From NCBI GenBank assembly GCA_034521495.1, contig JAXHMK010000006.1, positions 1 through 60,708 of the forward strand: 60,708 nucleotides of DNA, given 5' to 3'. This document shows positions 1-60,708 of this stretch, piece after piece. Source of the DNA: Balneolaceae bacterium (lineage in GTDB: Bacteria; Bacteroidota; Rhodothermia; Balneolales; Balneolaceae). Each line of letters begins with the position of its first letter. Position 1 is the stretch's first letter. Both the position numbers and the translations under genes were made by a program. A model generated the notes under the pieces. It saw only the letters and a list, made by a program, of their open reading frames with translations, had not been told where the DNA came from and searched no databases.

Positions 1-90
1 ATGGTTTGTCATTACTGCGGTTCAAGACACACCGTTAGTGAAGAAGAGATCTATTCAATTGTAGAATCTGCAAAAGCAAAGCTGAATTAG
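1..90 (+). CDS. hslO: Hsp33 redox chaperone, C-terminal end (partial)
   Basis: The last 29 codons of an open frame that runs in from the left edge. The CHYC at residues 3-6 of the visible part, followed by the acidic stretch SEEEIYSIVE, matches the second zinc-binding CxxC motif and final helix of Hsp33, the redox-switched holdase that protects unfolding proteins under oxidative stress. The partner CxC motif would lie outside the window. The ATG at base 1 is almost certainly an internal methionine. The frame stops one base before the next gene starts, so the two are probably co-transcribed. Identification rests on a short tail only. Confidence 0.7.
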   Translation: MVCHYCGSRHTVSEEEIYSIVESAKAKLN

Positions 91-91
91 T

Positions 92-1353
92 ATGGAATCT
101 ACCCGTAAAACTGTGGTAATTATAGGCGGCGGTTTTGGTGGAATTGCGGCGGCAAAATCGCTCAGGAAGAGTACATACAATGTGATTTTGATTGATAAAA
201 AGAATCACCATCTTTTCCAACCTCTCCTTTACCAGGTTGCAACAGCAGCTCTCTCACCGGGTGATATTGCCATGCCAATTCGCGGTATTTTTGGGAATTA
301 CAACAATATCCGAACGGTGATGGACAAAGTTGTAGATATTGATAAAAACTCTAAAATCGTCCAGCTCGAATACGGAGATTCCCAAAAGTTTGACCACCTT
401 ATTTTAGCACCCGGAGCCCAATACAACTACTTTGGCAATGATGACTGGGCAGAACATGCTCCCGGCTTGAAAACACTGGGCAACGCCCTCGAAATTAGAG
501 AGAGAATTTTGGTATCGCTCGAAAAAGCAGATCAAATATCAGACAAAGAGAAGCGCAAGCCCTATTTGAGAATGTGTGTAATTGGCGCGGGACCAACCGA
601 GATTGAGCAGCCGGGCCATCGCCGAGATCGCAAAACGAAATATGATGAGAGATTTTAAGTCGCTTTCAATCGATGAAACCGAGGTGTACCTTGTTGAAGC
701 GGCCGTTGGCGTATTGAATGGGTATCCTGAAGAACTTTCTGAAAAAGCCCAGCAAGATCTGGAAAAAATGGGAGTAAGTGTATTGCTGAATAGTCCCGTT
801 ACACAACATTCGGGAAGATGGAATCGAGATTGAAGAGCGATTTATTGAAACTGCAAACATGATTTGGGCTGCCGGTGTCATAGCATCTCCACTTATAAAA
901 GTTCTCGATTGCGAAACAGATAAAATGGGCCGGGCAATGGTCAACAGAAACCTCACAATTCCCGGTTCAGACAGTATTTTTGTGATTGGTGATGCCGCTC
1001 ACTTTAAGGATGAGGATGGTAATCCGCTGCCCGGACTTGCACCCGTGGCTCTTCAGATGGGGCGATATGTGGGGATCTCATCAAAAGCGATAAACCTGTA
1101 AATAATGCGAAACCATTTCATTATGTGGATAAGGGAACCATGGCCACCATCGGGCGGGCTGAAGCCGTGGCTGAAGTTCGCGGATTTACATTCAGCGGAT
1201 TCATTGCATGGCTACTTTGGTGTTTCATCCACATCTTTCCTGATTGGTTTCAGAAATCGGTTTCGCGTATTTGCCGAATGGAGTTGGTACTACATTACAT
1301 TTAAACGAGGGGTAAGGTTGATTACTGGGAGGGTTGAGGATAAATCGCCATAA
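92..1353 (+). pseudogene. ndh: Type II NADH dehydrogenase (NDH-2), frameshifted
   Basis: Read across frames, this encodes a full-length (about 420-residue) FAD/NAD-binding oxidoreductase of the NDH-2 family, which passes electrons from NADH to quinone without pumping protons. Visible parts are the FAD-binding GGGFGG at residues 12-17, HHLFQPLLYQVATAALSPGD, a second dinucleotide fold starting VIGAGPT, FVIGDAAHFKD near the C-terminus, and a C-terminal amphipathic segment ending in FKRGVRLITGR. The frame breaks at about 590-620, 805-820, 1071-1078 (one G short in a G run) and 1235-1242 (two bases short in a T run). All four look like small indels, some in homopolymers, with the flanking protein well conserved. 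This suggests sequencing error at a contig end rather than an old pseudogene, though a real lesion cannot be excluded. Confidence 0.85.
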
Positions 1354-1403
1354 ACAATAAACTTGCATGGTTATGAAAATCGGCTCGAGGCGAGCCGTGG
1401 TAC

Positions 1404-1844
1404 TTACACAGCAAACGACGACCCACAGCCACAAGATTCGCTGGCATTCGGATTATCAAACGTAAAACCACGAGCATCCAACCCATCGGGATAGTCAATC
1501 TCAATTCCCTCGAGATACATCATATGTTTTGGATTGATGATGATTTCCATTCCCTGGCTTTCAACCACTTTATCTTCATCCGTTTTGATATCAAATCCAA
1601 GCTTATAGCTCAGGCCGGAGCATCCGCCACCTTCCACTGCTACTCGCAGATATAGATTCTCCTCCAGGCTCTCATTTTTTTTGATCTCACGAACCTGTCT
1701 GGCAGCTCGTTCAGTCAGCATTACCGGTTTTTGGTTGGTTGTTTTTACTGCTTGTTCCGGTTCGGCGGCCGTACTTTCGTCTTCATCAACTTCATCTATT
1801 AAAGACGAAATTACATCATCTAAATTTTCTTCTTCAAGAGCCAT
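1404..1844 (-). CDS. A-type iron-sulfur carrier (HesB/IscA/ErpA family) with acidic N-terminal extension
   Basis: A 146-residue protein whose C-terminal 105 residues form an A-type Fe-S carrier domain. The three ligand cysteines are present: C75 in GGGCSGLSY, and C138 and C140 in ESCGCGSSF. Such proteins receive Fe-S clusters and pass them to apo-enzymes; lipoyl synthase, encoded at 4412-5290, is a typical client. The first 40 residues are an unusual, very acidic extension (many D and E) absent from typical members of about 107 residues, and probably disordered. The gene starts 3 bases after the AlbA_2 gene ends, so the two are co-transcribed. Its specific assignment as IscA, ErpA or SufA is not possible from sequence alone. 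Confidence 0.9.
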   Translation of the reverse strand: MALEEENLDDVISSLIDEVDEDESTAAEPEQAVKTTNQKPVMLTERAARQVREIKKNESLEENLYLRVAVEGGGCSGLSYKLGFDIKTDEDKVVESQGMEIIINPKHMMYLEGIEIDYPDGLDARGFTFDNPNASESCGCGSSFAV

Positions 1845-1847
1845 AGG

Positions 1848-2525
1848 TTACTTCGTTGTGTGTGAAAATGTATAATAATCAGTTTCTGATCGATTAAAAA
1901 GTTTTAGTACCCCGGCACTCACTAAGTTAACGAGAATTTTTGAGGCACGATAGGTCGTAACATTTATCAGTTGGGAGTATTTTAAAACGGTGATCTCCCC
2001 ATATTCATTCAGATATCGAAAGAGCATCTGCTCGCGCTCACCATATTCAAACGTAACACCTTCATCCGAATATTTCATTTTCAGAATTTCAGCTTGCTCA
2101 TCGCTTGCCAGAACACTTTTATCGTCCCGCCGAACAAATACAAGTCTCTTCTTCTTGCTTTTGTTGTAAACGGGTTTTTTTTCTGCTTCAGGTACTCTAA
2201 CCACCATCACATCCTGGTTTCCGCAATGAATCAATTCAATTTCTATCTTTACAGCCGGTACACAGCGTTCATAAGCAGCTTTATGAAGCACATACTCCTC
2301 TTCAAAATATGCTCTCACACCTGTTATATTTTTGTGATCATCAACCCCAATAAGAATAGTTCCGCCATTTGAATTTGCAAATGCGCCAATTTCACGTGCA
2401 ATTTTATTTTCTGAAGGAGTCGTCTTTTTAAACTCAAGATACATTCCTTCACCCGTTTGAATCAGATTACGAAGATCTGATGGGGTCATGCTGGAAATGG
2501 TGATTTCTCCGTTTGGCAGCATCAT
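1848..2525 (-). CDS. AlbA_2 (Schlafen-like) domain protein with C-terminal winged helix
   Basis: A 225-residue protein. Residues about 15-120 carry the AlbA_2/Schlafen signature: YLEFKKT near residue 29 and FANSNGGTILIGVDD at residues 49-63. Residues about 165-215 (YLNEYGEITVLKYSQLINVTTYRASKILVNLVSAG) look like a winged helix-turn-helix. Proteins of this type are usually annotated as ATP-binding or transcriptional regulators, but true ATP binding and the cellular role are unclear. It is the first gene of a two-gene unit with the Fe-S carrier (3-bp gap), which hints at regulation of, or by, Fe-S status; that is inference only. Two adjacent ATGs make the start uncertain by one codon. Confidence 0.85.
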   Translation of the reverse strand: MMLPNGEITISSMTPSDLRNLIQTGEGMYLEFKKTTPSENKIAREIGAFANSNGGTILIGVDDHKNITGVRAYFEEEYVLHKAAYERCVPAVKIEIELIHCGNQDVMVVRVPEAEKKPVYNKSKKKRLVFVRRDDKSVLASDEQAEILKMKYSDEGVTFEYGEREQMLFRYLNEYGEITVLKYSQLINVTTYRASKILVNLVSAGVLKLFNRSETDYYTFSHTTK

Positions 2526-2566
2526 AGTATTAAAATTTTATTGAAAATCGGGGTTCGATTTGAATT

Positions 2567-2596
2567 CCTTATGAAGAGTAAGCAAGAGTCATAAGG
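2567..2596 (-). terminator. Possible weak stem-loop between gpsA and the AlbA_2 gene
   Basis: CCTTATGA and TCATAAGG form an 8-bp stem around a 14-base loop just past the stop of gpsA. No T-run follows on the minus strand, so termination is uncertain. Confidence 0.3.
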
Positions 2597-2624
2597 GGAT
2601 TAACCTGGCCATCAGAATGTAGGC

Positions 2625-3635
2625 TCAGATCATAATTTCATCTTTGGCATTCCGGGTCATTAGTTCGTTCACAGCGTCTTTGGGGTCCATATTTTCAAAT
2701 AATACTTTGAAAACAGCATTTGTAATTGGCATTTCAACATTATTCCGTCGGGACCATTGAGTCACGGATTTTGCTGTTTTCACACCTTCCGCTATCATAT
2801 TCATCCCCGATGTGATTTCAACTAACGACTTTCCCTGCCCAATGTTATATCCCACATAACGATTTCGGCTATGCTCGCTTGTGCAGGTTACAATCAGATC
2901 ACCCATTCCTGTCAGGCCAGAAAATGTATCCTGCGAAGCACCGAGAGCACATCCCATTCGTTTCATTTCGTGGAGTCCCCGGGTCATAAGTGCAGCTTTG
3001 GCGTTATCTCCAAGTTCGGCTCCATCGATAATTCCCGCTGCAATGGCCATAATATTTTTCAATGCTCCGCCAATCTCAGCGCCTAAAATATCGTGATTCA
3101 GATACACCCTGAACATGGGGGTCATAAAGGTTTCCTGGATAATGCGGGCTGCCCTCTGTGAATAAGCAGATGCAGTGATTGCCGTTGGCTTGAACTTACT
3201 GACCTCCTCGGCATGACTGGGACCGGTTAGGATTCCTATTTGATCCTCCAAAACAACTCCATCTAACACATCAACCAAAATCTGTGAGGGGGTCATTAAA
3301 CTATCTTGTTCAATTCCCTTTGCAACAGATACGACAATTTCATCACCGGTAAAAAAATCCCTGGCTTTTCCCGCAACTTCGCGAAGTGCATGGGATGGAG
3401 TTGCAAACACAACCATTTCAGAATCTTGAATAGTTTCTTGAATGGTATAACTGGCACTTACCGCTTTTGGAAGTTCCACATCAGAGATATACTCCGGATT
3501 CAATCCATTTTGGTTAATACCTTCAACCACCTCTTTCTCTCGTGCCCAAATAGTAATGGAATAACCGCTGTGTCCTAAAACAACGGCAATGGCAGTTCCA
3601 AAACTTCCCGCTCCTATAATGCTGATTTTCTTCAC
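2625..3635 (-). CDS. gpsA: NAD(P)H-dependent glycerol-3-phosphate dehydrogenase
   Basis: A 336-residue protein that reduces dihydroxyacetone phosphate to sn-glycerol 3-phosphate, the backbone for phospholipids. It has the N-terminal dinucleotide fold GAGSFG (residues 8-13), the segment GPSHAEEV (138-145), and the catalytic-lysine region GGALKNIMAIAAG with K193. Length is normal for the family. The start is GTG, overlapping the TGA stop of plsY by four bases (GTGA). This translational coupling fits function, since PlsY consumes the glycerol 3-phosphate that GpsA makes. Confidence 0.97.
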   Translation of the reverse strand: MKKISIIGAGSFGTAIAVVLGHSGYSITIWAREKEVVEGINQNGLNPEYISDVELPKAVSASYTIQETIQDSEMVVFATPSHALREVAGKARDFFTGDEIVVSVAKGIEQDSLMTPSQILVDVLDGVVLEDQIGILTGPSHAEEVSKFKPTAITASAYSQRAARIIQETFMTPMFRVYLNHDILGAEIGGALKNIMAIAAGIIDGAELGDNAKAALMTRGLHEMKRMGCALGASQDTFSGLTGMGDLIVTCTSEHSRNRYVGYNIGQGKSLVEITSGMNMIAEGVKTAKSVTQWSRRNNVEMPITNAVFKVLFENMDPKDAVNELMTRNAKDEIMI

Positions 3636-4330
3636 GCTGCAGTTTGTTGTTCTTTATTGAGTCTGCCTTTTGCCGGCTTGAATGAATTGACCCTGTTTTC
3701 GGTACCGTTTAGCAACCGTTTAATATTTCCTTTGTGTTTAACGATAATTGCAATAGCAAGCGCACTGCTAAACAAGAGTATACTTCCGTCAATATCCCAA
3801 CCAATTCCATATCTCAGAATAAGTTGCGTGATTGGGTATGTAAGAGCACCGAAAATTGACCCAACTGAAACATAACGGGTTGAAAACATCAGGATCAAAA
3901 ATACTGCTAATGAAATACTTATGGAGATAGGCTCTATTCCGTATAGCATCCCGCAAGCTGTAGCTGCGCCTTTTCCGCCCGAAAAATTAGCATAAACCGG
4001 AAACATATGCCCAACAACGGCTGCCACACCACAAATAATTAAAAGCATCGGTTCCAGCTCCCATCCCGGATATAAAGCAATGGGTCCATCACCTATTCTC
4101 CAGGCGAGCTTGCTTACCAAAGTGGTACACAGCAATCCTTTTCCAAAATCAAAGAGTAAAACAGAAGTACCTGCTTTCCAACCTAAAATTCTGAATGTAT
4201 TTGTTGCACCGGCATTTCCGCTGCCGTGGTCACGAATATCTACTTTGAAGAATAGTTTTCCAGTCCAGAGTGAGCTGGGAATAGCTCCAATCAAGTAACT
4301 GACTGTTATTACAACTACGAGTGACAGCAT
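3632..4330 (-). CDS. plsY: Glycerol-3-phosphate acyltransferase (acyl-phosphate dependent)
   Basis: A 232-residue integral membrane acyltransferase that transfers an acyl chain from acyl-phosphate to glycerol 3-phosphate to make lysophosphatidic acid. The diagnostic motif GSGNAGATNTFR sits at residues 36-47, and FSGGKGAATACG follows further on. About five membrane segments are visible. A basic cytoplasmic tail of roughly 25 residues ends the protein. It is the upstream partner of gpsA with a 4-bp overlap. No plsX is present in the window to supply acyl-phosphate. Confidence 0.96.
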   Translation of the reverse strand: MLSLVVVITVSYLIGAIPSSLWTGKLFFKVDIRDHGSGNAGATNTFRILGWKAGTSVLLFDFGKGLLCTTLVSKLAWRIGDGPIALYPGWELEPMLLIICGVAAVVGHMFPVYANFSGGKGAATACGMLYGIEPISISISLAVFLILMFSTRYVSVGSIFGALTYPITQLILRYGIGWDIDGSILLFSSALAIAIIVKHKGNIKRLLNGTENRVNSFKPAKGRLNKEQQTAA

Positions 4331-4411
4331 TGGCAGCGTTTCCGTTTAATATTTACTGTTATAAAATATAAGTGAACGAATCTGCAGAACCGAACTGATC
4401 AGATAAAAATA

Positions 4412-5290
4412 TCAGACATGCCGTTCGGCGTGATAAGAAGAGCGAACAAGGGGACCGCTTTCCACATGCTCGAGCCCTAACGTCTCTCCAATTTCTTTAT
4501 ACTCTGCAAATTGGTCGGGGTGTACCCATTCTACCACGGGATGATGCATCTTGGTTGGCTGCATATACTGCCCGATAGTCAATACATCAGCATCATGATC
4601 AACACAATCCTGCATCAACTGAATAACCTCTTCACGGGTTTCTCCGAGCCCAACCATAATTCCGGTTTTTGTGCGAAGGCCCTGATCTTTACACCGTTTC
4701 AGAAGTTCGAGAGATCGTTCATATTTCGCCTGTGGGCGAACATTTCTGTAGAGTCTTGGAACAGTTTCCAAGTTGTGGCTCAACACATCGGGCGGGGTGT
4801 CAATTACAATTTGCAGGGCATCCCAAACGCCACGAAAATCGGGAATAAGCGATTCGATCGTTACACCTTCAATCATTTCACGCAAAACCTTATGGGTTTC
4901 TGCAAAAATCGGTGCACCACCATCTTTTCGTTCATCCCGGTTTACAGATGTAAGAACAACATGCTTTAATTGCATTTTTTTTGCAGCATCAGCCACTCGC
5001 TGCGGCTCATCCCAATCTAAATCTTCCGGCGGACGACCTGTTTTTACCGCACAAAATGAACAGGAACGTGTACAAACATCTCCCAAAATCATAAAAGTGG
5101 CCGTTCCTGCTCCCCAACATTCTCCCATATTTGGACATCGCGCTTCGGAGCAAACTGTGTTCAAATCATGGTCGCTAATGGTTTGCGAAACCTCTTTGAA
5201 TTTCTTGCCGGAGGGTAGCTTTACTCTTAACCAATCAGGCCGGCGCTGGCCGGGTCCTTTTTTGTCAATTACATCAAGTTCTTTAATCAT
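4412..5290 (-). CDS. lipA: Lipoyl synthase (radical SAM)
   Basis: A 292-residue radical-SAM enzyme that inserts two sulfur atoms into protein-bound octanoyl groups to make lipoyl cofactor. The auxiliary, sacrificial 4Fe-4S cluster cysteines are C47, C52 and C58 ([12 protein letters not shown]); the radical-SAM cluster cysteines are C73, C77 and C80 (CTRSCSFC). The C-terminal RSSY at 283-286 supplies the conserved serine ligand. It lies 35 bp downstream of lipB on the same strand, so both steps of de novo lipoylation are encoded together. Likely clients are 2-oxoacid dehydrogenases, whose E3 subunit is encoded at 8056-9477. Confidence 0.98.
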
Positions 5291-5325
5291 AAATTTACCT
5301 ACGCCAAATGGCTTTAAATTTCAAT

Positions 5326-6045
5326 CTAAAGGTACGAAAATTGCAAATACGGTTCAGGTACAGAATCCTGTTTGTTGATCTCAACATCAAATACTTCGGC
5401 AAAGTGTTTCAGGATTTTCTTTTTAACATCTTCTTCACTCACATACCGACCTGTGCATTCAGATAAACTGGTAACCTCTTTATCATCTATTCCGCAGGGT
5501 ACAATGTTTTTAAAATAGCTTAAATCGGTATTCACATTCAGTGCAAAACCGTGCATGGTTACCCACCTTGAACAACGAATGCCCATTGCGCATATTTTTT
5601 CATCGCCTGCCCAAACTCCTGTAAGACCTTCTATACGACCGGCTTTTACACCAAAATCAGCGCAGGTACGAATGATCACTTCTTCAAGATATCTCAGGTA
5701 TTTGTGTATGTCTGTGAAATGTTGATCGAGATCGAGGATAGGATAGCCAACAATTTGCCCCGGTCCGTGATATGTAATATCCCCACCACGGTCTATTTCT
5801 ATATATTCCGCATCAATTTTGGAGAGTTCTGAAAGAGTTTTGAGCAGATGGGCGGAATCACCACTTTTACCAAGTGTATAAACATGGGGGTGTTCAACAA
5901 AAAAAAGAATATCATTCAGTTCTTCAGAACCTGAAAGTTCTCCTCTTTTTTTCTTAATCAACAGTTTTTGAGCTCGTTTCTGCAGATCCCATACGGGTCG
6001 GTATTCTGCTTTGCCAAGATCATATACATCCAAAAGTCTCTTCAT
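5326..6045 (-). CDS. lipB: Octanoyl-ACP:protein N-octanoyltransferase
   Basis: A 239-residue transferase that moves octanoate from acyl carrier protein onto lipoyl domains, the first step of endogenous lipoylation. It shows RGGDITYHGPGQ at residues 86-97, the catalytic lysine K150 (DEKICAMGIR) and the catalytic cysteine C184 (NIVPCGI). The start ATG lies just upstream of MKRLLDVYDLG, the usual N-terminus. lipA follows 35 bp downstream, and the strong terminator upstream separates it from tonB. Confidence 0.97.
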   Translation of the reverse strand: MKRLLDVYDLGKAEYRPVWDLQKRAQKLLIKKKRGELSGSEELNDILFFVEHPHVYTLGKSGDSAHLLKTLSELSKIDAEYIEIDRGGDITYHGPGQIVGYPILDLDQHFTDIHKYLRYLEEVIIRTCADFGVKAGRIEGLTGVWAGDEKICAMGIRCSRWVTMHGFALNVNTDLSYFKNIVPCGIDDKEVTSLSECTGRYVSEEDVKKKILKHFAEVFDVEINKQDSVPEPYLQFSYL

Positions 6046-6061
6046 GCAGGAAAGATAACTA

Positions 6062-6099
6062 AAAAATGTGAAGTGGGTTCATTCCTAAACCCACCTCAC
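6062..6099 (-). terminator. Rho-independent terminator downstream of tonB
   Basis: On the minus strand, GTGAGGTGGGTT pairs with AACCCACTTCAC (one mismatch) around a short loop and is followed at once by ATTTTTT, the classic T-run. It lies 50 bp past the tonB stop and before lipB. Confidence 0.75.
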
Positions 6100-6148
6100 G
6101 ATTATCTCCTTCAACTACATTAAAGATGACTTATTTATCTCTTGGCTA

Positions 6149-6847
6149 TCAGCTTTGAAGTCTAAAAATAATAGGTAAATTAAATTGAACCCGAACCGGC
6201 CGGCCGCGCTGCAAACCTGGTTTGAATTTCGCTGTCTTCACAACACGAAGTGCTTCTTCATCACAACCTCCGCCAATTCCACGTATTATTCTTGGATTCT
6301 CTACTTCTCCTTTTTCATTAACGATGAATTGGACATATACACGCCCTTCAATGTTTGCCCGAATGGCCATTTCCGGGTATTTAATTTTTTCCTGCAGACT
6401 CTGAATTCCCCCAATCAATTCAGGCATCTGCTCAACCAGTACAAAGAACTCCTCTTCTTCGTCCTCCTTATCTCCTTCATCAGCTTGTTTAGGCGGAGCG
6501 GGAGGCAGTTCAAGTTGTTGGTTAAAATCCAGTTCCGCGTTGATATCAATGTTCACATCTTCAACGATTTCATCATTAGGTACAGCTACCGGAACCGGTG
6601 GCCGGGGAGGTGGCGGAACTTTTATCTCTTGTTTTGTTTGAACAATCTCTTCCATTTCAACTGCCTCTTGCTCCTGAAGGTTCGGCATCTCTGTTTCTCC
6701 GGTACTGAAATGAACCTTAGTAAGAACTGTAAGGATCAATAACGCTCCAATGAGGCCTATTTCGAGAAAAATTGTGTAATAGTTTCGCAGGTTTTTTTTA
6801 GGCTCAGTACGAATTTTGTGGTCGGGATTTAATCTTTTGTCATCCAT
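6149..6847 (-). CDS. tonB: Energy transducer TonB
   Basis: A 232-residue TonB-family protein that couples the proton-motive force from ExbB/ExbD to outer-membrane receptors. A short basic cytoplasmic N-terminus precedes one membrane helix at about 25-44. An acidic and proline-rich periplasmic linker follows (VPPPPRPPVPVAVP at about 77-90, LPPAPP at 114-119). The C-terminal TonB domain covers about 150-230, with IKYPEMAIRANIEGRVYVQF and a typical ending FNLPIIFRLQS. No exbB, exbD or TonB-dependent receptor is nearby, so it acts with components encoded elsewhere. A strong terminator follows it. Confidence 0.93.
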   Translation of the reverse strand: MDDKRLNPDHKIRTEPKKNLRNYYTIFLEIGLIGALLILTVLTKVHFSTGETEMPNLQEQEAVEMEEIVQTKQEIKVPPPPRPPVPVAVPNDEIVEDVNIDINAELDFNQQLELPPAPPKQADEGDKEDEEEEFFVLVEQMPELIGGIQSLQEKIKYPEMAIRANIEGRVYVQFIVNEKGEVENPRIIRGIGGGCDEEALRVVKTAKFKPGLQRGRPVRVQFNLPIIFRLQS

Positions 6848-6976
6848 AATGTGTCACCTCTCTGTAGTTTTTTATCATACACTGTAGTAGGAGTGTCTCT
6901 TTATTATTAATATACCCTAACATTGTTAAGATTATGTGTATATCATCATTATTTTTTCTCAAAGAACTACACCTAT

Positions 6977-8008
6977 ATGCTCTGTAAATATCGATTTAAG
7001 ACCATACTATCTCTTATACTCACCTCTTTACTATTGGTGCAATGTACCTCACAAAAACAGGTTCAAAAGGACCCAAATGACAGATCTGAAATATCACCAA
7101 AAAGCAAACAGGATAACTTCAGAATTGTAGGATATTACTCATTGGATACTGCACTGCAAGTAGACCCTTCCAATGTACCCTTTAACCAGGTTACTCATAT
7201 CAATCTGTGGTTTCTGAATCCCGATTCTCTCGGCAATTATAACGCAGATCTTTCTGGATTATCCAATTTTATTGATGAAGCAGATCGGCACAATGTGAAG
7301 ATCCTGTTTTCGATAGGAGGCGGCGGAAATTACCCGCATTACGAGCACCTTCTTACGGACAAGTACCGGTCAACTTTGATCGACAACCTGGTTGATGAAG
7401 TTTTGGAGTACAATATTGACGGTGTGGATGTAGATCTTGAAGGAAGTGCCATCGACGAAAATTACGAACCTTTTGTGATTGAACTTGGCAACGAGCTGCG
7501 TAGACACAATAAGATGATGACTTCGGCTATCGCTGTATATTACAAAGATCAGCTGACAGACAAAGCGCTTGCCCAGTATGATTTTATGAACATAATGGTA
7601 TACGACCGAACAGGACCGTGGAGGCCCGATCAGCCAGGCCCGCATTCAACCTATCAAAATGCAGTTGAGGATCTTGAATATTTTAATAAGGTGAGAAATA
7701 TTCCAAAGGAGAAGATTGTACTGGGTGTGCCATTCTATGGATATGCTTTCAGCACCTTGCCCGACTCCCCGCCAAGAAGTATGAATTATGATGAGATAAC
7801 AGCTCGTTATCCGGGTTCCGAATGGGTGGATGAACTGAGAATGCCAGGCGGCTACACTCTCTATTACAACGGTATTCCAACCATTATAAGAAAAACGGTT
7901 TTAGCAAAAAGAGAGGCTTCTGGTATTATGATCTGGCAGCTTTTGGGAGATACAGAGGATGAAAAGTCGCTTTTGAAGACGATTAATGAGGTGGCTTATT
8001 CTTATTAG
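6977..8008 (+). CDS. Glycoside hydrolase family 18 (chitinase-like) lipoprotein
   Basis: From the ATG at 6977 the protein has 343 residues. It begins with a lipoprotein signal peptide whose lipobox LVQC places the lipidated cysteine at C23. I prefer this start over an upstream TTG because it gives a compact signal peptide. The GH18 barrel shows FSIGGGG (111-117) and the catalytic DxxDxDxE motif as D148, D151, D153 and E155. The late tryptophan in GIMIWQLLGD is typical of the substrate cleft. It should hydrolyse beta-1,4-linked N-acetylglucosamine polymers at the cell surface or periplasm. No carbohydrate-binding module or chitin-uptake genes are adjacent. Confidence 0.92.
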   Translation: MLCKYRFKTILSLILTSLLLVQCTSQKQVQKDPNDRSEISPKSKQDNFRIVGYYSLDTALQVDPSNVPFNQVTHINLWFLNPDSLGNYNADLSGLSNFIDEADRHNVKILFSIGGGGNYPHYEHLLTDKYRSTLIDNLVDEVLEYNIDGVDVDLEGSAIDENYEPFVIELGNELRRHNKMMTSAIAVYYKDQLTDKALAQYDFMNIMVYDRTGPWRPDQPGPHSTYQNAVEDLEYFNKVRNIPKEKIVLGVPFYGYAFSTLPDSPPRSMNYDEITARYPGSEWVDELRMPGGYTLYYNGIPTIIRKTVLAKREASGIMIWQLLGDTEDEKSLLKTINEVAYSY

Positions 8009-8013
8009 TTAAA

Positions 8014-8046
8014 AGATCCGCGAAGTTTTCAAAACTTCGCGGATCT
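8014..8046. terminator. Perfect 33-nt palindrome between convergent genes
   Basis: Two perfect 16-bp arms (AGATCCGCGAAGTTTT and its complement) are separated by a single C. It lies between the convergent GH18 and lpdA genes, where it could terminate both. It shares the central GTTTTCAAAAC with the palindrome at 56142-56174, although the outer arms differ. Confidence 0.7.
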
Positions 8047-8055
8047 GACTCAACT

Positions 8056-9477
8056 CTATTTCTTCTTCGGCTTTGAGCCCAGATGAACACCTTCGCCGTA
8101 AGCTTCTGCTACAGCCTCCATCACCGCTTCACTCATTGTTGGATGCGGGTGAACAGCGCTGATAATCTCATGCCCGGTCGTTTCCAGATCGCGGGCTACA
8201 ACCGCTTCGGCAATCAGTTCGGTTACGTGTGAACCGATCATGTGGCAGCCAAGCCATTCGCCATATTTCTCATCAAAAACAACTTTTACAAATCCTTCTT
8301 CGTGGCCGAGTCCGGTTGCTTTCCCGCTGGCAGAGAATGGGAATTTCCCGACCTTCACATCATAGCCTTCATCTTTAGCCTGTGCTTCAGTGTATCCAAC
8401 TGATGCTACTTGTGGCTCGCAGTAGGTACAGCCCGGAATGTTGTTATAGTTCACTGGAATTGGATTTTCACCTGCTAACAATTCAGCCAAAACAATTCCT
8501 TCATGAGAGGCTTTATGAGCCAGCCAGGGAGCACCAATCACATCACCGATGGCATAAATTCCTTCCGCCGTGGTTTGATAGGTCTCTTTATCCACTTTAA
8601 TGGAACCTTTTTCCGTTTCTACCCCGGCTTCTTCAAGACCAATATTTTCGATGTTTCCGGTTACTCCAACTGCAGAGAGAACAACATCGGCTTCAACTTC
8701 TTTTTCACCATCTTCTGTTTTGATGGTCACTTTCACGCCTTTGCCTTTCTTCTCTACTTTTTCAACAGTGCTTTCGGTCAGCACTTCAATACCTTTTTTC
8801 TTGTAGATTTTTCCGAGTTCCTTACCAATATCTTCATCCTCAACAGGAACAACCGTTTTCTGAAGCTCAACCAAAGTTACATCTGTACCGATAGTGTTGT
8901 AGAAGTAAGCAAACTCAACACCAATCGCACCGGCCCCGATGATGACCATCTTCTCAGGCTGTTTCTCAAGCTGCATCGCTTTTTCTGAATCGATGATCAT
9001 CTCGCCATCAATCTCCAGATTTGGAAGTTCTCGCGGACGTGCTCCAGTTGCGATGATAAAGTGATCAGCTTTCACCGTTTCCTGTTCTTTACCATCATCA
9101 TTCTGAATAGATAGTTCATCACCTGATGTAAAGACACCGGTTCCTTCAAACACTTCAATTTTATTGGCCTTCATCAAAAACTGAACACCCTTACTCATTT
9201 TGTTGGCCACATTCCGGCTTCGTTTGATCACCCCCTCAAAATTCACAGAGAAATCTTTCACATCTACACCGTAGTCCGATGCATGGGTGATTGATTCAAA
9301 TACTTCTGCTGAACGGAGAAGAGCTTTGGTTGGAATACAACCAATATTGAGGCATACACCCCCTAAATGCCTTTTTTCTACAACTGCTGTCTTAAATCCT
9401 AACTGCGCTGCCCTGATGGCTGCAACATAGCCCCCGGGGCCGGTTCCAATAACACAAACATCAAATTCTTTTGCCAT
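8056..9477 (-). CDS. lpdA: Dihydrolipoyl dehydrogenase (E3)
   Basis: A 473-residue flavoprotein disulfide reductase that reoxidises dihydrolipoamide in pyruvate, 2-oxoglutarate or branched-chain dehydrogenase complexes and in the glycine cleavage system, using FAD and NAD+. It shows the FAD site GTGPGG at residues 11-16, the redox pair C42 and C47 (GGVCLNIGCIPTK), the NAD site IIGAGAIGVEFA, and the active-site HPHPTMSE with H445 and E450. No E1 or E2 genes are adjacent. It is functionally linked to lipA and lipB upstream in the window, which make the lipoyl groups it oxidises. Confidence 0.97.
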   Translation of the reverse strand: MAKEFDVCVIGTGPGGYVAAIRAAQLGFKTAVVEKRHLGGVCLNIGCIPTKALLRSAEVFESITHASDYGVDVKDFSVNFEGVIKRSRNVANKMSKGVQFLMKANKIEVFEGTGVFTSGDELSIQNDDGKEQETVKADHFIIATGARPRELPNLEIDGEMIIDSEKAMQLEKQPEKMVIIGAGAIGVEFAYFYNTIGTDVTLVELQKTVVPVEDEDIGKELGKIYKKKGIEVLTESTVEKVEKKGKGVKVTIKTEDGEKEVEADVVLSAVGVTGNIENIGLEEAGVETEKGSIKVDKETYQTTAEGIYAIGDVIGAPWLAHKASHEGIVLAELLAGENPIPVNYNNIPGCTYCEPQVASVGYTEAQAKDEGYDVKVGKFPFSASGKATGLGHEEGFVKVVFDEKYGEWLGCHMIGSHVTELIAEAVVARDLETTGHEIISAVHPHPTMSEAVMEAVAEAYGEGVHLGSKPKKK

Positions 9478-9652
9478 GATGATTCAAAATCTTAGGTTAT
9501 TTCATTTATTTATTAGAGAGAAATTTCTTCCGCCCTAACGTCTGAACTTCTATTTATTTATAAGCTCTGAAAGGTAAGGAATCTTGGCGGGATTTATAAA
9601 TAATAGGCGGCAATGAGTGTACGACAGATTGCACTTTTTTTGTTGAGGGTAT

Positions 9653-9710
9653 GGCGCAAGCGTCTCGCTTGTGACCATTTTTCAGAGCACGAGCGAGACG
9701 CTCGCGCTAT
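9653..9710. repeat. REP-like inverted pair, GCGCRAGCGTCTCGCTYGTG family
   Basis: The 320-bp gap after lpdA holds a head-to-head pair of short hairpin units. Unit A (9653-9676) contains AAGCG-TCT-CGCTT. Unit B (9687-9710) is its near reverse complement, with CGAGCG-AGA-CGCTCG. A 10-base spacer separates them. Each unit folds on itself and the two also pair with each other, as in REP/BIME elements. Related units recur at 49774-49797, 49929-49952 and 50107-50131. Nothing else is evident in this gap. Confidence 0.65.
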
Positions 9711-9798
9711 CTTTTAAACGGCGTACCCAAGCTAAGTGCAATTTATCGCACACCTGCGGCAATTCACATCAAAAGTAAATTTCTTAAGTTGCCTGATT

Positions 9799-11157
9799 CT
9801 ACAGATCAAAATCCCCGCGTTTTTTTCTGAAAAAGTAGTCTTTACTGGCATCAACTACCCGCGGTGCCAGTAGCAGAGTTCCTATCATTGTGGGAATAGC
9901 CATCATCGCAAACATACCGTCAATAATGTTCACTACAATATCGATGGTGGTAATGGAACCGAGAAAAATTGTTGCAACGTAAAAATAATTGTAATAATGC
10001 TGCTTGTCTGCCCCGGCAAGAAAATTGAGGCATTTCGATCCGTAGTACGAATAGGTAAACATGGTGGTGATGCTGAAAATGAAAACACATAGGATCAGCA
10101 AATAAATACCAATGGTTGGGATTGCCGTATCAAAAGCAATGGCCGTCATCGTGATTCCATCTACCGTGTTATCTGTCCAGGCTCCGGTCATTAAAAGTGC
10201 AAGGGCTGTCATTGTACAGATCAACAACGTATCAATGGCCGGCTCCAGCATTCCCACCAGTCCCTCGCGAACCGGTTCAACAGTTTTTGCTGCTCCGTGT
10301 GCCATCGCCTCGGTACCGATACCGGCCTCATTCGAAAATGCCCCCCGGCGAACCCCATTGGATATAACCACCCAAAGAGCACCTCCGGCCGCAGCATTTC
10401 CGGTGAAAGCATCACTTACGATTAATGCTAAATACTGTGGCACATCTGTGATATTTATAATCAGTATATACACAACAGTAAATACGTAAATAATCACCAT
10501 CAGGGGAACCGCTCGTGAAGCCACGCTGCCAATCCGTTGAATTCCACCAAATATGACGAGTGAAACCAGTGTTACCAAAATGATGCCCATAATGATGTCT
10601 GACAATCGAAATCCTTCAGCGGTTAAGATAGAATCAGACAAAACCATTGTGTTATAACCCAGAAGCGAATGCTCCGCAAGCACCGTATCGCGTATAATTT
10701 GTGTGAGCTGATTGGCCTGGAATATGGGTGCGCAACCAATCAAACCAGCCAAACTGAAAAACGCAGCCAATGGTTTCCACTTTTTTCCAAGCCCTTCGGT
10801 GATATAGTACATAGGCCCGCCCTGTACTTTTCCGTTACTATCTTCTCCCCTGTACATAATGGAGAGCGTACAGGTGAAAAATTTTGTGGCCATTCCTACA
10901 ATTGCAGTAATCCACATCCAGAAGATGGCACCCGGCCCGCCCACGCCAATAGCAATAGCAACCCCGCTGATATTACCCATACCAATGGTAGCCGCCATCG
11001 TGCTTGAGAGTGCCTGGAAATGATTGATATCACCCGGAGCGTTGGGATCATCGTATCGGCCGGTGAGAATTTCAACGCCGTGCTTAAAATTTCGGTACGG
11101 CATGAATCGGCTGAATATCAGAAAAAAGATACCTCCGCCAACCAACAATACGAGCAT
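9799..11157 (-). CDS. Alanine/glycine:cation symporter (AGCS family)
   Basis: At least 452 residues with about ten membrane segments. It matches sodium-coupled alanine/glycine transporters: GMGNISGVAIAIGVGGPGAIFWMW, KVQGGPMYYITEGLG and RGAFSNEAGIGTEAMAHGAA are family hallmarks. The first ATG is at 11157, but the frame stays open to 11232. The translated upstream stretch (HLETLEQITVTFANYAWGTP) resembles the usual N-terminus of the family. The true start is therefore probably a non-ATG codon, such as CTG at 11214 or ATT at 11223, just after the DinB stop, or an ATG was lost. The gene follows dinB and marC on the same strand. Confidence 0.93.
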   Translation of the reverse strand: MLVLLVGGGIFFLIFSRFMPYRNFKHGVEILTGRYDDPNAPGDINHFQALSSTMAATIGMGNISGVAIAIGVGGPGAIFWMWITAIVGMATKFFTCTLSIMYRGEDSNGKVQGGPMYYITEGLGKKWKPLAAFFSLAGLIGCAPIFQANQLTQIIRDTVLAEHSLLGYNTMVLSDSILTAEGFRLSDIIMGIILVTLVSLVIFGGIQRIGSVASRAVPLMVIIYVFTVVYILIINITDVPQYLALIVSDAFTGNAAAGGALWVVISNGVRRGAFSNEAGIGTEAMAHGAAKTVEPVREGLVGMLEPAIDTLLICTMTALALLMTGAWTDNTVDGITMTAIAFDTAIPTIGIYLLILCVFIFSITTMFTYSYYGSKCLNFLAGADKQHYYNYFYVATIFLGSITTIDIVVNIIDGMFAMMAIPTMIGTLLLAPRVVDASKDYFFRKKRGDFDL

Positions 11158-11227
11158 GGGAGTACCCCACGCATAGTTCGCGAAGGTTACGGTAATCTGC
11201 TCTAACGTTTCCAGGTGATCAATGAAT

Positions 11228-11719
11228 TTAGTTTAATAACTCAGGGGATTTGGACATCCTTGCGAAATGAATATAGTCAATCGCAGGTGGTTTAATATCA
11301 CAATTTCTTAGAAAAAGTGAAATTTGTGCCCTGTGATGCTGCCCGTGAATAATCAGGTGATTTGTAATCTCCCAAACAGAATTACTATAACTTGTTCCCC
11401 TGGAGTTTTGATATTGAATTTCCGCATCCAGATTAACTTCATGGTCTGCAATAAAATCCATCCATTTCTGGTTCGCCTTTTTGGCTTTACTTTTCAGAAT
11501 CTCAAGATCATGATCTTCCCAAATGCCCACTTCATTTTCCATTGAACTTTTGATGACCCTGCGAAACCAAATTTTTTGCGCATTGATGATATGCGAGAGC
11601 AGAGAAACACACGTTTCCTGCTCTTTAAATGGTGCATGTTCTGTTACTTTATCAACCAATGTATTGGTGCACCATAAATCGAACTGAAACAGGTGCTGCA
11701 TTTTTTGTCTTTCGTCCAT
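11228..11719 (-). CDS. DinB family protein (putative metal-dependent hydrolase)
   Basis: A 163-residue four-helix-bundle protein of the DinB/YfiT superfamily. Candidate metal-binding histidines are H43 (LLSHIINAQKIWF) and H125 and H129 within HLIIHGQHHRAQI, matching the family triad. Members include thiol-transferase and hydrolase enzymes, but the substrate here is unknown. Its start lies 15 bp after the marC stop, consistent with co-transcription. It is not the Y-family polymerase DinB. Confidence 0.88.
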   Translation of the reverse strand: MDERQKMQHLFQFDLWCTNTLVDKVTEHAPFKEQETCVSLLSHIINAQKIWFRRVIKSSMENEVGIWEDHDLEILKSKAKKANQKWMDFIADHEVNLDAEIQYQNSRGTSYSNSVWEITNHLIIHGQHHRAQISLFLRNCDIKPPAIDYIHFARMSKSPELLN

Positions 11720-11734
11720 AATTAAACTCTCTGT

Positions 11735-12415
11735 TTATGTTACTATTCCAAAATATCTCGATATTCCGCTCAATATAAATTGAACAGCTATTGCCAGTGC
11801 AATGAAACCCATCAGGCGTGTCATAATATTCAGTCCAGTCGGGCCAATATATTTTGCCGAAATAGGTGCTAACCGCAGGATGCCATAGGTAATCAAAACA
11901 ACCAGGGCAATGGAACCACCATTAATCAGGTAATCGGTAACTCCCTCAGCCTGGGTTGCAAATCCAATGACAACTGCAATACTACCGGGGCCCGAGAGCA
12001 GAGGCAGTGCAAGCGGACTAAATGAAACGTCTTCTTTTTCCATAGCTGCCACCTGGTCTTCTTCGGTTAGTTTCCTCCCTCCTGATTCGGGATTCAGCAT
12101 TGCGTATGCTGCTCTCATTATTATCAAGCCCCCTGCAACACGAATTCCTGCCAGCGTTATTCCAAAAAAGCTGAGGACAAAGGTACCTATCAACAAAAAG
12201 GTGATGAGTACTCCGAACATGTAAAAACTGGCCCTTTTGGCTGTTTGAATTCGTTCCTGATCGTTAAACCGATCCGTCAGCGACAAAAATACGGGCATGG
12301 CCGCAAATGGATTTACAACAGAAAAAAGAGACGTAAAGCTTGCAAATAATAACCCGCCAATTCCAAGCAACGTAGATGTGTGTTCTGGTATATTCTCTGC
12401 GATTCCTTCTAACAT
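11735..12415 (-). CDS. MarC family integral membrane protein
   Basis: A 226-residue membrane protein with about six hydrophobic helices. Family signatures include SLFSVVNPFAAMPVFLSLT near residue 31, GGLIIMRAAYAML, and PLLSGPGSIAVVIGFAT. MarC proteins were once linked to multiple antibiotic resistance, but their transport function is not established. The gene leads a minus-strand run with dinB and the AGCS transporter. Confidence 0.9.
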   Translation of the reverse strand: MLEGIAENIPEHTSTLLGIGGLLFASFTSLFSVVNPFAAMPVFLSLTDRFNDQERIQTAKRASFYMFGVLITFLLIGTFVLSFFGITLAGIRVAGGLIIMRAAYAMLNPESGGRKLTEEDQVAAMEKEDVSFSPLALPLLSGPGSIAVVIGFATQAEGVTDYLINGGSIALVVLITYGILRLAPISAKYIGPTGLNIMTRLMGFIALAIAVQFILSGISRYFGIVT

Positions 12416-12519
12416 ACTTTAAAGATAGAGATGATTATATCAATTTTGAATATCGATTTTTAGAAAATAGATAGGAACCTGAGTTTTCTTATTTTTACCA
12501 AAAACATGAAACCATCTTT

Positions 12520-12975
12520 ATGAGCAACGAATTAATTCTACAGGAAGTCGAAACGATTGTAAACGGACCAGAAAACAGAGAGGAAAAACTTCAATCCATC
12601 TGCGAACTCTTGGATCAGGAGATTGACGTATTCGACTGGACCGGATTTTATCTTGCTTCTGATGAGGAGGAGCGGATGCTAATTCTCGGTCCCTATGTTG
12701 GAGAGGAGACGGATCACACAAAAATTCCCTTTGGTAAAGGAATTTGCGGGCAAGCTGCCGAAACTCTCGATACATTTGTAGTTCAGGATGTAAACCAGGC
12801 CGATAATTACCTGGCTTGCAGTATTCACGTTCAGTCTGAGATTGTTGTGCCAATTATGAAGGGAGATAAATTTGTGGGTGAACTGGATATCGACTCACAC
12901 ACCAAAGGTGCCATAACTCCTGATCTGAGACAATTGTGTGAAAATATTTGTAAAAAGCTCAGTTCTATTTTCTAA
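12520..12975 (+). CDS. GAF-domain protein related to free methionine-(R)-sulfoxide reductase
   Basis: A 151-residue single GAF domain. FYLA near residue 43, ILGPYVGEE (55-63), IPFGKGICGQAAET (69-82) and SEIVVPI (106-112) closely follow the fRMsr family, which reduces free L-methionine-(R)-sulfoxide. Of the three cysteines of the well-studied enzymes, the ones in GxCG (C76) and LAC (C100) are kept. The first, normally just before the IPFG strand, is replaced by H66, and the usual CDS after C100 reads CSI. It may work with two cysteines or have drifted in substrate. The gene stands alone. Confidence 0.85.
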   Translation: MSNELILQEVETIVNGPENREEKLQSICELLDQEIDVFDWTGFYLASDEEERMLILGPYVGEETDHTKIPFGKGICGQAAETLDTFVVQDVNQADNYLACSIHVQSEIVVPIMKGDKFVGELDIDSHTKGAITPDLRQLCENICKKLSSIF

Positions 12976-13024
12976 ATAATTCCTGATTTCAGCCCAGATT
13001 CAGCTTTCCTTCAGTTTTTCCGTT

Positions 13025-13033
13025 TATACTTTG
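13025..13033 (+). promoter_or_regulatory. Weak candidate promoter element (Bacteroidota-type -7)
   Basis: TATACTTTG lies upstream of the efflux operon and loosely resembles the TAnnTTTG -7 element of this lineage. The spacing inside the motif is one base too long, and no clear -33 TTG partner is seen. Confidence 0.2.
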
Positions 13034-13097
13034 TAAAAAGTTTTTGATAACTATAAAAAACACCAAACGATTGAGGCAGCCTTTCGTCTAAATGGTC

Positions 13098-13149
13098 AAA
13101 TTAGCAGACATTTGTAATAAGTTTTTAAAATTGGCACACATTGTACTAA
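13098..13149 (+). promoter_or_regulatory. Tandem imperfect direct repeat, possible operator of the efflux operon
   Basis: Two copies of a 22-23 bp sequence (13098-13120 and 13128-13149) match at about 19 positions. Shared blocks are AAATT, GCA, ACATT, GTA and TAA. Their starts are 30 bp apart, close to three helical turns, and they lie about 90-140 bp before the adaptor start. This is the layout of tandem operator sites, but no regulator gene is adjacent. Confidence 0.4.
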
Positions 13150-13240
13150 AAATCCGTTCAAGAGTTATTAGTTGCATCAAATGTACGTACTATTGATCGT
13201 AGCAAGAAAACATGGTAATCATTTAAACTACTATACACCG

Positions 13241-14488
13241 TTGAAAACATTCTATAAAAGTATCACAACTATCATCTTACTAACCGCTCTTATATCCTGT
13301 GGCGGAGGGGAATCTGAACCATCTGAATTCCGGGGATTTGGTAATTCCGGAGGACAAGAAGCTATCAGTGTTGAAGCTATTCCCGTTCAAAGTGCCACCA
13401 TTTCTGAACAGGTAAGTGCTTTTGGAAATATCCAGACAAAAGACCTTGTTGAAATTGTTCCACAGGTATCCAATCGAATTACAGAAATACATGCTGATCT
13501 GGGCGATAATGTGAGCCAGGGACAATTACTGGCTGAAATTTATGAAGCGCCATTCCGGGAAGCTGTTCAGCAGGCCGAAGCTCAAGTCCGCCAGGCACGT
13601 GCAACTTTGGAACGAGACAGTACTGAATTGGGCCGGCAGGAGCAACTTTTTGAACGCGATGTTATCAGCCGGGCAGAATACGAAACAGCACGAAGTACCT
13701 ATCTAAATAGTCTTGCGCAGTTTGAATCGGCTGAAGCTTCTCTTGCTCAAAGCAGGGAAGATCTTGAAAATACAGATATCGTTTCTCCCGTTTACGGTGT
13801 TGTGTTAAGCCGCTCTATTTCTGAGGGTGATCTTGCAACAACCGGAACCACACTTTTTGAAATTGCCAATCTTACCGGGTTCGAAACACGGGTGTTCCTG
13901 CCCATTCACGATTGGGAGCGTGTAGAGATCGGGCAACCGGTAACAATGGCACTCTCTTCAGATGGCGAATCGATTGCCGAAGGTGTTGTATCCATGAAAA
14001 GTCCGCGGCTGGACCCCACAACCGGACTTGGCGAAGTTGTTATCTCTCTTACAAATACATCTTCATCTGTTTATCAGGGGGCATTGGTTCAAACCCGTAT
14101 TAACCTTCAGACAAAACAGAACGTAGTTGTTATTCCACGATCGGCACTGGTTGAAAAAGTGGAAACCTACATTGAACCGGAAACCGGAACTATTGAATTA
14201 CAGCGATCATATTCTGCCTTTGTCACCCAGGGAGATACTTCCGCCGTTCGGAGAGATGTAGAACTGGGTATTGAACAGGGAGATCGAATTGAGGTTGTTA
14301 ACGGCCTGCAGCCTGGCGACCAACTTGTGGTTACAGGACAACAAAGCCTTGAAGATGGTTCACCTATTCAAATAGCAGGGAGTACTCCTTCGTTATCGGC
14401 AGAATCATCCGATACCACCGGCACTGCCGGCAGACAGCCCGGGGCAGGTACAGGAGAATCCGATTCGCAGCAAGCCGAACAGAATTAA
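13241..14488 (+). CDS. RND efflux periplasmic adaptor lipoprotein (HlyD/MFP family)
   Basis: From the TTG at 13241 this is a 415-residue membrane-fusion protein. I chose this start because it gives a clean lipoprotein signal (MKTFYKSITTIILLTALISC, lipidated C20); an ATG at 13181 and a TTG at 13172 lie upstream in frame. A barrel-sandwich half-motif (VPQVSNRITEIHADLGDNVSQGQLLAEI) is followed by a coiled-coil hairpin rich in A, E, Q and R. The second half-motif (DIVSPVYGVVLSRSISEGDL), beta-barrel and membrane-proximal domains come next, then a Ser/Thr/Gly-rich tail. It links the two pumps encoded 14 bp and 3.3 kb downstream to an outer-membrane channel that is not encoded here. Confidence 0.93.
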   Translation: MKTFYKSITTIILLTALISCGGGESEPSEFRGFGNSGGQEAISVEAIPVQSATISEQVSAFGNIQTKDLVEIVPQVSNRITEIHADLGDNVSQGQLLAEIYEAPFREAVQQAEAQVRQARATLERDSTELGRQEQLFERDVISRAEYETARSTYLNSLAQFESAEASLAQSREDLENTDIVSPVYGVVLSRSISEGDLATTGTTLFEIANLTGFETRVFLPIHDWERVEIGQPVTMALSSDGESIAEGVVSMKSPRLDPTTGLGEVVISLTNTSSSVYQGALVQTRINLQTKQNVVVIPRSALVEKVETYIEPETGTIELQRSYSAFVTQGDTSAVRRDVELGIEQGDRIEVVNGLQPGDQLVVTGQQSLEDGSPIQIAGSTPSLSAESSDTTGTAGRQPGAGTGESDSQQAEQN

Positions 14489-14502
14489 ATCGTTAAGGTA
14501 CT

Positions 14503-17500
14503 ATGAATAACCTTCCAAAATTAGCAGTAGACCGCCCGGTAACGTTTCTAATGATCAGTATTATACTGGTCGGTTTTGGCCTGTATGGATTGAATAATCT
14601 GCGGCTCAACTTATACCCCGATGTCTCTTTCCCGACAATTACCGTCTATACCACGTACGAAGGAGTTGCACCCGAAGATATTGAAGCTCTAATTACACGC
14701 CCGGTTGAGGAGCAGGTAGGAAGTATTTCAGGTGTGCGGCGTGTACGCTCACTCTCAAGCCAGGGATCGTCTGTTGTTAAATTGAATTTTAATTGGGGTA
14801 CGGATCTGTTTATGGCCGAGACCGAAGTTCGGAAACGGCTTGATATGATTCGCCGAACGCTTCCGGATGAGGTCGATCAACCTATTGTCTTTTCTTATGA
14901 TCCAAATGATGAACCGGTTATTGTATTGGCTCTTACTTCGAATACCCGGAGTCCGCGCGAACTGCGAACACTTGCCACGCGACAAATTGAACAGCGAATT
15001 GAGCGCATTAACGGGATCGCTTCGGCTGAGACAGCCGGTGGATATGACAGGCAGATAAACGTGCGGCTGCGCAATGACCAAATGAGGCGATATAATATTG
15101 ATATTGCCACCATCTCCAGCCGCCTTCAGCAAGAAAATGTACAAGTACCTGCCGGCGAGTTGGTGGAGGGTGAAACAGTTTTTTCCCTCCGAACGATTGG
15201 TGACTTCCGAAATCTCGATCAGATTAAGAATAGTATTGTTGCCATAACGGATGCCGGAAATCCGGTGTATCTCAACGATGTTGCAAATGTAGAAGACGGC
15301 ATCGCACAACCGATTGGAAATGTTCGCGTGCAGGGAAATGAAGGTGTGATTCTTAATATCTACAAGCAGAGCGACAGTAATATTGTAACCGCAGCCGGGG
15401 GAGTTGCTGAATCACTTGATGATATTCGAAGCGTCATCCCTTCCGACGTAGATCTTGCAGTACTCACCAACCGTGCTGATTTTATCAATATGTCCATTCA
15501 AAACCTTCTATATACAGGTTTACAGGCCATTGTATTGGTTGTAATTATTCTATTGATATTCTTGCGTAATGGCCGCTCTTCACTCATTGTGGCGATCTCC
15601 ATCCCGATCTCTATCATCACCACATTCAGCATTATGGATATGTCTGATGTGAGCCTGAATATCATTTCACTCTCTGGCCTAACACTCGCAGTAGGTCTTG
15701 TTGTAGATAACGCCGTAGTTGTCCTGGAAAACATATTCCGGTTTCGGGAGGAGGGTGCAGATGGTAAAAAATCGGCTATATCCGGGGCCCGGGAAGTTGC
15801 CACTCCTGTGGTTGTTTCTACCCTTACTACACTTGTCGTTTTTCTGCCAATTTTATTTGTACCGGGAATTGCAGGCCTTCTCTTTCGAGATATGGCTTTA
15901 ACAATCTCATTCGCGCTGATTGTTTCCGTACTGGTAGCCATTACTATAATACCCGTACTCAGTTCGAGAATTTTTGATAATACTCTCATCAATGCAGATA
16001 AAAAAGATCCGGCAAATAACCTGTTGAAGAAAATTTTGGTTTGGAGGCGGAAAAATCTGTCTACGCGTATTGCAGCTATACCTCTTTTTCTGCTTTATGC
16101 TATAGCCTGGCCTTTCTTAAAACTTTGGACGTGGATCGCAAAAGTATCAAAAGAGTTTTTCAGTGAAAGAGTTGCACCAAAATTGAGCAAAGGCCTCGAT
16201 CGGCTTGAAAATACGTATAAAAATCAACTGGACAGAGCTCTTTCAAGCAGTGGCTGGGTGGTGGCCGGAGCATTTGGCCTGCTCTTTCTATCACTACCTA
16301 TCTATTATCTGCTTGGCGGGGAATTTTTCCCACAGGTTGATGAAAACTTCATCATTCTTGAAGTGCAACGGGAGCCCGGTGTAAGTCTTCTTGAACTCGA
16401 ACGAACTATCAAACAGGCCGAACGTATTATCCAGGATGAAGTTCCCGAAGCTCGCTTAATTGTTTCCGACTACGGAGACAAAACCGGCATTGAGGGAGCC
16501 GATAATCCCGGCGGTAACCAGGGACGAATTCGTGTTGAACTGTTACCAATTTCAGAAAGATCCCGCTCTCAGATGCAAATTACGGATGAGGTTTTGGAAG
16601 AACTTCGAATTGTACCCGGAGCCAACATTCGCGAGGTACGGGAAGATCCGCTTAGCCCCGACGGAGAAACCGGACTTATTGTACAGATTTTTGGATACGA
16701 TCAAAGTGTGAAGGAAGAGCTGGCCGAAGGAGTGATGAACAAACTCACAGATATTGAAGGGATTGTAAGTGTATTCAGCTCTGCTGACCAGGGACGACCT
16801 GAACTACGGGTAGAGATGGACAGAGAGAGAATTTCAAGAGTGGGAATGACTACCTCACAAGTTGCAGACGCTCTCAGTAATGCAGTTCAGGGTGATATTG
16901 CCACTACATTTGTTGACCAGGGAATAGAATTTGAGGTACTCGTGGAAACAGCTGCTATCGATAAATCTCAATCCACTGATCTACAAGAACTGCAAATTCA
17001 AACACCCAATGGCGGATGGATGCCATTAAAGAACCTTGCCAGTATTCAAAGATATACAGGACCATCCAATATCTTACGGATTAACCAGGAGCGTATGGTT
17101 GAGGTTCAGGCCAATTTAGGTGAACTGGATCTGCAAACAGCTACCGACCAGGCACGGCTGCAACTGGAGTCGATGAACTGGCCGACGGGTTACCGGTATG
17201 AACTGGGCGGATCGGCCCAGGAACAGCGGGAATCGTTCCAGTTTCTGCTTTATGCATTTATTATCGCCGGAATTCTTACCTATATGGTGATGGCCTCCAT
17301 GTTTGAGAGTCTTGTTGAGCCATTTATTATTCTTGTTACTATTCCATTGGCTGTAACCGGCGTTCTTCTGATACTCTGGATTACTTCAACACCCGTAAGT
17401 GTAACTGCAATGGTGGGGCTTGTTCTGCTAACCGGTATTGTAGTGAATAACGGAATTGTGATGATTGACTACATTAAAATTTTGCAATCTCGCGGGCAAT

Positions 17501-17775
17501 CCAGACACCACGCTATTGTGGAAGGTGCCAGCCGGCGTTTACGTCCTATTTTAATGACGGCCTTTACTACAATCCTTGCAATGGTCCCGCTTGCGCTGCA
17601 ACTTGGCTCGGGAGCTGAAACCTGGAGCCCAATGGCCCGATCTGTTATCGGGGGTCTTGCCATGTCAACCGTATTGATGCTTTTTGCCGTGCCGTGCATG
17701 TATTACATCATCAACAGCTGGGTAGAAAAAGCCGGTTTCGATTCGGTTCACAAAGAAGATCCGCTTAAAGGGTAG
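14503..17775 (+). CDS. RND efflux pump permease 1 (AcrB/HAE-like)
   Basis: A 1090-residue inner-membrane pump with the RND plan: TM1 at about 12-30, a large periplasmic porter domain, TMs 2-6, a second porter domain and TMs 8-12. It should export hydrophobic compounds using proton-motive force. In TM4 the sequence is GLVVDNAVVVLEN with D402-N403, where AcrB has two aspartates. In TM10 it is GIVVNNGIVMIDYI, where AcrB has the relay lysine. A long cytoplasmic insert between TM6 and TM7 (about residues 490-580, basic and hydrophobic) accounts for the extra length. It follows the adaptor by 14 bp and precedes a second pump. Confidence 0.94.
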   Translation: MNNLPKLAVDRPVTFLMISIILVGFGLYGLNNLRLNLYPDVSFPTITVYTTYEGVAPEDIEALITRPVEEQVGSISGVRRVRSLSSQGSSVVKLNFNWGTDLFMAETEVRKRLDMIRRTLPDEVDQPIVFSYDPNDEPVIVLALTSNTRSPRELRTLATRQIEQRIERINGIASAETAGGYDRQINVRLRNDQMRRYNIDIATISSRLQQENVQVPAGELVEGETVFSLRTIGDFRNLDQIKNSIVAITDAGNPVYLNDVANVEDGIAQPIGNVRVQGNEGVILNIYKQSDSNIVTAAGGVAESLDDIRSVIPSDVDLAVLTNRADFINMSIQNLLYTGLQAIVLVVIILLIFLRNGRSSLIVAISIPISIITTFSIMDMSDVSLNIISLSGLTLAVGLVVDNAVVVLENIFRFREEGADGKKSAISGAREVATPVVVSTLTTLVVFLPILFVPGIAGLLFRDMALTISFALIVSVLVAITIIPVLSSRIFDNTLINADKKDPANNLLKKILVWRRKNLSTRIAAIPLFLLYAIAWPFLKLWTWIAKVSKEFFSERVAPKLSKGLDRLENTYKNQLDRALSSSGWVVAGAFGLLFLSLPIYYLLGGEFFPQVDENFIILEVQREPGVSLLELERTIKQAERIIQDEVPEARLIVSDYGDKTGIEGADNPGGNQGRIRVELLPISERSRSQMQITDEVLEELRIVPGANIREVREDPLSPDGETGLIVQIFGYDQSVKEELAEGVMNKLTDIEGIVSVFSSADQGRPELRVEMDRERISRVGMTTSQVADALSNAVQGDIATTFVDQGIEFEVLVETAAIDKSQSTDLQELQIQTPNGGWMPLKNLASIQRYTGPSNILRINQERMVEVQANLGELDLQTATDQARLQLESMNWPTGYRYELGGSAQEQRESFQFLLYAFIIAGILTYMVMASMFESLVEPFIILVTIPLAVTGVLLILWITSTPVSVTAMVGLVLLTGIVVNNGIVMIDYIKILQSRGQSRHHAIVEGASRRLRPILMTAFTTILAMVPLALQLGSGAETWSPMARSVIGGLAMSTVLMLFAVPCMYYIINSWVEKAGFDSVHKEDPLKG

Positions 17776-17812
17776 TCCAAAATTTTAGGTATAACGTTTA
17801 AGGTTGAGTAAA

Positions 17813-20800
17813 ATGAAAAAAATTACCATTACCGAAAAAATTCTGAAACGGCCCGTAACCGCCATCATGATGTCTCTTTTGGTTATTGGATTCGGTGTTT
17901 TTTCTCTCTCAAACCTGAAGGTTACACTCTATCCTACCTTTAATATCCCGGTGATGGGCGTATCCGTGAATTATGCTAATGTAGCACCGGAAGATATGCT
18001 TCAGCTTGTGGTAAAACCTGTTGAAGCTGCTATTTCGGGAGTTGAAGGTGTAGAAACACTGGAATCGAATGTTAGCCAGGGCAGTACTTTTATGATTTTA
18101 CGGCTGCAATCGGGTACGGATATTATGGTTACCGAGCAAAAAGTTCGCGAAGCCGTGGAACGTATCCGGTCTGAATTGCCGAATGAAGCCAGCGAACCAA
18201 TCATTTTTCAATTCGATCCTGATCGATCCCCGGTAATCAGGCTGAGTGTAGAATCGGATGTTCTGGGATTGGACGAACTACGTACACTTGCGGTAGAATT
18301 TATTGAACCCCGGTTTGAACGGATTCCCGGAGTTGCTTCGGCAGATACAAGAGGCGGTTTAACCCGAAACGTATATGTAGACCTGAACCAGGAATCTCTT
18401 GCCCGGCACAACCTTCTTCCTCAAGATGTATTCCAGGCTATATCTACAAACAACAGCCAAACACCCATCGGAAATCTGGTGGCAAACCGAACCAGCTACA
18501 GCATTCGGGCTGAATCGATGTACACCAATATCGAACAAATTGCACAAACAATCGTCACCATAGAAAATGGTATTCCGGTTCGCGTTCGGGATGTTGCCAA
18601 TGTAGAAGACGGCTACGAAAAGATTGAAAATATTGTAGAGATTAACGGGCGAAACAGTGTGACTGTTGAAGTTCAAAAACAATCCGACGCCAATACGCTG
18701 GATGTCACGCAGTCGGTTGTACAAACCATGGGGGATTTTATGTCCGACCTTCCCTCAAGCGTAACAATGCAGGTCTTAAATAATGAGGGTCAGTTCATAG
18801 AGGACTCCGTATCAAACCTGGCCCAATCTGCATTAATTGCTCTTGTGGTTGTGGTACTTATTTTGTTGCTCTTTATGGGCGGCTGGAGAATTGCCTTTGT
18901 TGTTGCCATGAGTATTCCCGTATCGCTGACAGGTACGTTTGCAGCCATGTATGCACTCGATATAACGCTTAATATTATCTCCATTACCGGATTAGCATTA
19001 GCCATCGGCTTACTGGTTGATAACTCAATTGTTGTTTCAGAAAGTATTGCCGCACACCTGGAGGCAGGGAAAGGCCGGTTTGATGCAGCTCTGAGCGGGA
19101 CAAAAGAGGTGGGGGGTGCACTGCTGGGCTCCACATTAACCACGATTGCCGTATTCGTGCCCATTTTAGGCGTCTCCGGTTTTGCAGGTTCCATAGCGAA
19201 AGATCTGGCACTTACAATTTCCATCTCCATTGCATTTTCATTCCTGGCATCTATCATTTTAATCCCTGTACTTGCTTCCCTTCTACTGAAGCGAGAAGAG
19301 TTTGTGCAGAAGAGCTTTACTCTCAACTGGATGAAATCTCTCGAGGCTCGTTATATCTCTGTCCTGGAGTGGATTTTAAAGCGTAAATATGTCATCGGCA
19401 TCACTGTACTGCTGATTATAGGCGGGTCTTATTACCTGTTTACTGATATACAAAAAGAGTTTTTCCCGGCCAGTGACCAGGGTACATTTGAACTCGACGT
19501 GGAACTCGCTGCGGGTACCAAACTCGCCCGAACAGCCACCGTACTTAGAGATTTCTCCGATTATCTTTTGGATGATCCGAATGTTCGAACAGTTATCAAC
19601 AATATTGGGCGTGAAGGATGGAGTACCGAAAGTAACATCGGTAGTTTGAGCATTACCCTGGTTGATAAATCTCAACGTGATCAAACAACAACGGAAATTG
19701 CCACAAGATTACAGAATGAACTGGAAGAACCGGAAATAAAAGTCGAAGTAGATAATCTTGGGGGTGGTGCTCCCGGAAGAGGTTTTGGAAATATGGGAAT
19801 TCGTGTCAGCCTTATTGGTCCCGATATGGACGTTCTTCAGAAGTTAACTCTTCAGCTTGAACAAGCATTAAGCGACGATCCCAATGTGATGTCGGTAAGT
19901 AATCCGCGATCACGTCCGGAACCCAAGCTGGTGTATGAAATAAACAAAGAACGAATCAACCGGGCTGGATTTTCTCCTACAAATATTGCCACGCAGCTTG
20001 GTATTCAAACACGCGGAAATCGCGCCGGCTATTACAGAGATGAAGGGCGTGAAATTCCCATCATGGTTCAGCTTCAACGCGATCAGTTTCAGAGTAGGGA
20101 GGATCTGTTTTCGCTTGAACTCGCCCAATTTGAAGAACAGCGAATACCTGTTCTTGCTCTCGGTGATTTTTCAGTGGAAGAAGGCCTCAGCCGAATCAGC
20201 CGGAGAGACCGCGAAACATTACTGGATGTTAGCGTGATGGTTCGCGGGGATATGGAAGAGTATCGGCAAAAAATTATCAATGTTTTGGATAACGAAATCG
20301 CCATGCCCGACGGGTATCGGTACGCCTTTACAGGTTCTGTGTTCGATCAGCAGCAAAGCAGCCGGGAATTAATGATAGCAGCCATTTTTGCATTACTGCT
20401 CACATATATGGTTATGGCTTCTATTTTCGAAAATTTGCGTGATCCATTTATTGTTATGTTTTCCGTACCATTGGCTTTTTTCGGTTCTCTTATCTTCCTG
20501 TTTATGACATCCACATCACTAAGCGTGCCTGCATATATCGGTATTGTTTTACTGATCGGGATTGTGGTGAATAATGGAATTGTACTCGTTGATTTCATTC
20601 ACCAAAATACACGTGGTAAAGATGATGATATAGACTATCTCAATCTATTTCTTGAGGCTTGTAAACGACGAATGCGACCGATTCTCTTAACCGCGCTTAC
20701 AACAATCTTCTCAATGATTCCCCTCGCACTTGAATTTGGAGCCGGTTCTGAAACCTGGAGTCCGCTTGCCAGGTCAGTCATTGGAGGACTTGCATTCGCC

Positions 20801-20896
20801 ACAGTATTAACACTTTTTGTTGTTCCCGCCGTGGTTGTATCAATTTCTAAGAAACGAAGAAAGAGTGTGAAAGAGGCGTTTAAGCTTAAAGAATAG
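17813..20896 (+). CDS. RND efflux pump permease 2 (AcrB/HAE-like)
   Basis: From the ATG at 17813 (a TTG lies 9 bp upstream) the protein has 1027 residues and the full 12-TM RND architecture. TM4 reads GLLVDNSIVVSES with D403-N404, and TM10 reads GIVVNNGIVLVDFI, the same relay substitutions as in pump 1. It is clearly a paralogue of pump 1 but diverged, and lacks pump 1's long cytoplasmic insert. Adaptor, pump 1 and pump 2 on one transcript recall MdtABC, where two different permeases form a mixed trimer; whether these two do so is inference. A strong terminator follows. Confidence 0.94.
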   Translation: MKKITITEKILKRPVTAIMMSLLVIGFGVFSLSNLKVTLYPTFNIPVMGVSVNYANVAPEDMLQLVVKPVEAAISGVEGVETLESNVSQGSTFMILRLQSGTDIMVTEQKVREAVERIRSELPNEASEPIIFQFDPDRSPVIRLSVESDVLGLDELRTLAVEFIEPRFERIPGVASADTRGGLTRNVYVDLNQESLARHNLLPQDVFQAISTNNSQTPIGNLVANRTSYSIRAESMYTNIEQIAQTIVTIENGIPVRVRDVANVEDGYEKIENIVEINGRNSVTVEVQKQSDANTLDVTQSVVQTMGDFMSDLPSSVTMQVLNNEGQFIEDSVSNLAQSALIALVVVVLILLLFMGGWRIAFVVAMSIPVSLTGTFAAMYALDITLNIISITGLALAIGLLVDNSIVVSESIAAHLEAGKGRFDAALSGTKEVGGALLGSTLTTIAVFVPILGVSGFAGSIAKDLALTISISIAFSFLASIILIPVLASLLLKREEFVQKSFTLNWMKSLEARYISVLEWILKRKYVIGITVLLIIGGSYYLFTDIQKEFFPASDQGTFELDVELAAGTKLARTATVLRDFSDYLLDDPNVRTVINNIGREGWSTESNIGSLSITLVDKSQRDQTTTEIATRLQNELEEPEIKVEVDNLGGGAPGRGFGNMGIRVSLIGPDMDVLQKLTLQLEQALSDDPNVMSVSNPRSRPEPKLVYEINKERINRAGFSPTNIATQLGIQTRGNRAGYYRDEGREIPIMVQLQRDQFQSREDLFSLELAQFEEQRIPVLALGDFSVEEGLSRISRRDRETLLDVSVMVRGDMEEYRQKIINVLDNEIAMPDGYRYAFTGSVFDQQQSSRELMIAAIFALLLTYMVMASIFENLRDPFIVMFSVPLAFFGSLIFLFMTSTSLSVPAYIGIVLLIGIVVNNGIVLVDFIHQNTRGKDDDIDYLNLFLEACKRRMRPILLTALTTIFSMIPLALEFGAGSETWSPLARSVIGGLAFATVLTLFVVPAVVVSISKKRRKSVKEAFKLKE

Positions 20897-20937
20897 GAAA
20901 ACTAAATCAAATATTTTTGCATCCTAATAGATGTCAT

Positions 20938-20974
20938 CAAACCTCCAAAGAGCTCAAATCCTTGGAGGTTTTTT
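20938..20974 (+). terminator. Rho-independent terminator of the efflux operon
   Basis: AACCTCCAA pairs with TTGGAGGTT around an imperfect centre and is followed by a T-run (TTTTTTC). It is a diverged member of the CCTCCAAGG/CCTTGGAGG palindrome family also found after topA and after the SEC-C gene. Confidence 0.75.
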
Positions 20975-20991
20975 CTTCAGATTGTTTACTT

Positions 20992-21015
20992 GTTCCGAAG
21001 GTCCTCCTTCGGAAC
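20992..21015. repeat. Short perfect hairpin
   Basis: GTTCCGAAGG and CCTTCGGAAC form a 10-bp perfect stem around TCCT. It lies in a repeat-rich gap and may be a second terminator or a REP-type unit. Confidence 0.5.
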
Positions 21016-21062
21016 ACCACACCGGAAACTCTTACTTCCATTCTTTGAACTGTTCTTTCAAA

Positions 21063-21200
21063 GAGGCTGTCCAAAAAGAATGTGAGGGAAATAAATTTTT
21101 GATTTTTGTCATACCGGACCCCGATCCGGTATCTCCAAACATAGTTAAAGATTGGAGATTCTGAATCGAGTTCAGAATGACATCCTTTTTGGACAGCCTC
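21063..21200. mobile_element. MITE-like element with perfect 16-bp terminal inverted repeats
   Basis: A 138-bp non-coding unit bounded by GAGGCTGTCCAAAAAG and its exact complement; counting five more bases inward, 20 of 21 match. Inside are two smaller hairpins, ATACCGGA/TCCGGTAT and ATTCTGAA/TTCAGAAT. The terminal sequence resembles ends of some IS families (GAGGCTGTC...), so it may be a non-autonomous derivative of an insertion sequence present elsewhere in the genome. No clear target-site duplication is seen. Open frames crossing it are translations of the repeat and not genes. Confidence 0.6.
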
Positions 21201-21240
21201 GAGCTGAAGCTTCCCCAAACGTTCCGAAGCTGGAGCTTGA

Positions 21241-21436
21241 TAGCCGTCTGACCGCTTTGGTACATGTTTAGCGGTTTGAGTCAAACAACCTGACAGAGCA
21301 CCGTGCTTTTCGGTTCCTGTCAGAGTTGTGGGATAAGGACATCCCCTTCGAAAACTGTCCCACGCGACTCTGGCAGGAGCTATCGCACTCTGCCAGGACG
21401 CTAAACAGACACCCGCTTTGAGCGGTCTGACGGCTA
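21241..21436. repeat. 196-bp long imperfect palindrome
   Basis: The two ends, TAGCCGTCTGACCGCT and the complement of AGCGGTCTGACGGCTA, match at 15 of 16 positions. Further matching blocks occur in order toward the centre: GTTTAGCG, TGRCAGAG, TCCTGYCAGAGT and GTGGGA. The whole unit can fold into one long hairpin with bulges. It ends a few bases before the stop of the acyltransferase gene on the minus strand. It could be a MITE, a composite REP cluster, or a structured 3' end for that transcript. Confidence 0.55.
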
Positions 21437-21442
21437 ATATAC

Positions 21443-22219
21443 TCATTTCTGAATCTCCTTCCGCAGAGTACTTGCGGCGGCTTCAACCTTTTGATGTAGT
21501 TTCTCAGCCAACTCTTTTCGGTCCGAAGCCTGAACCGTCTCCTGACTGTAAACTATCCTGCATTCAATTTTTCTGTTTCCTGCAAGTTTAAAAACATGCT
21601 TATGAAATGGATCACGTGCCCCGTAAAAACAAACGCTCTCATCTGCAGGAGGATCATCTTTCGATGTACGATATTGAAGCGCAGAAAAGCAGACCGGCAT
21701 CGATACGGAAGCCGGATAGTCTAACAACGAAGAACGAAATGGCAGTACACGATCGCCACCTGTTGTTGTTCCTTCCGGAAATAGCACAATCCCCTGATCT
21801 TTGCTCAAACTTTTCGACAGCAGTTCATTTACACGGGTCACATCTCTCTTCGTTGAACGATCTACAAAAATAACCCCGGTATATTTTACCATTGGCCCTA
21901 AAACCGGCCATGATTCCACTGCTTTTTTGGCCACAAATGTACAATTCATATTGATGAACATCGGTACAATATCAATATAGCTCAGATGATTGGAGACGAG
22001 CATAAACGGAGCAACCGGCGGGGTACCGCTGACCTGAAATTTGATATTCAAAATTCGGGCTACCGTTCTCCCCCAAAAACCCGTATAGATATTTCTCCAG
22101 GCTTCGTAAGATTGACCAAACAACCGCAATAACAGGTAGATAGAAAAATATCCGGCATATGATACCAGCGTAAAAAAGACCAACAGAAATACCTTAACAC
22201 TTGCCCGAAAATTTCTCAT
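21443..22219 (-). CDS. PlsC-like 1-acyl-glycerol-phosphate / N-acyl-amino-acid O-acyltransferase
   Basis: A 258-residue membrane-anchored acyltransferase with a hydrophobic N-terminal helix (about 8-32). The catalytic HX4D motif is H78 to D83 in NHLSYID, with GVIFVDR at 115-121 and FPEGTTTGG from 147. This family esterifies a hydroxyl with an acyl chain, classically turning lysophosphatidic acid into phosphatidic acid. Its neighbour upstream on the same strand is an OlsB/GlsB-type N-acyltransferase, so the pair may instead perform the second step of aminolipid synthesis (GlsA/OlsA role). Both assignments are plausible from sequence. Confidence 0.88.
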   Translation of the reverse strand: MRNFRASVKVFLLVFFTLVSYAGYFSIYLLLRLFGQSYEAWRNIYTGFWGRTVARILNIKFQVSGTPPVAPFMLVSNHLSYIDIVPMFINMNCTFVAKKAVESWPVLGPMVKYTGVIFVDRSTKRDVTRVNELLSKSLSKDQGIVLFPEGTTTGGDRVLPFRSSLLDYPASVSMPVCFSALQYRTSKDDPPADESVCFYGARDPFHKHVFKLAGNRKIECRIVYSQETVQASDRKELAEKLHQKVEAAASTLRKEIQK

Positions 22220-22271
22220 TAAAGATTGTTTAGTAAATTTGAGTTCGATATAAGAATTTAAAAAAAGAGTT

Positions 22272-22392
22272 TCCCCTCCTTCGTAAGGAGGGGCCAGGGG
22301 TGGTTAAACGTTCATTATTCGAATCTGAAAGTTTAATATTGGTTCGGTTCTTTTTCAACCACCCCTAAATCCCCTCCTTGAAAAGGATGGGA
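22272..22392. repeat. Inverted pair of CCCCTCCTT hairpin units
   Basis: The left unit (22272-22305) has the stem CCCCTCCTT-CGT-AAGGAGGGG followed by GGGGTGGTT. The right unit (22357-22392) is its imperfect reverse complement, beginning AACCACCCCT. A 51-base A/T-rich spacer separates them. It lies between the two acyltransferase genes and has the head-to-head layout of a BIME. Confidence 0.6.
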
Positions 22393-22474
22393 CTTTATAA
22401 TTGCCAATTTTTGAGATTTATGTCGAACTCAAATTTATTAGACTTTTTTTAAAAACAGAAAGGCGAAGAAAGCT

Positions 22475-23230
22475 TTATCCAAAAAACATTTTCCGGGTTT
22501 GATCGGATATTGCTTCTACATCAAGAAGAATAACAAAGTGCAACAGGTTGAGATCCCGGTCGTACGAAGGGCCGCCACAAACTGTGCATCCTACATCAAT
22601 ATAGTTTTGAAAGAGCGGGGGAATATCAATCTCATCCGTTCTTGGCATCTCATCATCCCATTCAAGTTTGTACCCATCGCGGGGTTCTATATGATATTCG
22701 GGATGAAGAATATTCTCCTTTTCCAGGTATTCCAATGTTTGAAGTGCAACATGCGGTTTTTTCGACTGAAGAGCCGCATATCCAAAGAGATATCGTTTAT
22801 TAAAATGTTCGAGGTAGCCCGCCAGTCCCTTCCAAAGCAGAAACAGTACCCGCCCGCTGCGATGCTCCTCACTAATGCAGGCACGCCCCACCTCAACGGC
22901 GTTTTTCAACACCTTATCGGGAAGAGCCTTCAGCTGGAAACGAGCATTGGTCGTAAATCCCTTTCCAAATTGTGCCTGCTCGTAACTCTGCAACCGATAG
23001 GTACCTATAATAGTGTCCGATTCATTGTGAACAACAATCAAATGATGAGCCTGATCATCGTATTTATCTCTGTCAATTCCATTTTCAAATACAAAATTTC
23101 GATCCAGCTCTTCTTTAAAAATTTTGTAACGAAGACGTTGCGCCGCTTTTACCTCTTCCTCTGTTTTGGCAAATTTAATTGTATATCTACGACTGGCAAC
23201 ATCTGAGATTACGTGATCCTTAACTAACAA
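22475..23230 (-). CDS. GNAT-fold N-acyltransferase of the OlsB/GlsB type
   Basis: A 251-residue protein of the autoinducer-synthase-like branch of the GNAT fold. Signatures are RLRYKIFKEEL (32-42), DRDKYDDQAHHLIV (53-66), and EVGRACISEEHRSGRVLFLLW (113-133). Relatives transfer a 3-hydroxyacyl chain from ACP to the amino group of ornithine or glycine, the first step of ornithine- or glycine-lipid synthesis. The C-terminal part (about 195-251) has CTVCGGPSYD, where such proteins place a late substrate-binding segment. With the PlsC-like gene 255 bp downstream it forms a likely two-step aminolipid pathway. The amino acid used cannot be read from sequence. Confidence 0.85.
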   Translation of the reverse strand: MLVKDHVISDVASRRYTIKFAKTEEEVKAAQRLRYKIFKEELDRNFVFENGIDRDKYDDQAHHLIVVHNESDTIIGTYRLQSYEQAQFGKGFTTNARFQLKALPDKVLKNAVEVGRACISEEHRSGRVLFLLWKGLAGYLEHFNKRYLFGYAALQSKKPHVALQTLEYLEKENILHPEYHIEPRDGYKLEWDDEMPRTDEIDIPPLFQNYIDVGCTVCGGPSYDRDLNLLHFVILLDVEAISDQTRKMFFG

Positions 23231-23450
23231 AATGTAAATCCATTATTTAATTGATAATGCACCAAAGTTATTTTAACAATTTTACCGATATTTATGAATC
23301 CGGCAAACAATTATCAAAATAAGAACTTTTTGATCCAAGAGAGAGATTAAATGTTCTAAAGAAATCAATTTATAAAATTTATCAAAAAGGGCTTTATATT
23401 GTTTCCTTTGCAGATGCCGAATCACAAAATATTTGGTTTAAACTATATTT

Positions 23451-24665
23451 TTGAAGCTACAGATCTCAGAAAACTCGCTCCTTAAAGATATCAATCTCTA
23501 CATCATTTTTGGGGTAACCCTTACCTCGGTGATGGGGGTATCGAGTATTGCACCCGCGTTTCCATCTATCGGTCGGTCGCTGGACGTTTCAACGAACCAG
23601 ATTGGTCTTTTGATTACCTTTTTTACGCTGCCGGGAATAATCTTTACACCCATTTTTGGCATCCTGGCTGATCGATTCAACCGCAAAGTAATTCTTGTGC
23701 CTTCCCTGTTTCTGTTTGGAATTGCCGGTACTGCCTGTGCCCTGGCAGACAGTTTCCAACAACTCCTTATGTTCAGAGTTTTCCAGGGCATTGGAAGCGC
23801 AGCTCTCGGCGTTCTCAATTTAACTCTTATTGGCGATCTGTATCTTGGTAACGAACGTGCAACCGTTATGGGCTATAATGGAAGTGTGCTGAGCATTGGA
23901 ACAGCTCTCTATCCCGCAATTGGTGGTGCATTGGCTATTATTGGTTGGTCATACCCCTTTTACCTGAGCCTGCTTGCCATTCCGGTCGGCCTGTTTGCCC
24001 TCTTTTTTCTCCGGCAGGATACAAATCAGAACGGACTTGAAATTAAATTTTACCTGAAGGAGGTAAAGTCGGCCCTTTTCTCAAAAACTGTGCTGGCTCT
24101 GTTTCTGTGCATGTTTTTTACCTTCATTATGCTGTATGGCGGCTATATTACCTATTTTACTATTTTGCTTGATGAAAAATTTTCCAAAAACTCGTTTGCC
24201 ATCGGCGCCATTCTTTCCGGGTCATCGCTGGTCACAGCCATCACTTCAGCACAACTTGGAAAACTTACCGAACGATTCAATGAACAAACGCTTATTAAAG
24301 CAGCCGCAATACTCTACACTCTAATTTTTTTGATGATTCCATTTGTCGAAAATATTTGGCTTTTTGCCATACCAATTTCACTTTTTGGTGTTGCCCAGGG
24401 CATGAATATTCCAAGCATCATGAATCTTCTCACTGGCTATGCCCCAAAAGAGTTTCGTGCTGCCTTTCTCTCCGCAAACTGGATGGTAATGAGACTGGGT
24501 CAAGCGATTGGCCCCTATATTCTCGGGCTGGTTTATCTCTATGTAAGCCTGGAGGGTACTTTTTATTTTGCGGCTGTGACAGGAGTACTTTTTATAATTA
24601 CAAGTTTTGCAACACTGCATGGCGATATTCCTTCCGCCGATGCAGAAGCTACTATAGCCAGTTGA
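23451..24665 (+). CDS. MFS transporter (drug:H+ antiporter-like)
   Basis: A 404-residue, 12-helix major facilitator. The loop 2-3 motif appears as GILADRFNRKVIL, and the helix-5 region (NGSVLSIGTALYPAIGGALAIIGW) resembles the antiporter motif C of drug exporters. The start is taken as TTG at 23451, giving MKLQISENSLLKDINLYIIFG; no ATG stands before the first helix. Its 3' end overlaps the convergent ABC ATPase gene by 14 bp. The substrate is unknown. Confidence 0.88.
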   Translation: MKLQISENSLLKDINLYIIFGVTLTSVMGVSSIAPAFPSIGRSLDVSTNQIGLLITFFTLPGIIFTPIFGILADRFNRKVILVPSLFLFGIAGTACALADSFQQLLMFRVFQGIGSAALGVLNLTLIGDLYLGNERATVMGYNGSVLSIGTALYPAIGGALAIIGWSYPFYLSLLAIPVGLFALFFLRQDTNQNGLEIKFYLKEVKSALFSKTVLALFLCMFFTFIMLYGGYITYFTILLDEKFSKNSFAIGAILSGSSLVTAITSAQLGKLTERFNEQTLIKAAAILYTLIFLMIPFVENIWLFAIPISLFGVAQGMNIPSIMNLLTGYAPKEFRAAFLSANWMVMRLGQAIGPYILGLVYLYVSLEGTFYFAAVTGVLFIITSFATLHGDIPSADAEATIAS

Positions 24666-25413
24666 GGCGATCTTCGTTCTGAACCCCGCTTTCCACATAC
24701 TGCTCGAATATTTCACTGAGATTTGAGTCTTTTTCCAGCTCCCGGCGGCTCTCGGAATCAAGGTAGGCCAGAATTTTTCCTTTATGAAGAATAGCGATAT
24801 CATCACATAAATTTTCTACTACTTCCAGGATGTGGCTGGTGATAAAAATTGTGGTTCCCTTATTCTTGAGCCTCCTGATGACATTCTTCATCCGCCCGAT
24901 CGATATTACATCCACACTTTCGAACGGTTCATCCAAAAAGAGCAGCTTAGGTTCCGTAAGAATAGCGGCACAAAATGCCAGTTTTTTCCGGCTGCCTGAG
25001 GAAAGCTGTTTCGTTTTTACCTGCGTGAACTCATCAATCTCAAAATACTCCATCAGGGAACTGATTCTTTCATCCAGATCGTGCGTGGAAACGTTATACA
25101 TGTCGCAAACATAGGTGATGAACTCGTAAGAGGTAAAATTTTCAAACAGCAGCGGCGGCTGCAAAACGGAAGCAACTTTCTTTTTAATCTCCACTTCATT
25201 CTGATCGGAATACGGCAGGTTGCCTATTTGAATTGATCCGCTGTCGTAATGAAGTAACCCCGTTAAAATCCCGATCAGTGTACTTTTCCCGGCGCCATTC
25301 GGGCCAATCAAGCCAAATATATTCCCGGTTGGCACCTCAAGATTCAATTCTTTCAGAACCGGTTCTTTATCGTACGCTTTCGTAAGATTCTCTATAATTA
25401 AAGCTCGTTCCAT
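24652..25413 (-). CDS. ABC transporter ATP-binding protein
   Basis: From the ATG at 25413 the protein has 253 residues beginning MERALIIENLTKAY. It shows Walker A GPNGAGKST (37-45), a Q-loop near VLQPPLLFENF, a signature LSSGSRKKL (degenerate LSSGS instead of LSGGQ), Walker B LLFLDEP and the H-loop TSHILE. It resembles ATPases of ABC-2-type exporters. It overlaps the 3' end of the permease gene by 16 bp, a sign of co-expression, and its own 3' end overlaps the convergent MFS gene by 14 bp. The cargo is unknown. Confidence 0.92.
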   Translation of the reverse strand: MERALIIENLTKAYDKEPVLKELNLEVPTGNIFGLIGPNGAGKSTLIGILTGLLHYDSGSIQIGNLPYSDQNEVEIKKKVASVLQPPLLFENFTSYEFITYVCDMYNVSTHDLDERISSLMEYFEIDEFTQVKTKQLSSGSRKKLAFCAAILTEPKLLFLDEPFESVDVISIGRMKNVIRRLKNKGTTIFITSHILEVVENLCDDIAILHKGKILAYLDSESRRELEKDSNLSEIFEQYVESGVQNEDRLNWL

Positions 25414-26927
25414 AATTTCGGTATTACTTTGGCTTGAAACGGTTGGGCCATGGAGTTGATTTTTCGAATAAGTGTAATTCCGAGAATTAAATCTACACAG
25501 ATCAGTGCCAGAATATGAAACCATATGTATTCTTCAAAAACAAAAAATGTAAAAAGGCCTAATATCATTACGATAAACATAGCACTGAACGACATAGAAA
25601 TGGGTAACACCGGGTTGGATACCGACATGACACTGACTTCTTCGATCTTCTTATAATTTTCGATGCAACTCGTCATAATATAATGCAGAAACACCAGGCA
25701 GATTGTAAGAATACCCAGATGTACCTGTATCATAGCAGGTACTGATTCAATAAAAATTGGCACCAGGATAAACACGATACTCGATCCCGCAAGGCTTACC
25801 AAAATAGCTGCCATAATCCGCTGGGTTACAATCGTTTTCTTTTTAATGGGCATTTGAAGTGAAAGCAGCAGCTCCCGGTTTTCAAAACCAAACATGTTCG
25901 TCAATAATACCATCAGATAGATTATTGGAATAAGAGTTAAGAGTACACCGATGATGTAGGTGGTATTCCCCAATAAAACCACATACGGAACAACAAACAC
26001 ATAAGTAATTAAAAGTTGAAGTTTACTGTATCGGTGATTCCAAACAGTGTAGAAATATTTACCTCCCTCTCTGCCCAGCCATTTCATAAATCGCGATGAA
26101 CTACTGCCGTTTTCAGTACCCGAGCTCGATCTTGGCGGAGAGAGAAGAGAATTCTTTGTTTTAATATGAATGTCTCTGTTTAGTAAAACAGCAAGTATTA
26201 GTAAAAAAACAAGGACTGCCGTTTGTTCAATAATGCCGGTTAGTGACGAACCGATATAGAAAAATATATACCCCGGCAGAAAATAGAGCCAATCTGTTAA
26301 TGTCTGAGCAGCCACTTGCGGAGAACTTAAATAAGGCTGATAATCGACACTGGAGGCAAGCAGAAGGACAAAAATCACCAGGATTAAGGTTGTTCCGCTT
26401 ACATATTTGAATCGGTCAGCCGAAAACTTTCTGAACCTCCATTTAATAGATGTAATCAATCCATAGTTTACCAAAATCAGCAAGAAAACAATAAAATATT
26501 GAATAGCTGTCTGTGCCATGAATCCCAAATAGATCAACCAAAAAACCTGGAAAATGAGATTCAGAGGATGCATAAAACCGGCCAGGTTCAGGTAATGAGT
26601 TAATTTTTTAACAGGCATTCCAAACGAAAGCAGCTTTCGATTTTCGTTGATACGCAGCCGACTAATTTTTGTAAAGAAAACCTGCGTAAACCAAAACGCA
26701 TTTACAAACAGCAGATTTGCAAACAGGTGAACCTCCTCTGTAAGCCAGGGATAGATGCTTTGGAATTGCTCAATATCGGATGTGAAGAGAAGAACAAGAA
26801 TTACCCCAAAAAACTGACCGGTTGCTATAATTATAAAAACAGAATAAAACAGAATCGCCGCCACCTCTATGCCCTGCAGGGAGCGCCACCACAACTTCAG
26901 ATTAAGACTGGAAAATAACTTTAACAT
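25398..26927 (-). CDS. ABC transporter permease-like membrane protein
   Basis: A 509-residue protein with about 11-12 hydrophobic segments and no recognised catalytic motif. The segment GMPVKKLTHYLNLAGF after the second helix and the matching ENRELLLSLQMPIKKKTIV in the second half give the two-fold internal plan of fused ABC-2 or bacitracin-type exporters. It is encoded just before, and overlapping, an ABC ATPase, which makes it the membrane partner. It begins MLKLFSSLNLKLWWRSLQG, a basic cytoplasmic N-terminus. Function beyond export is not deducible. Confidence 0.8.
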   Translation of the reverse strand: MLKLFSSLNLKLWWRSLQGIEVAAILFYSVFIIIATGQFFGVILVLLFTSDIEQFQSIYPWLTEEVHLFANLLFVNAFWFTQVFFTKISRLRINENRKLLSFGMPVKKLTHYLNLAGFMHPLNLIFQVFWLIYLGFMAQTAIQYFIVFLLILVNYGLITSIKWRFRKFSADRFKYVSGTTLILVIFVLLLASSVDYQPYLSSPQVAAQTLTDWLYFLPGYIFFYIGSSLTGIIEQTAVLVFLLILAVLLNRDIHIKTKNSLLSPPRSSSGTENGSSSSRFMKWLGREGGKYFYTVWNHRYSKLQLLITYVFVVPYVVLLGNTTYIIGVLLTLIPIIYLMVLLTNMFGFENRELLLSLQMPIKKKTIVTQRIMAAILVSLAGSSIVFILVPIFIESVPAMIQVHLGILTICLVFLHYIMTSCIENYKKIEEVSVMSVSNPVLPISMSFSAMFIVMILGLFTFFVFEEYIWFHILALICVDLILGITLIRKINSMAQPFQAKVIPKLWNEL

Positions 26928-27045
26928 TAAATTGTGTACTCTGATTTAATCACTTTCTTTGAACCGCTGATTTCTGATATCAGGCCTTTATAATTTACAC
27001 GAAATTGACATTTTAACGGAAGGGCACTACGAACAATTCACGTTT

Positions 27046-28170
27046 TTAAAACCGAAAGCCTGCCATCAAAGAGAAATACCCCGGCCTTTCATCCCCGCTA
27101 AAATTATCTTTAAAAAGTGGAGGAACTCCTACACTATATCTCAACTGGAGAGAAACAGTTGTGCTTTGAATCAAAAAATCTGAACCAATTCCCGCAATAA
27201 GACCGAAATCAACTACATTTGTCACATCATTCAGATCTATCCGGTCCCCGTCATTTTGTACAACTTCTGCATTTGCCCGAAAGGCAGTATAAAATCCACC
27301 TACAATTTTTGGTTTTATCATGCCGGTTAGGTCGTAATGAAATCTTGCCAAAACCGGCACTTCTACATAGTCAAGCAAAACGGTTTCGCCATCAAACCTG
27401 TCAGAGGTTGGATTCAAAAACCCTTTCTGCGTAAAAAAGACACCTGTTTCAATGCCTGTTTTCACAGAGTATGGCAGAACAAAAGGAAGTGTTATTCCGG
27501 CTGATATTCCCATCAAAAAATCTTGTCGCGATTCAGCCGTATAGTCCCCGCCCAGTTTATTTGCGATCCCAATTCCACCCGTAATTCCAATTTTTACTGA
27601 AATGGGCTCTCGCTGGACAACGGTCTCTCCTGGTTCCTCGTCATCAATTTCGCGCTGTAATTCATCCGTGCTTTCCGGTTGCTCCTCAGCTATAGCATCA
27701 GTGGGTGTATCTTCGGGGGTTGACCATTCAAAAGGATCAGATTCATCGGTCACAGCTTCAATTTCCGTCCTTGTAGCGTATTCCAGATTTACAAGCAGAT
27801 CCCGCATGTTCTGATCTGCATAAGCTTGAACGAGGAAATAAACATCATCTGCGATTGCAATATCAACACCGATTCCATTCTCTAATTGTGTGAGATCGAC
27901 AGATACAATCTCCTCATTCAAATCAGGCATTTGAACGTCTTCGGTATTGAGACCGGACGAAAATAGCTGCATTTGAACCCGGTTTATGTTTGGGTGGATC
28001 AGATCGAACGAATCCACCATTTCGGATAGATGATATCGGAGAACATATCCATTCCCATCTCCCCGTTCTGTAATGGAAATACGTTCGAGCTGGGATTGTG
28101 CAGTAACTGAGCAGATACCTAAAATCCCCCAGAAAAAACCCACAAAAAAAGATCTTTTAAGACTAATCAT
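27046..28170 (-). CDS. Secreted outer-membrane beta-barrel protein (PorT-like)
   Basis: From the ATG at 28170 the protein has 374 residues, starting with a signal peptide (MISLKRSFFVGFFWGILGIC... ending near TAQ). Residues about 25-125 are an all-beta region with LERISITERGDGNGYVLRYHL, somewhat AMIN-like. An acidic linker (about 130-185) follows. The C-terminal 185 residues form an outer-membrane barrel with alternating strands and a terminal aromatic residue (LMAGFRF). Proteins of this type are common in Bacteroidota envelopes; the function is unknown. An in-frame start 60 bases upstream is possible but would bury the signal peptide. Confidence 0.8.
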   Translation of the reverse strand: MISLKRSFFVGFFWGILGICSVTAQSQLERISITERGDGNGYVLRYHLSEMVDSFDLIHPNINRVQMQLFSSGLNTEDVQMPDLNEEIVSVDLTQLENGIGVDIAIADDVYFLVQAYADQNMRDLLVNLEYATRTEIEAVTDESDPFEWSTPEDTPTDAIAEEQPESTDELQREIDDEEPGETVVQREPISVKIGITGGIGIANKLGGDYTAESRQDFLMGISAGITLPFVLPYSVKTGIETGVFFTQKGFLNPTSDRFDGETVLLDYVEVPVLARFHYDLTGMIKPKIVGGFYTAFRANAEVVQNDGDRIDLNDVTNVVDFGLIAGIGSDFLIQSTTVSLQLRYSVGVPPLFKDNFSGDERPGYFSLMAGFRF

Positions 28171-28244
28171 AACATTCCGTGACTGGCAATTGACTACCTG
28201 AATGGAACATAGAATATCTGTAAAACTCAACTACTATTTCCGAA

Positions 28245-31073
28245 TCACGGGCCATTCAATATCTCGCTAAGAAATCTGCCTGTATGGCTCTCTTTATTTG
28301 CTGCTATCTCTTCGGGCGTTCCGGTAGCTACAATTTGTCCGCCGCCAAACCCTCCCTCGGGCCCAACATCAATTATCCAGTCGGCCGATTTAATTACATC
28401 CAGGTTATGCTCAATAATGATAACCGAATGACCATTATCAACCAGGTTGTTAAACGATTTAAGGAGCTTTGAGATATCTTCAAAATGGAGGCCGGTGGTC
28501 GGTTCATCAAAAAAGTAGAGTGTTTCATCCGTGTTCGTTTTTGATAAAAACTTTGCCAGCTTCACGCGTTGAGCCTCCCCGCCGGATAGTGTTGTTGCGC
28601 TCTGCCCGAGATTCAGATATCCAAGGCCAACATCTTCCATCGGCTGCAATTTGTTTACGATGCTGGGCTCATCCACAAAAAATTCAATGGCATCGCTGAT
28701 ATTCATCTCAAGTACATCGTGAATATTCTTGCCGCGATATTTTACATGAAGAATATCTTTCCTGTACCGAGTTCCGCCACACTCTTCGCACTGCAATTCA
28801 ATATCGGCCATAAACTGCATCTCAATCTTTTGTACACCCTCACCCTGGCAGGCTTCACACCGGCCGCCCGGCACATTAAACGAAAAGTGACCGGGTTCAT
28901 ATCCCATAATTTTGGACTGCTTGGTATTGGCAAACAGATCGCGGATACCGTCGAACGCTTTGGTATAAGTTGCTGCATTTGAACGCGTAGACCGGCCAAT
29001 CGGACTCTGATCCACCATCTCCACAGCCTCAATATTTTTGATTCCATGGATGCCTTTATTCCGTCCGATTTTCTCTTTCCAGGTGCCCAGTTTATTCTGG
29101 ATAGATCCATATAGCGTATCATGAACCAGGGTCGATTTCCCCGAACCGGATACACCTGTTACACAAACCAGCTTCCCGAGCGGAAACTCAACATCAATAC
29201 TTTTCAGGTTATGTTCGGATGCGCCTTCAACAACAAGTGATTTGCCATTTCCCTTTCGGCGTTTTTCGGGAATTGGAATCTCTTTCTTTCCGCTGAGATA
29301 TTTGCCGGTCAGTGTTTTGGACTCCAGAAGTTCATCATACGAACCGCTAAAAACCACCTCACCGCCATGCGTACCGGCAAATGGACCGATATCAATAATA
29401 TTATCGGCGGATTGAATCATCTCAGGATCGTGCTCCACAACCAGTACTGTATTTCCGATATCTCTCAGGGATTTTAAAATATTGATGAGTCGGTTGTTAT
29501 CCCTGGGATGAAGTCCGATGGTCGGCTCATCCAGAACATACAGACTACCAATGAGGGAGCTGCCCAGTGAATTAGCCAAGCTGATCCGTTGCGATTCACC
29601 CCCGCTGAGGGTATTTGTCAGACGGTTCAGTGTCAGGTAATCCAGTCCTACCTCATCGAGGTATTTAAGGCGTTTGCGAATCTCATATAAAATCTGTCCT
29701 GCCACCTCTTTTTCAAAATCACTGAGCTCTAAATTCTCAAAAAACTCGCGTGCATGGCCGATGGTCATCTCCGTTACCTGCCCGATATGCTGCCCGTTTA
29801 CCTTCACATAAAGTGCATCCTTACGAACCCGATAACCCTCACATTCCGGACATCGGCTGTACCCGCGATACCTGGAATAAAGAACGCGCATGTGGACTTT
29901 ATAAAATTGGCTTTTTACATCCTCAAAAAATCCATAAATACCGCTGTACTCATCTTTACCATGCCAGAGAATCCGTTTGGCATCCTTATCCAGATCTTTA
30001 TAGGGAGTATCAATCGGGATTTTTTCCCGGGCTGCTACTTTTATAAAATCTTTCAAATAAGTACTAAACTTTTGCGAATCAAACGGAGCCACAGCACCGC
30101 CCCGAATGGTTTTATCGGGATCGGGAATAACAAGATCTTCATCAATGCCGGATACTTTTCCAAACCCTTCGCACTCATCGCATGCCCCAAATGGATTGTT
30201 GAATGAGAACATCTGTGGAGATGGTTCCAGGAACTCCATTCCGTCTCTCTCAAACCGTTCACTGTACTTGTACTCCTTTCCCTTTCTAACTTTGATGGAG
30301 CAGCGGTCATTACCTTCGCGAAAAGCTGTTTCAATTGATTCAACAATACGGCTTCGGGTATCATTATCTTTTTTGATGGCAAGACGGTCCACTAACACCC
30401 GGTGTGTATCCGGTTTGATTTTTTCCGGATCATAATCATCTCGCGTCAGATCGATCAACGTTTCATCTTCAATCTGAAGAATTCTTGTCAGCCCCTTTTC
30501 TTTCAATACAGTAAACTGCTCCTCCGGTTTACGTCCCTCTCTCAGCTCAAACGGAAAGAGAACATAGAACTTTGTTTTTTCCTCCAGTTCTTCAAATAGT
30601 TCCTTTATAATAGTGTCAGGCGTGTCTTTGAATACCTCTTTCCCGGAAACAGGCGAGATTGTTTTTCCTACTCTTGCAAAAAGCAGGCGAACATAATCAT
30701 AAATTTCTGTAGTGGTTCCAACCGTTGAACGCGGATTGCTGCTGGTCGTTTTCTGCTGAATAGCCATCGCAGGTGAAATTCCCTGCATAAAATCTACATC
30801 CGGTTTATCCATTCGCTCTAAAAACTGGCGGGCATAGCTGGAAAGACTCTCTACATACCGGCGCTGGCCTTCAGCATAGATTGTGTCAAATGCCAGGCTC
30901 GATTTTCCCGAACCGGATACACCGGTGATTACCGTAAGTTTATTCCGGGGAATCTCAATATCAATATTTTTGAGATTGTGCACCCGGGCACCTTTTACAA
31001 CGATGGGCCGGTCGGTAGCTGAGGAACTGTTTTTTGAGATATTTTTCTGTTTAGAAGAGTCAGTTTTGGGCAT
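28245..31073 (-). CDS. uvrA: UvrABC excinuclease subunit A
   Basis: A 942-residue tandem ABC ATPase that finds bulky DNA lesions and loads UvrB in nucleotide-excision repair. Both nucleotide sites are present: [14 protein letters not shown] (about 51-64) and [14 protein letters not shown] in the second half, each with its LSGGE signature ([10 protein letters not shown] and [10 protein letters not shown]). Zinc-binding clusters [24 protein letters not shown] and CEECGGTR are intact. An N-terminal Ser/Lys-rich extension of about 20 residues precedes the core. It is monocistronic; uvrB and uvrC are not in the window. Confidence 0.98.
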
Positions 31074-31390
31074 CAGTCGGGTTCAATTCAAAACTTTAAA
31101 AATACAAAAAATGAGAACGAAAATCGTCTTTTTTCCTCTCTGTCGATCTAAAAGAACAGGATACTGAAGTATTGCGTTCTACAGATGGAGAACCTGGCAG
31201 TGCAAATGGAGTTAGTTATTGCCAGAGTTTGGATTTTTGGTTTCAAACGCACCCAATCGTGAACCACACTTTACAACTCTGGCAAAAAGGTCCAGATTTT
31301 TAAATTATCCAGATTGATAAATAGATGAATTTCTGAATACAGCACTCTACCATATCATAACGGCGGTTGACCTTAAAGATAGGTATAGTT

Positions 31391-31424
31391 TGCAGGCTGT
31401 AGTCAGAGGTTTTTACAGCCTGCA
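31391..31424. terminator. Stem-loop in the gap upstream of uvrA
   Basis: TGCAGGCTGTA and TACAGCCTGCA form a perfect 11-bp stem around a 12-base loop, 19 bp past the stop of the 31443-31988 gene. It could terminate that minus-strand transcript although no T-run follows. The rest of the 370-bp gap (31074-31442) shows nothing I recognise. Confidence 0.45.
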
Positions 31425-31442
31425 TGGGCTATTTTATTTGAA

Positions 31443-31988
31443 TCAAAAATAAACGTTCACTCCGATTGCGATACGATTAATATTGTCTGTTTCCACTTCG
31501 TCTGTACTGGTAAGTTTACCGGCTCGAAATTCAAAAAAAGGTTTCAGGTAAGGCAAAATTTCCACATTCGCACCGATAAAGCCATTCCAGTAAAAGTTTC
31601 TCTCTTTAAAACTTAAATCTTGGACATCTGTACTGAGTTTAAATCGTTCATTACCAATACCCACACCCACATAAGGAGAAACCAATTCTATAGAAAAACC
31701 GGCTAAAGCAGCAAATCCAAAGTCATAAACATTAAGATCGCTACTGAAATTGATTCCTTCCCTGCCGATCTGTGTGGTTTCATTAAAATAACTGAAATGT
31801 CCTCTGAGACTCAGATCCAATAATGGCAGATCCTCAAGGATACTTTTTTCAGCTCTGAGTCCAAATCCGCTATTGGGATCTTCATTTCTATATTCGTACG
31901 ATACACCTACAGACCATTGTGCGTTAGCGGTTTCATGGAATGGAATAAAAAGTAGAAGAGCTCCAAAAATGTAGATGAATTTTTTCAT
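31443..31988 (-). CDS. Small outer-membrane beta-barrel protein
   Basis: From the ATG at 31988 the protein has 181 residues: signal peptide MKKFIYIFGALLLFIPFHET, cleaved near NAQ, then about eight amphipathic beta-strands ending in NRIAIGVNVYF, the C-terminal aromatic signature of outer-membrane barrels. The pattern (SYEYRNEDPNSGFGLRAEK, YVGVGIGNERF) is that of OmpA/OmpW-like eight-stranded barrels. The upstream in-frame codons encode a hydrophobic stretch and are probably not translated. It is a single-gene unit in AT-rich surroundings; no specific function can be given. Confidence 0.75.
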   Translation of the reverse strand: MKKFIYIFGALLLFIPFHETANAQWSVGVSYEYRNEDPNSGFGLRAEKSILEDLPLLDLSLRGHFSYFNETTQIGREGINFSSDLNVYDFGFAALAGFSIELVSPYVGVGIGNERFKLSTDVQDLSFKERNFYWNGFIGANVEILPYLKPFFEFRAGKLTSTDEVETDNINRIAIGVNVYF

Positions 31989-32569
31989 GACTATAATTAA
32001 TTGAAATATTAGTAAGAGTAGCAGATAAAGACTTATGACAATAAAAAAGTTCCCCAACATAACACATTTTTAAACTCACTATTCATAATAATGGAGAACT
32101 TTTTTAATAAATTTATCAAAGCTAATTATCATTTGTTAATAGTTGATTATTATATACTTATGAATTTCAATATTTGATATTATTGTAAGGAAGTTTTTTT
32201 CTTCACTTCAATTAATTCTCGATCTCCTATGCTGATTACAGTAATCATCGTATATGAACTCTCATTGTGAGCTAAAACATCAATAAACAGGAGTAGTTTT
32301 GGTAATTATTCTATTCTTCGCCATGTCTATTAAAATTCCACAAAAGATTCACTTCTTTTCCCGTGCCTTCTAATCACAATTCTGCAAGGACTTCACGTCA
32401 TTCAAGCTCTTGAAGGCTGCTTATATTTCTTCAACCAAATAAACTATTGTAATTCCCGGCAGACCCGCTTAAAATAAATGGACAGTTCATTAGTTTATAG
32501 ATTGTTGCTCAGTTAAAATCCCCTTTTTAATTCCACAATCAGAATTTGCGTATTGGAATACACCCTAAT
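31989..32569. other. AT-rich intergenic region
   Basis: This 580-bp gap lies between divergent genes and presumably holds both promoters. I see no RNA gene, no long repeat and no convincing reading frame. Confidence 0.4.
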
Positions 32570-33094
32570 ATGAAATTACGGACCAACTCACCTCTCAGGT
32601 GTATTCTTCAATTTTTTCTGTTGATCTTTTTTCTTTCAGCTTTCTCAGTTGCCAAAACATACGCACAAACCGAAGACACTACCCGCACTGAACAACAAGA
32701 ACTACAGGAGCAGGAACTCCGTGAAAATACCCCCGATAAAAGTGAAACTCCTTACCAGATGGATCTGCTGGAATCAGACATCAACCGATACCAACTTCGT
32801 GATTATGGAAGCAGGAACCGGTTTTACCGGCAGTTGGAATACAAGAAGCCTGAGGATTTTTTAATGCGGGGAGAAGAGGGTTATCAACGATACGGAGAGG
32901 AATGGGAGAGAAAAATCAATGAAGATCTCCTGGCTATTATCCGCGCCACGTTTAAGGAAGACAGCGAAATTATGAAGCTTTGGAAGTCTCTTGCTCCGTT
33001 TTTGTCGTTCGGTATCTGGGAACCGTATGAAGTTCCCATAACTCGAGTAAATTATCCAAGCAAAGTACCTGTGGAAACTGTTGAGGAAGAATAA
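32570..33094 (+). CDS. Secreted protein of unknown function
   Basis: From the ATG at 32570 the protein has 174 residues. A signal peptide (basic MKLRTNSPLR, a hydrophobic core, then a site near KTYAQ) is followed by a low-complexity stretch rich in Glu, Gln and Thr (about 34-58). A charged domain with RYQLRDYGSRNRFYRQLEYK follows, then a hydrophobic segment (SLAPFLSFGIWEPYEVPIT). No cysteine remains in the mature protein. I do not recognise a family. It converges on the FISUMP gene. Confidence 0.7.
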   Translation: MKLRTNSPLRCILQFFLLIFFLSAFSVAKTYAQTEDTTRTEQQELQEQELRENTPDKSETPYQMDLLESDINRYQLRDYGSRNRFYRQLEYKKPEDFLMRGEEGYQRYGEEWERKINEDLLAIIRATFKEDSEIMKLWKSLAPFLSFGIWEPYEVPITRVNYPSKVPVETVEEE

Positions 33095-33120
33095 TTATTG
33101 TTTGGCATCCACTTCGAGCA

Positions 33121-33837
33121 TCATTCTAATATACATCGAACTGGTCTTCCCGTATCCTTCAGAGTAAACATGTACGCCATTGAACCATCTGCATAGAATC
33201 TGAATCCAATTCCCACCTTTTCCGGCAGAGCGGTGGACTCTGCCCTGTTATCTTCAGAAGAAGACCACCAGTCGGCTAATCGTCCCATATATCCAAATTC
33301 CCCGCCATCTTTTACAGCTTGTTTATAACCACCCGGATAACCATTGAAGCCAAAATCATCCGTTCCATTCATATTATCAACCCAGCCATTTCTTGATTTG
33401 AGAAGATCTGCTTCTCCTTTGGTAAAATCATAAAGCTTTTTCCAATCGTCGTAGTCAGGAACCCTGGATCCCTGAGGACATAAGCCTTTTGAGTTTGCCA
33501 CTGTGTGCCAATTATAGTAATACCCATTAGGAGATTTCATCTCAAAATTATAATTGTAATAAGCCCATCTTGAAGTGTTATTATCCTCCCAACTATTTTT
33601 ATTCAGTGCCTGGGCAATTTCATCTCCATTTCTAAATTTTGTTGTCATCAAATTACTTGCCGTCCAATACTGGTCGCCAATTTTAATAACTTCATACATG
33701 TTGCCATCAATATCTGTAATGGATGTTATCTCCTGCTCCTCTTCTGAATCAACCGGATTATTATCACTGCAAGATATGAGCAGGAATATCACTCCGGTGA
33801 GAATTGCTGTCCCCGCGAATACTTTTAACCGTTTCAT
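33121..33837 (-). CDS. FISUMP-domain lipoprotein
   Basis: A 238-residue lipoprotein with lipobox LISC (lipidated C23) and the Fibrobacter succinogenes major paralogous domain from about residue 42 on. Markers are DIDGNMYEVIKIGDQYWTASNL, YYNWHTV, CPQGSRVPDYDDWKKL, WWSSSE and the ending GRPVRC. The domain is common in surface lipoproteins of Bacteroidota and Fibrobacteres, has a C-type-lectin-like look, and has no firm function. A GGAGG sequence lies 8 bases before the ATG, unusual in a genome that otherwise shows few such sites. Confidence 0.9.
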   Translation of the reverse strand: MKRLKVFAGTAILTGVIFLLISCSDNNPVDSEEEQEITSITDIDGNMYEVIKIGDQYWTASNLMTTKFRNGDEIAQALNKNSWEDNNTSRWAYYNYNFEMKSPNGYYYNWHTVANSKGLCPQGSRVPDYDDWKKLYDFTKGEADLLKSRNGWVDNMNGTDDFGFNGYPGGYKQAVKDGGEFGYMGRLADWWSSSEDNRAESTALPEKVGIGFRFYADGSMAYMFTLKDTGRPVRCILE

Positions 33838-34161
33838 TTTTTGCCTCCATCTATTGTTTTTTTGTTATGATGAAGGAGATGAAAAAACAAATATCTCTTG
33901 AGAATCTTTATTTAATTTCGCTACAAAATGATTATAAATCAATCTAAAATATTGAGCTGTCAATTTTCTATTCCCTGAATCGCGAGTCTTAAATTTTGCA
34001 TAAGATAGTTCATCACCGAAATTTTATTTGGGGATAGCCGCGCTACTCTCACTCCGTTCGATTCGCTCAGACACGTCGTCTCCCGTCTCCAAAAAATTTT
34101 AAAAAATTCCCTTCGATTTTGCATATTGATTCAGACCAAAAACAAACACACAAATATTACC
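33838..34161. other. Intergenic region upstream of the oxidoreductase
   Basis: 324 bp between divergent genes. A GC-richer patch at about 34036-34092 stands out from the AT-rich background and may be a repeat remnant. No other element is recognised. Confidence 0.3.
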
Positions 34162-35256
34162 ATGACCAACACTATCTCACGCAAAGACTTTCTTGTACGG
34201 GCCGGATCCGCTGTTGCAGTTTCAGCCATTGGATTTCCATCTATTCTTCTCTCTCAAAACAACGAAAAACTTGGAGTGGCTCTTGTAGGTCTTGGCTACT
34301 ACAGTACAAATTTGCTGGCACCCGGTCTTCAGCAAACAGAACACTGCGAACTTCGAGGAATTGTAACCGGTTCACCCGAAAAAATCCCCGTTTGGCAGGA
34401 AAAGTATAGTATCCCTGATGCGAATGTGTACAATTATGAAAACATGCATGAAATAGCCAATAACGATGATATTGATATTGTTTATATCGTACTGCCAAAT
34501 AATATGCATGCAGAATATTCCATCATTGGCGCAAATGCCGGGAAGCATGTATGGTGTGAAAAACCGATGGCGATGAATGTTGAAGAGTGCCAGGCGATGA
34601 TTGATGCAGCCGAAAAGAATGGTGTGCAACTTGCTATTGGATACCGAATGCAGCATGAGCCGAATACACAAACCATCATCCGGTATGGAGAAGAGCAAAC
34701 GTACGGAGAAATTACAGCAATTCGCTCCAGTGGTGGATTTCGTGCCAACCACGAACCAGATAACTGGCGTGCCGTCAAAGAGATGGGCGGCGGCTCTCTT
34801 TATGATATGGGCGTTTACCCAATGAATGCCGCTCGTTATGCATCCGGAATGGAACCCGTTGCTGTACGTGGAAAACAGTGGTCTGTTCGGGAAGATATAT
34901 ACAGCGATTGCGATGAATACACCGACTTTGAACTTGAATTCCCCGGTGGCTTAATCATGAAGGGCAGCTCCAGTTTTGGTGAGGGCAGCAACTATCTTGA
35001 TATCGACTGTTCTGATGGCTGGTACAGGCTTCGACCGTTTCTATCATACAGTGGTGTGAGAGGAGCAACAAGTGACGGAACTGTGTTGCCACCCGCTGGA
35101 GGGCATCAACAAGCCCGCCAGATGGATGATGATGCTCTTGCCATAAAAAATGGCACAGCACCCATTGCTCCCGGCGAAGAGGGATTACGAGATATCCGAA
35201 TTTTAAGAGCCATTATGGATTCCTCCCGGTTAGACGGGCAGTGGATAAAGTTGTAA
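34162..35256 (+). CDS. Gfo/Idh/MocA family oxidoreductase with exported N-terminus
   Basis: From the ATG at 34162 the protein has 364 residues. A Tat-like leader (SRKDFLVRAGSAVAVSAIGFP) has RK instead of the twin arginine, so export by Tat is likely but not certain. The Rossmann fold starts at GVALVGLGYYS, the family motif EKPMAMN follows, and YDMGVYPMNAARY belongs to the C-terminal alpha/beta domain. Such enzymes oxidise or reduce sugars and derivatives with tightly bound NAD(P). The gene stands alone, convergent with two amidohydrolase genes, so the substrate is unknown. An upstream TTG start would add 12 residues before the leader. Confidence 0.9.
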   Translation: MTNTISRKDFLVRAGSAVAVSAIGFPSILLSQNNEKLGVALVGLGYYSTNLLAPGLQQTEHCELRGIVTGSPEKIPVWQEKYSIPDANVYNYENMHEIANNDDIDIVYIVLPNNMHAEYSIIGANAGKHVWCEKPMAMNVEECQAMIDAAEKNGVQLAIGYRMQHEPNTQTIIRYGEEQTYGEITAIRSSGGFRANHEPDNWRAVKEMGGGSLYDMGVYPMNAARYASGMEPVAVRGKQWSVREDIYSDCDEYTDFELEFPGGLIMKGSSSFGEGSNYLDIDCSDGWYRLRPFLSYSGVRGATSDGTVLPPAGGHQQARQMDDDALAIKNGTAPIAPGEEGLRDIRILRAIMDSSRLDGQWIKL

Positions 35257-35263
35257 TGAATAA

Positions 35264-35360
35264 AGACATGGTATTTTTCTTGCCAATTTAACGCGTTGTC
35301 TCAATATCAAATTTTGGGAAATTTCAAAGCTTTCTGTTAACAAGAAAAAATACCATGTCT
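35264..35360. repeat. Inverted repeat pair between convergent genes
   Basis: AGACATGGTATTTTTCTTG (35264-35282) and its complement with one extra T (35341-35360) bracket 58 bases. The pair lies between the stops of the oxidoreductase and amidohydrolase genes. It may act as a bidirectional terminator or be a BIME-type element. Confidence 0.5.
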
Positions 35361-35373
35361 CTTTAAGATCAAG

Positions 35374-36615
35374 TTACTCACCCTTATACACCATTTCTCC
35401 GTTGATAATCACTCCTTCAATATGAGTGACATATTCAAACGGATCGCCATCGTAAAGAACAATATCGGCATCTTTTCCCTCTTCAAGTGATCCGACGCGA
35501 TTCTCGATTTCAAGAATTTCTGCGGCACCGAGCGTGAGTGCATGAAGAGCTCCATCAAAGCCGAGTTCGTTAGCTGCAGCAATAGCAGCTTCAAATCGAA
35601 CAACTCGTGTTTTGGGAACATAACTTTCATAGCCGCTTTGGAATGCAAAAGGAATTCCCGCTTCTTTCAGTTTGGCAGGCGTTTCCATATCAGCATTTTT
35701 ACTCTCGCCAAACGGACGGATCATGAGCGGATGAATAACCACCGGAATATCCGCTTCTTTGATTTCATCTAAAACCAAATACGCCTCAGAAGCCCCTTCG
35801 AGGATCATCGGGAAATCAAACTCACGCTGGATTCGTAGAGCTGTCATAATATCGTGGGCTGTATGAGCTGACACTAACGCTCTGATTTTCCCATCCAGCA
35901 GATCGGCCAATGCTTCCAGTTTCAGATCTCTGGATTGATCTTCTCCGGCAGCTCTCTTCTCAGCATATTCCTCTGCTTTAATCAAATCCTGACGAAGAAC
36001 AGCAACCGCCTTCGCACGTGTACCGGGCGAATCAAAGTTGTTGTCGATACTCGGGCCAAACGTTACCGCCAATGTTGTTGATGAATCAACCAGTGACTCT
36101 TCAACGGTCCTGCCGGATGTTTTGGCGATCATCGTCTGTCCACTGATCACCGCTCCCGGTGCGTGCCCGGTATGGATTGTCGTGATGCCCTCTTCCATCA
36201 AATAGTTCACCAAAAATTCACGGGCGTTATACGAATCGATAGCCCGCAATTCCGGTTGAACAGCATTGGATGTTTCAAGCTGATCCTGGTCGTGATCCTG
36301 GTTATAGTATCCCGCCAAACCCACAACAGTTCTGGCATCAATCAAACCGGGCGTCACTACTTTGGCTTCATGAACTTCATAGCCGTTTGGGATATCTACA
36401 TCATCAGCGCTGCCTACTTCTTCAATTACACCATTATTTACCAATACAACGCCATCCTGAATCGCATCACCACTGACCGTATAAACGGTCTCGCCTTTCA
36501 CGGCAATCTGCGCAACAGATGTGGCAAAAATCCCGGATGCAGCAATCAGAATGAGTACAAGCAACCCGGTTAAAGCACTTCTAAACTTCATAACATTGTT
36601 TTCAAAAAATTTCAT
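35374..36615 (-). CDS. Secreted amidohydrolase-superfamily paralogue lacking metal ligands
   Basis: A 413-residue protein with an N-terminal signal peptide; an internal ATG at 36591 gives a cleaner leader. The fold follows imidazolonepropionase-like amidohydrolases and is collinear with the protein encoded just upstream (both have SPGTRAK, SGQT and RVGSLEEGKDADI). The metal and catalytic positions are gone: the HxH after the first strand is ARTV (R95, V97), the later QHVSEAH is EGASEAY, and HTDDP is QSGYE. It is thus probably a non-catalytic paralogue or one with a new chemistry. Its start lies 2 bp after the neighbour's stop. Confidence 0.88.
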   Translation of the reverse strand: MKFFENNVMKFRSALTGLLVLILIAASGIFATSVAQIAVKGETVYTVSGDAIQDGVVLVNNGVIEEVGSADDVDIPNGYEVHEAKVVTPGLIDARTVVGLAGYYNQDHDQDQLETSNAVQPELRAIDSYNAREFLVNYLMEEGITTIHTGHAPGAVISGQTMIAKTSGRTVEESLVDSSTTLAVTFGPSIDNNFDSPGTRAKAVAVLRQDLIKAEEYAEKRAAGEDQSRDLKLEALADLLDGKIRALVSAHTAHDIMTALRIQREFDFPMILEGASEAYLVLDEIKEADIPVVIHPLMIRPFGESKNADMETPAKLKEAGIPFAFQSGYESYVPKTRVVRFEAAIAAANELGFDGALHALTLGAAEILEIENRVGSLEEGKDADIVLYDGDPFEYVTHIEGVIINGEMVYKGE

Positions 36616-36617
36616 AA

Positions 36618-37922
36618 TTAATGCCCCTCCCCGTGAATGTGCATATTGGTGGTTCGAAAAATCTCATAGCCGCCGGTTGCATATTCTCGATCCTCGGGAT
36701 TGCTGCGGTCATACACTTTTTCACCCTCAATCCAGGTCTGTTCTACATGAGTATAAACGCTGAAGGGATCGCCGGAAAGAATTATAAAATCAGCATCTTT
36801 GCCCTCTTCAAGTGAACCCACTCGATCTTCGATATCCATCATACGAGCGCCGGCAATCGTAAGAGCTTCCAGTGCGCCTTCGCGGCTCATTCCATTTCGG
36901 ACGCCAAGTGCTGCGGATCGCAGCAGAAACCTGGAATCCACTATAGGATCATCCGTATGAAATGCCACGTTCGCTCCGGCATCTTCAAGTACTTTCCCAT
37001 TGATATTAATCATGTTGATAGCCTCAAGTTTTCCGCCGGGCGAATCGATTGCAATGATCGATGCATGGGCACCTGATTCAGCAATCTCATCAGCCACTTT
37101 ATGCGCCTCACTTACATGTTGAAGAACCAACCGGTAACCAAACTCTTCGGCCAGACGAATGGCTGTAAGAATATCATCATGACGGTGGGTATGATTGTGG
37201 ACTATCCGTTTTCCTTCAAGCACTTCCACCAGGGTTTCCATCTGAAGATCTCGCGCCGGCATTTCATCGGGATTGCCGTCTGCATCCTCAATTTTTTGCT
37301 GATATTCCTGCGCTTTTATAAACAACTCGCGAACCATTGCGGCAGATTTTGCTCTCGTTCCGGGTGAGCCATTCTCCCGAAGCGGATTGGTTCCGTTTGC
37401 CATTTTTAGTCCGCCGTAAATTCCGGTTTCTTCATCCACTACAATCAACATCTCCTCGATGGTATCGGCCGGTTTGGGTTTCAGATACACGGTTTGTCCG
37501 CTCATCAGCAGTCCGGAACCGGGCATGATATTTACACTGGTTATTCCGCCTGAAACTACTTTTCGGAACTGTTTACTTCTCGGGTCGATGGTGTCCATAA
37601 TTCGAACATCGGGATGCAGAGCCGATGAATAGTCCCCACCGTCGCCCTCACCTACGTGGGAATGTGTATCCACGAGTCCCGGCATCAGTACTTTGCCGGA
37701 AACGTCGTGTACGTCAGCGTTACTTGGAATATCTGTATCGGAATCGCCCACGGCTACAATTTCACCATCCTGAACGATGAGAACTCCATTGTTGATCGGC
37801 TCGCCGGAGATTGGGATGATATTAGCTCCCGTAAATACCTGCGGCGTGGATTGGCTGAATGCCGCAAGACTGCCCATAAGAACCATCATCAGCGCGAGTG
37901 TCAGATGTTTGGTTACCTTCAT
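36618..37922 (-). CDS. Secreted imidazolonepropionase-like amidohydrolase
   Basis: A 434-residue metal-dependent hydrolase with a signal peptide (to about residue 24, AAFSQ). Metal ligands typical of the superfamily are present: H87 and H89 (GLVDTHSHVG), H242 and H244 (VHNHTHRHDD), H269 and H274 (LQHVSEAH) and D324 (FHTDDP). The family cleaves cyclic amides, dipeptides or related bonds; exported members in this lineage are often annotated as prolidase-like or unknown. It lies 2 bp before a paralogue that lacks these residues, so the two are translated from one message. Confidence 0.92.
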   Translation of the reverse strand: MKVTKHLTLALMMVLMGSLAAFSQSTPQVFTGANIIPISGEPINNGVLIVQDGEIVAVGDSDTDIPSNADVHDVSGKVLMPGLVDTHSHVGEGDGGDYSSALHPDVRIMDTIDPRSKQFRKVVSGGITSVNIMPGSGLLMSGQTVYLKPKPADTIEEMLIVVDEETGIYGGLKMANGTNPLRENGSPGTRAKSAAMVRELFIKAQEYQQKIEDADGNPDEMPARDLQMETLVEVLEGKRIVHNHTHRHDDILTAIRLAEEFGYRLVLQHVSEAHKVADEIAESGAHASIIAIDSPGGKLEAINMININGKVLEDAGANVAFHTDDPIVDSRFLLRSAALGVRNGMSREGALEALTIAGARMMDIEDRVGSLEEGKDADFIILSGDPFSVYTHVEQTWIEGEKVYDRSNPEDREYATGGYEIFRTTNMHIHGEGH

Positions 37923-38126
37923 ACTTACATTGCTTTTTGTTGTTTGAGATTAGGAATACAATTTACAAAAAGATGCAGCCAGAAAAAGAGAGGGTTTTTA
38001 TAAACGATGTAAGAGATCGTGGATATGGAGTCAGCGGATCAGTGTGAAGGGCAATGGATATTAATTCGATATAGATAACTCATCCGATGACTGCAAAGCT
38101 TGAAAAAACGATGCGAACTGAACCAA

Positions 38127-38206
38127 AGACCCGTCGGGTTTTCCCATCCACAGACAACAAATAATTCTAATGTTGATACACTTGCCACAAAAAACCCGAC
38201 GGGTCT
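38127..38206. repeat. REP pair upstream of the RAYT gene
   Basis: AGACCCGTCGGGTTTT (38127-38142) and its exact complement (38191-38206) are separated by 48 bases. Each arm holds its own small hairpin, ACCCG-T-CGGGT. The same two arms recur downstream of the transposase gene at 38927-39007. The remaining 200 bp between the amidohydrolase start and this pair show nothing further. Confidence 0.8.
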
Positions 38207-38273
38207 CAAGTCTTTCGTTTTTTAAGTGATTTTATTTACAATGCCATTTTGTAAATCATAAAAAAACATACGA

Positions 38274-38912
38274 ATGGGTAATAAATCTGTACCATTTGAA
38301 GCAAGTACTGTTTATCATATCTATAATCGTGGGCATGGAAGAAGCTTGATTTTTCGAGAGAAGAAAAACTATCAATTTTTCTTAAACAAATTTTCGAAAT
38401 ACATACTTCCTATAGCAGACATTTATGCATATTGCTTGCTGCCAAACCATTACCATTTTTTAATTCAGATCAAAAATGAAGATGAACTACGAAGGTTAGC
38501 TAAAAACAGATCCAGATATAAAAATCTGACAATGAATGGCAACTTTGTAAAATTTATTTCAGACACATTTGGTGCTTTTTTCAACTCTTATGCAAAATCA
38601 TTCAATAAAGTCTACAATAGACATGGAAGCCTTTTTGAAGAAAGTATAAAGAGAAAAGGTGTTGAATCTGATGACTATTTTACTACGATGATTCGATACA
38701 TACATTTCAATCCTGTTTTTCATGGAATGACATCTCATCCCGCCGAATGGCAATACTCTTCTTACCATGCTTGCATAACTGAAAAACCGACGAAACTAAA
38801 ACGAAATAGTGTTTTGGAATGGTTTGGAGGTAAAGAAGCTTTCTTAAAATTTCACCATACTATTCAGCAGGATGAAATTGAAAAGATCAGGCATTTGTTG
38901 TTTGATGATTAG
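38274..38912 (+). CDS. REP-associated tyrosine transposase (RAYT, Y1 HUH family)
   Basis: A 212-residue Y1 transposase of the IS200/IS605-related TnpA_REP type. It has the HUH-type motif LLPNHYHFLI (H59 and H61), a candidate nucleophile Y106 in NSYAKSFNKVYNRHGSLFEE, and the conserved IRYIHFNPV at 140-148 followed by WQYSSYHA. Such enzymes nick single-stranded DNA at REP hairpins and are domesticated, usually single-copy genes that mobilise or maintain REP sequences. The gene is bracketed by two identical inverted REP pairs, as expected for a RAYT with its cognate elements. Codon use appears more AT-rich than the neighbours, fitting horizontal origin. Confidence 0.92.
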   Translation: MGNKSVPFEASTVYHIYNRGHGRSLIFREKKNYQFFLNKFSKYILPIADIYAYCLLPNHYHFLIQIKNEDELRRLAKNRSRYKNLTMNGNFVKFISDTFGAFFNSYAKSFNKVYNRHGSLFEESIKRKGVESDDYFTTMIRYIHFNPVFHGMTSHPAEWQYSSYHACITEKPTKLKRNSVLEWFGGKEAFLKFHHTIQQDEIEKIRHLLFDD

Positions 38913-38926
38913 ATTTTTAGGTGGTG

Positions 38927-39007
38927 AGACCCGTCGGGTTTTCTTTTGAGAGAGACTTTGCCTTTATGTTCGTTTGAAAACTTTTCCACGGCAAACCCGA
39001 CGGGTCT
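38927..39007. repeat. REP pair downstream of the RAYT gene
   Basis: AGACCCGTCGGGTTTT (38927-38942) and AAACCCGACGGGTCT (38993-39007) face each other across 50 bases. The arms are identical to those upstream of the gene, and the spacers have similar length and share ATGTT followed later by a CCAC block. The second arm lies 8 bases from the stop of metK, so it may also end that minus-strand transcript. Confidence 0.8.
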
Positions 39008-39015
39008 TCTCTTCC

Positions 39016-40167
39016 TTATTTCACTGCATTTGCAATCTTATCTACATAGTCCAGTTTCTCCCATGCAAACTCATCGCGGCCAAAATGGCCGTAGGCGGCT
39101 GTTTTTTGGAAACCGGGAGTTTTCAATTTCAGACGTGAGATAATTCCGCCGGGAGTCAGGTCAAACACTTTTGAAACGGCATCCGCCAATTGTGCATCGC
39201 TCACTTTTCCGGTTTCGTAGGTATGAACATTTATGGAAACAGGTTCTGCAACTCCAATGGCATAGGCTAATTGTACGAGACATTCATCAGCCAGGTCAGC
39301 CGCCAGAATATTCTTGGCAATATGACGTGAAGCATATGCTGCACTTCGATCAACTTTTGACGCATCCTTTCCTGAAAATGCACCGCCTCCATGAGCACCC
39401 CGTCCGCCGTATGTATCTACAATGATTTTTCGGCCGGTCAATCCTGTATCTCCGTGAGGACCGCCAATTACAAAATTCCCGGTTGGATTGACGTGCAGAA
39501 TTGTTTCATCATCAATCAAATCAGATGGAATCACCGAAGAGATCAAATATTTTTTAATGTCCTGTTTGATGTGCGATTGCTCGATTCCATCATCGTGCTG
39601 TGTGGAAACAACAATCGTATGGATTCGCTTGGGGTTATTTTTATTATCGTACTCAACCGTTACCTGGCTTTTACTGTCGGGGCCGAGGTAGGGAATCTCG
39701 CCGCTCACTTTCCGAATATGAGCAAGTTTTCTCAGCAGATCGTGCGAGTATTGAAGAGACATCGGCATAAAGGAATCGGTTTCTCTCGTGGCGTATCCAA
39801 ACATCATCCCCTGGTCGCCGGCTCCCTGTTCTTTTTCTTCACCTTCATCCACGCCCATCGCGATATCTTCACTTTGATTGTGGATTGCTGATATTACTCC
39901 GCAAGAATCGGCGTCAAACCGGTAGCTGGCTTTTGTGTAGCCGATGTCGCGGATTACTTCCCGTGCAGTTTCCTGTACATCCACATACGCCTCGGTTCGA
40001 ACTTCACCGGAGAGTACAACCAGGCCTGTGGTTACAAGTGTTTCTACAGCAACTCGCGATTCCGGATCCTGCTCAAGCATAGCATCCAAAATAGCATCGG
40101 AAATCTGATCAGAAACTTTATCGGGGTGTCCTTCTGATACCGATTCTGAGGTAAATAAATTCTTCAT
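39016..40167 (-). CDS. metK: S-adenosylmethionine synthetase
   Basis: A 383-residue enzyme that makes S-adenosylmethionine from methionine and ATP. Signatures include the N-terminal [30 protein letters not shown], and the phosphate loop [17 protein letters not shown]. The length is normal. The upstream 200 bp (40168-40370) was checked by eye for a SAM riboswitch and none was recognised. It supplies the cofactor used by radical-SAM and methyltransferase enzymes such as LipA. The 3' end abuts the RAYT-linked REP pair. Confidence 0.98.
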
Positions 40168-40370
40168 AAAACAATCAGTGATTTGAAAATATTGATTAGC
40201 ACGTCAAAGCGGCTAAATGTACAAAAAATCTGATCATCTTTCATTTCAAAAATCAACTTTCACAAAGTGTGATTACAGATAACCGATTCAAATTTAGATT
40301 CCGAAACAAATTTTCTGTATTGTAGTTATTTGTTTTGAATATCGTAATCCCTCCACGTATTAACAGAATC

Positions 40371-41969
40371 ATGAGAACATTTACTTTTTTCTGTGCGATC
40401 AGCATTTTTTTAATGATCTCCGTTGCCGCTTCCTGCGAATTCAGTTTTCTCGAAAATCAGCCACCTGGGGGAGGTTTATCTTCTGAAGATGTTGATATGA
40501 CGGAACTGCAGAAAGTTGGCGTAAACACACCCCAGAATCTGTTTTCTGATTTTCTTGATATGGTGGACGAAGTAAACACGTTCAGTCAGTCTGAAATTGA
40601 CAGTTTAAACAGCAGTGAAATTCTTGAACTGGGTGATCCGATTCAGAGAGCGACAGAAAATACAATCTATTTCGATGGGGAAACTCTCGGTCAATTGAAT
40701 AAACTACTCGAAAATTTAGAAGAGAACTTCGCCACTCTGTCTGAATCCCAACACAGATCGTTCAGCCGCGAAATAGAAAAAATATTGGATTCTGGTGATA
40801 CGATTGAAGGTAAAAATACCCATCAAATCAGAGAGGTGTTAAAGCTGCTTTCTTCCAATAATTACGATTTAGCCTGTGGAAAGATGTTTAACCGACAAGA
40901 AAATTACATCCTTTTAGGTTTAGATGATTCGTTCAACATCGCAAATCAACTGTGTCCGGCGGGTTCTGTGTTTTTTGTGATGCCCGGAACGCATACCGGC
41001 CAATCGGTTCTCAGTTCAAAGCAGGGGAATAAATGGATCGGCCTAAATGGCGCCATTATGGATGGAGAGGATACTGTGTATAGAGCCTTTAGCGGTGCAT
41101 TTAGCCAAAACCAAATTGCATGGATTGAACTTCGTAATTACCACCTTCATGGAATCTATTCCACAAATAATCCATCGAATATTCATATCACCCGTTCTGC
41201 ATTCCGAAACATTGCACCCGATTCTTCCGGGCAGGATTATGGAGCGATCAAATTCGACAATGCTTCAAATATCACCATCAGCCATTCTTATTTCGAAAAC
41301 ACCGCTTCGGCTGTACGATTCCGTTTTAGCTCCGGTCCGATTGAAGTTGTAGAGAATGAAGCCCTTAACATCGGCAGAAACTTCTTCCAATGTGATGATT
41401 GCAGCGGCGCGGGTATCAAAATCAACAGAAATTCCATGGAACGTACCGATGCGTATGGAGTTGCCGTACTGGAAGACTGGATTAATCTCTTCAAATCTCA
41501 TGGTGATAGTACAAGTTGGATTCAAGTAAACAATAATCGTGCGCGCGGACACAGCCTTTCGGGCAGCGGCTCGTTTATCATGCTGGGGGATGCGGGTGGC
41601 AGCTACCAGGAGGCCGTTGGAAATATGGGTGTAAATCCCGGCCAGGTTGGAATTGGTGTTGCCGGAGGAGAGAACATAAAAGTAGAGGCAAACACAATGT
41701 TCAGTGTACCTTGGGATTCCAGCAATGTAGCTTATTATTCTGCCTTGTATTCTCCCAGTTGTGGTAATCATCAGTTCCCAGCTACTGATTCAGGAGCATC
41801 TCAACCCAACAGGGCAAATTGGATGTGCGGAGACAAATTTAACTGCCATAATCCGCCAACCATGAATTATGCCTGGACTGATGAAAAGTGTGGAATTCAA
41901 CTCGATGAACTTCGCCGACATGTAAAAGTGGACAGATCCATTGGCCCCGATGTGTGGAATGAATGGTAG
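40371..41969 (+). CDS. Right-handed beta-helix lipoprotein
   Basis: From the ATG at 40371 the protein has 532 residues. The lipobox VAASC (about C22) marks a lipoprotein. An acidic helical region (about 40-175) is followed by a parallel beta-helix from about residue 215, with repeats such as NPSNIHITRSAFRNI, NASNITISHSYFENT and GIKINRNSMERT, typical of pectate-lyase or NosD-like folds. Four cysteines near the C-terminus (CGNHQF, CGDKFNCHNPP, KCGIQL) may form disulfides. It may bind or cleave a polysaccharide, but no catalytic motif is evident. An upstream TTG would add 12 residues. Confidence 0.82.
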   Translation: MRTFTFFCAISIFLMISVAASCEFSFLENQPPGGGLSSEDVDMTELQKVGVNTPQNLFSDFLDMVDEVNTFSQSEIDSLNSSEILELGDPIQRATENTIYFDGETLGQLNKLLENLEENFATLSESQHRSFSREIEKILDSGDTIEGKNTHQIREVLKLLSSNNYDLACGKMFNRQENYILLGLDDSFNIANQLCPAGSVFFVMPGTHTGQSVLSSKQGNKWIGLNGAIMDGEDTVYRAFSGAFSQNQIAWIELRNYHLHGIYSTNNPSNIHITRSAFRNIAPDSSGQDYGAIKFDNASNITISHSYFENTASAVRFRFSSGPIEVVENEALNIGRNFFQCDDCSGAGIKINRNSMERTDAYGVAVLEDWINLFKSHGDSTSWIQVNNNRARGHSLSGSGSFIMLGDAGGSYQEAVGNMGVNPGQVGIGVAGGENIKVEANTMFSVPWDSSNVAYYSALYSPSCGNHQFPATDSGASQPNRANWMCGDKFNCHNPPTMNYAWTDEKCGIQLDELRRHVKVDRSIGPDVWNEW

Positions 41970-41978
41970 TTCCAGCCT

Positions 41979-43004
41979 CTATGAATTGAAAAGGTCAGAT
42001 TCACCGGATTCCGGGTCTTCTTTTTTCACACCGAGATATTGATATGACTTGGCTGTTGCCACCCTGCCTTTGGGTGTTCGCTGCATAAATCCTTCTTTGA
42101 TGAGAAACGGTTCGTATACTTCTTCAATCGTACCCTTGTCTTCACCCACAGCTACGGCAAGTGTTCCCAGGCCCACAGGACCGCCCTTGTAGTTTTCTAT
42201 GATCGCTTTCAGGATTCGGATATCCATCTCGTCCAGCCCGTTTTTATCTACATCCAACGCGTTGAGCGCTTTATCAGCGATGGCATCGTCAATAGCATCC
42301 AACCCATCAACCTGTGCGAAATCTCGCGTGCGCCGGAGCAGCTTATTTACAATCCGGGGTGTACCGCGGCTTCTTCTGGCAATTTCATAGGCACCTTTAT
42401 CCGTGATTCCAAAATTCAGTATACCCGCTGTACGATGTGCAATACGTGTTAACAGTTCAACATCGTAATAATCAAGCCGCATGTCTATTCCGAATCGAGC
42501 ACGAAGCGGAGCGGTCAATAATCCCTTTCGCGTGGTCGCTCCCACCAGCGTAAAATGATTGAGCTCAATCTGTACACTTCGGGCATTCGGTCCGGAGTCG
42601 ATCACAATATCCAGCTTATAATCCTCCATTGCCGAATAGAGATACTCCTCAATCACAGGATTCAACCGGTGAATCTCATCAATAAACAGAACATCGCCCT
42701 TTTCGAGATTGGTAAGCAGACCGGCCAGATCTCCCGGTTTTTCGAGTACAGGTCCGGTTGTCGGCTTGAGTTGAACCCCCATCTCCCTGGCAATGATAAA
42801 GGCAAGTGTAGTTTTGCCAAGCCCGGGCGGACCGGACAAGATCACGTGATCCAGCGCCTCCCCGCGCTTCTTCGCAGCTTGCACAAATATGGACAGATTT
42901 CGAATCACTTTTTTTTGCCCTACAAACTCCTGCAGAGATGACGGACGCAGTGATTCTTCGACAACGGGATCTTTTTCTTCCGGATTCAAGAGTGGATTTT
43001 GCAA
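41979..43004 (-). CDS. ruvB: Holliday junction branch-migration helicase RuvB
   Basis: A 341-residue AAA+ motor that drives Holliday-junction migration with RuvA. It shows Walker [13 protein letters not shown] (about 57-68), Walker [11 protein letters not shown], sensor 1 [11 protein letters not shown] and the arginine-finger region APLRARFGI, with a C-terminal winged helix ([16 protein letters not shown]). The length is normal. ruvA and ruvC are not nearby. It converges on the beta-helix lipoprotein gene with a 9-bp gap. Confidence 0.98.
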
Positions 43005-43201
43005 TTTTAATTCCTTCGCAAATGTTTAAACTAAGTTAATCTTATAATAATTAACTTAATCCTGAATTTCAGTGACCTTTGTGTGTTCATTTCAAATTCA
43101 GTGATTTCCTATTTTATTTCTGTTTAATGGAGTTCATTTTTCCCGATTCCATTTATAAACCGTTATACATAAATCTTTGGCTTAAATATAAAATTCCCAA
43201 C

Positions 43202-45457
43202 ATGTCAAAATCCTCAAACGGGGCGGATGAACCAACGTTCAATTCCGTTGACCTGCAAAATTTGAAAAAAAAGAAATCCGATGCTAACCCTCTCAAAAAT
43301 AAGATTCTCTCAGAAAAGGGAATGCAGAAAGACATGACTCCGAGCGATCTGAAAATATTCGGGAAAGAGTATTTTACTAATTATGAGATCAGCTGGCTGA
43401 AGTTTAACTGGCGTGTTCTAAAACTTGCCAAAGACCCCGAAATACCACTCCTTGAACGTGTAAAATTTATCGGAATCGTTTGCTCTAACCTGGACGAATT
43501 TTTTCAGAAACGAGTAGGCGGATTGAAACGACAGATCCACGCCGGAGTATCCGAATTGACCGTAGACGGCCACACACCCTCAGAGCAATTACAGGAGATC
43601 CGTAAGGGTGTAAAAAAAATGATTAAGCACTACAGGAGCTGCTACCTGGAAGATTTGGTGCCCGAACTTCATAAAAACGGAATCCAGATAAAAGAATACG
43701 CCGAACTTGATAAAGCGCTGCAAAATAAGGCCGATGAATATTTTGAAAAGCAGATCTATCCGATTATCACCCCGTTGGCTGTTGATGAAGCTCATCCGTT
43801 TCCATTTATATCCAACAAGAGCCGGTCTCTTGCCATAAAGCTTCGAAATACGGAAACCAACGAACTTCTTTTTGCTCGAATCAAAATTCCAGCCAACCGT
43901 CCTCGATGGATTGAACTTGACCGAACTGATACGAATGTTGTGCTGCTCTCTGTCAAAAATCTCATCAAAGAAAAAGTCAACCGGTTCTTTCCTGGAGTCG
44001 AGGTTCTCTCTGCTCATGTTTTTCGGGTCACCCGGAATGCCGACATTGAACGAAACGAAGAGGAAGCGGATGATCTGCTCGAGCTGATTGAAGAGGAACT
44101 TCGGGAACGAAAATTTGCAGAGGTTGTGCGCCTGGAGATCGACAAAGATATGCCGCTTGATGTAAAAAAATATCTGTATTCTCATCTCAATGTTCGACAA
44201 ACGGAGGTTTTTGAGATGAAAGGCCCAATTGGCCTGGCCGATGCAGCCCAGCTCTACAATTTGGAAGGATTCCAGCATCTGAAACTCGACCCATGGATTC
44301 CCACCCTCCATCCCGTTTTTCGCCACCCTATTGATGAAGAAACTCCCAGCGTTTTCCAGGTGATCAATAAAGGTGATTTTATCGTGCATCATCCCTATCA
44401 CAGTTTTGAATCGTCCACCCAGCGATTTGTCGAAGAAGCCGCGAGAGACCCTAAAGTTCTTGCTATTAAACAGACGTTATACAGAACGTCCAGCGATTCA
44501 CCCCTGATGCACGCCCTCATTCGCGCTGCTGAATCTGATAAACAAGTTGCCATTTTGATCGAACTGAAAGCCCGGTTTGACGAGGAGAGAAACATTAGCT
44601 GGGCTCAGCGCCTGGAGAAAGCCGGTGTTCATGTTTCGTATGGAATTGCAGGATTGAAAATTCATACCAAACTAACCATCGTTGTGCGCGAGGAGGAGGA
44701 CGGGCTTCGGAGATATGTACACATTGGAACCGGCAATTATCATCCGGATACCGCACAGCTATATGAAGATCTCGGCTATTTTACCTGCCGTGAAGATATC
44801 GCCTCGGATGTATCGGATGTTTTCAATCTGCTTACGGGCTATGCTCCCAACCAAGCCTATCAAAAAGTATTAGTGGCCCCCAAACACCTGCGAAACAATA
44901 TGATGGAATTGATCCAAACCGAAATCAAGGAAGCGCAGAAGGGAAGGAAGGCCCAAATTATTGCAAAAATGAACAGCCTGGAAGATCCACTGATCATCCA
45001 AAAACTGTATGAAGCATCCCAGGCAGGGGTTCGTATCGACATGATTGTGCGAGGCGTATGTCGTTTGATTCCACAAAAAGAGGGTTTAAGTGAGAACATT
45101 CGTGTCCACTCTATCATGGGGCGGTTTCTCGAACATTCCCGAATCTATTATTTTCATAATGGCGGCAAAAATCTCTACTACATCGGCTCGGCCGACTGGA
45201 TGCACCGCAATCTTGATGCCAGGGTTGAACTTCTCGCGCCTATCGAGCATCCGCAGCTCAAGGAGTACCTCCGGTTTATGTTGAGCATCTATCTGCGCGA
45301 CAATCAACAGCGATGGATCATGCAGCCAAATGGAAATTACAGAAAGGTGAAGCGCAAAAAAGGTGAGAAAAAAATTGGCACTCACAACTATCTGATGTCT
45401 CATACAAAATCGCATGCTGAGCCTGTTCCGAGGGCCAGCAAAACGGACCGGGAGTAA
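43202..45457 (+). CDS. ppk1: Polyphosphate kinase 1
   Basis: From the ATG at 43202 the protein has 751 residues, beginning MSKSSNGADEP; the open frame extends upstream, but that part is hydrophobic and unlike the family. PPK1 polymerises ATP gamma-phosphate into inorganic polyphosphate. The two phospholipase-D-like histidines are present as H488 in GLKIHTKLTIV (autophosphorylated) and H645 in LEHSRIYYF. The N-terminal domain begins near EISWLKFNWRVL, after a basic extension of about 60 residues. The C-terminus is also basic. No ppx gene is adjacent. Confidence 0.97.
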   Translation: MSKSSNGADEPTFNSVDLQNLKKKKSDANPLKNKILSEKGMQKDMTPSDLKIFGKEYFTNYEISWLKFNWRVLKLAKDPEIPLLERVKFIGIVCSNLDEFFQKRVGGLKRQIHAGVSELTVDGHTPSEQLQEIRKGVKKMIKHYRSCYLEDLVPELHKNGIQIKEYAELDKALQNKADEYFEKQIYPIITPLAVDEAHPFPFISNKSRSLAIKLRNTETNELLFARIKIPANRPRWIELDRTDTNVVLLSVKNLIKEKVNRFFPGVEVLSAHVFRVTRNADIERNEEEADDLLELIEEELRERKFAEVVRLEIDKDMPLDVKKYLYSHLNVRQTEVFEMKGPIGLADAAQLYNLEGFQHLKLDPWIPTLHPVFRHPIDEETPSVFQVINKGDFIVHHPYHSFESSTQRFVEEAARDPKVLAIKQTLYRTSSDSPLMHALIRAAESDKQVAILIELKARFDEERNISWAQRLEKAGVHVSYGIAGLKIHTKLTIVVREEEDGLRRYVHIGTGNYHPDTAQLYEDLGYFTCREDIASDVSDVFNLLTGYAPNQAYQKVLVAPKHLRNNMMELIQTEIKEAQKGRKAQIIAKMNSLEDPLIIQKLYEASQAGVRIDMIVRGVCRLIPQKEGLSENIRVHSIMGRFLEHSRIYYFHNGGKNLYYIGSADWMHRNLDARVELLAPIEHPQLKEYLRFMLSIYLRDNQQRWIMQPNGNYRKVKRKKGEKKIGTHNYLMSHTKSHAEPVPRASKTDRE

Positions 45458-45487
45458 TTTTATTCAGATTTTACAACATTCAGGGTT

Positions 45488-46306
45488 TTACTCACCCAAC
45501 CTCGCAGGTGCTTCATCTGATGGAATATTGCCCAGCCTTACATCCAGTTTTTTCAGCAGGGCAAGTGCCGCTGATTGATACCGGCCATTCATACTATATG
45601 CATTGAAAACAGCTTCTCTGGCTGCACGAGGTTCCTCTACATTTAAATGTGCATTGCCAAGAAACCACCACGCCTTCTCTTTTTGATAATCCTCAATATT
45701 TTCAATCTCTACGATAGACCGGAAATGATTCTTTGCTGACTCGTAATCTCCGCTGTTATAAAAGAGTATGCCCAGGTTCATCTCAATTCGTGCCTGCTGC
45801 TGGTTATTTGGTGATTCTGCCAGTAACTCCTGAAACTCTGCAATGGCCTCTTCCGTTTCTCCTTCGTATGCAGTAGCAAGTGCCTCATTGATGGCTACAT
45901 CAAGCTCACCGGCAGGAATGTCATCCGACCGCAGGACATCAGCCCCGATTAAATTTGACTGATCAATCTCTGCTAATGCGAAGCCCGATACCGGTTCCGA
46001 TTGCTCGTAGCCAAAGAACTGTAATCCTATAGCCAAAAGTACTGCGGCAGCAGCAGCATAGATCCACCTTCTGTATTTTTTAAGATTTGGGTTGGTACTA
46101 CGATTTGCCGCATTATCTGTATTAAAGTTTGGCCGTTTCTTCTTTTTTATGAGACTTCGAAGATGCAGTTCTGTTTCAAACCAATCGTACCATTCAGGAT
46201 GTTGCAGAAACTGCTTCCACAGCTCATCAATCTCATCTTGCGATAGCTCTCCCTTTATATATTGATCTATCTTCTCAAGTAATTGAATTTTGTCTTGTTC
46301 TTTCAT
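45488..46306 (-). CDS. Membrane anti-sigma-like protein with TPR domain
   Basis: From the ATG at 46306 the protein has 272 residues (a GTG 21 bases upstream is possible). Residues 1-50 form a helical cytoplasmic domain (IDQYIKGELSQDEIDELWKQFLQHPEWYDWF), like the sigma-binding heads of anti-sigma factors but without zinc ligands. A basic patch and one membrane helix (about 81-99) follow. The periplasmic part carries TPR-like repeats (EEAIAEFQELLAESPNNQQQARIEMNLGILFYNSGDYESAKNHF and following, about 150-260). It lies 102 bp downstream of an ECF-type sigma gene, which supports a sigma/anti-sigma pair. Confidence 0.75.
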   Translation of the reverse strand: MKEQDKIQLLEKIDQYIKGELSQDEIDELWKQFLQHPEWYDWFETELHLRSLIKKKKRPNFNTDNAANRSTNPNLKKYRRWIYAAAAAVLLAIGLQFFGYEQSEPVSGFALAEIDQSNLIGADVLRSDDIPAGELDVAINEALATAYEGETEEAIAEFQELLAESPNNQQQARIEMNLGILFYNSGDYESAKNHFRSIVEIENIEDYQKEKAWWFLGNAHLNVEEPRAAREAVFNAYSMNGRYQSAALALLKKLDVRLGNIPSDEAPARLGE

Positions 46307-46408
46307 TTTGCGGGTTTTCTTATTCACTCCGTTATTGTACTATTTGACAGTACCTCTCGTATGTATGAACCGGATTTTTCCATTTCCTTACAAAAATTTT
46401 TCTTTTTT

Positions 46409-46948
46409 TTAGAAATATTGTTGCACACATTCCTGTAACTGCTGTATAACCCTGTGTTTACGTGTCCATGCATTGTTCTTGGAAATTCCGAAATATTCAG
46501 CAATCTCCTTTGTATTGGCATTCGGGTGATCAAAAAGAAAGGTGATAAGATCCTGGTAGTGTCCTTTTAATTTCTCAATACACGTTGAAAGAATTGACTC
46601 CTGATCTTCACTTACTAAATTCCACACCTGCCTGGGCTCGGCCACCAGTTGCTCTTCCATCTCCGCGTATTTATCGAGATCAAAATCCCGTACTATTTTA
46701 TAATAACTGTGGCGGGCTCCCGAGAGCATGTACGAAAGCAGCCCCGAAGGACTCGTGATCTCATCATTTTGGATCTTCGGAATCACATATTCAAACATTT
46801 TTTGAACCGCATCTTCGGCGTCTTCCGGGCTGGCATTTACATTAGAGATCAGATACTTTTTTAAAATTGGAATCGCCTCACCGCACATTCGGTTTGCGGT
46901 CTTCATATCATCTTTTTTTACTGCGTATACCAGTTCTGAATAGTCCAT
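46409..46948 (-). CDS. ECF-type RNA polymerase sigma factor
   Basis: From the ATG at 46948 the protein has 179 residues. Region 2 is visible as PEDAEDAVQKMFEYVIPKI (41-59) and LLSYMLSGARHSYYKIVRDF (70-89). Region 4 is the helix-turn-helix NTKEIAEYFGISKNNAWTRKHRVIQQL (145-171). Divergence from typical RpoE sequences is considerable. The putative TPR anti-sigma gene follows on the same strand. The target regulon is unknown; an envelope-stress role is a common pattern for such pairs but is inference here. Confidence 0.85.
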   Translation of the reverse strand: MDYSELVYAVKKDDMKTANRMCGEAIPILKKYLISNVNASPEDAEDAVQKMFEYVIPKIQNDEITSPSGLLSYMLSGARHSYYKIVRDFDLDKYAEMEEQLVAEPRQVWNLVSEDQESILSTCIEKLKGHYQDLITFLFDHPNANTKEIAEYFGISKNNAWTRKHRVIQQLQECVQQYF

Positions 46949-47053
46949 ATATCCCAAAGATTTTTAGTTAACCCCTTGGAATATAACAGAAGGCTTTTTT
47001 TACACAAATAAAAATTATGTGATAAAGGTTAGAATATGGTGTTTTAAGCTATT

Positions 47054-47770
47054 TCAGGAGATAATTTTCTTATTTCTCAGGCTGATATACCCGTCTCCGG
47101 CAATAATGATATGATCAATCACGGGAACTCCGAGAAGATCTCCTGCATCAGACAACCGATTTGTAAGGCTAATATCCGCCTGCGAAGCTTCCAGATAACC
47201 GGATGGATGATTATGAACAAGCAATATGGAGTTTGCCTGGTTGAGTACAGCCTGCCGCATCACCTCCGATGGTTCAACAACAGTAGCGGTGGTACCCCCG
47301 GAGCTGATTTTCTTATAGCCAGTCAAAACTTTTGAATTATTCAAAAACCCAACATAGAACTCTTCATGTTTCAGATCACGAAGACGTGGCATGAAGTAGG
47401 CTGCAGCCGTTTGCGGTGTGGTAATTTTAATCTCATCACCCAGCGATTCCATCTGAATCCGTCGGCTCAGCTCAAACACAGCTTCCAGTGTCAGAGCTTT
47501 TACTTTAGCAATACCGGGTATTACTTTGAGTGCCTGCCAATCTTGCTTGGACAAATTGCGAAGGCCTTTAAATTGATCCAGCAATGCGCGAGACATATCT
47601 ACTACATTCATCCCTCTGGACCCGGTTCGGAGTAAAATAGCAAGCAGTTCAGCCGTTGACAGACTTTCAGGACCGTAATTCAGTAGTTTTTCGCGAGGTT
47701 GTTCATCCGGCTGCATCTCGCGAACAGTTCTTCCTTTGTATTTGTCGGCGTCAAATTCTTCCAGTTCCAT
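47054..47770 (-). CDS. radC: RadC-like JAB/MPN domain protein
   Basis: A 238-residue RadC-family protein. An N-terminal helix-hairpin-helix (LKVIPGIAKVKA, 81-92) is followed by a JAB/MPN metalloprotease-like domain with H186, H188 and D199 in the JAMM motif (HNHPSGYLEASQAD). Despite the name, a direct role in DNA repair is not firmly shown for the family. It starts MELEEFDADKYKGRTVREM, with REKLLNYGPESLSTAELLAILLRTG matching the conserved N-terminal region. It is a single-gene unit. Confidence 0.95.
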   Translation of the reverse strand: MELEEFDADKYKGRTVREMQPDEQPREKLLNYGPESLSTAELLAILLRTGSRGMNVVDMSRALLDQFKGLRNLSKQDWQALKVIPGIAKVKALTLEAVFELSRRIQMESLGDEIKITTPQTAAAYFMPRLRDLKHEEFYVGFLNNSKVLTGYKKISSGGTTATVVEPSEVMRQAVLNQANSILLVHNHPSGYLEASQADISLTNRLSDAGDLLGVPVIDHIIIAGDGYISLRNKKIIS

Positions 47771-47825
47771 AATCCTTTTTATATGTATGAACTGGAAATG
47801 AGCATTTCCTTACAGAAAAACTTTT

Positions 47826-47911
47826 GAATATCGAACACCGAACACCCAATATTGAATGTCGAAGGGTTTTTACTTCATCATTCTTTGATCGGTGTTCGTT
47901 ATTCGATATTC
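47826..47911. repeat. Inverted repeat pair ending at the amn stop codon
   Basis: A 21-bp left arm at 47826-47846, starting GAATATCGAACACCGAAC, matches the complement of 47891-47911 at 18 of 21 positions. A 44-base spacer separates them. The right arm ends one base before the amn stop, so the hairpin forms the 3' end of that transcript. It is another family of the head-to-head palindromes seen across the window. Confidence 0.6.
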
Positions 47912-49090
47912 CTATTCCGGCCCGCCCATCAGCGGCTCATTAATCGCACGAATACTGGAGTTCGGCAGACCGTCGGGGTAGTTAGCTTTGCTCATATTTA
48001 ATGCATCTATCACAATCTCCAGGTGCATCTCCTTGGAGTTTTCATAAAATGTTTGAGCCGCTCCGCTCAGCTTTGGCTTTCCGTGCAACGGTTTATCACT
48101 CACACAAAGCAGCGTGGCAAAAGGAATTCGATACCGGTACCCGTTCGTAGCCACCGTGGCTGACTCCATATCAATCGCCACACTCCGGCTGACATGAATC
48201 TCCTGGACCGATCTTTTTTTGATGAACTCCCAGTTACGGTTCGCTGTAGTATAGACCGTGCCAAGGCGGTAATTTCTCTCGTTAGAGTCGAGCACTTCTT
48301 TTAAATATACATTCAGAAGATGGTTTGGAGTTATCGGGATATTCAGCGGCAGAACATCATCCAAAACTCCATCAGCCCGTAAAAACCCGGTTGCCAGAAC
48401 AAAATCGCCAATATCCTGGTGATTTCTCAGCCCCCCGCAATGCCCCACCATCACCATAGCATCCGGGCGCAGTACGGCCACATGATCGGAAATAGTTTTC
48501 GCATTCGATGGTCCAACACCAATATTTACAAGCGAAAACCCTTTATTCTCTGGTAATTTGTGGTGATAGGCCGGCATCTGTACCGAGTGGTCCGGTTTTA
48601 CACAATCCGGAAATAGGTTCTGAAATACATCCACATGCATATCGTAATTGGTAAAGAGAATATACCGCTGAAAATCTTCGGGCTTGGTTCCCGTGTAATG
48701 TTCCAGCCTGTTCAGAGAAATATCAATCCGCTCCGGGCTGAACAGGAACAATTTTTTTTGGGTGATATCCCAGTCGTCTTCATCGGCATTATCAAACAGA
48801 GCGGGATCATTTACAGCTACCCGCGGACGCGACGGAAACACTTTCATACTCGCTCCTTTTTCAAGAAATTTTCTGAGTTCCCGCTTCAAATACCAACGAT
48901 ACGCGCTTGGCAAGGCCATCTCCCCGGTTATAATTGGATTGTGTTCCGACCAGGAACGCTTCACCAACAGTTTGGGATAATCCCCGTCCCGGTATATCTT
49001 TTCCATCAGATCACACGCTTTTTCTACGATGTCATTTCGTTCTGTATCCGTTGATATTGATTCGCCTGTGATTTCTATTCGTTCATCCAT
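47912..49090 (-). CDS. amn: AMP nucleosidase
   Basis: A 392-residue enzyme that hydrolyses AMP to adenine and ribose 5-phosphate. Hallmarks of Amn are GVGPSNAKTISDHVAVLRPD, MVGHCGGLRNHQDIGDFVLA, and AIDMESATVATNGYRYRIPF followed by LCVSDKPLHGKPKL, with an N-terminal regulatory domain as in Escherichia coli but shorter overall. Its start codon is 13 bp from the divergent start of a NUDIX hydrolase gene, so both promoters must lie inside coding sequence or overlap. The functional link is discussed in the findings. Confidence 0.95.
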   Translation of the reverse strand: MDERIEITGESISTDTERNDIVEKACDLMEKIYRDGDYPKLLVKRSWSEHNPIITGEMALPSAYRWYLKRELRKFLEKGASMKVFPSRPRVAVNDPALFDNADEDDWDITQKKLFLFSPERIDISLNRLEHYTGTKPEDFQRYILFTNYDMHVDVFQNLFPDCVKPDHSVQMPAYHHKLPENKGFSLVNIGVGPSNAKTISDHVAVLRPDAMVMVGHCGGLRNHQDIGDFVLATGFLRADGVLDDVLPLNIPITPNHLLNVYLKEVLDSNERNYRLGTVYTTANRNWEFIKKRSVQEIHVSRSVAIDMESATVATNGYRYRIPFATLLCVSDKPLHGKPKLSGAAQTFYENSKEMHLEIVIDALNMSKANYPDGLPNSSIRAINEPLMGGPE

Positions 49091-49103
49091 AAACTGCTAT
49101 ATA

Positions 49104-49667
49104 ATGCCTCATTCATTTTCATTTACAAAACCCAAATGGGATATCATAAAAGATAAGAAACTCTTAGAAACTCCCATCTTTTCTCTTTATCAACGAGAGT
49201 TGTTACCTGACAAAAAAACTAACCCTGCTTCTTTCTACGTGCTGGATGCACCAGACTGGATTAATGTAATTGCTCTGACCACAGACCGAAAGGTTGTTTT
49301 GGTTGAGCAGTATCGCGCCGGTATTCATGAAGCCTCACTCGAAATTCCGGGCGGCATGGTAGATGAGGGTGAATCTCCACTGAAATCAGCTAAACGAGAA
49401 CTTCTTGAAGAGACCGGCTACCAGTCAGAAAGGTGGACAAAGTTGGGTGCAACAAGCGGCAATGCTGCGATCCTCAACAACTATACTCACATCTACCTGG
49501 CCGAAGATTGTGTAAAAGTGGATGAACAACAATTAGACGGTAATGAAGATATAGCCGTTCACATTCTCGAATTTGATTATTTCCTTGAATTGGTAAAAAA
49601 CAGTACAATTCATCACTCGATTGTTGTGGCGGCAGTGGCACATCTGTTGCTGCATCTAAAAGAGTAG
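49104..49667 (+). CDS. NUDIX hydrolase (ADP-ribose pyrophosphatase-like)
   Basis: From the ATG at 49104 the protein has 187 residues. The Nudix box is complete: G84-x5-E90-x7-REL-x-EE-x-G105 (KRELLEETGY). The preceding WINVIALTTDRKVVLVEQYRAGIHEASLEIPGG matches ADP-ribose and nucleoside-diphosphate-sugar pyrophosphatases that release AMP. A frame upstream of 49104 runs inside amn on the opposite strand and is not taken as coding. It is divergent from amn with only 13 bp between starts. Confidence 0.93.
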   Translation: MPHSFSFTKPKWDIIKDKKLLETPIFSLYQRELLPDKKTNPASFYVLDAPDWINVIALTTDRKVVLVEQYRAGIHEASLEIPGGMVDEGESPLKSAKRELLEETGYQSERWTKLGATSGNAAILNNYTHIYLAEDCVKVDEQQLDGNEDIAVHILEFDYFLELVKNSTIHHSIVVAAVAHLLLHLKE

Positions 49668-50239
49668 CCTGGTTCGCTGAGCGGAACAGGCCGATGAATA
49701 GACAGCAATGTAGAATTCAAAAATTGTACGCCGGACAGCTTGTCCGGCATCTCAAAACCAAAATTACATCTCTTTATCCTGATCGCGCGAGCGTCCTTAT
49801 AAGGTAGTATTTTGTAAAAAAACGAATGGAGGGAACGGGCAGGCTCAACGTCGCATAAAGCTACGATGAGTAAACTGCTTGTTGTACGGTGTACCGGACA
49901 GCTTTTCAAAATCAAAATTCCAGTTGATGGCGCGAGCGTCCCGCTCGTGACCTACCCCGAATTATTCACGAAAAAGTATAAAATAGAAGTTAAACCGCTG
50001 ATATTATTATATGTATCGGAAAATGATGGTAGCTCAATTTTGAGTGTTGTGGCAAATGGCTACGAAATTTGGTGCATAATCCGGGGCTACAACAAACATT
50101 ATTACGAGAACAAGCGAGGCGCTTGCGCTATCCGAGTCCACTCACTCATCCGAATGATTAACCGAGAACCTAAAAAAGAAAAAGCGCACAGTTTCTACCT
50201 ATGCGCCCTTGAGGTCTTAAGATGTAAGAAATGTAAAAC
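49668..50239. repeat. Repeat-rich intergenic region with REP-like units
   Basis: Two degenerate copies of a block of about 60-70 bp occur at 49724-49797 and 49890-49946. Both contain CCGGACAGCTT, then TCAAAA, then CAAAATT, then GCGCGAGCGTCC. Copy 1 carries the perfect hairpin GCCGGACA-GCT-TGTCCGGC (49730-49748). A full unit of the GCGCGAGCG family lies at 49929-49952, and an opposite-facing unit, CAAGCG-AGG-CGCTTG, at 50107-50131. An open frame on the plus strand crosses these repeats and is not considered a gene. Confidence 0.6.
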
Positions 50240-50995
50240 CTATTCCCATGTCCTGAAAAGTTCTTCGGCAAAATATGCGCGAGAGTTTTCACATGATGCC
50301 ACAGCATTCATCTTGTCGCCGTGTTCATTGGCAATTTTATAATAGTTTTGAGCCATATTGCCTCTATGCTGGTAACTTTGCCACCATACTAAACTCATAA
50401 AATCATGTTCAACATTTTCAAAACCCAGGTATGGCATCTGGAAATGCACACCATAACCATCCATCCCCTCTGCAATGGTGGCTTCAGCAATCTCTTTTTG
50501 TACGGCTACAGCATGTTCCATTGAAACACCCTCTTTCAATGTACAATCAGCCAGTTGAACCGGAAACCGGGTATCAATCGGCTCATTTTCTCGTGCAGCA
50601 TTTACCACGATATGATCCATGGTAGCAAACGTTATCCCGCAGATATCTGGATTCTCATCATTATCATCATCCATATGTCTGTTTACATAATTTCCGTACT
50701 CTTTGTACATCTCCTCACCGTTTGGCCATTCACCCACAAGGATGTGTGTGATGCCTTCCAAACGCTCACCATTAATTAATGGTCGCATCAGATACTGGTT
50801 ATATTTGCTGCCATCCGCGGCAACTTTTTCACCATATTCTTTTGCATCCGCAATCACGTCATCAAAAGTGGAACCATCTTTAAGCTTGCAAAGAATATAT
50901 TCCATACGAACATTTTCTTCAGTTTCCTGTGCTACTGCCTCCGCTGCAATTAACAGAATAATTGCAACCGCCAATGCATTTATAGATGTCTTCAT
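50240..50995 (-). CDS. Secreted protein with a duplicated domain, unknown function
   Basis: A 251-residue protein with a signal peptide (MKTSINALAVAIILLIAAEAVAQ). The mature part has two similar halves, about 30-115 and 140-235. Each begins with a short strand and a phrase of the type 'C-x-LK-(D/E)G-(S/V)-(T/S)-(F/M)' (CKLKDGSTFDDVI and CTLKEGVSMEHAV) and later contains a large aromatic or hydrophobic strand. This suggests tandem ferredoxin-like (dimeric alpha/beta barrel) domains. Cysteines C36, C117, C150 and C231 are roughly paired between halves. No family could be named with confidence. Confidence 0.75.
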   Translation of the reverse strand: MKTSINALAVAIILLIAAEAVAQETEENVRMEYILCKLKDGSTFDDVIADAKEYGEKVAADGSKYNQYLMRPLINGERLEGITHILVGEWPNGEEMYKEYGNYVNRHMDDDNDENPDICGITFATMDHIVVNAARENEPIDTRFPVQLADCTLKEGVSMEHAVAVQKEIAEATIAEGMDGYGVHFQMPYLGFENVEHDFMSLVWWQSYQHRGNMAQNYYKIANEHGDKMNAVASCENSRAYFAEELFRTWE

Positions 50996-51316
50996 AAATC
51001 CCCATTTTTATTTTTAAGTGTTTATGAAGTTAATTTCTCAACTGCCCTCAGTCTTGTACTTTTGAACCATTTGTTTGGATTATTTACACAATACCATGAA
51101 AGCAGAAGAGTTTTTGAATGATACTTTTAATCGATTCATTCGCATCAAAAAACGACTCTTTCGATGGTGCTGAAAGGAGATATTTAAAAGCAGTTGCTCA
51201 ATGTGTTACAGAATGTGTATACTAAAAGTCTGATTTTTTATTTTGAATCAGACAGAACGAAACGTGGTTTGTTTCGGGTTATAATGACCTAAATTCACAA
51301 AGAATTACCAAATCAG
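50996..51316. other. Intergenic region with a stem-loop and a 25-codon open frame
   Basis: The gap holds a stem-loop at 51228-51253, GTCTGATT and AATCAGAC around a T-rich loop. A small open frame at 51096-51173 would encode MKAEEFLNDTFNRFIRIKKR plus LFRWC, an amphipathic basic peptide. There is no independent evidence that it is translated. Confidence 0.3.
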
Positions 51317-51790
51317 ATGATTTCAAAAGGATCAAAAATAGATACAGATTTCTCACTTAAAGTCGTTGAAAATGGCGAAGAGAAAGAGGTTCAGTTCTCC
51401 GAACTGTTAGACCGGCCCACTATCGTTTCTGTATATATGAAGAATAATACCAGCAGTTGCGACCGCCAAACCGAAAGCCTTGCTGAACATTCAAATTGGT
51501 TCGATAAAAAAGGATATAATTTGATCGCAATCAGCAAGGATGGCTGCAGATCTCATAAAAATTATGCAAAGAAAAAGGGAATTGATTATATCCTTGCATC
51601 CGATCCCGACTATAAATTTGCCGAAGCCACCGATTCTATCGTAGAAAAAAATATGTTCGGTAACACCTATGAAAGTCCCAGCCGATCTGCTTATTTGATT
51701 GATACTGACGGAACAGTGCTTGAAATCATTCAGAAAGTAAATACGAAAGCTCATGCAGAGGAGTTAAAAGAGCTTGTTAAATCCAATTAA
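51317..51790 (+). CDS. Peroxiredoxin (AhpC/TSA, Bcp-like)
   Basis: A 157-residue thioredoxin-fold peroxidase. The peroxidatic cysteine is C48 in KNNTSSCDRQ, fitting the TxxC core of the family but without the usual proline at the start of the motif. A second cysteine, C77, is placed unlike the usual C+4 resolving position of Bcp, and the conserved arginine is in SPSRSAYLID. It should reduce hydroperoxides with thioredoxin-like donors. It ends 9 bp before the topA start and is likely co-transcribed with it. Confidence 0.88.
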   Translation: MISKGSKIDTDFSLKVVENGEEKEVQFSELLDRPTIVSVYMKNNTSSCDRQTESLAEHSNWFDKKGYNLIAISKDGCRSHKNYAKKKGIDYILASDPDYKFAEATDSIVEKNMFGNTYESPSRSAYLIDTDGTVLEIIQKVNTKAHAEELKELVKSN

Positions 51791-51799
51791 AATTAATTT

Positions 51800-54349
51800 A
51801 TGAAGTCTTTAGTAATAGTAGAGTCGCCCACAAAAATTAAAACCATCAAGAAGTTTTTACCGAAGGGCTATGTAGTTGATTCATCGATGGGACATATTCG
51901 CGACCTTCCCTCATCAGCCAAAGAGATTCCGGCCAAATACAAGAAAGAGTCGTGGTCGAACCTGGGAATTAATGTAGATGACCGGTACGATCCGATCTAT
52001 GTAGTGCCGAAAGGAAAAAAGAAGATTGTAAAAAAGCTGAAAGAACTGCTCAAAGATTCTGATGAACTGATTTTAGCTACAGATGAAGATCGCGAAGGTG
52101 AAGCGATCTCCTGGCATTTAACCGAACTGCTGAACCCTAAAGTGCCCGTAAAGCGAATGGCGTTCCGCGAGATTACCAAAGAGGCGATTGAAGAGGCTTT
52201 GGAGAATTTCCGCGACATCAACATGAACCTGGTTCATGCGCAGGAAACACGCCGGATTCTGGATCGGCTTGCCGGGTATACAATCTCTCCCCTTCTGTGG
52301 AAAAAAATTGCACCGGGCCTTTCTGCGGGTCGTGTTCAATCTGTGGCAGTCGAGTTCCTCGTTGAACGTGAACGGGAGCGCATGAAATTCAAGAGTGGTA
52401 CCTATTTTGATCTGAAGGCGATTCTCTCAAAAGAGGGTGAAAAGGATACATTTGAAGGTGTACTTTCGCACGTGGATGACAAGCGACTTGCCAGTGGAAA
52501 AGATTTTGATGAGAACACCGGCAAGCTCAAAAAGCCGGACAATGTTGTTCTGTTGGATGAGGAAAAAGCCGGCAAACTTCGGGATCTGCTAAATAAAGCA
52601 GATTGGGCGGTTTCAAATGTAGATGTAAACGTTCAGAAACGTAACCCGTCGGCACCGTTTATTACATCAACGCTGCAGCAGGAAGCCAACCGTAAATTTG
52701 GATTCTCCGCCCGGGATACGATGAGCGTGGCTCAGAAATTGTATGAGAACGGTTTTATCACCTACATGAGAACTGACTCCACCAACCTCTCCGGACAAGC
52801 GATTAACGCTGCACGAAGCGAGGTGGAAAAGCAGTATGGAGAGGAGTACTTATTTGACCGTGTTCGAACCTATGGAAAATCGAAAGGGGCACAGGAAGCG
52901 CACGAGGCAATCCGGCCGGCCGGTTCAACTTTTACACATCCGAAAAAAGCGGGCTTGAGCGGCAGACGGTTTAAACTTTACGATCTGATCTGGAAACGAA
53001 CCATCGCCACACAGATGGCTGAAGCAAAACTGGAATTTACCAACGTAACTATCACAGCGGAGCACGACGGAACGAAAGCCGATTTTAAATCAAGTGGCAA
53101 AAAGATACTGTTTCCCGGATTTTTCAGAGCCTATGTAGAGGGAAGTGACGATCCCGAAGCCGCCATCGAAAATCAGGAAATTTTCCTCCCGGAGATGAAG
53201 GAAGGAGATGCTACAGAACTTCACGAACTCGAATCGATTTCTCACGAAACCAAACCGCCTGCCCGTTACACAGAAGCTACCCTGGTGAAAGAACTTGAAA
53301 AAAGTGGTGTTGGGCGGCCAAGTACATATGCCACCGTTATTGGCACAATCCAGGAGCGCGGATATGCTAAATCAGTAAAAAAAGCATTGGTTCCCACCTA
53401 CACTGCTTTCGCTGTAACGGAACTATTAGAAAACCATTTTCCCCATCTTGTAGACAGTGAATTCACATCAAAGCTGGAAGACAAACTGGACAAAATAGCC
53501 CGTGGTAAATACGATCCGGTAAAATATCTCGATGATTATTATAAAGGCGATAAAGGCCTGAGAAACCAGGTTGATGAGCGGGAGGACAAAATTGATCCAC
53601 AAAAAGCCAGAAAACTCAATCTGCCTATTGAAGGATTGAATGGCATGCGTGTTCATGTAGGGCGTTTTGGTCCGTATGTAAAAGTAAGTTCCAATGGTGA
53701 AGATATTACCACCTCGTTACCCGAAGGGTTAGATCCCGGTGAACTATCGGCCGATAAAATCAAAGAACTTCTGGTTGCTGAAAAAGAGGGACCGAAGTCT
53801 CTCGGAGATCATCCCGAAACCGGCGAACCGGTCTATGTACTCTCCGGCCGTTACGGTCCTTACGTTCAACGGGGCGATGTTACAGAAGACAACAAAAAAC
53901 CCAAGCGGGTTTCTCTCCTCAAGGGAATGAAACCGGCAGATGTGGATTTCGAAACCGCTGTGAAACTACTGGAGCTGCCCCGCACACTCGGTGAACATCC
54001 TGATACCGGTAAAGTAGTAAAAGCAGGAATTGGACGATATGGACCATTTGTACTTCACGATGGAAATTTCAAGTCGCTAAAAAAGACGGACAACGTTCTT
54101 GAGATTGGATTGGATCGCGCCGTAGAACTTATCAAAGAGAAGAAAAGTAAAGGCCGGAGAAGCAGTTCGGAAATTGCTGATCTGGGCAAACACCCGGAAA
54201 CAGACAAACCCATTAAAGTGCTTGACGGCCGGTACGGTCCCTACATTAAATACGGTCGCAAAAATATCTCACTGCCCAAAGGCACCGAGCCAGAGGAGTT
54301 CAGGATGGCCGATGCTGTTCAGTTGATTGAGGAGAAGGGGAAGAAGTAA
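51800..54349 (+). CDS. topA: DNA topoisomerase I
   Basis: An 849-residue type IA topoisomerase that relaxes negative supercoils. The N-terminal Toprim domain contains ESPTKIKTI and DEDREGE (95-101). The catalytic tyrosine is Y322 in GFITYMRTDSTNLSG. Instead of zinc fingers the C-terminus has four repeats of the type GRYGPY(V/I), at about 617, 675, 740 and 812, which are Toprim_Crpt-style domains common in Bacteroidota and some other phyla. The gene follows the peroxiredoxin by 9 bp, and a palindromic terminator-like element follows. Confidence 0.97.
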   Translation: MKSLVIVESPTKIKTIKKFLPKGYVVDSSMGHIRDLPSSAKEIPAKYKKESWSNLGINVDDRYDPIYVVPKGKKKIVKKLKELLKDSDELILATDEDREGEAISWHLTELLNPKVPVKRMAFREITKEAIEEALENFRDINMNLVHAQETRRILDRLAGYTISPLLWKKIAPGLSAGRVQSVAVEFLVERERERMKFKSGTYFDLKAILSKEGEKDTFEGVLSHVDDKRLASGKDFDENTGKLKKPDNVVLLDEEKAGKLRDLLNKADWAVSNVDVNVQKRNPSAPFITSTLQQEANRKFGFSARDTMSVAQKLYENGFITYMRTDSTNLSGQAINAARSEVEKQYGEEYLFDRVRTYGKSKGAQEAHEAIRPAGSTFTHPKKAGLSGRRFKLYDLIWKRTIATQMAEAKLEFTNVTITAEHDGTKADFKSSGKKILFPGFFRAYVEGSDDPEAAIENQEIFLPEMKEGDATELHELESISHETKPPARYTEATLVKELEKSGVGRPSTYATVIGTIQERGYAKSVKKALVPTYTAFAVTELLENHFPHLVDSEFTSKLEDKLDKIARGKYDPVKYLDDYYKGDKGLRNQVDEREDKIDPQKARKLNLPIEGLNGMRVHVGRFGPYVKVSSNGEDITTSLPEGLDPGELSADKIKELLVAEKEGPKSLGDHPETGEPVYVLSGRYGPYVQRGDVTEDNKKPKRVSLLKGMKPADVDFETAVKLLELPRTLGEHPDTGKVVKAGIGRYGPFVLHDGNFKSLKKTDNVLEIGLDRAVELIKEKKSKGRRSSSEIADLGKHPETDKPIKVLDGRYGPYIKYGRKNISLPKGTEPEEFRMADAVQLIEEKGKK

Positions 54350-54357
54350 GCAATTCC

Positions 54358-54391
54358 AAAACCTCCAAGGTTTCTAAAACCTTGGAGGTTT
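54358..54391. terminator. Palindrome after topA (CCTCCAAGG family)
   Basis: AAAACCTCCAAGGTTT faces AAAACCTTGGAGGTTT with two bases between, 8 bp past the topA stop. It is the same family as 56142-56174. It probably terminates transcription even though the T-run is short. Confidence 0.65.
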
Positions 54392-54506
54392 ACAGTTCAG
54401 GTTACCAAATTGGATTAGAAAATATTCAAAAAGTAGTGAGTTCGGACTATAAGATTTTTATCTTCGGACAGGAAAATCAATTCACATCAAACCAATCGGT
54501 TTTAAA

Positions 54507-56138
54507 ATGTCCGCAAGCTCACCTGCCAAACCCTCCGTTTCGTATAAAATTTCCTATAGTCATACATTCCGGGATAATGAATACGGAATTACGGATTCGG
54601 CAAGAGAACTCATAGAAGATCTGTTTTTTGAAGTTGGAAAAGGTAAAAAGAGTATCATTAAACGGCTGCAGAGGGCGATAAAAAAATACCCGAAGGTCCC
54701 TCAATTCAAGAATTACCTTATCAAAGAATACCAGGCCGCCGGTAACCAGAAGATGGCGAACGAGGTTATCGAACAGATTTTAAAAGCTCACCCCGATTAT
54801 CTTTTTGGAAAATTAAACAAAGTCCATTCGCTGCTGGATGAGGGAAAAGCGGAACAGGTTCCCGAAATTCTGGGTACAGAGATGGACCTTCAGGCATTGT
54901 ATCCCGAACGGGATGAATTTCATATCGAAGAGGTACTCAAATTCTATTCCATAACCGTTATCTATTTTCTTGAAACCGGGGATCGTGAGCAAGCTGTCGC
55001 CCGGCTTGATCTGCTTGAAGAACTCGATCCCGATGCCCCTGCCGTCCAAATAGCCCGCAACCGGCTTATGATGTACGACATAAAGGAAAACCTTGAAAAA
55101 AGCAGGAAAAAGTGGGAGCACGACAAAAAACATGAACGTACCGTAGAAAGCCGGGGGTACAGAAGGTCCACTCAAACTGATCAAAAACCTGATTTTCATC
55201 ATTCCGAAATTGAATATTTATACACAAACGGTTTTGATATTTCAGAACAGAAGATCCGGGAGATTCTCGCCCTGCCAGAAAATTCACTCGTAAACGACCT
55301 TGAAAACGTTCTGGAGGATGCGGTAAACCGCCACGAGGTTTTGAAAGAAGAAATTCTGCAGAGTGGATGGAACTATGAACGCCATAATTTTGGCAGCCAT
55401 GCGGTTTCCCTTCTTGCTGAAATGGAAAGCACCCAATCCTTGCCAACTGTTTTAGAGCTGTTGCGGCAGGGCGAAGAATTTCTCGAATTCTGGTTTGGCG
55501 ACCGCCTCGAAGAATATTTTGCTGATCCGGTAGCAGTGCTTGCTGAGAACCAACTATCCCTGCTGGACGAATTCCTGAAAGAACCGTACAACAGCTCCTA
55601 TGCCAGAAATATCGCTGTAAGCGCCACAGAAAATATTGCCCGGCAAACGCCGGAGAAGCGGGACTCCATCGTAACAATGTACGAAGACTGGATCAATTTC
55701 CTGCTTAAAAACGAAAAGGATGACTCCCTTTTTGACACCGAGCTTCTGGGTTTTATTGTATGGAGCTGCTTAAATTTAAATGCTGACAGTCTGCTCCCGC
55801 TCATTAAACAGCTCTATCAGAACAACCTGGTTCCAATAAATATGCTTGGAACGTACGAGGAAGTTGAGCGGGACATGCTTCAAACATCACTTTTACCTAC
55901 AGTAGATCCGTTCGATATCTACACCCATTACAAAAAAATCCATACCAATCCGCTGTACGACAAGCCAGATTCCGAATCTGATCATCAGCCTCTTCCGGCA
56001 ACTCCGCCTCCCCTGCCGTCTTTTGATCAGCCCGGTACCGGCAGTCAACCAGCCGTCAACCCCTGGAAAGATGTGGGCCGGAACGATCCCTGCCCGTGCG
56101 GAAGCGGCAGAAAGTATAAGCGGTGTTGTTTGAGATGA
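54507..56138 (+). CDS. Large helical protein with C-terminal SEC-C zinc motif
   Basis: A 543-residue, mostly helical protein. Residues about 40-200 have TPR-like helix pairs (IKRLQRAIKKYPKVPQFKNYLIKEYQ, KLNKVHSLLDEGKAEQVPEIL). The middle (about 230-460) is helical with no recognised domain, except for similarity to proteins that read nucleic acid or protein targets via SEC-C. A Pro-rich linker (LPATPPPLPSF) leads to the C-terminal SEC-C motif DPCPCGSGRKYKRCC with C529, C531, C540 and C541, a zinc knuckle like that of SecA. It lacks other SecA parts. The function is unknown. Confidence 0.82.
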   Translation: MSASSPAKPSVSYKISYSHTFRDNEYGITDSARELIEDLFFEVGKGKKSIIKRLQRAIKKYPKVPQFKNYLIKEYQAAGNQKMANEVIEQILKAHPDYLFGKLNKVHSLLDEGKAEQVPEILGTEMDLQALYPERDEFHIEEVLKFYSITVIYFLETGDREQAVARLDLLEELDPDAPAVQIARNRLMMYDIKENLEKSRKKWEHDKKHERTVESRGYRRSTQTDQKPDFHHSEIEYLYTNGFDISEQKIREILALPENSLVNDLENVLEDAVNRHEVLKEEILQSGWNYERHNFGSHAVSLLAEMESTQSLPTVLELLRQGEEFLEFWFGDRLEEYFADPVAVLAENQLSLLDEFLKEPYNSSYARNIAVSATENIARQTPEKRDSIVTMYEDWINFLLKNEKDDSLFDTELLGFIVWSCLNLNADSLLPLIKQLYQNNLVPINMLGTYEEVERDMLQTSLLPTVDPFDIYTHYKKIHTNPLYDKPDSESDHQPLPATPPPLPSFDQPGTGSQPAVNPWKDVGRNDPCPCGSGRKYKRCCLR

Positions 56139-56141
56139 TAA

Positions 56142-56174
56142 AAACCTCCAAGGTTTTCAAAACCTTGGAGGTTT
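56142..56174. terminator. Perfect 33-nt palindrome after the SEC-C gene
   Basis: Two perfect 16-bp arms (AAACCTCCAAGGTTTT and its complement) surround a single C, starting 4 bp past the stop codon. It shares the layout and central GTTTTCAAAAC with the palindrome at 8014-8046. Confidence 0.7.
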
Positions 56175-56312
56175 GAAGAGGTCCGAAGTTTGACAGACCT
56201 TTCACCTAAACTGGTGCAAGTGTTAAATACGGTATTTCAAAACATAAATTGGAATAAAGGTAGATAATCTCTTCCTGGGAAAAAATCATTCTACAATCAG
56301 TAAGTCGTGGAT

Positions 56313-56358
56313 GTCACTTGTGCCAAGTTTTTTGCAAATGGAGAGGGGCACAAGTGAC
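56313..56358. repeat. Palindromic unit with 12-bp perfect stem
   Basis: GTCACTTGTGCC and GGCACAAGTGAC pair around a 22-base loop. Immediately downstream, ACACTTGCGCC is a third related copy of the arm. This is one more REP-like family, in the 322-bp gap between two plus-strand genes (56175-56496). Nothing else is seen in that gap. Confidence 0.6.
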
Positions 56359-56496
56359 GCTTCGCTTAACACTTGCGCCAGGCGGGGACAAAGTTTTATT
56401 TTGAGACCATAGAAAATAAAATTTTGTAAGGTATTCGGTTTTTCGTGCTCTTACGAATAGAAGAAAACTCATAAAACCGCAATTATATTTAAAACC

Positions 56497-56943
56497 ATGC
56501 AATTGTATCTCTCCCACCTGTTATCCGACATCCGGGCTGCTCACAGAACGAATTCCCCGGAAGAAAAGCCTGAGCCGAAATCAATAGAAGATCATTTCAA
56601 AGATATTGACCGATGGGTTTCCGGCGACGCCGAACAGCCATTGAGCTATTATTGCGGATTGGAGGCAGAAGCTTTTCCACCATCTGACCAACTCAGTGCC
56701 GAACAGATCAGCAAAGTGTGTGATGCGTTTACGGCCATGATCCACACGTGGGGCGCTGATATTGATCTTCCCGATGAGATGCCCCTGAACCGGAAATATG
56801 AGTTGATTGTGGGGTTATTGGATCATGAATTTACACCCTTCAATTACGGCGGATATATATTCGATTTCTGTACCGGCTATGCTCCCGATTGCGAATTGAA
56901 AGAATATTGTCCGTGCCTGGAATTTTGGGAAGAAGACTCCTAA
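56497..56943 (+). CDS. Conserved-looking protein of unknown function
   Basis: A 148-residue soluble protein with no signal peptide or membrane segment. It is acidic and aromatic-rich, with a Pro/Glu-rich linker near residues 18-30. Cysteines cluster at the C-terminus (FCTGYAPDCELKEYCPCLEFW), a spacing that could bind metal, plus CGLEAEAF at about 53-60. I do not recognise the family. The start ATG follows a roughly 30-bp AT-rich stretch. A decayed copy of the CCTCCAAGG repeat follows the stop. Confidence 0.6.
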   Translation: MQLYLSHLLSDIRAAHRTNSPEEKPEPKSIEDHFKDIDRWVSGDAEQPLSYYCGLEAEAFPPSDQLSAEQISKVCDAFTAMIHTWGADIDLPDEMPLNRKYELIVGLLDHEFTPFNYGGYIFDFCTGYAPDCELKEYCPCLEFWEEDS

Positions 56944-57422
56944 AAAAAACCTCCAAGGTGTTCAAAAAATTTAATCGAACCTTAGAGGAATTGCCCCGAC
57001 AGATTTATTACTTCCTCATAATAATCGTTGTTGGCTGTGAATTTATCTGTAGGCTTTTCACTCTGGGCGCCATCGGGATAATCGAACCTTAGAGGAATCA
57101 GGGCTTTAGTCTTATAACCATCCATCCGAAACCTTGCCTGATTTGCCGATCGTTATATCTTCACAGAGAGACAAGACTATGAATTGGAAATCGTGTATGG
57201 AACGCTACAGGCAGATGATTAAACATTTCATATTTTTTAGGGCTGCCGGTGTAACAAAACTGCTTTTCTCGCATCATAACTAATACACAGGACATTAAAA
57301 CAAGAGACGGAACCTTCACTTTTTCAAGCTATCCGGTATGACAACCGGAACATGTTGAAGATGAGAGAATTAAGAAACCCTCTTCAGACTTCCGTTTTGC
57401 TAACTTTTAACATATCAAGACC
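56944..57422. repeat. Intergenic region with a 20-bp direct repeat
   Basis: TAATCGAACCTTAGAGGAAT occurs identically at 56972-56991 and 57079-57098. Just before the first copy is a left half of the CCTCCAAGG palindrome (56950-56965) whose right half has been lost or replaced. The two copies bound a 87-bp segment and could mark an excision or insertion event. No gene is visible in this 479-bp gap. Confidence 0.5.
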
Positions 57423-58937
57423 ATGCCAGATCCAACTCCAATCTCCGTAATCAACCCAATAAGAATTAACCCCGGATTTTTCAGATTTTTACTCCGAAGC
57501 CAGTGGGCGTTTGAACCTATCAGCCTGAATGAACCTCTCAATGATGGAAGCTGGGAGGATGCAGGAACCATGAAGTTCGATAAAGGGTGGATTCTTGCCA
57601 AGAACGATGCCAATTTTCTCTATTTAGCAATTGATGTAACGGCCGATACGGGCAATGACCTTAAAACCGATGATTATTTTTGGCTGACGTTTGATGTAAA
57701 CCGAAACAGAAGTATCAGTTCTAATAAAGATATCAACTTTGCTACGCATCGCGGGCAGCCGGAGAATCTTGCAAAACAGTTCTACCTGGGGCCAGCCCGG
57801 TGGACCGGCTTGCACAGTACAGACTCTGAGGTTCGGCAGGAGTTTGGTGTTTCTGAACATTCGGATGAACCGCACCGCATCTGGAAGTTTAAAATTGAGT
57901 TGAGTGAAATTAATGTAAACCTCTCCTGGCCACTGAGTACGCCACATTCTTTTTTTGGACTCCGTGTGAGCTCCGACACTCCCTCTTTTCGAGAAGACTT
58001 TCCGGATAATTTTTACAAGGATTTTTCCGCTCTTAAACAGATTATATTTTCCAGGAAACCGAGAATTCCCTCCAAAGATATGCACAATATTTTTGGAAGC
58101 ATCGGCCTGATTCCCTCTAAAAAAATTGGGAGTGACGGACGGGCCACTACCGATCCCGGGTATTACGTACATGTGCAAAATGCAGCGTTTGGCGGCACCC
58201 TGAATGTGATCGGGAACCGGAATAAAATTCTCGACATGTGGAGTAAAAACCGGAGAAAGTATAAAGTACTGATTAAAGCACCCGGCTCTTCCTCTTTTGA
58301 AGATCTGATCTCCTCCTGGAACAATTACCGCTGGAACGGAACCGATCACGTTCTTGAAACCTTTTCAGCTACCTCATCCGGGTTTTATCATCTTGCCAAT
58401 CCTTCCAAAGATTACTCGATTGATGATCTTCTCATTCAATTCCCCACGGGTTTTCTGCCCACCGGGAAAGCAACCCTGCGAATTCAGTTTTACAACACCG
58501 TTGGAACCGGTCACTCCAGCAGCGACCGGGAGGATTTAGATATCTACATCGACAATCACCTGCCGGCTGCCGTAATTGAAAAAGTCCTGCACAACGGCTC
58601 TGAAGTGGATGCATGCGCCATTGAGAGTATAGGCCCGGACCCGGATGGATTGCGGTTCAGATTAACTGCCCATGATCCGGAAGGCAATTTAAGAGGGGTC
58701 AGTTTCAGGGCCACCTATGGTGAAAATCAAACCACAGGAATCTACAGTGAAGGATATTCCCCATCCAAAGGAAATTGGAAAGGATTTGAGGATAAACTCC
58801 TGCCGGATACCTGGCGCCCTCCTGTATCCTGTGCATACAGCTTTGTATTAACCGCCAGTGCCCGCACGACAAACGGGTATGGATATATCGGCAGGAGTAC
58901 GTATCACAAAAATCTTACGCTCTTGCTTTGTCATTAA
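57423..58937 (+). CDS. Protein with N-terminal CBM9/DOMON-like beta-sandwich, unknown function
   Basis: A 504-residue beta-rich protein. Residues about 35-190 (ISLNEPLNDGSWEDAGTMKF, NFLYLAIDVTADTG, DDYFWLTFDVNRNRSIS) resemble the carbohydrate-binding CBM9/DOMON-type sandwiches found in surface proteins. The middle (about 245-395) and C-terminal (about 410-500, with PDPDGLRFRLTAHDPEGNLRGVSFRA, like an Ig-type fold) regions are beta domains without recognised families. No signal peptide follows the ATG, which is odd for such a composition; it may be cytosolic or exported without one. A start further upstream is not open. Confidence 0.6.
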   Translation: MPDPTPISVINPIRINPGFFRFLLRSQWAFEPISLNEPLNDGSWEDAGTMKFDKGWILAKNDANFLYLAIDVTADTGNDLKTDDYFWLTFDVNRNRSISSNKDINFATHRGQPENLAKQFYLGPARWTGLHSTDSEVRQEFGVSEHSDEPHRIWKFKIELSEINVNLSWPLSTPHSFFGLRVSSDTPSFREDFPDNFYKDFSALKQIIFSRKPRIPSKDMHNIFGSIGLIPSKKIGSDGRATTDPGYYVHVQNAAFGGTLNVIGNRNKILDMWSKNRRKYKVLIKAPGSSSFEDLISSWNNYRWNGTDHVLETFSATSSGFYHLANPSKDYSIDDLLIQFPTGFLPTGKATLRIQFYNTVGTGHSSSDREDLDIYIDNHLPAAVIEKVLHNGSEVDACAIESIGPDPDGLRFRLTAHDPEGNLRGVSFRATYGENQTTGIYSEGYSPSKGNWKGFEDKLLPDTWRPPVSCAYSFVLTASARTTNGYGYIGRSTYHKNLTLLLCH

Positions 58938-59328
58938 TTTATAGAATCACCTATGAAAAGCCAATGTTTACGCATGGTTTTTAATTTTTGTCGTATCCAA
59001 AGATAATTTCCACCTGACGCTTTAGAATCCCTTAAGAATATTGTGTAGGTTTTTTTAGCACTTTATACACTTGATTATCTTGCGAATATCTCCGAGACAC
59101 TCATCATTGAGACTAACCGGTTCTGTAAAGAGAGCAACAGTGATATCGACCAAAAGAAGAGTAATCTGGAGTTTCAGCTGACGATCATCGCAAAAGATGA
59201 TTTTTCCATTGAAAAGCATTCGTACTTTTCTGCATAAACTTTTACAGTCAATTCTAAACATTTGTACAACCAAATTGGCTGTTTAACTGATTACGGTATT
59301 GAACTCCGCAAAATTTTCAATTAGAACA
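58938..59328. other. Intergenic region with no recognised feature
   Basis: 391 bp. Both strands hold short open stretches around 59050-59275, but neither has a supported start or known motif. The plus-strand stretch (LDYLANISETLIIETNRFC) begins after a TAG without a start codon. Possibly a gene remnant. Confidence 0.3.
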
Positions 59329-60708
59329 TGCGCGACTTAAAACTGTGGATTCTTCTGGCTTTTCTTATAAGTTTTGCAGCCACTTATCCCGGAAGTATTG
59401 TGTTAAAAGATGAGGCGAACTTATATCCGGCAGTCCAATGCTTTTGCCAAGGGCAGTATTCAGGTTGAATATGTGAATCCGCTTACAAAGAATCTACCGA
59501 TATTCGACCAAGTGAATATCCACCGGGCACATCATTGATTATTGCCCCATTTATTTTTATTGGAGGATGGCAACTTGCATTTTGGATGCCTGCTTTGGCT
59601 TTAATATTAGCCGTTATTTTTACAGCATTTCTTCTAAAAAAAGCTGTTATCATCCACTCTTTGCACTTATCCTTTTGATTTACCCGCCGGCTTTAGTGAT
59701 GGCAAGAGTTGTATCAAGTGATGTAATTAGTGCGACGTTGGTGGCATTTGGATGGTTCCTTTTCTGGACGGCATCTCAAATAAATCAAAGCGAGCTTCAT
59801 TTTATCTATTTTTATCTGGATTTCTTGTGAATATCTTTGCTTTTCAGGGAACCAAATGCCTGTTTTTTGCTTCGCTATTTTTAGGTGCTGTGATTAGGAA
59901 GGATCAGGGATGGACGATCATCGTTGGTGGAGTCTTGGACTTATTCATCAGGCTGTATGCAAGCTATATCGTCTTTGGTGACCCACTGTTTACGAAGGAA
60001 AAACTCAGGTTTTTCCATTGATGCAGTTTCGAACAACTTACTCCCTTATCTTACTGCACTTACTATATTTGTACCGGGTGGACTTTTGCTGCTCTTTATA
60101 AAAGGTAAACGTAAATTCGAAGTTATTTCAACAGTCTTCGTTGCTATTTACTTTTTACTTGGTCTATAATTCCAGCTTTTTAACCAGCGGCTTTTTAAAA
60201 AGCCTGTATTAGGCCCGCGATTTTTCATTCCACTGCTACCGGTTCTGGCTTTAGCGATGGCCGAATCAGTTCCGAGACTAATCAACTCCTTTTTCCCGAA
60301 ATTAAAAGTATCAGCAATCTATTCTCCGGTGGTAACTTCTCACCATCACGAGTGGTGTCATTCTCACAAATATTCTTTTTCATGAATGGGCTGAAGTCCA
60401 TGAAAATATCCAGGAAAAAATTGCAGAGCATGTCCCTGAGAATTCTGCAGTGATGACCCAATTCCAGTCAACTCTTACATGATTGGAGTTGCAAGGCTAC
60501 CCCTCACGAGTCAATTTTTTCGAGGTTTTCTCCGGAAGAATTAGAACTAATAGGAGAAGCCTATATAGTTTTTGAGACCATTCCGAGAGTTTGTATTGGA
60601 GAGAAACTGCAGACAGTGAAAACCGGTTTTTGGAAAGTATCCCTTCAGAACCTGTTTTCAATAAAGAATACCTGGATAATTATCACCTGAAAATTTACAG
60701 AACCGATT
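59329..60708 (+). pseudogene. Polytopic membrane glycosyltransferase (GT39/ArnT-like), frameshifted and cut by the window end
   Basis: Starting with MRDLKLWILLAFLISFAATYP, the reading switches frame at least seven times (about 59430, 59495, 59640, 59800, 60008, 60170, 60350 and near 60470). Joined, the pieces give one coherent protein: a first helix, then SIVLKDEAN (acidic loop motif typical of GT-C enzymes), SNAFAKGSIQVEYVNPLT, STDIRPSEYPPGTSLIIAPF, many membrane helices, and a soluble C-terminal tail running to the edge. GT-C enzymes use lipid-linked sugars to glycosylate lipids or proteins. The indels are small and the protein otherwise well kept, so poor sequence at a contig end is the likely cause. 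Confidence 0.65.

Follow-up and report, generated by a model that had tools for sequence, protein, structure and literature searches.

The RAYT (TnpAREP) gene located between metK and an amidohydrolase gene in a Balneolaceae bacterium, together with the four repeat arms that bracket it, very probably constitutes a REPtron, i.e. a class 2 single-strand nuclease of the Y1 HUH type with its own low-copy REP family. The locus lies in contig JAXHMK010000006.1 (assembly GCA_034521495.1), of which the whole stretch of 60,708 nt was analysed and is referred to here as the window. This reading is directly supported by the fold of the protein, its catalytic motif, the arms being both paired and dispersed, and the absence of the insert in a relative; moreover, the two spacer subfamilies are each present both at the RAYT gene and elsewhere in the genome. 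Most likely, this lineage acquired the cassette once it had separated from the closest relative (G068), the insertion point being where loop and stem of a terminator-like hairpin meet in the intergenic region of metK and the amidohydrolase gene.

The RAYT protein

The RAYT gene (38274..38912, + strand) encodes 212 aa and carries both motifs of class 2 TnpAY1 proteins, i.e. HuH (H59-Y60-H61) and Y---NP (Y142-IHF-NP, within YIHFNP), followed by a C-terminal W-Q-Y-S-S tail. The HYH that a first-pass annotation had read at residues 59-61 was confirmed in the 212-aa translation, while its candidate catalytic residue, Y106, had to be replaced. The best sequence match among solved structures, although weak (E 0.014), was E. 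coli TnpAREP (4ER8), where residue 115, which we take to be catalytic, is aligned with Y142 rather than Y106; Y142 is thus the predicted catalytic tyrosine. Y106 is constant across the 10 alignment rows and sits in helix 91-113 of the AlphaFold model.

This model (pLDDT 85, from an input alignment of 10 rows) gave 4ER8 as its top Foldseek match (E 3.9e-7), and VIA-align superposed the two with a Z of 15.3 and an rmsd of 3.2 over 161 aligned residues, followed by IS608 with a Z of 8.6. Thg1 entries also appeared in the fold search, with lower scores. A Pfam search of the protein at E 0.001 gave no match, and the NCBIfam equivalog NF047646 (REP_Tyr_transpos), with 54.8 bits, did not reach its cut-off of 80, which weakens the assignment to that equivalog but not to the class. 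By motif, fold and repeat association, the gene product is therefore a class 2 Y1 HUH TnpAREP.

The gene has a G+C content of 32.4 %, compared with 43.1 % for the whole window. The idea that this AT-richness indicates recent transfer was rejected because the two other RAYT genes of the genome have the same composition (32.4 and 30.9 %). Likewise, no in-gene palindrome was found in 38274-38912, and a decayed in-gene REP was unsupported by folding (z 0.32). A promoter scan gave fewer matches than in shuffled sequences.

The REP arms and their family in the genome

Two head-to-head REP pairs bracket the RAYT gene at the positions that had been annotated. The left pair (38127..38206, - strand) comprises an outer arm (38127..38142, +) and an inner arm (38191..38206, -), which are complementary over 16/16 nt and separated by 48 nt; according to the ORF listing, it is placed between two divergent starts. 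The right pair (38927..39007, + strand) comprises an inner arm (38927..38941, +), 14 nt past the RAYT stop codon, and an outer arm (38993..39007, -), complementary over 15/15 nt with 51 nt between them. The stop codon of metK is 8 nt away from the outer arm, i.e. the pair now sits 8 nt 3′ of this gene. The two pairs had been called identical, which holds over 15 nt but not for the 16th base. Similarly, the mini-hairpin described for each arm (ACCC-GTC-GGGT) can form, but at -2.2 kcal/mol it is no more stable than in shuffled sequences (z -0.71), and such a weak single-arm hairpin counts against the REPtron reading. The complete pairs, as single strands, fold well beyond shuffles, with z-scores of -5.6 and -5.4 for the two strands of the left pair and -4.3 and -4.1 for those of the right pair. 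There was no match in Rfam.

The exact arm 14-mer GACCCGTCGGGTTT was found in 13 copies in this genome and its reversed control in none, which excludes chance; allowing up to two mismatches in a 15-mer, there were 26 matches versus five for the reversed control. In the 91 other family genomes, where arms were searched as the exact 14-mer only, a single copy was present in one (G073). Considering that the reversed control gave single matches in three of these genomes, the G073 copy is at chance level, and G073 also showed no RAYT match at E 1e-30. The first-pass annotation had named as an adverse outcome that the repeats would occur only at this locus and in no other genome with a related RAYT. 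The former is contradicted by their dispersal, while the latter holds for the exact 14-mer.

Ten head-to-head pairs could be laid out in the genome, two at the RAYT gene and eight elsewhere. Those with exact arms are located on C4 (220, 230 and 242 kb) and C16 (one, at 64 kb), with the 242 kb pair being a tandem copy whose outer arms are 153 nt apart, and those with one or both arms changed at C16 78 kb, C4 250 kb, C4 388 kb and C10 27 kb; a further degenerate partner lies near C9:232375. Five of the pairs away from the gene have spacers of 49-52 nt, and the two degenerate ones at C4 388 kb and C10 27 kb have spacers of 38 nt. The proposed genome-wide search for arm pairs at similar spacing therefore yielded dispersed copies, several of them near ORF ends, and supports the claim of a RAYT with its own cognate repeat family, since REPs of a genome-dispersed family flank the gene.

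As expected of REPINs, the pairs combine inverted REPs, a short spacer and dispersal, and their spacers are homologous between places, with scores above the null (99.9 % of null scores, 28). The spacer of the right pair scored 51 and 58 against C4 220 kb and 230 kb (C4:220356-220436 and C4:230694-230774), which scored 84 against each other (subfamily B), while that of the left pair, inverted, scored 50 and 52 against C4 242 kb (C4:241988-242170, in the opposite orientation; subfamily A). Members of two REPIN subfamilies in opposite orientations therefore flank the RAYT gene, which does not support the earlier view of the two flanking pairs as one repeated element.

One might regard the arms as mere terminators or structural repeats unrelated to the RAYT. 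One arm region did score as terminator-like, and five dispersed pairs (C4 220, 230 and 242 kb; C16 64 and 78 kb), read at five of the eight places, lie near the end of a long ORF, around 5-90 nt from its stop codon, these being ORFs rather than proven genes. However, the exact 14-mer occurs in only two of 92 genomes, with 13 copies in the one that harbours the gene and one copy, at chance level, in the other, and other RAYTs have matched repeats of their own; we therefore consider this explanation highly improbable. Three of the dispersed pairs on C4 and C16 (L001, L003 and L016) directly follow ORFs with a similar C-terminal domain, which in L003 and L016 is of the AQNYPNPFNPTT type, presumably a sorting domain, L001 having been read in part. 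Therefore, the spread of the pairs may partly reflect gene duplication.

A GT[AG]G tag 0-2 nt 5′ of the hairpin, as in canonical REPs, was absent in 19/20 arm contexts inspected by eye, and both this absence and the low copy number speak against the REPtron reading. GTG directly precedes one arm in 5/10 pairs and may belong either to the repeat or to the target.

If the REPtron reading is correct, a strand exposed as ssDNA, e.g. the lagging-strand template, would allow a REP arm or pair to fold; the protein would then bind the REP hairpin, nick beside it via Y142 and rejoin the ends, and REP pairs (REPINs of around 80 nt) could thereby be copied or moved to new intergenic places. Binding of ssDNA hairpins, nicking by tyrosine and rejoining are taken from work on TnpAREP (PMC8266576). 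By analogy, the RAYT protein may nick and join the arms and may be responsible for the mobility of the pairs.

The site without the insert and the arrival of the cassette

G068 is the closest relative, with 92 % identity for the amidohydrolase, 95 % for MetK and 86 % for a second amidohydrolase. Its site between metK and the amidohydrolase gene contains neither the RAYT gene nor the arms, only a terminator-like hairpin, and no exact arm copy was found in G068. An empty site, for which the first-pass annotation had proposed to compare related strains, is thereby present in this relative, and the contrary outcome, i.e. arms at the same place in a strain without the gene, was not seen. The G068 intergenic region tracks the window up to GAACTGAAYCA and again just before the metK stop codon. 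Where the window has the cassette, G068 has the second half of the terminator-like stem (-9.3 kcal/mol), which places the junction at the loop-stem border of the G068 hairpin, and the outer REP arms form the limits of the insert. On neither side of the cassette has the window kept this stem, the left remnant folding at -0.3 kcal/mol, and around 14 bp of the G068 terminator are apparently missing at the right junction, as judged by eye.

A global pairwise alignment of the window with the G068 site scattered its gaps and gave no single junction. From a MAFFT alignment with that site (L106) and a reading of the letters, the insert was placed at 38126..39008, with the left junction accurate to around 1-2 nt and the right one less sure because the flank there has diverged. 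This lineage-specific, REP-bounded insertion, together with a relative that keeps the hairpin, offers a concrete junction for study.

The amidohydrolase was found in 67/92 family genomes, and synteny was read for 30 of these loci, i.e. for our own and for 29 of the 66 others. metK was reached in 12 of these 29 loci, none of which (0/12) has a RAYT in between, while the remaining 17 have no metK within reach. G066 is rearranged at the window locus. The gene adjacent to the tandem pair of subfamily A (L005/L056, C4 242 kb) has a relative that adjoins the amidohydrolase in G066 (L107, C1), i.e. two REP-bearing places of our genome are neighbours in this rearranged one.

At two of the dispersed places, G068 also lacks the REP element: at C16:64713 it has a different hairpin, and at C4:241988 the intergenic region is too diverged to place the junction. 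C16:78080 is orthologous on one side only. It is possible that hairpins are preferred as targets, considering the metK terminator and C16:64713, the two places on which this suggestion is based.

How the cassette arrived can be weighed against these boundaries. The gene and its outer REP arms could form an autonomous, IS-like element whose ends are the arms and which transposes as a whole, as in IS200/IS605. The insert relative to G068 begins and stops at the outer arms, the same arms bracket the gene on both sides, and in 12/29 relatives' loci metK adjoins the amidohydrolase gene with no RAYT between them, all of which favours such an element. However, the gene is present as a single copy, its nearest paralogue sharing 49 % identity; the two ends belong to different REPIN subfamilies; the loss of around 14 bp of the G068 terminator at the right is not explained by a clean insertion; and, according to a survey of these genes, REPtrons do not transpose as units (PMC6006769). 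Furthermore, the closest RAYT in the 92 family genomes is only 51 % identical, and among 395 phylum genomes (E 1e-58), in which at most seven candidates per genome were scored, only the own genome and one at 47 % identity were found. Taken together, we consider unit transposition unlikely. The first-pass suggestion that the whole cassette moved as a unit is partly supported, in that the outer arms delimit the insert, but a single comparison cannot separate the routes, and there is no second copy.

Ordinary recombination or horizontal transfer might instead have brought in the cassette, and the nuclease would have seeded REP pairs on both sides before or afterwards. In line with this, the subfamilies of the flanking pairs have copies elsewhere in opposite orientations, and tnpAREP genes are described in the same survey as spreading horizontally without proven mobility of their own (PMC6006769). 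On the other hand, the left side has no foreign sequence outside the outer arm, the boundaries coincide with the arms, and no donor closer than 51 % was found in the 92 family genomes, nor any in the 395 phylum genomes with up to seven candidates each. We regard this route as a real possibility, tentatively held and somewhat short of an even chance.

In a further reading, the REPtron would be mobile in its own right: delimited by the outer arms, the RAYT gene and the four REP arms would have moved as one piece into the terminator hairpin, and a REP pair would have taken over the metK 3′ end. We consider this mobile REPtron distinctly doubtful. If true, however, it would fill a gap in the literature, since the survey reports no evidence of mobility for class 2 genes (PMC6006769); the junction therefore deserves a test.

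Related RAYTs and comparison with known systems

Searched with the RAYT protein, the own genome yielded six matches, i.e. the RAYT itself, one at 49 % identity (C19), one at 37 % (C9:433914) and three at 19-32 %. The C19 paralogue has GATCCGCGAAG pairs on both sides, and the exact 14-mer GATCCGCGAAG was found 41 times in this genome, 13 times in G068 and twice in G066, with no match for the reversed control; the C9:433914 paralogue has AGCCACCTTCAAGCGT common to both flanks. In addition, a palindromic pair at positions 8014-8046 of the window, AGATCCGCGAAGTTTTCAAAACTTCGCGGATCT, is a member of the REP family flanking the C19 RAYT. GATCCGCGAAG pairs also bracket a weaker Y1 match of 32 % (C9:688117; pairs at 1173-1205 and 1973-2005 and gene match at 1501-1839 of L020), so that a repeat family is not strictly tied to a single gene, which is a further point against the REPtron reading. 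At the C19 locus (L018, gene at 1501-2154), contig C67 of G068 (L166, L170 and L168) matches only part of the RAYT gene, which suggests that the place is conserved and that the copy there is older and decaying.

Matched flanking repeats are common among related RAYTs. An exact word of at least 14 nt is shared between the 500-bp flanks in 30/51, versus 59/2550 mismatched pairs, and some of these 30 words may be repeats other than REPs. The remaining 21/51 share no flank word at 14 nt, which again weighs against the REPtron reading. When genome contigs were searched, 17 loci were found (best 44 %), nine of which share a flank word of at least 14 nt, versus 13/272 mismatched pairs.

Among 50 of these 51 relatives, i.e. 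leaving out L149, which has no start codon, 16 carry an exact, in-frame, REP-like palindromic pair inside the gene, located between HuH and Y where readable (L024, L026-L030, L033, L034, L036-L039, L041, L044, L045 and L047). L023, broken by stops and read as 2 aa, has an in-gene palindrome that is not counted here, and L026 carries different repeats inside the gene and at its flanks. In a tree built by a quick method from 48/51 RAYTs (without L023, L049 and L149), our RAYT falls into a group of 22 that holds most of the in-gene palindromes, with nearby forks left open.

Compared with E. coli TnpAREP (4ER8; subclass 2.2), the protein shares the HUH-Y fold and the Y---NP motif at 14 % identity over 161 aligned residues. 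In both REPtrons the gene stands beside inverted REP pairs, which are also dispersed between genes, but there are far fewer copies here, and the GTAG tag and bulged stem of the E. coli REPs (PMC8266576) are both lacking. The IS200/IS605 transposases (IS608 and ISDra2) have the same Y1 HUH core and hairpins near the gene ends. Unlike them, the RAYT has Y---NP instead of Y---Q, and no near-identical gene copies (nearest paralogue 49 %), and its structural similarity to them is lower (VIA-align Z of 8.6, versus 15.3 for TnpAREP).

For the remaining class 2 proteins we relied on the subclass descriptions in the same survey (PMC6006769), where Bertels groups 2, 4 and 5 correspond to subclasses 2.2, 2.4 and 2.6. 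Subclass 2.4 likewise shows a variable insertion between HuH and Y, and the in-gene REP palindrome is called unique to it, although REP insertions of some 2.8 members are also mentioned. Palindromes like those of 2.4 occur in 16/50 relatives of our RAYT but not in its own gene, which moreover encodes NHYH rather than NH[IFV]H and YIHFNP rather than YIxNNP, has GSLF at the place of the W-motif (WQ) and possesses the C-terminal tail that 2.4 lacks, its repeats being without GT[AG]G.

Subclass 2.6 agrees in the YIH motif, the C-terminal SS motif, a HuH-Y distance of 84 (median of 82 in 2.6) and atypical repeats without GT[AG]G that have copies elsewhere. Nevertheless, of the signature NH[LIV]H, WQ, YIH[QN]NP and SS tail, the tail alone fits, since the RAYT has NHYH and YIHFNP and no WQ. 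Subclass 2.8, mostly from Cyanobacteria, shares NHYH (HYH), differs by one residue in YIHYNP and includes some members with a REP insertion, but its W[YH], proline-rich N-terminus and canonical GT[AG]G REPs are all missing here. Lastly, NHYH and the SS tail also fit subclass 2.1 (NHVH or NH[YF]H, W[EQ] or FQ, Y[IV][EH]LNP, SS tail, no REPs), while YIHFNP and the flanking REPs do not.

Judged by its motifs, the RAYT protein thus fits none of subclasses 2.1, 2.4, 2.6 and 2.8 fully. The sequence family had been proposed as undescribed, which applies to the GACCCGTCGGGTTT repeat itself as far as literature searches show, but not to its kind, since the combination of a RAYT with REPs is already described in the survey (PMC6006769). 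The repeat lacks the usual GT[AG]G tag, and a RAYT with such a REP represents a new candidate recognition pair.
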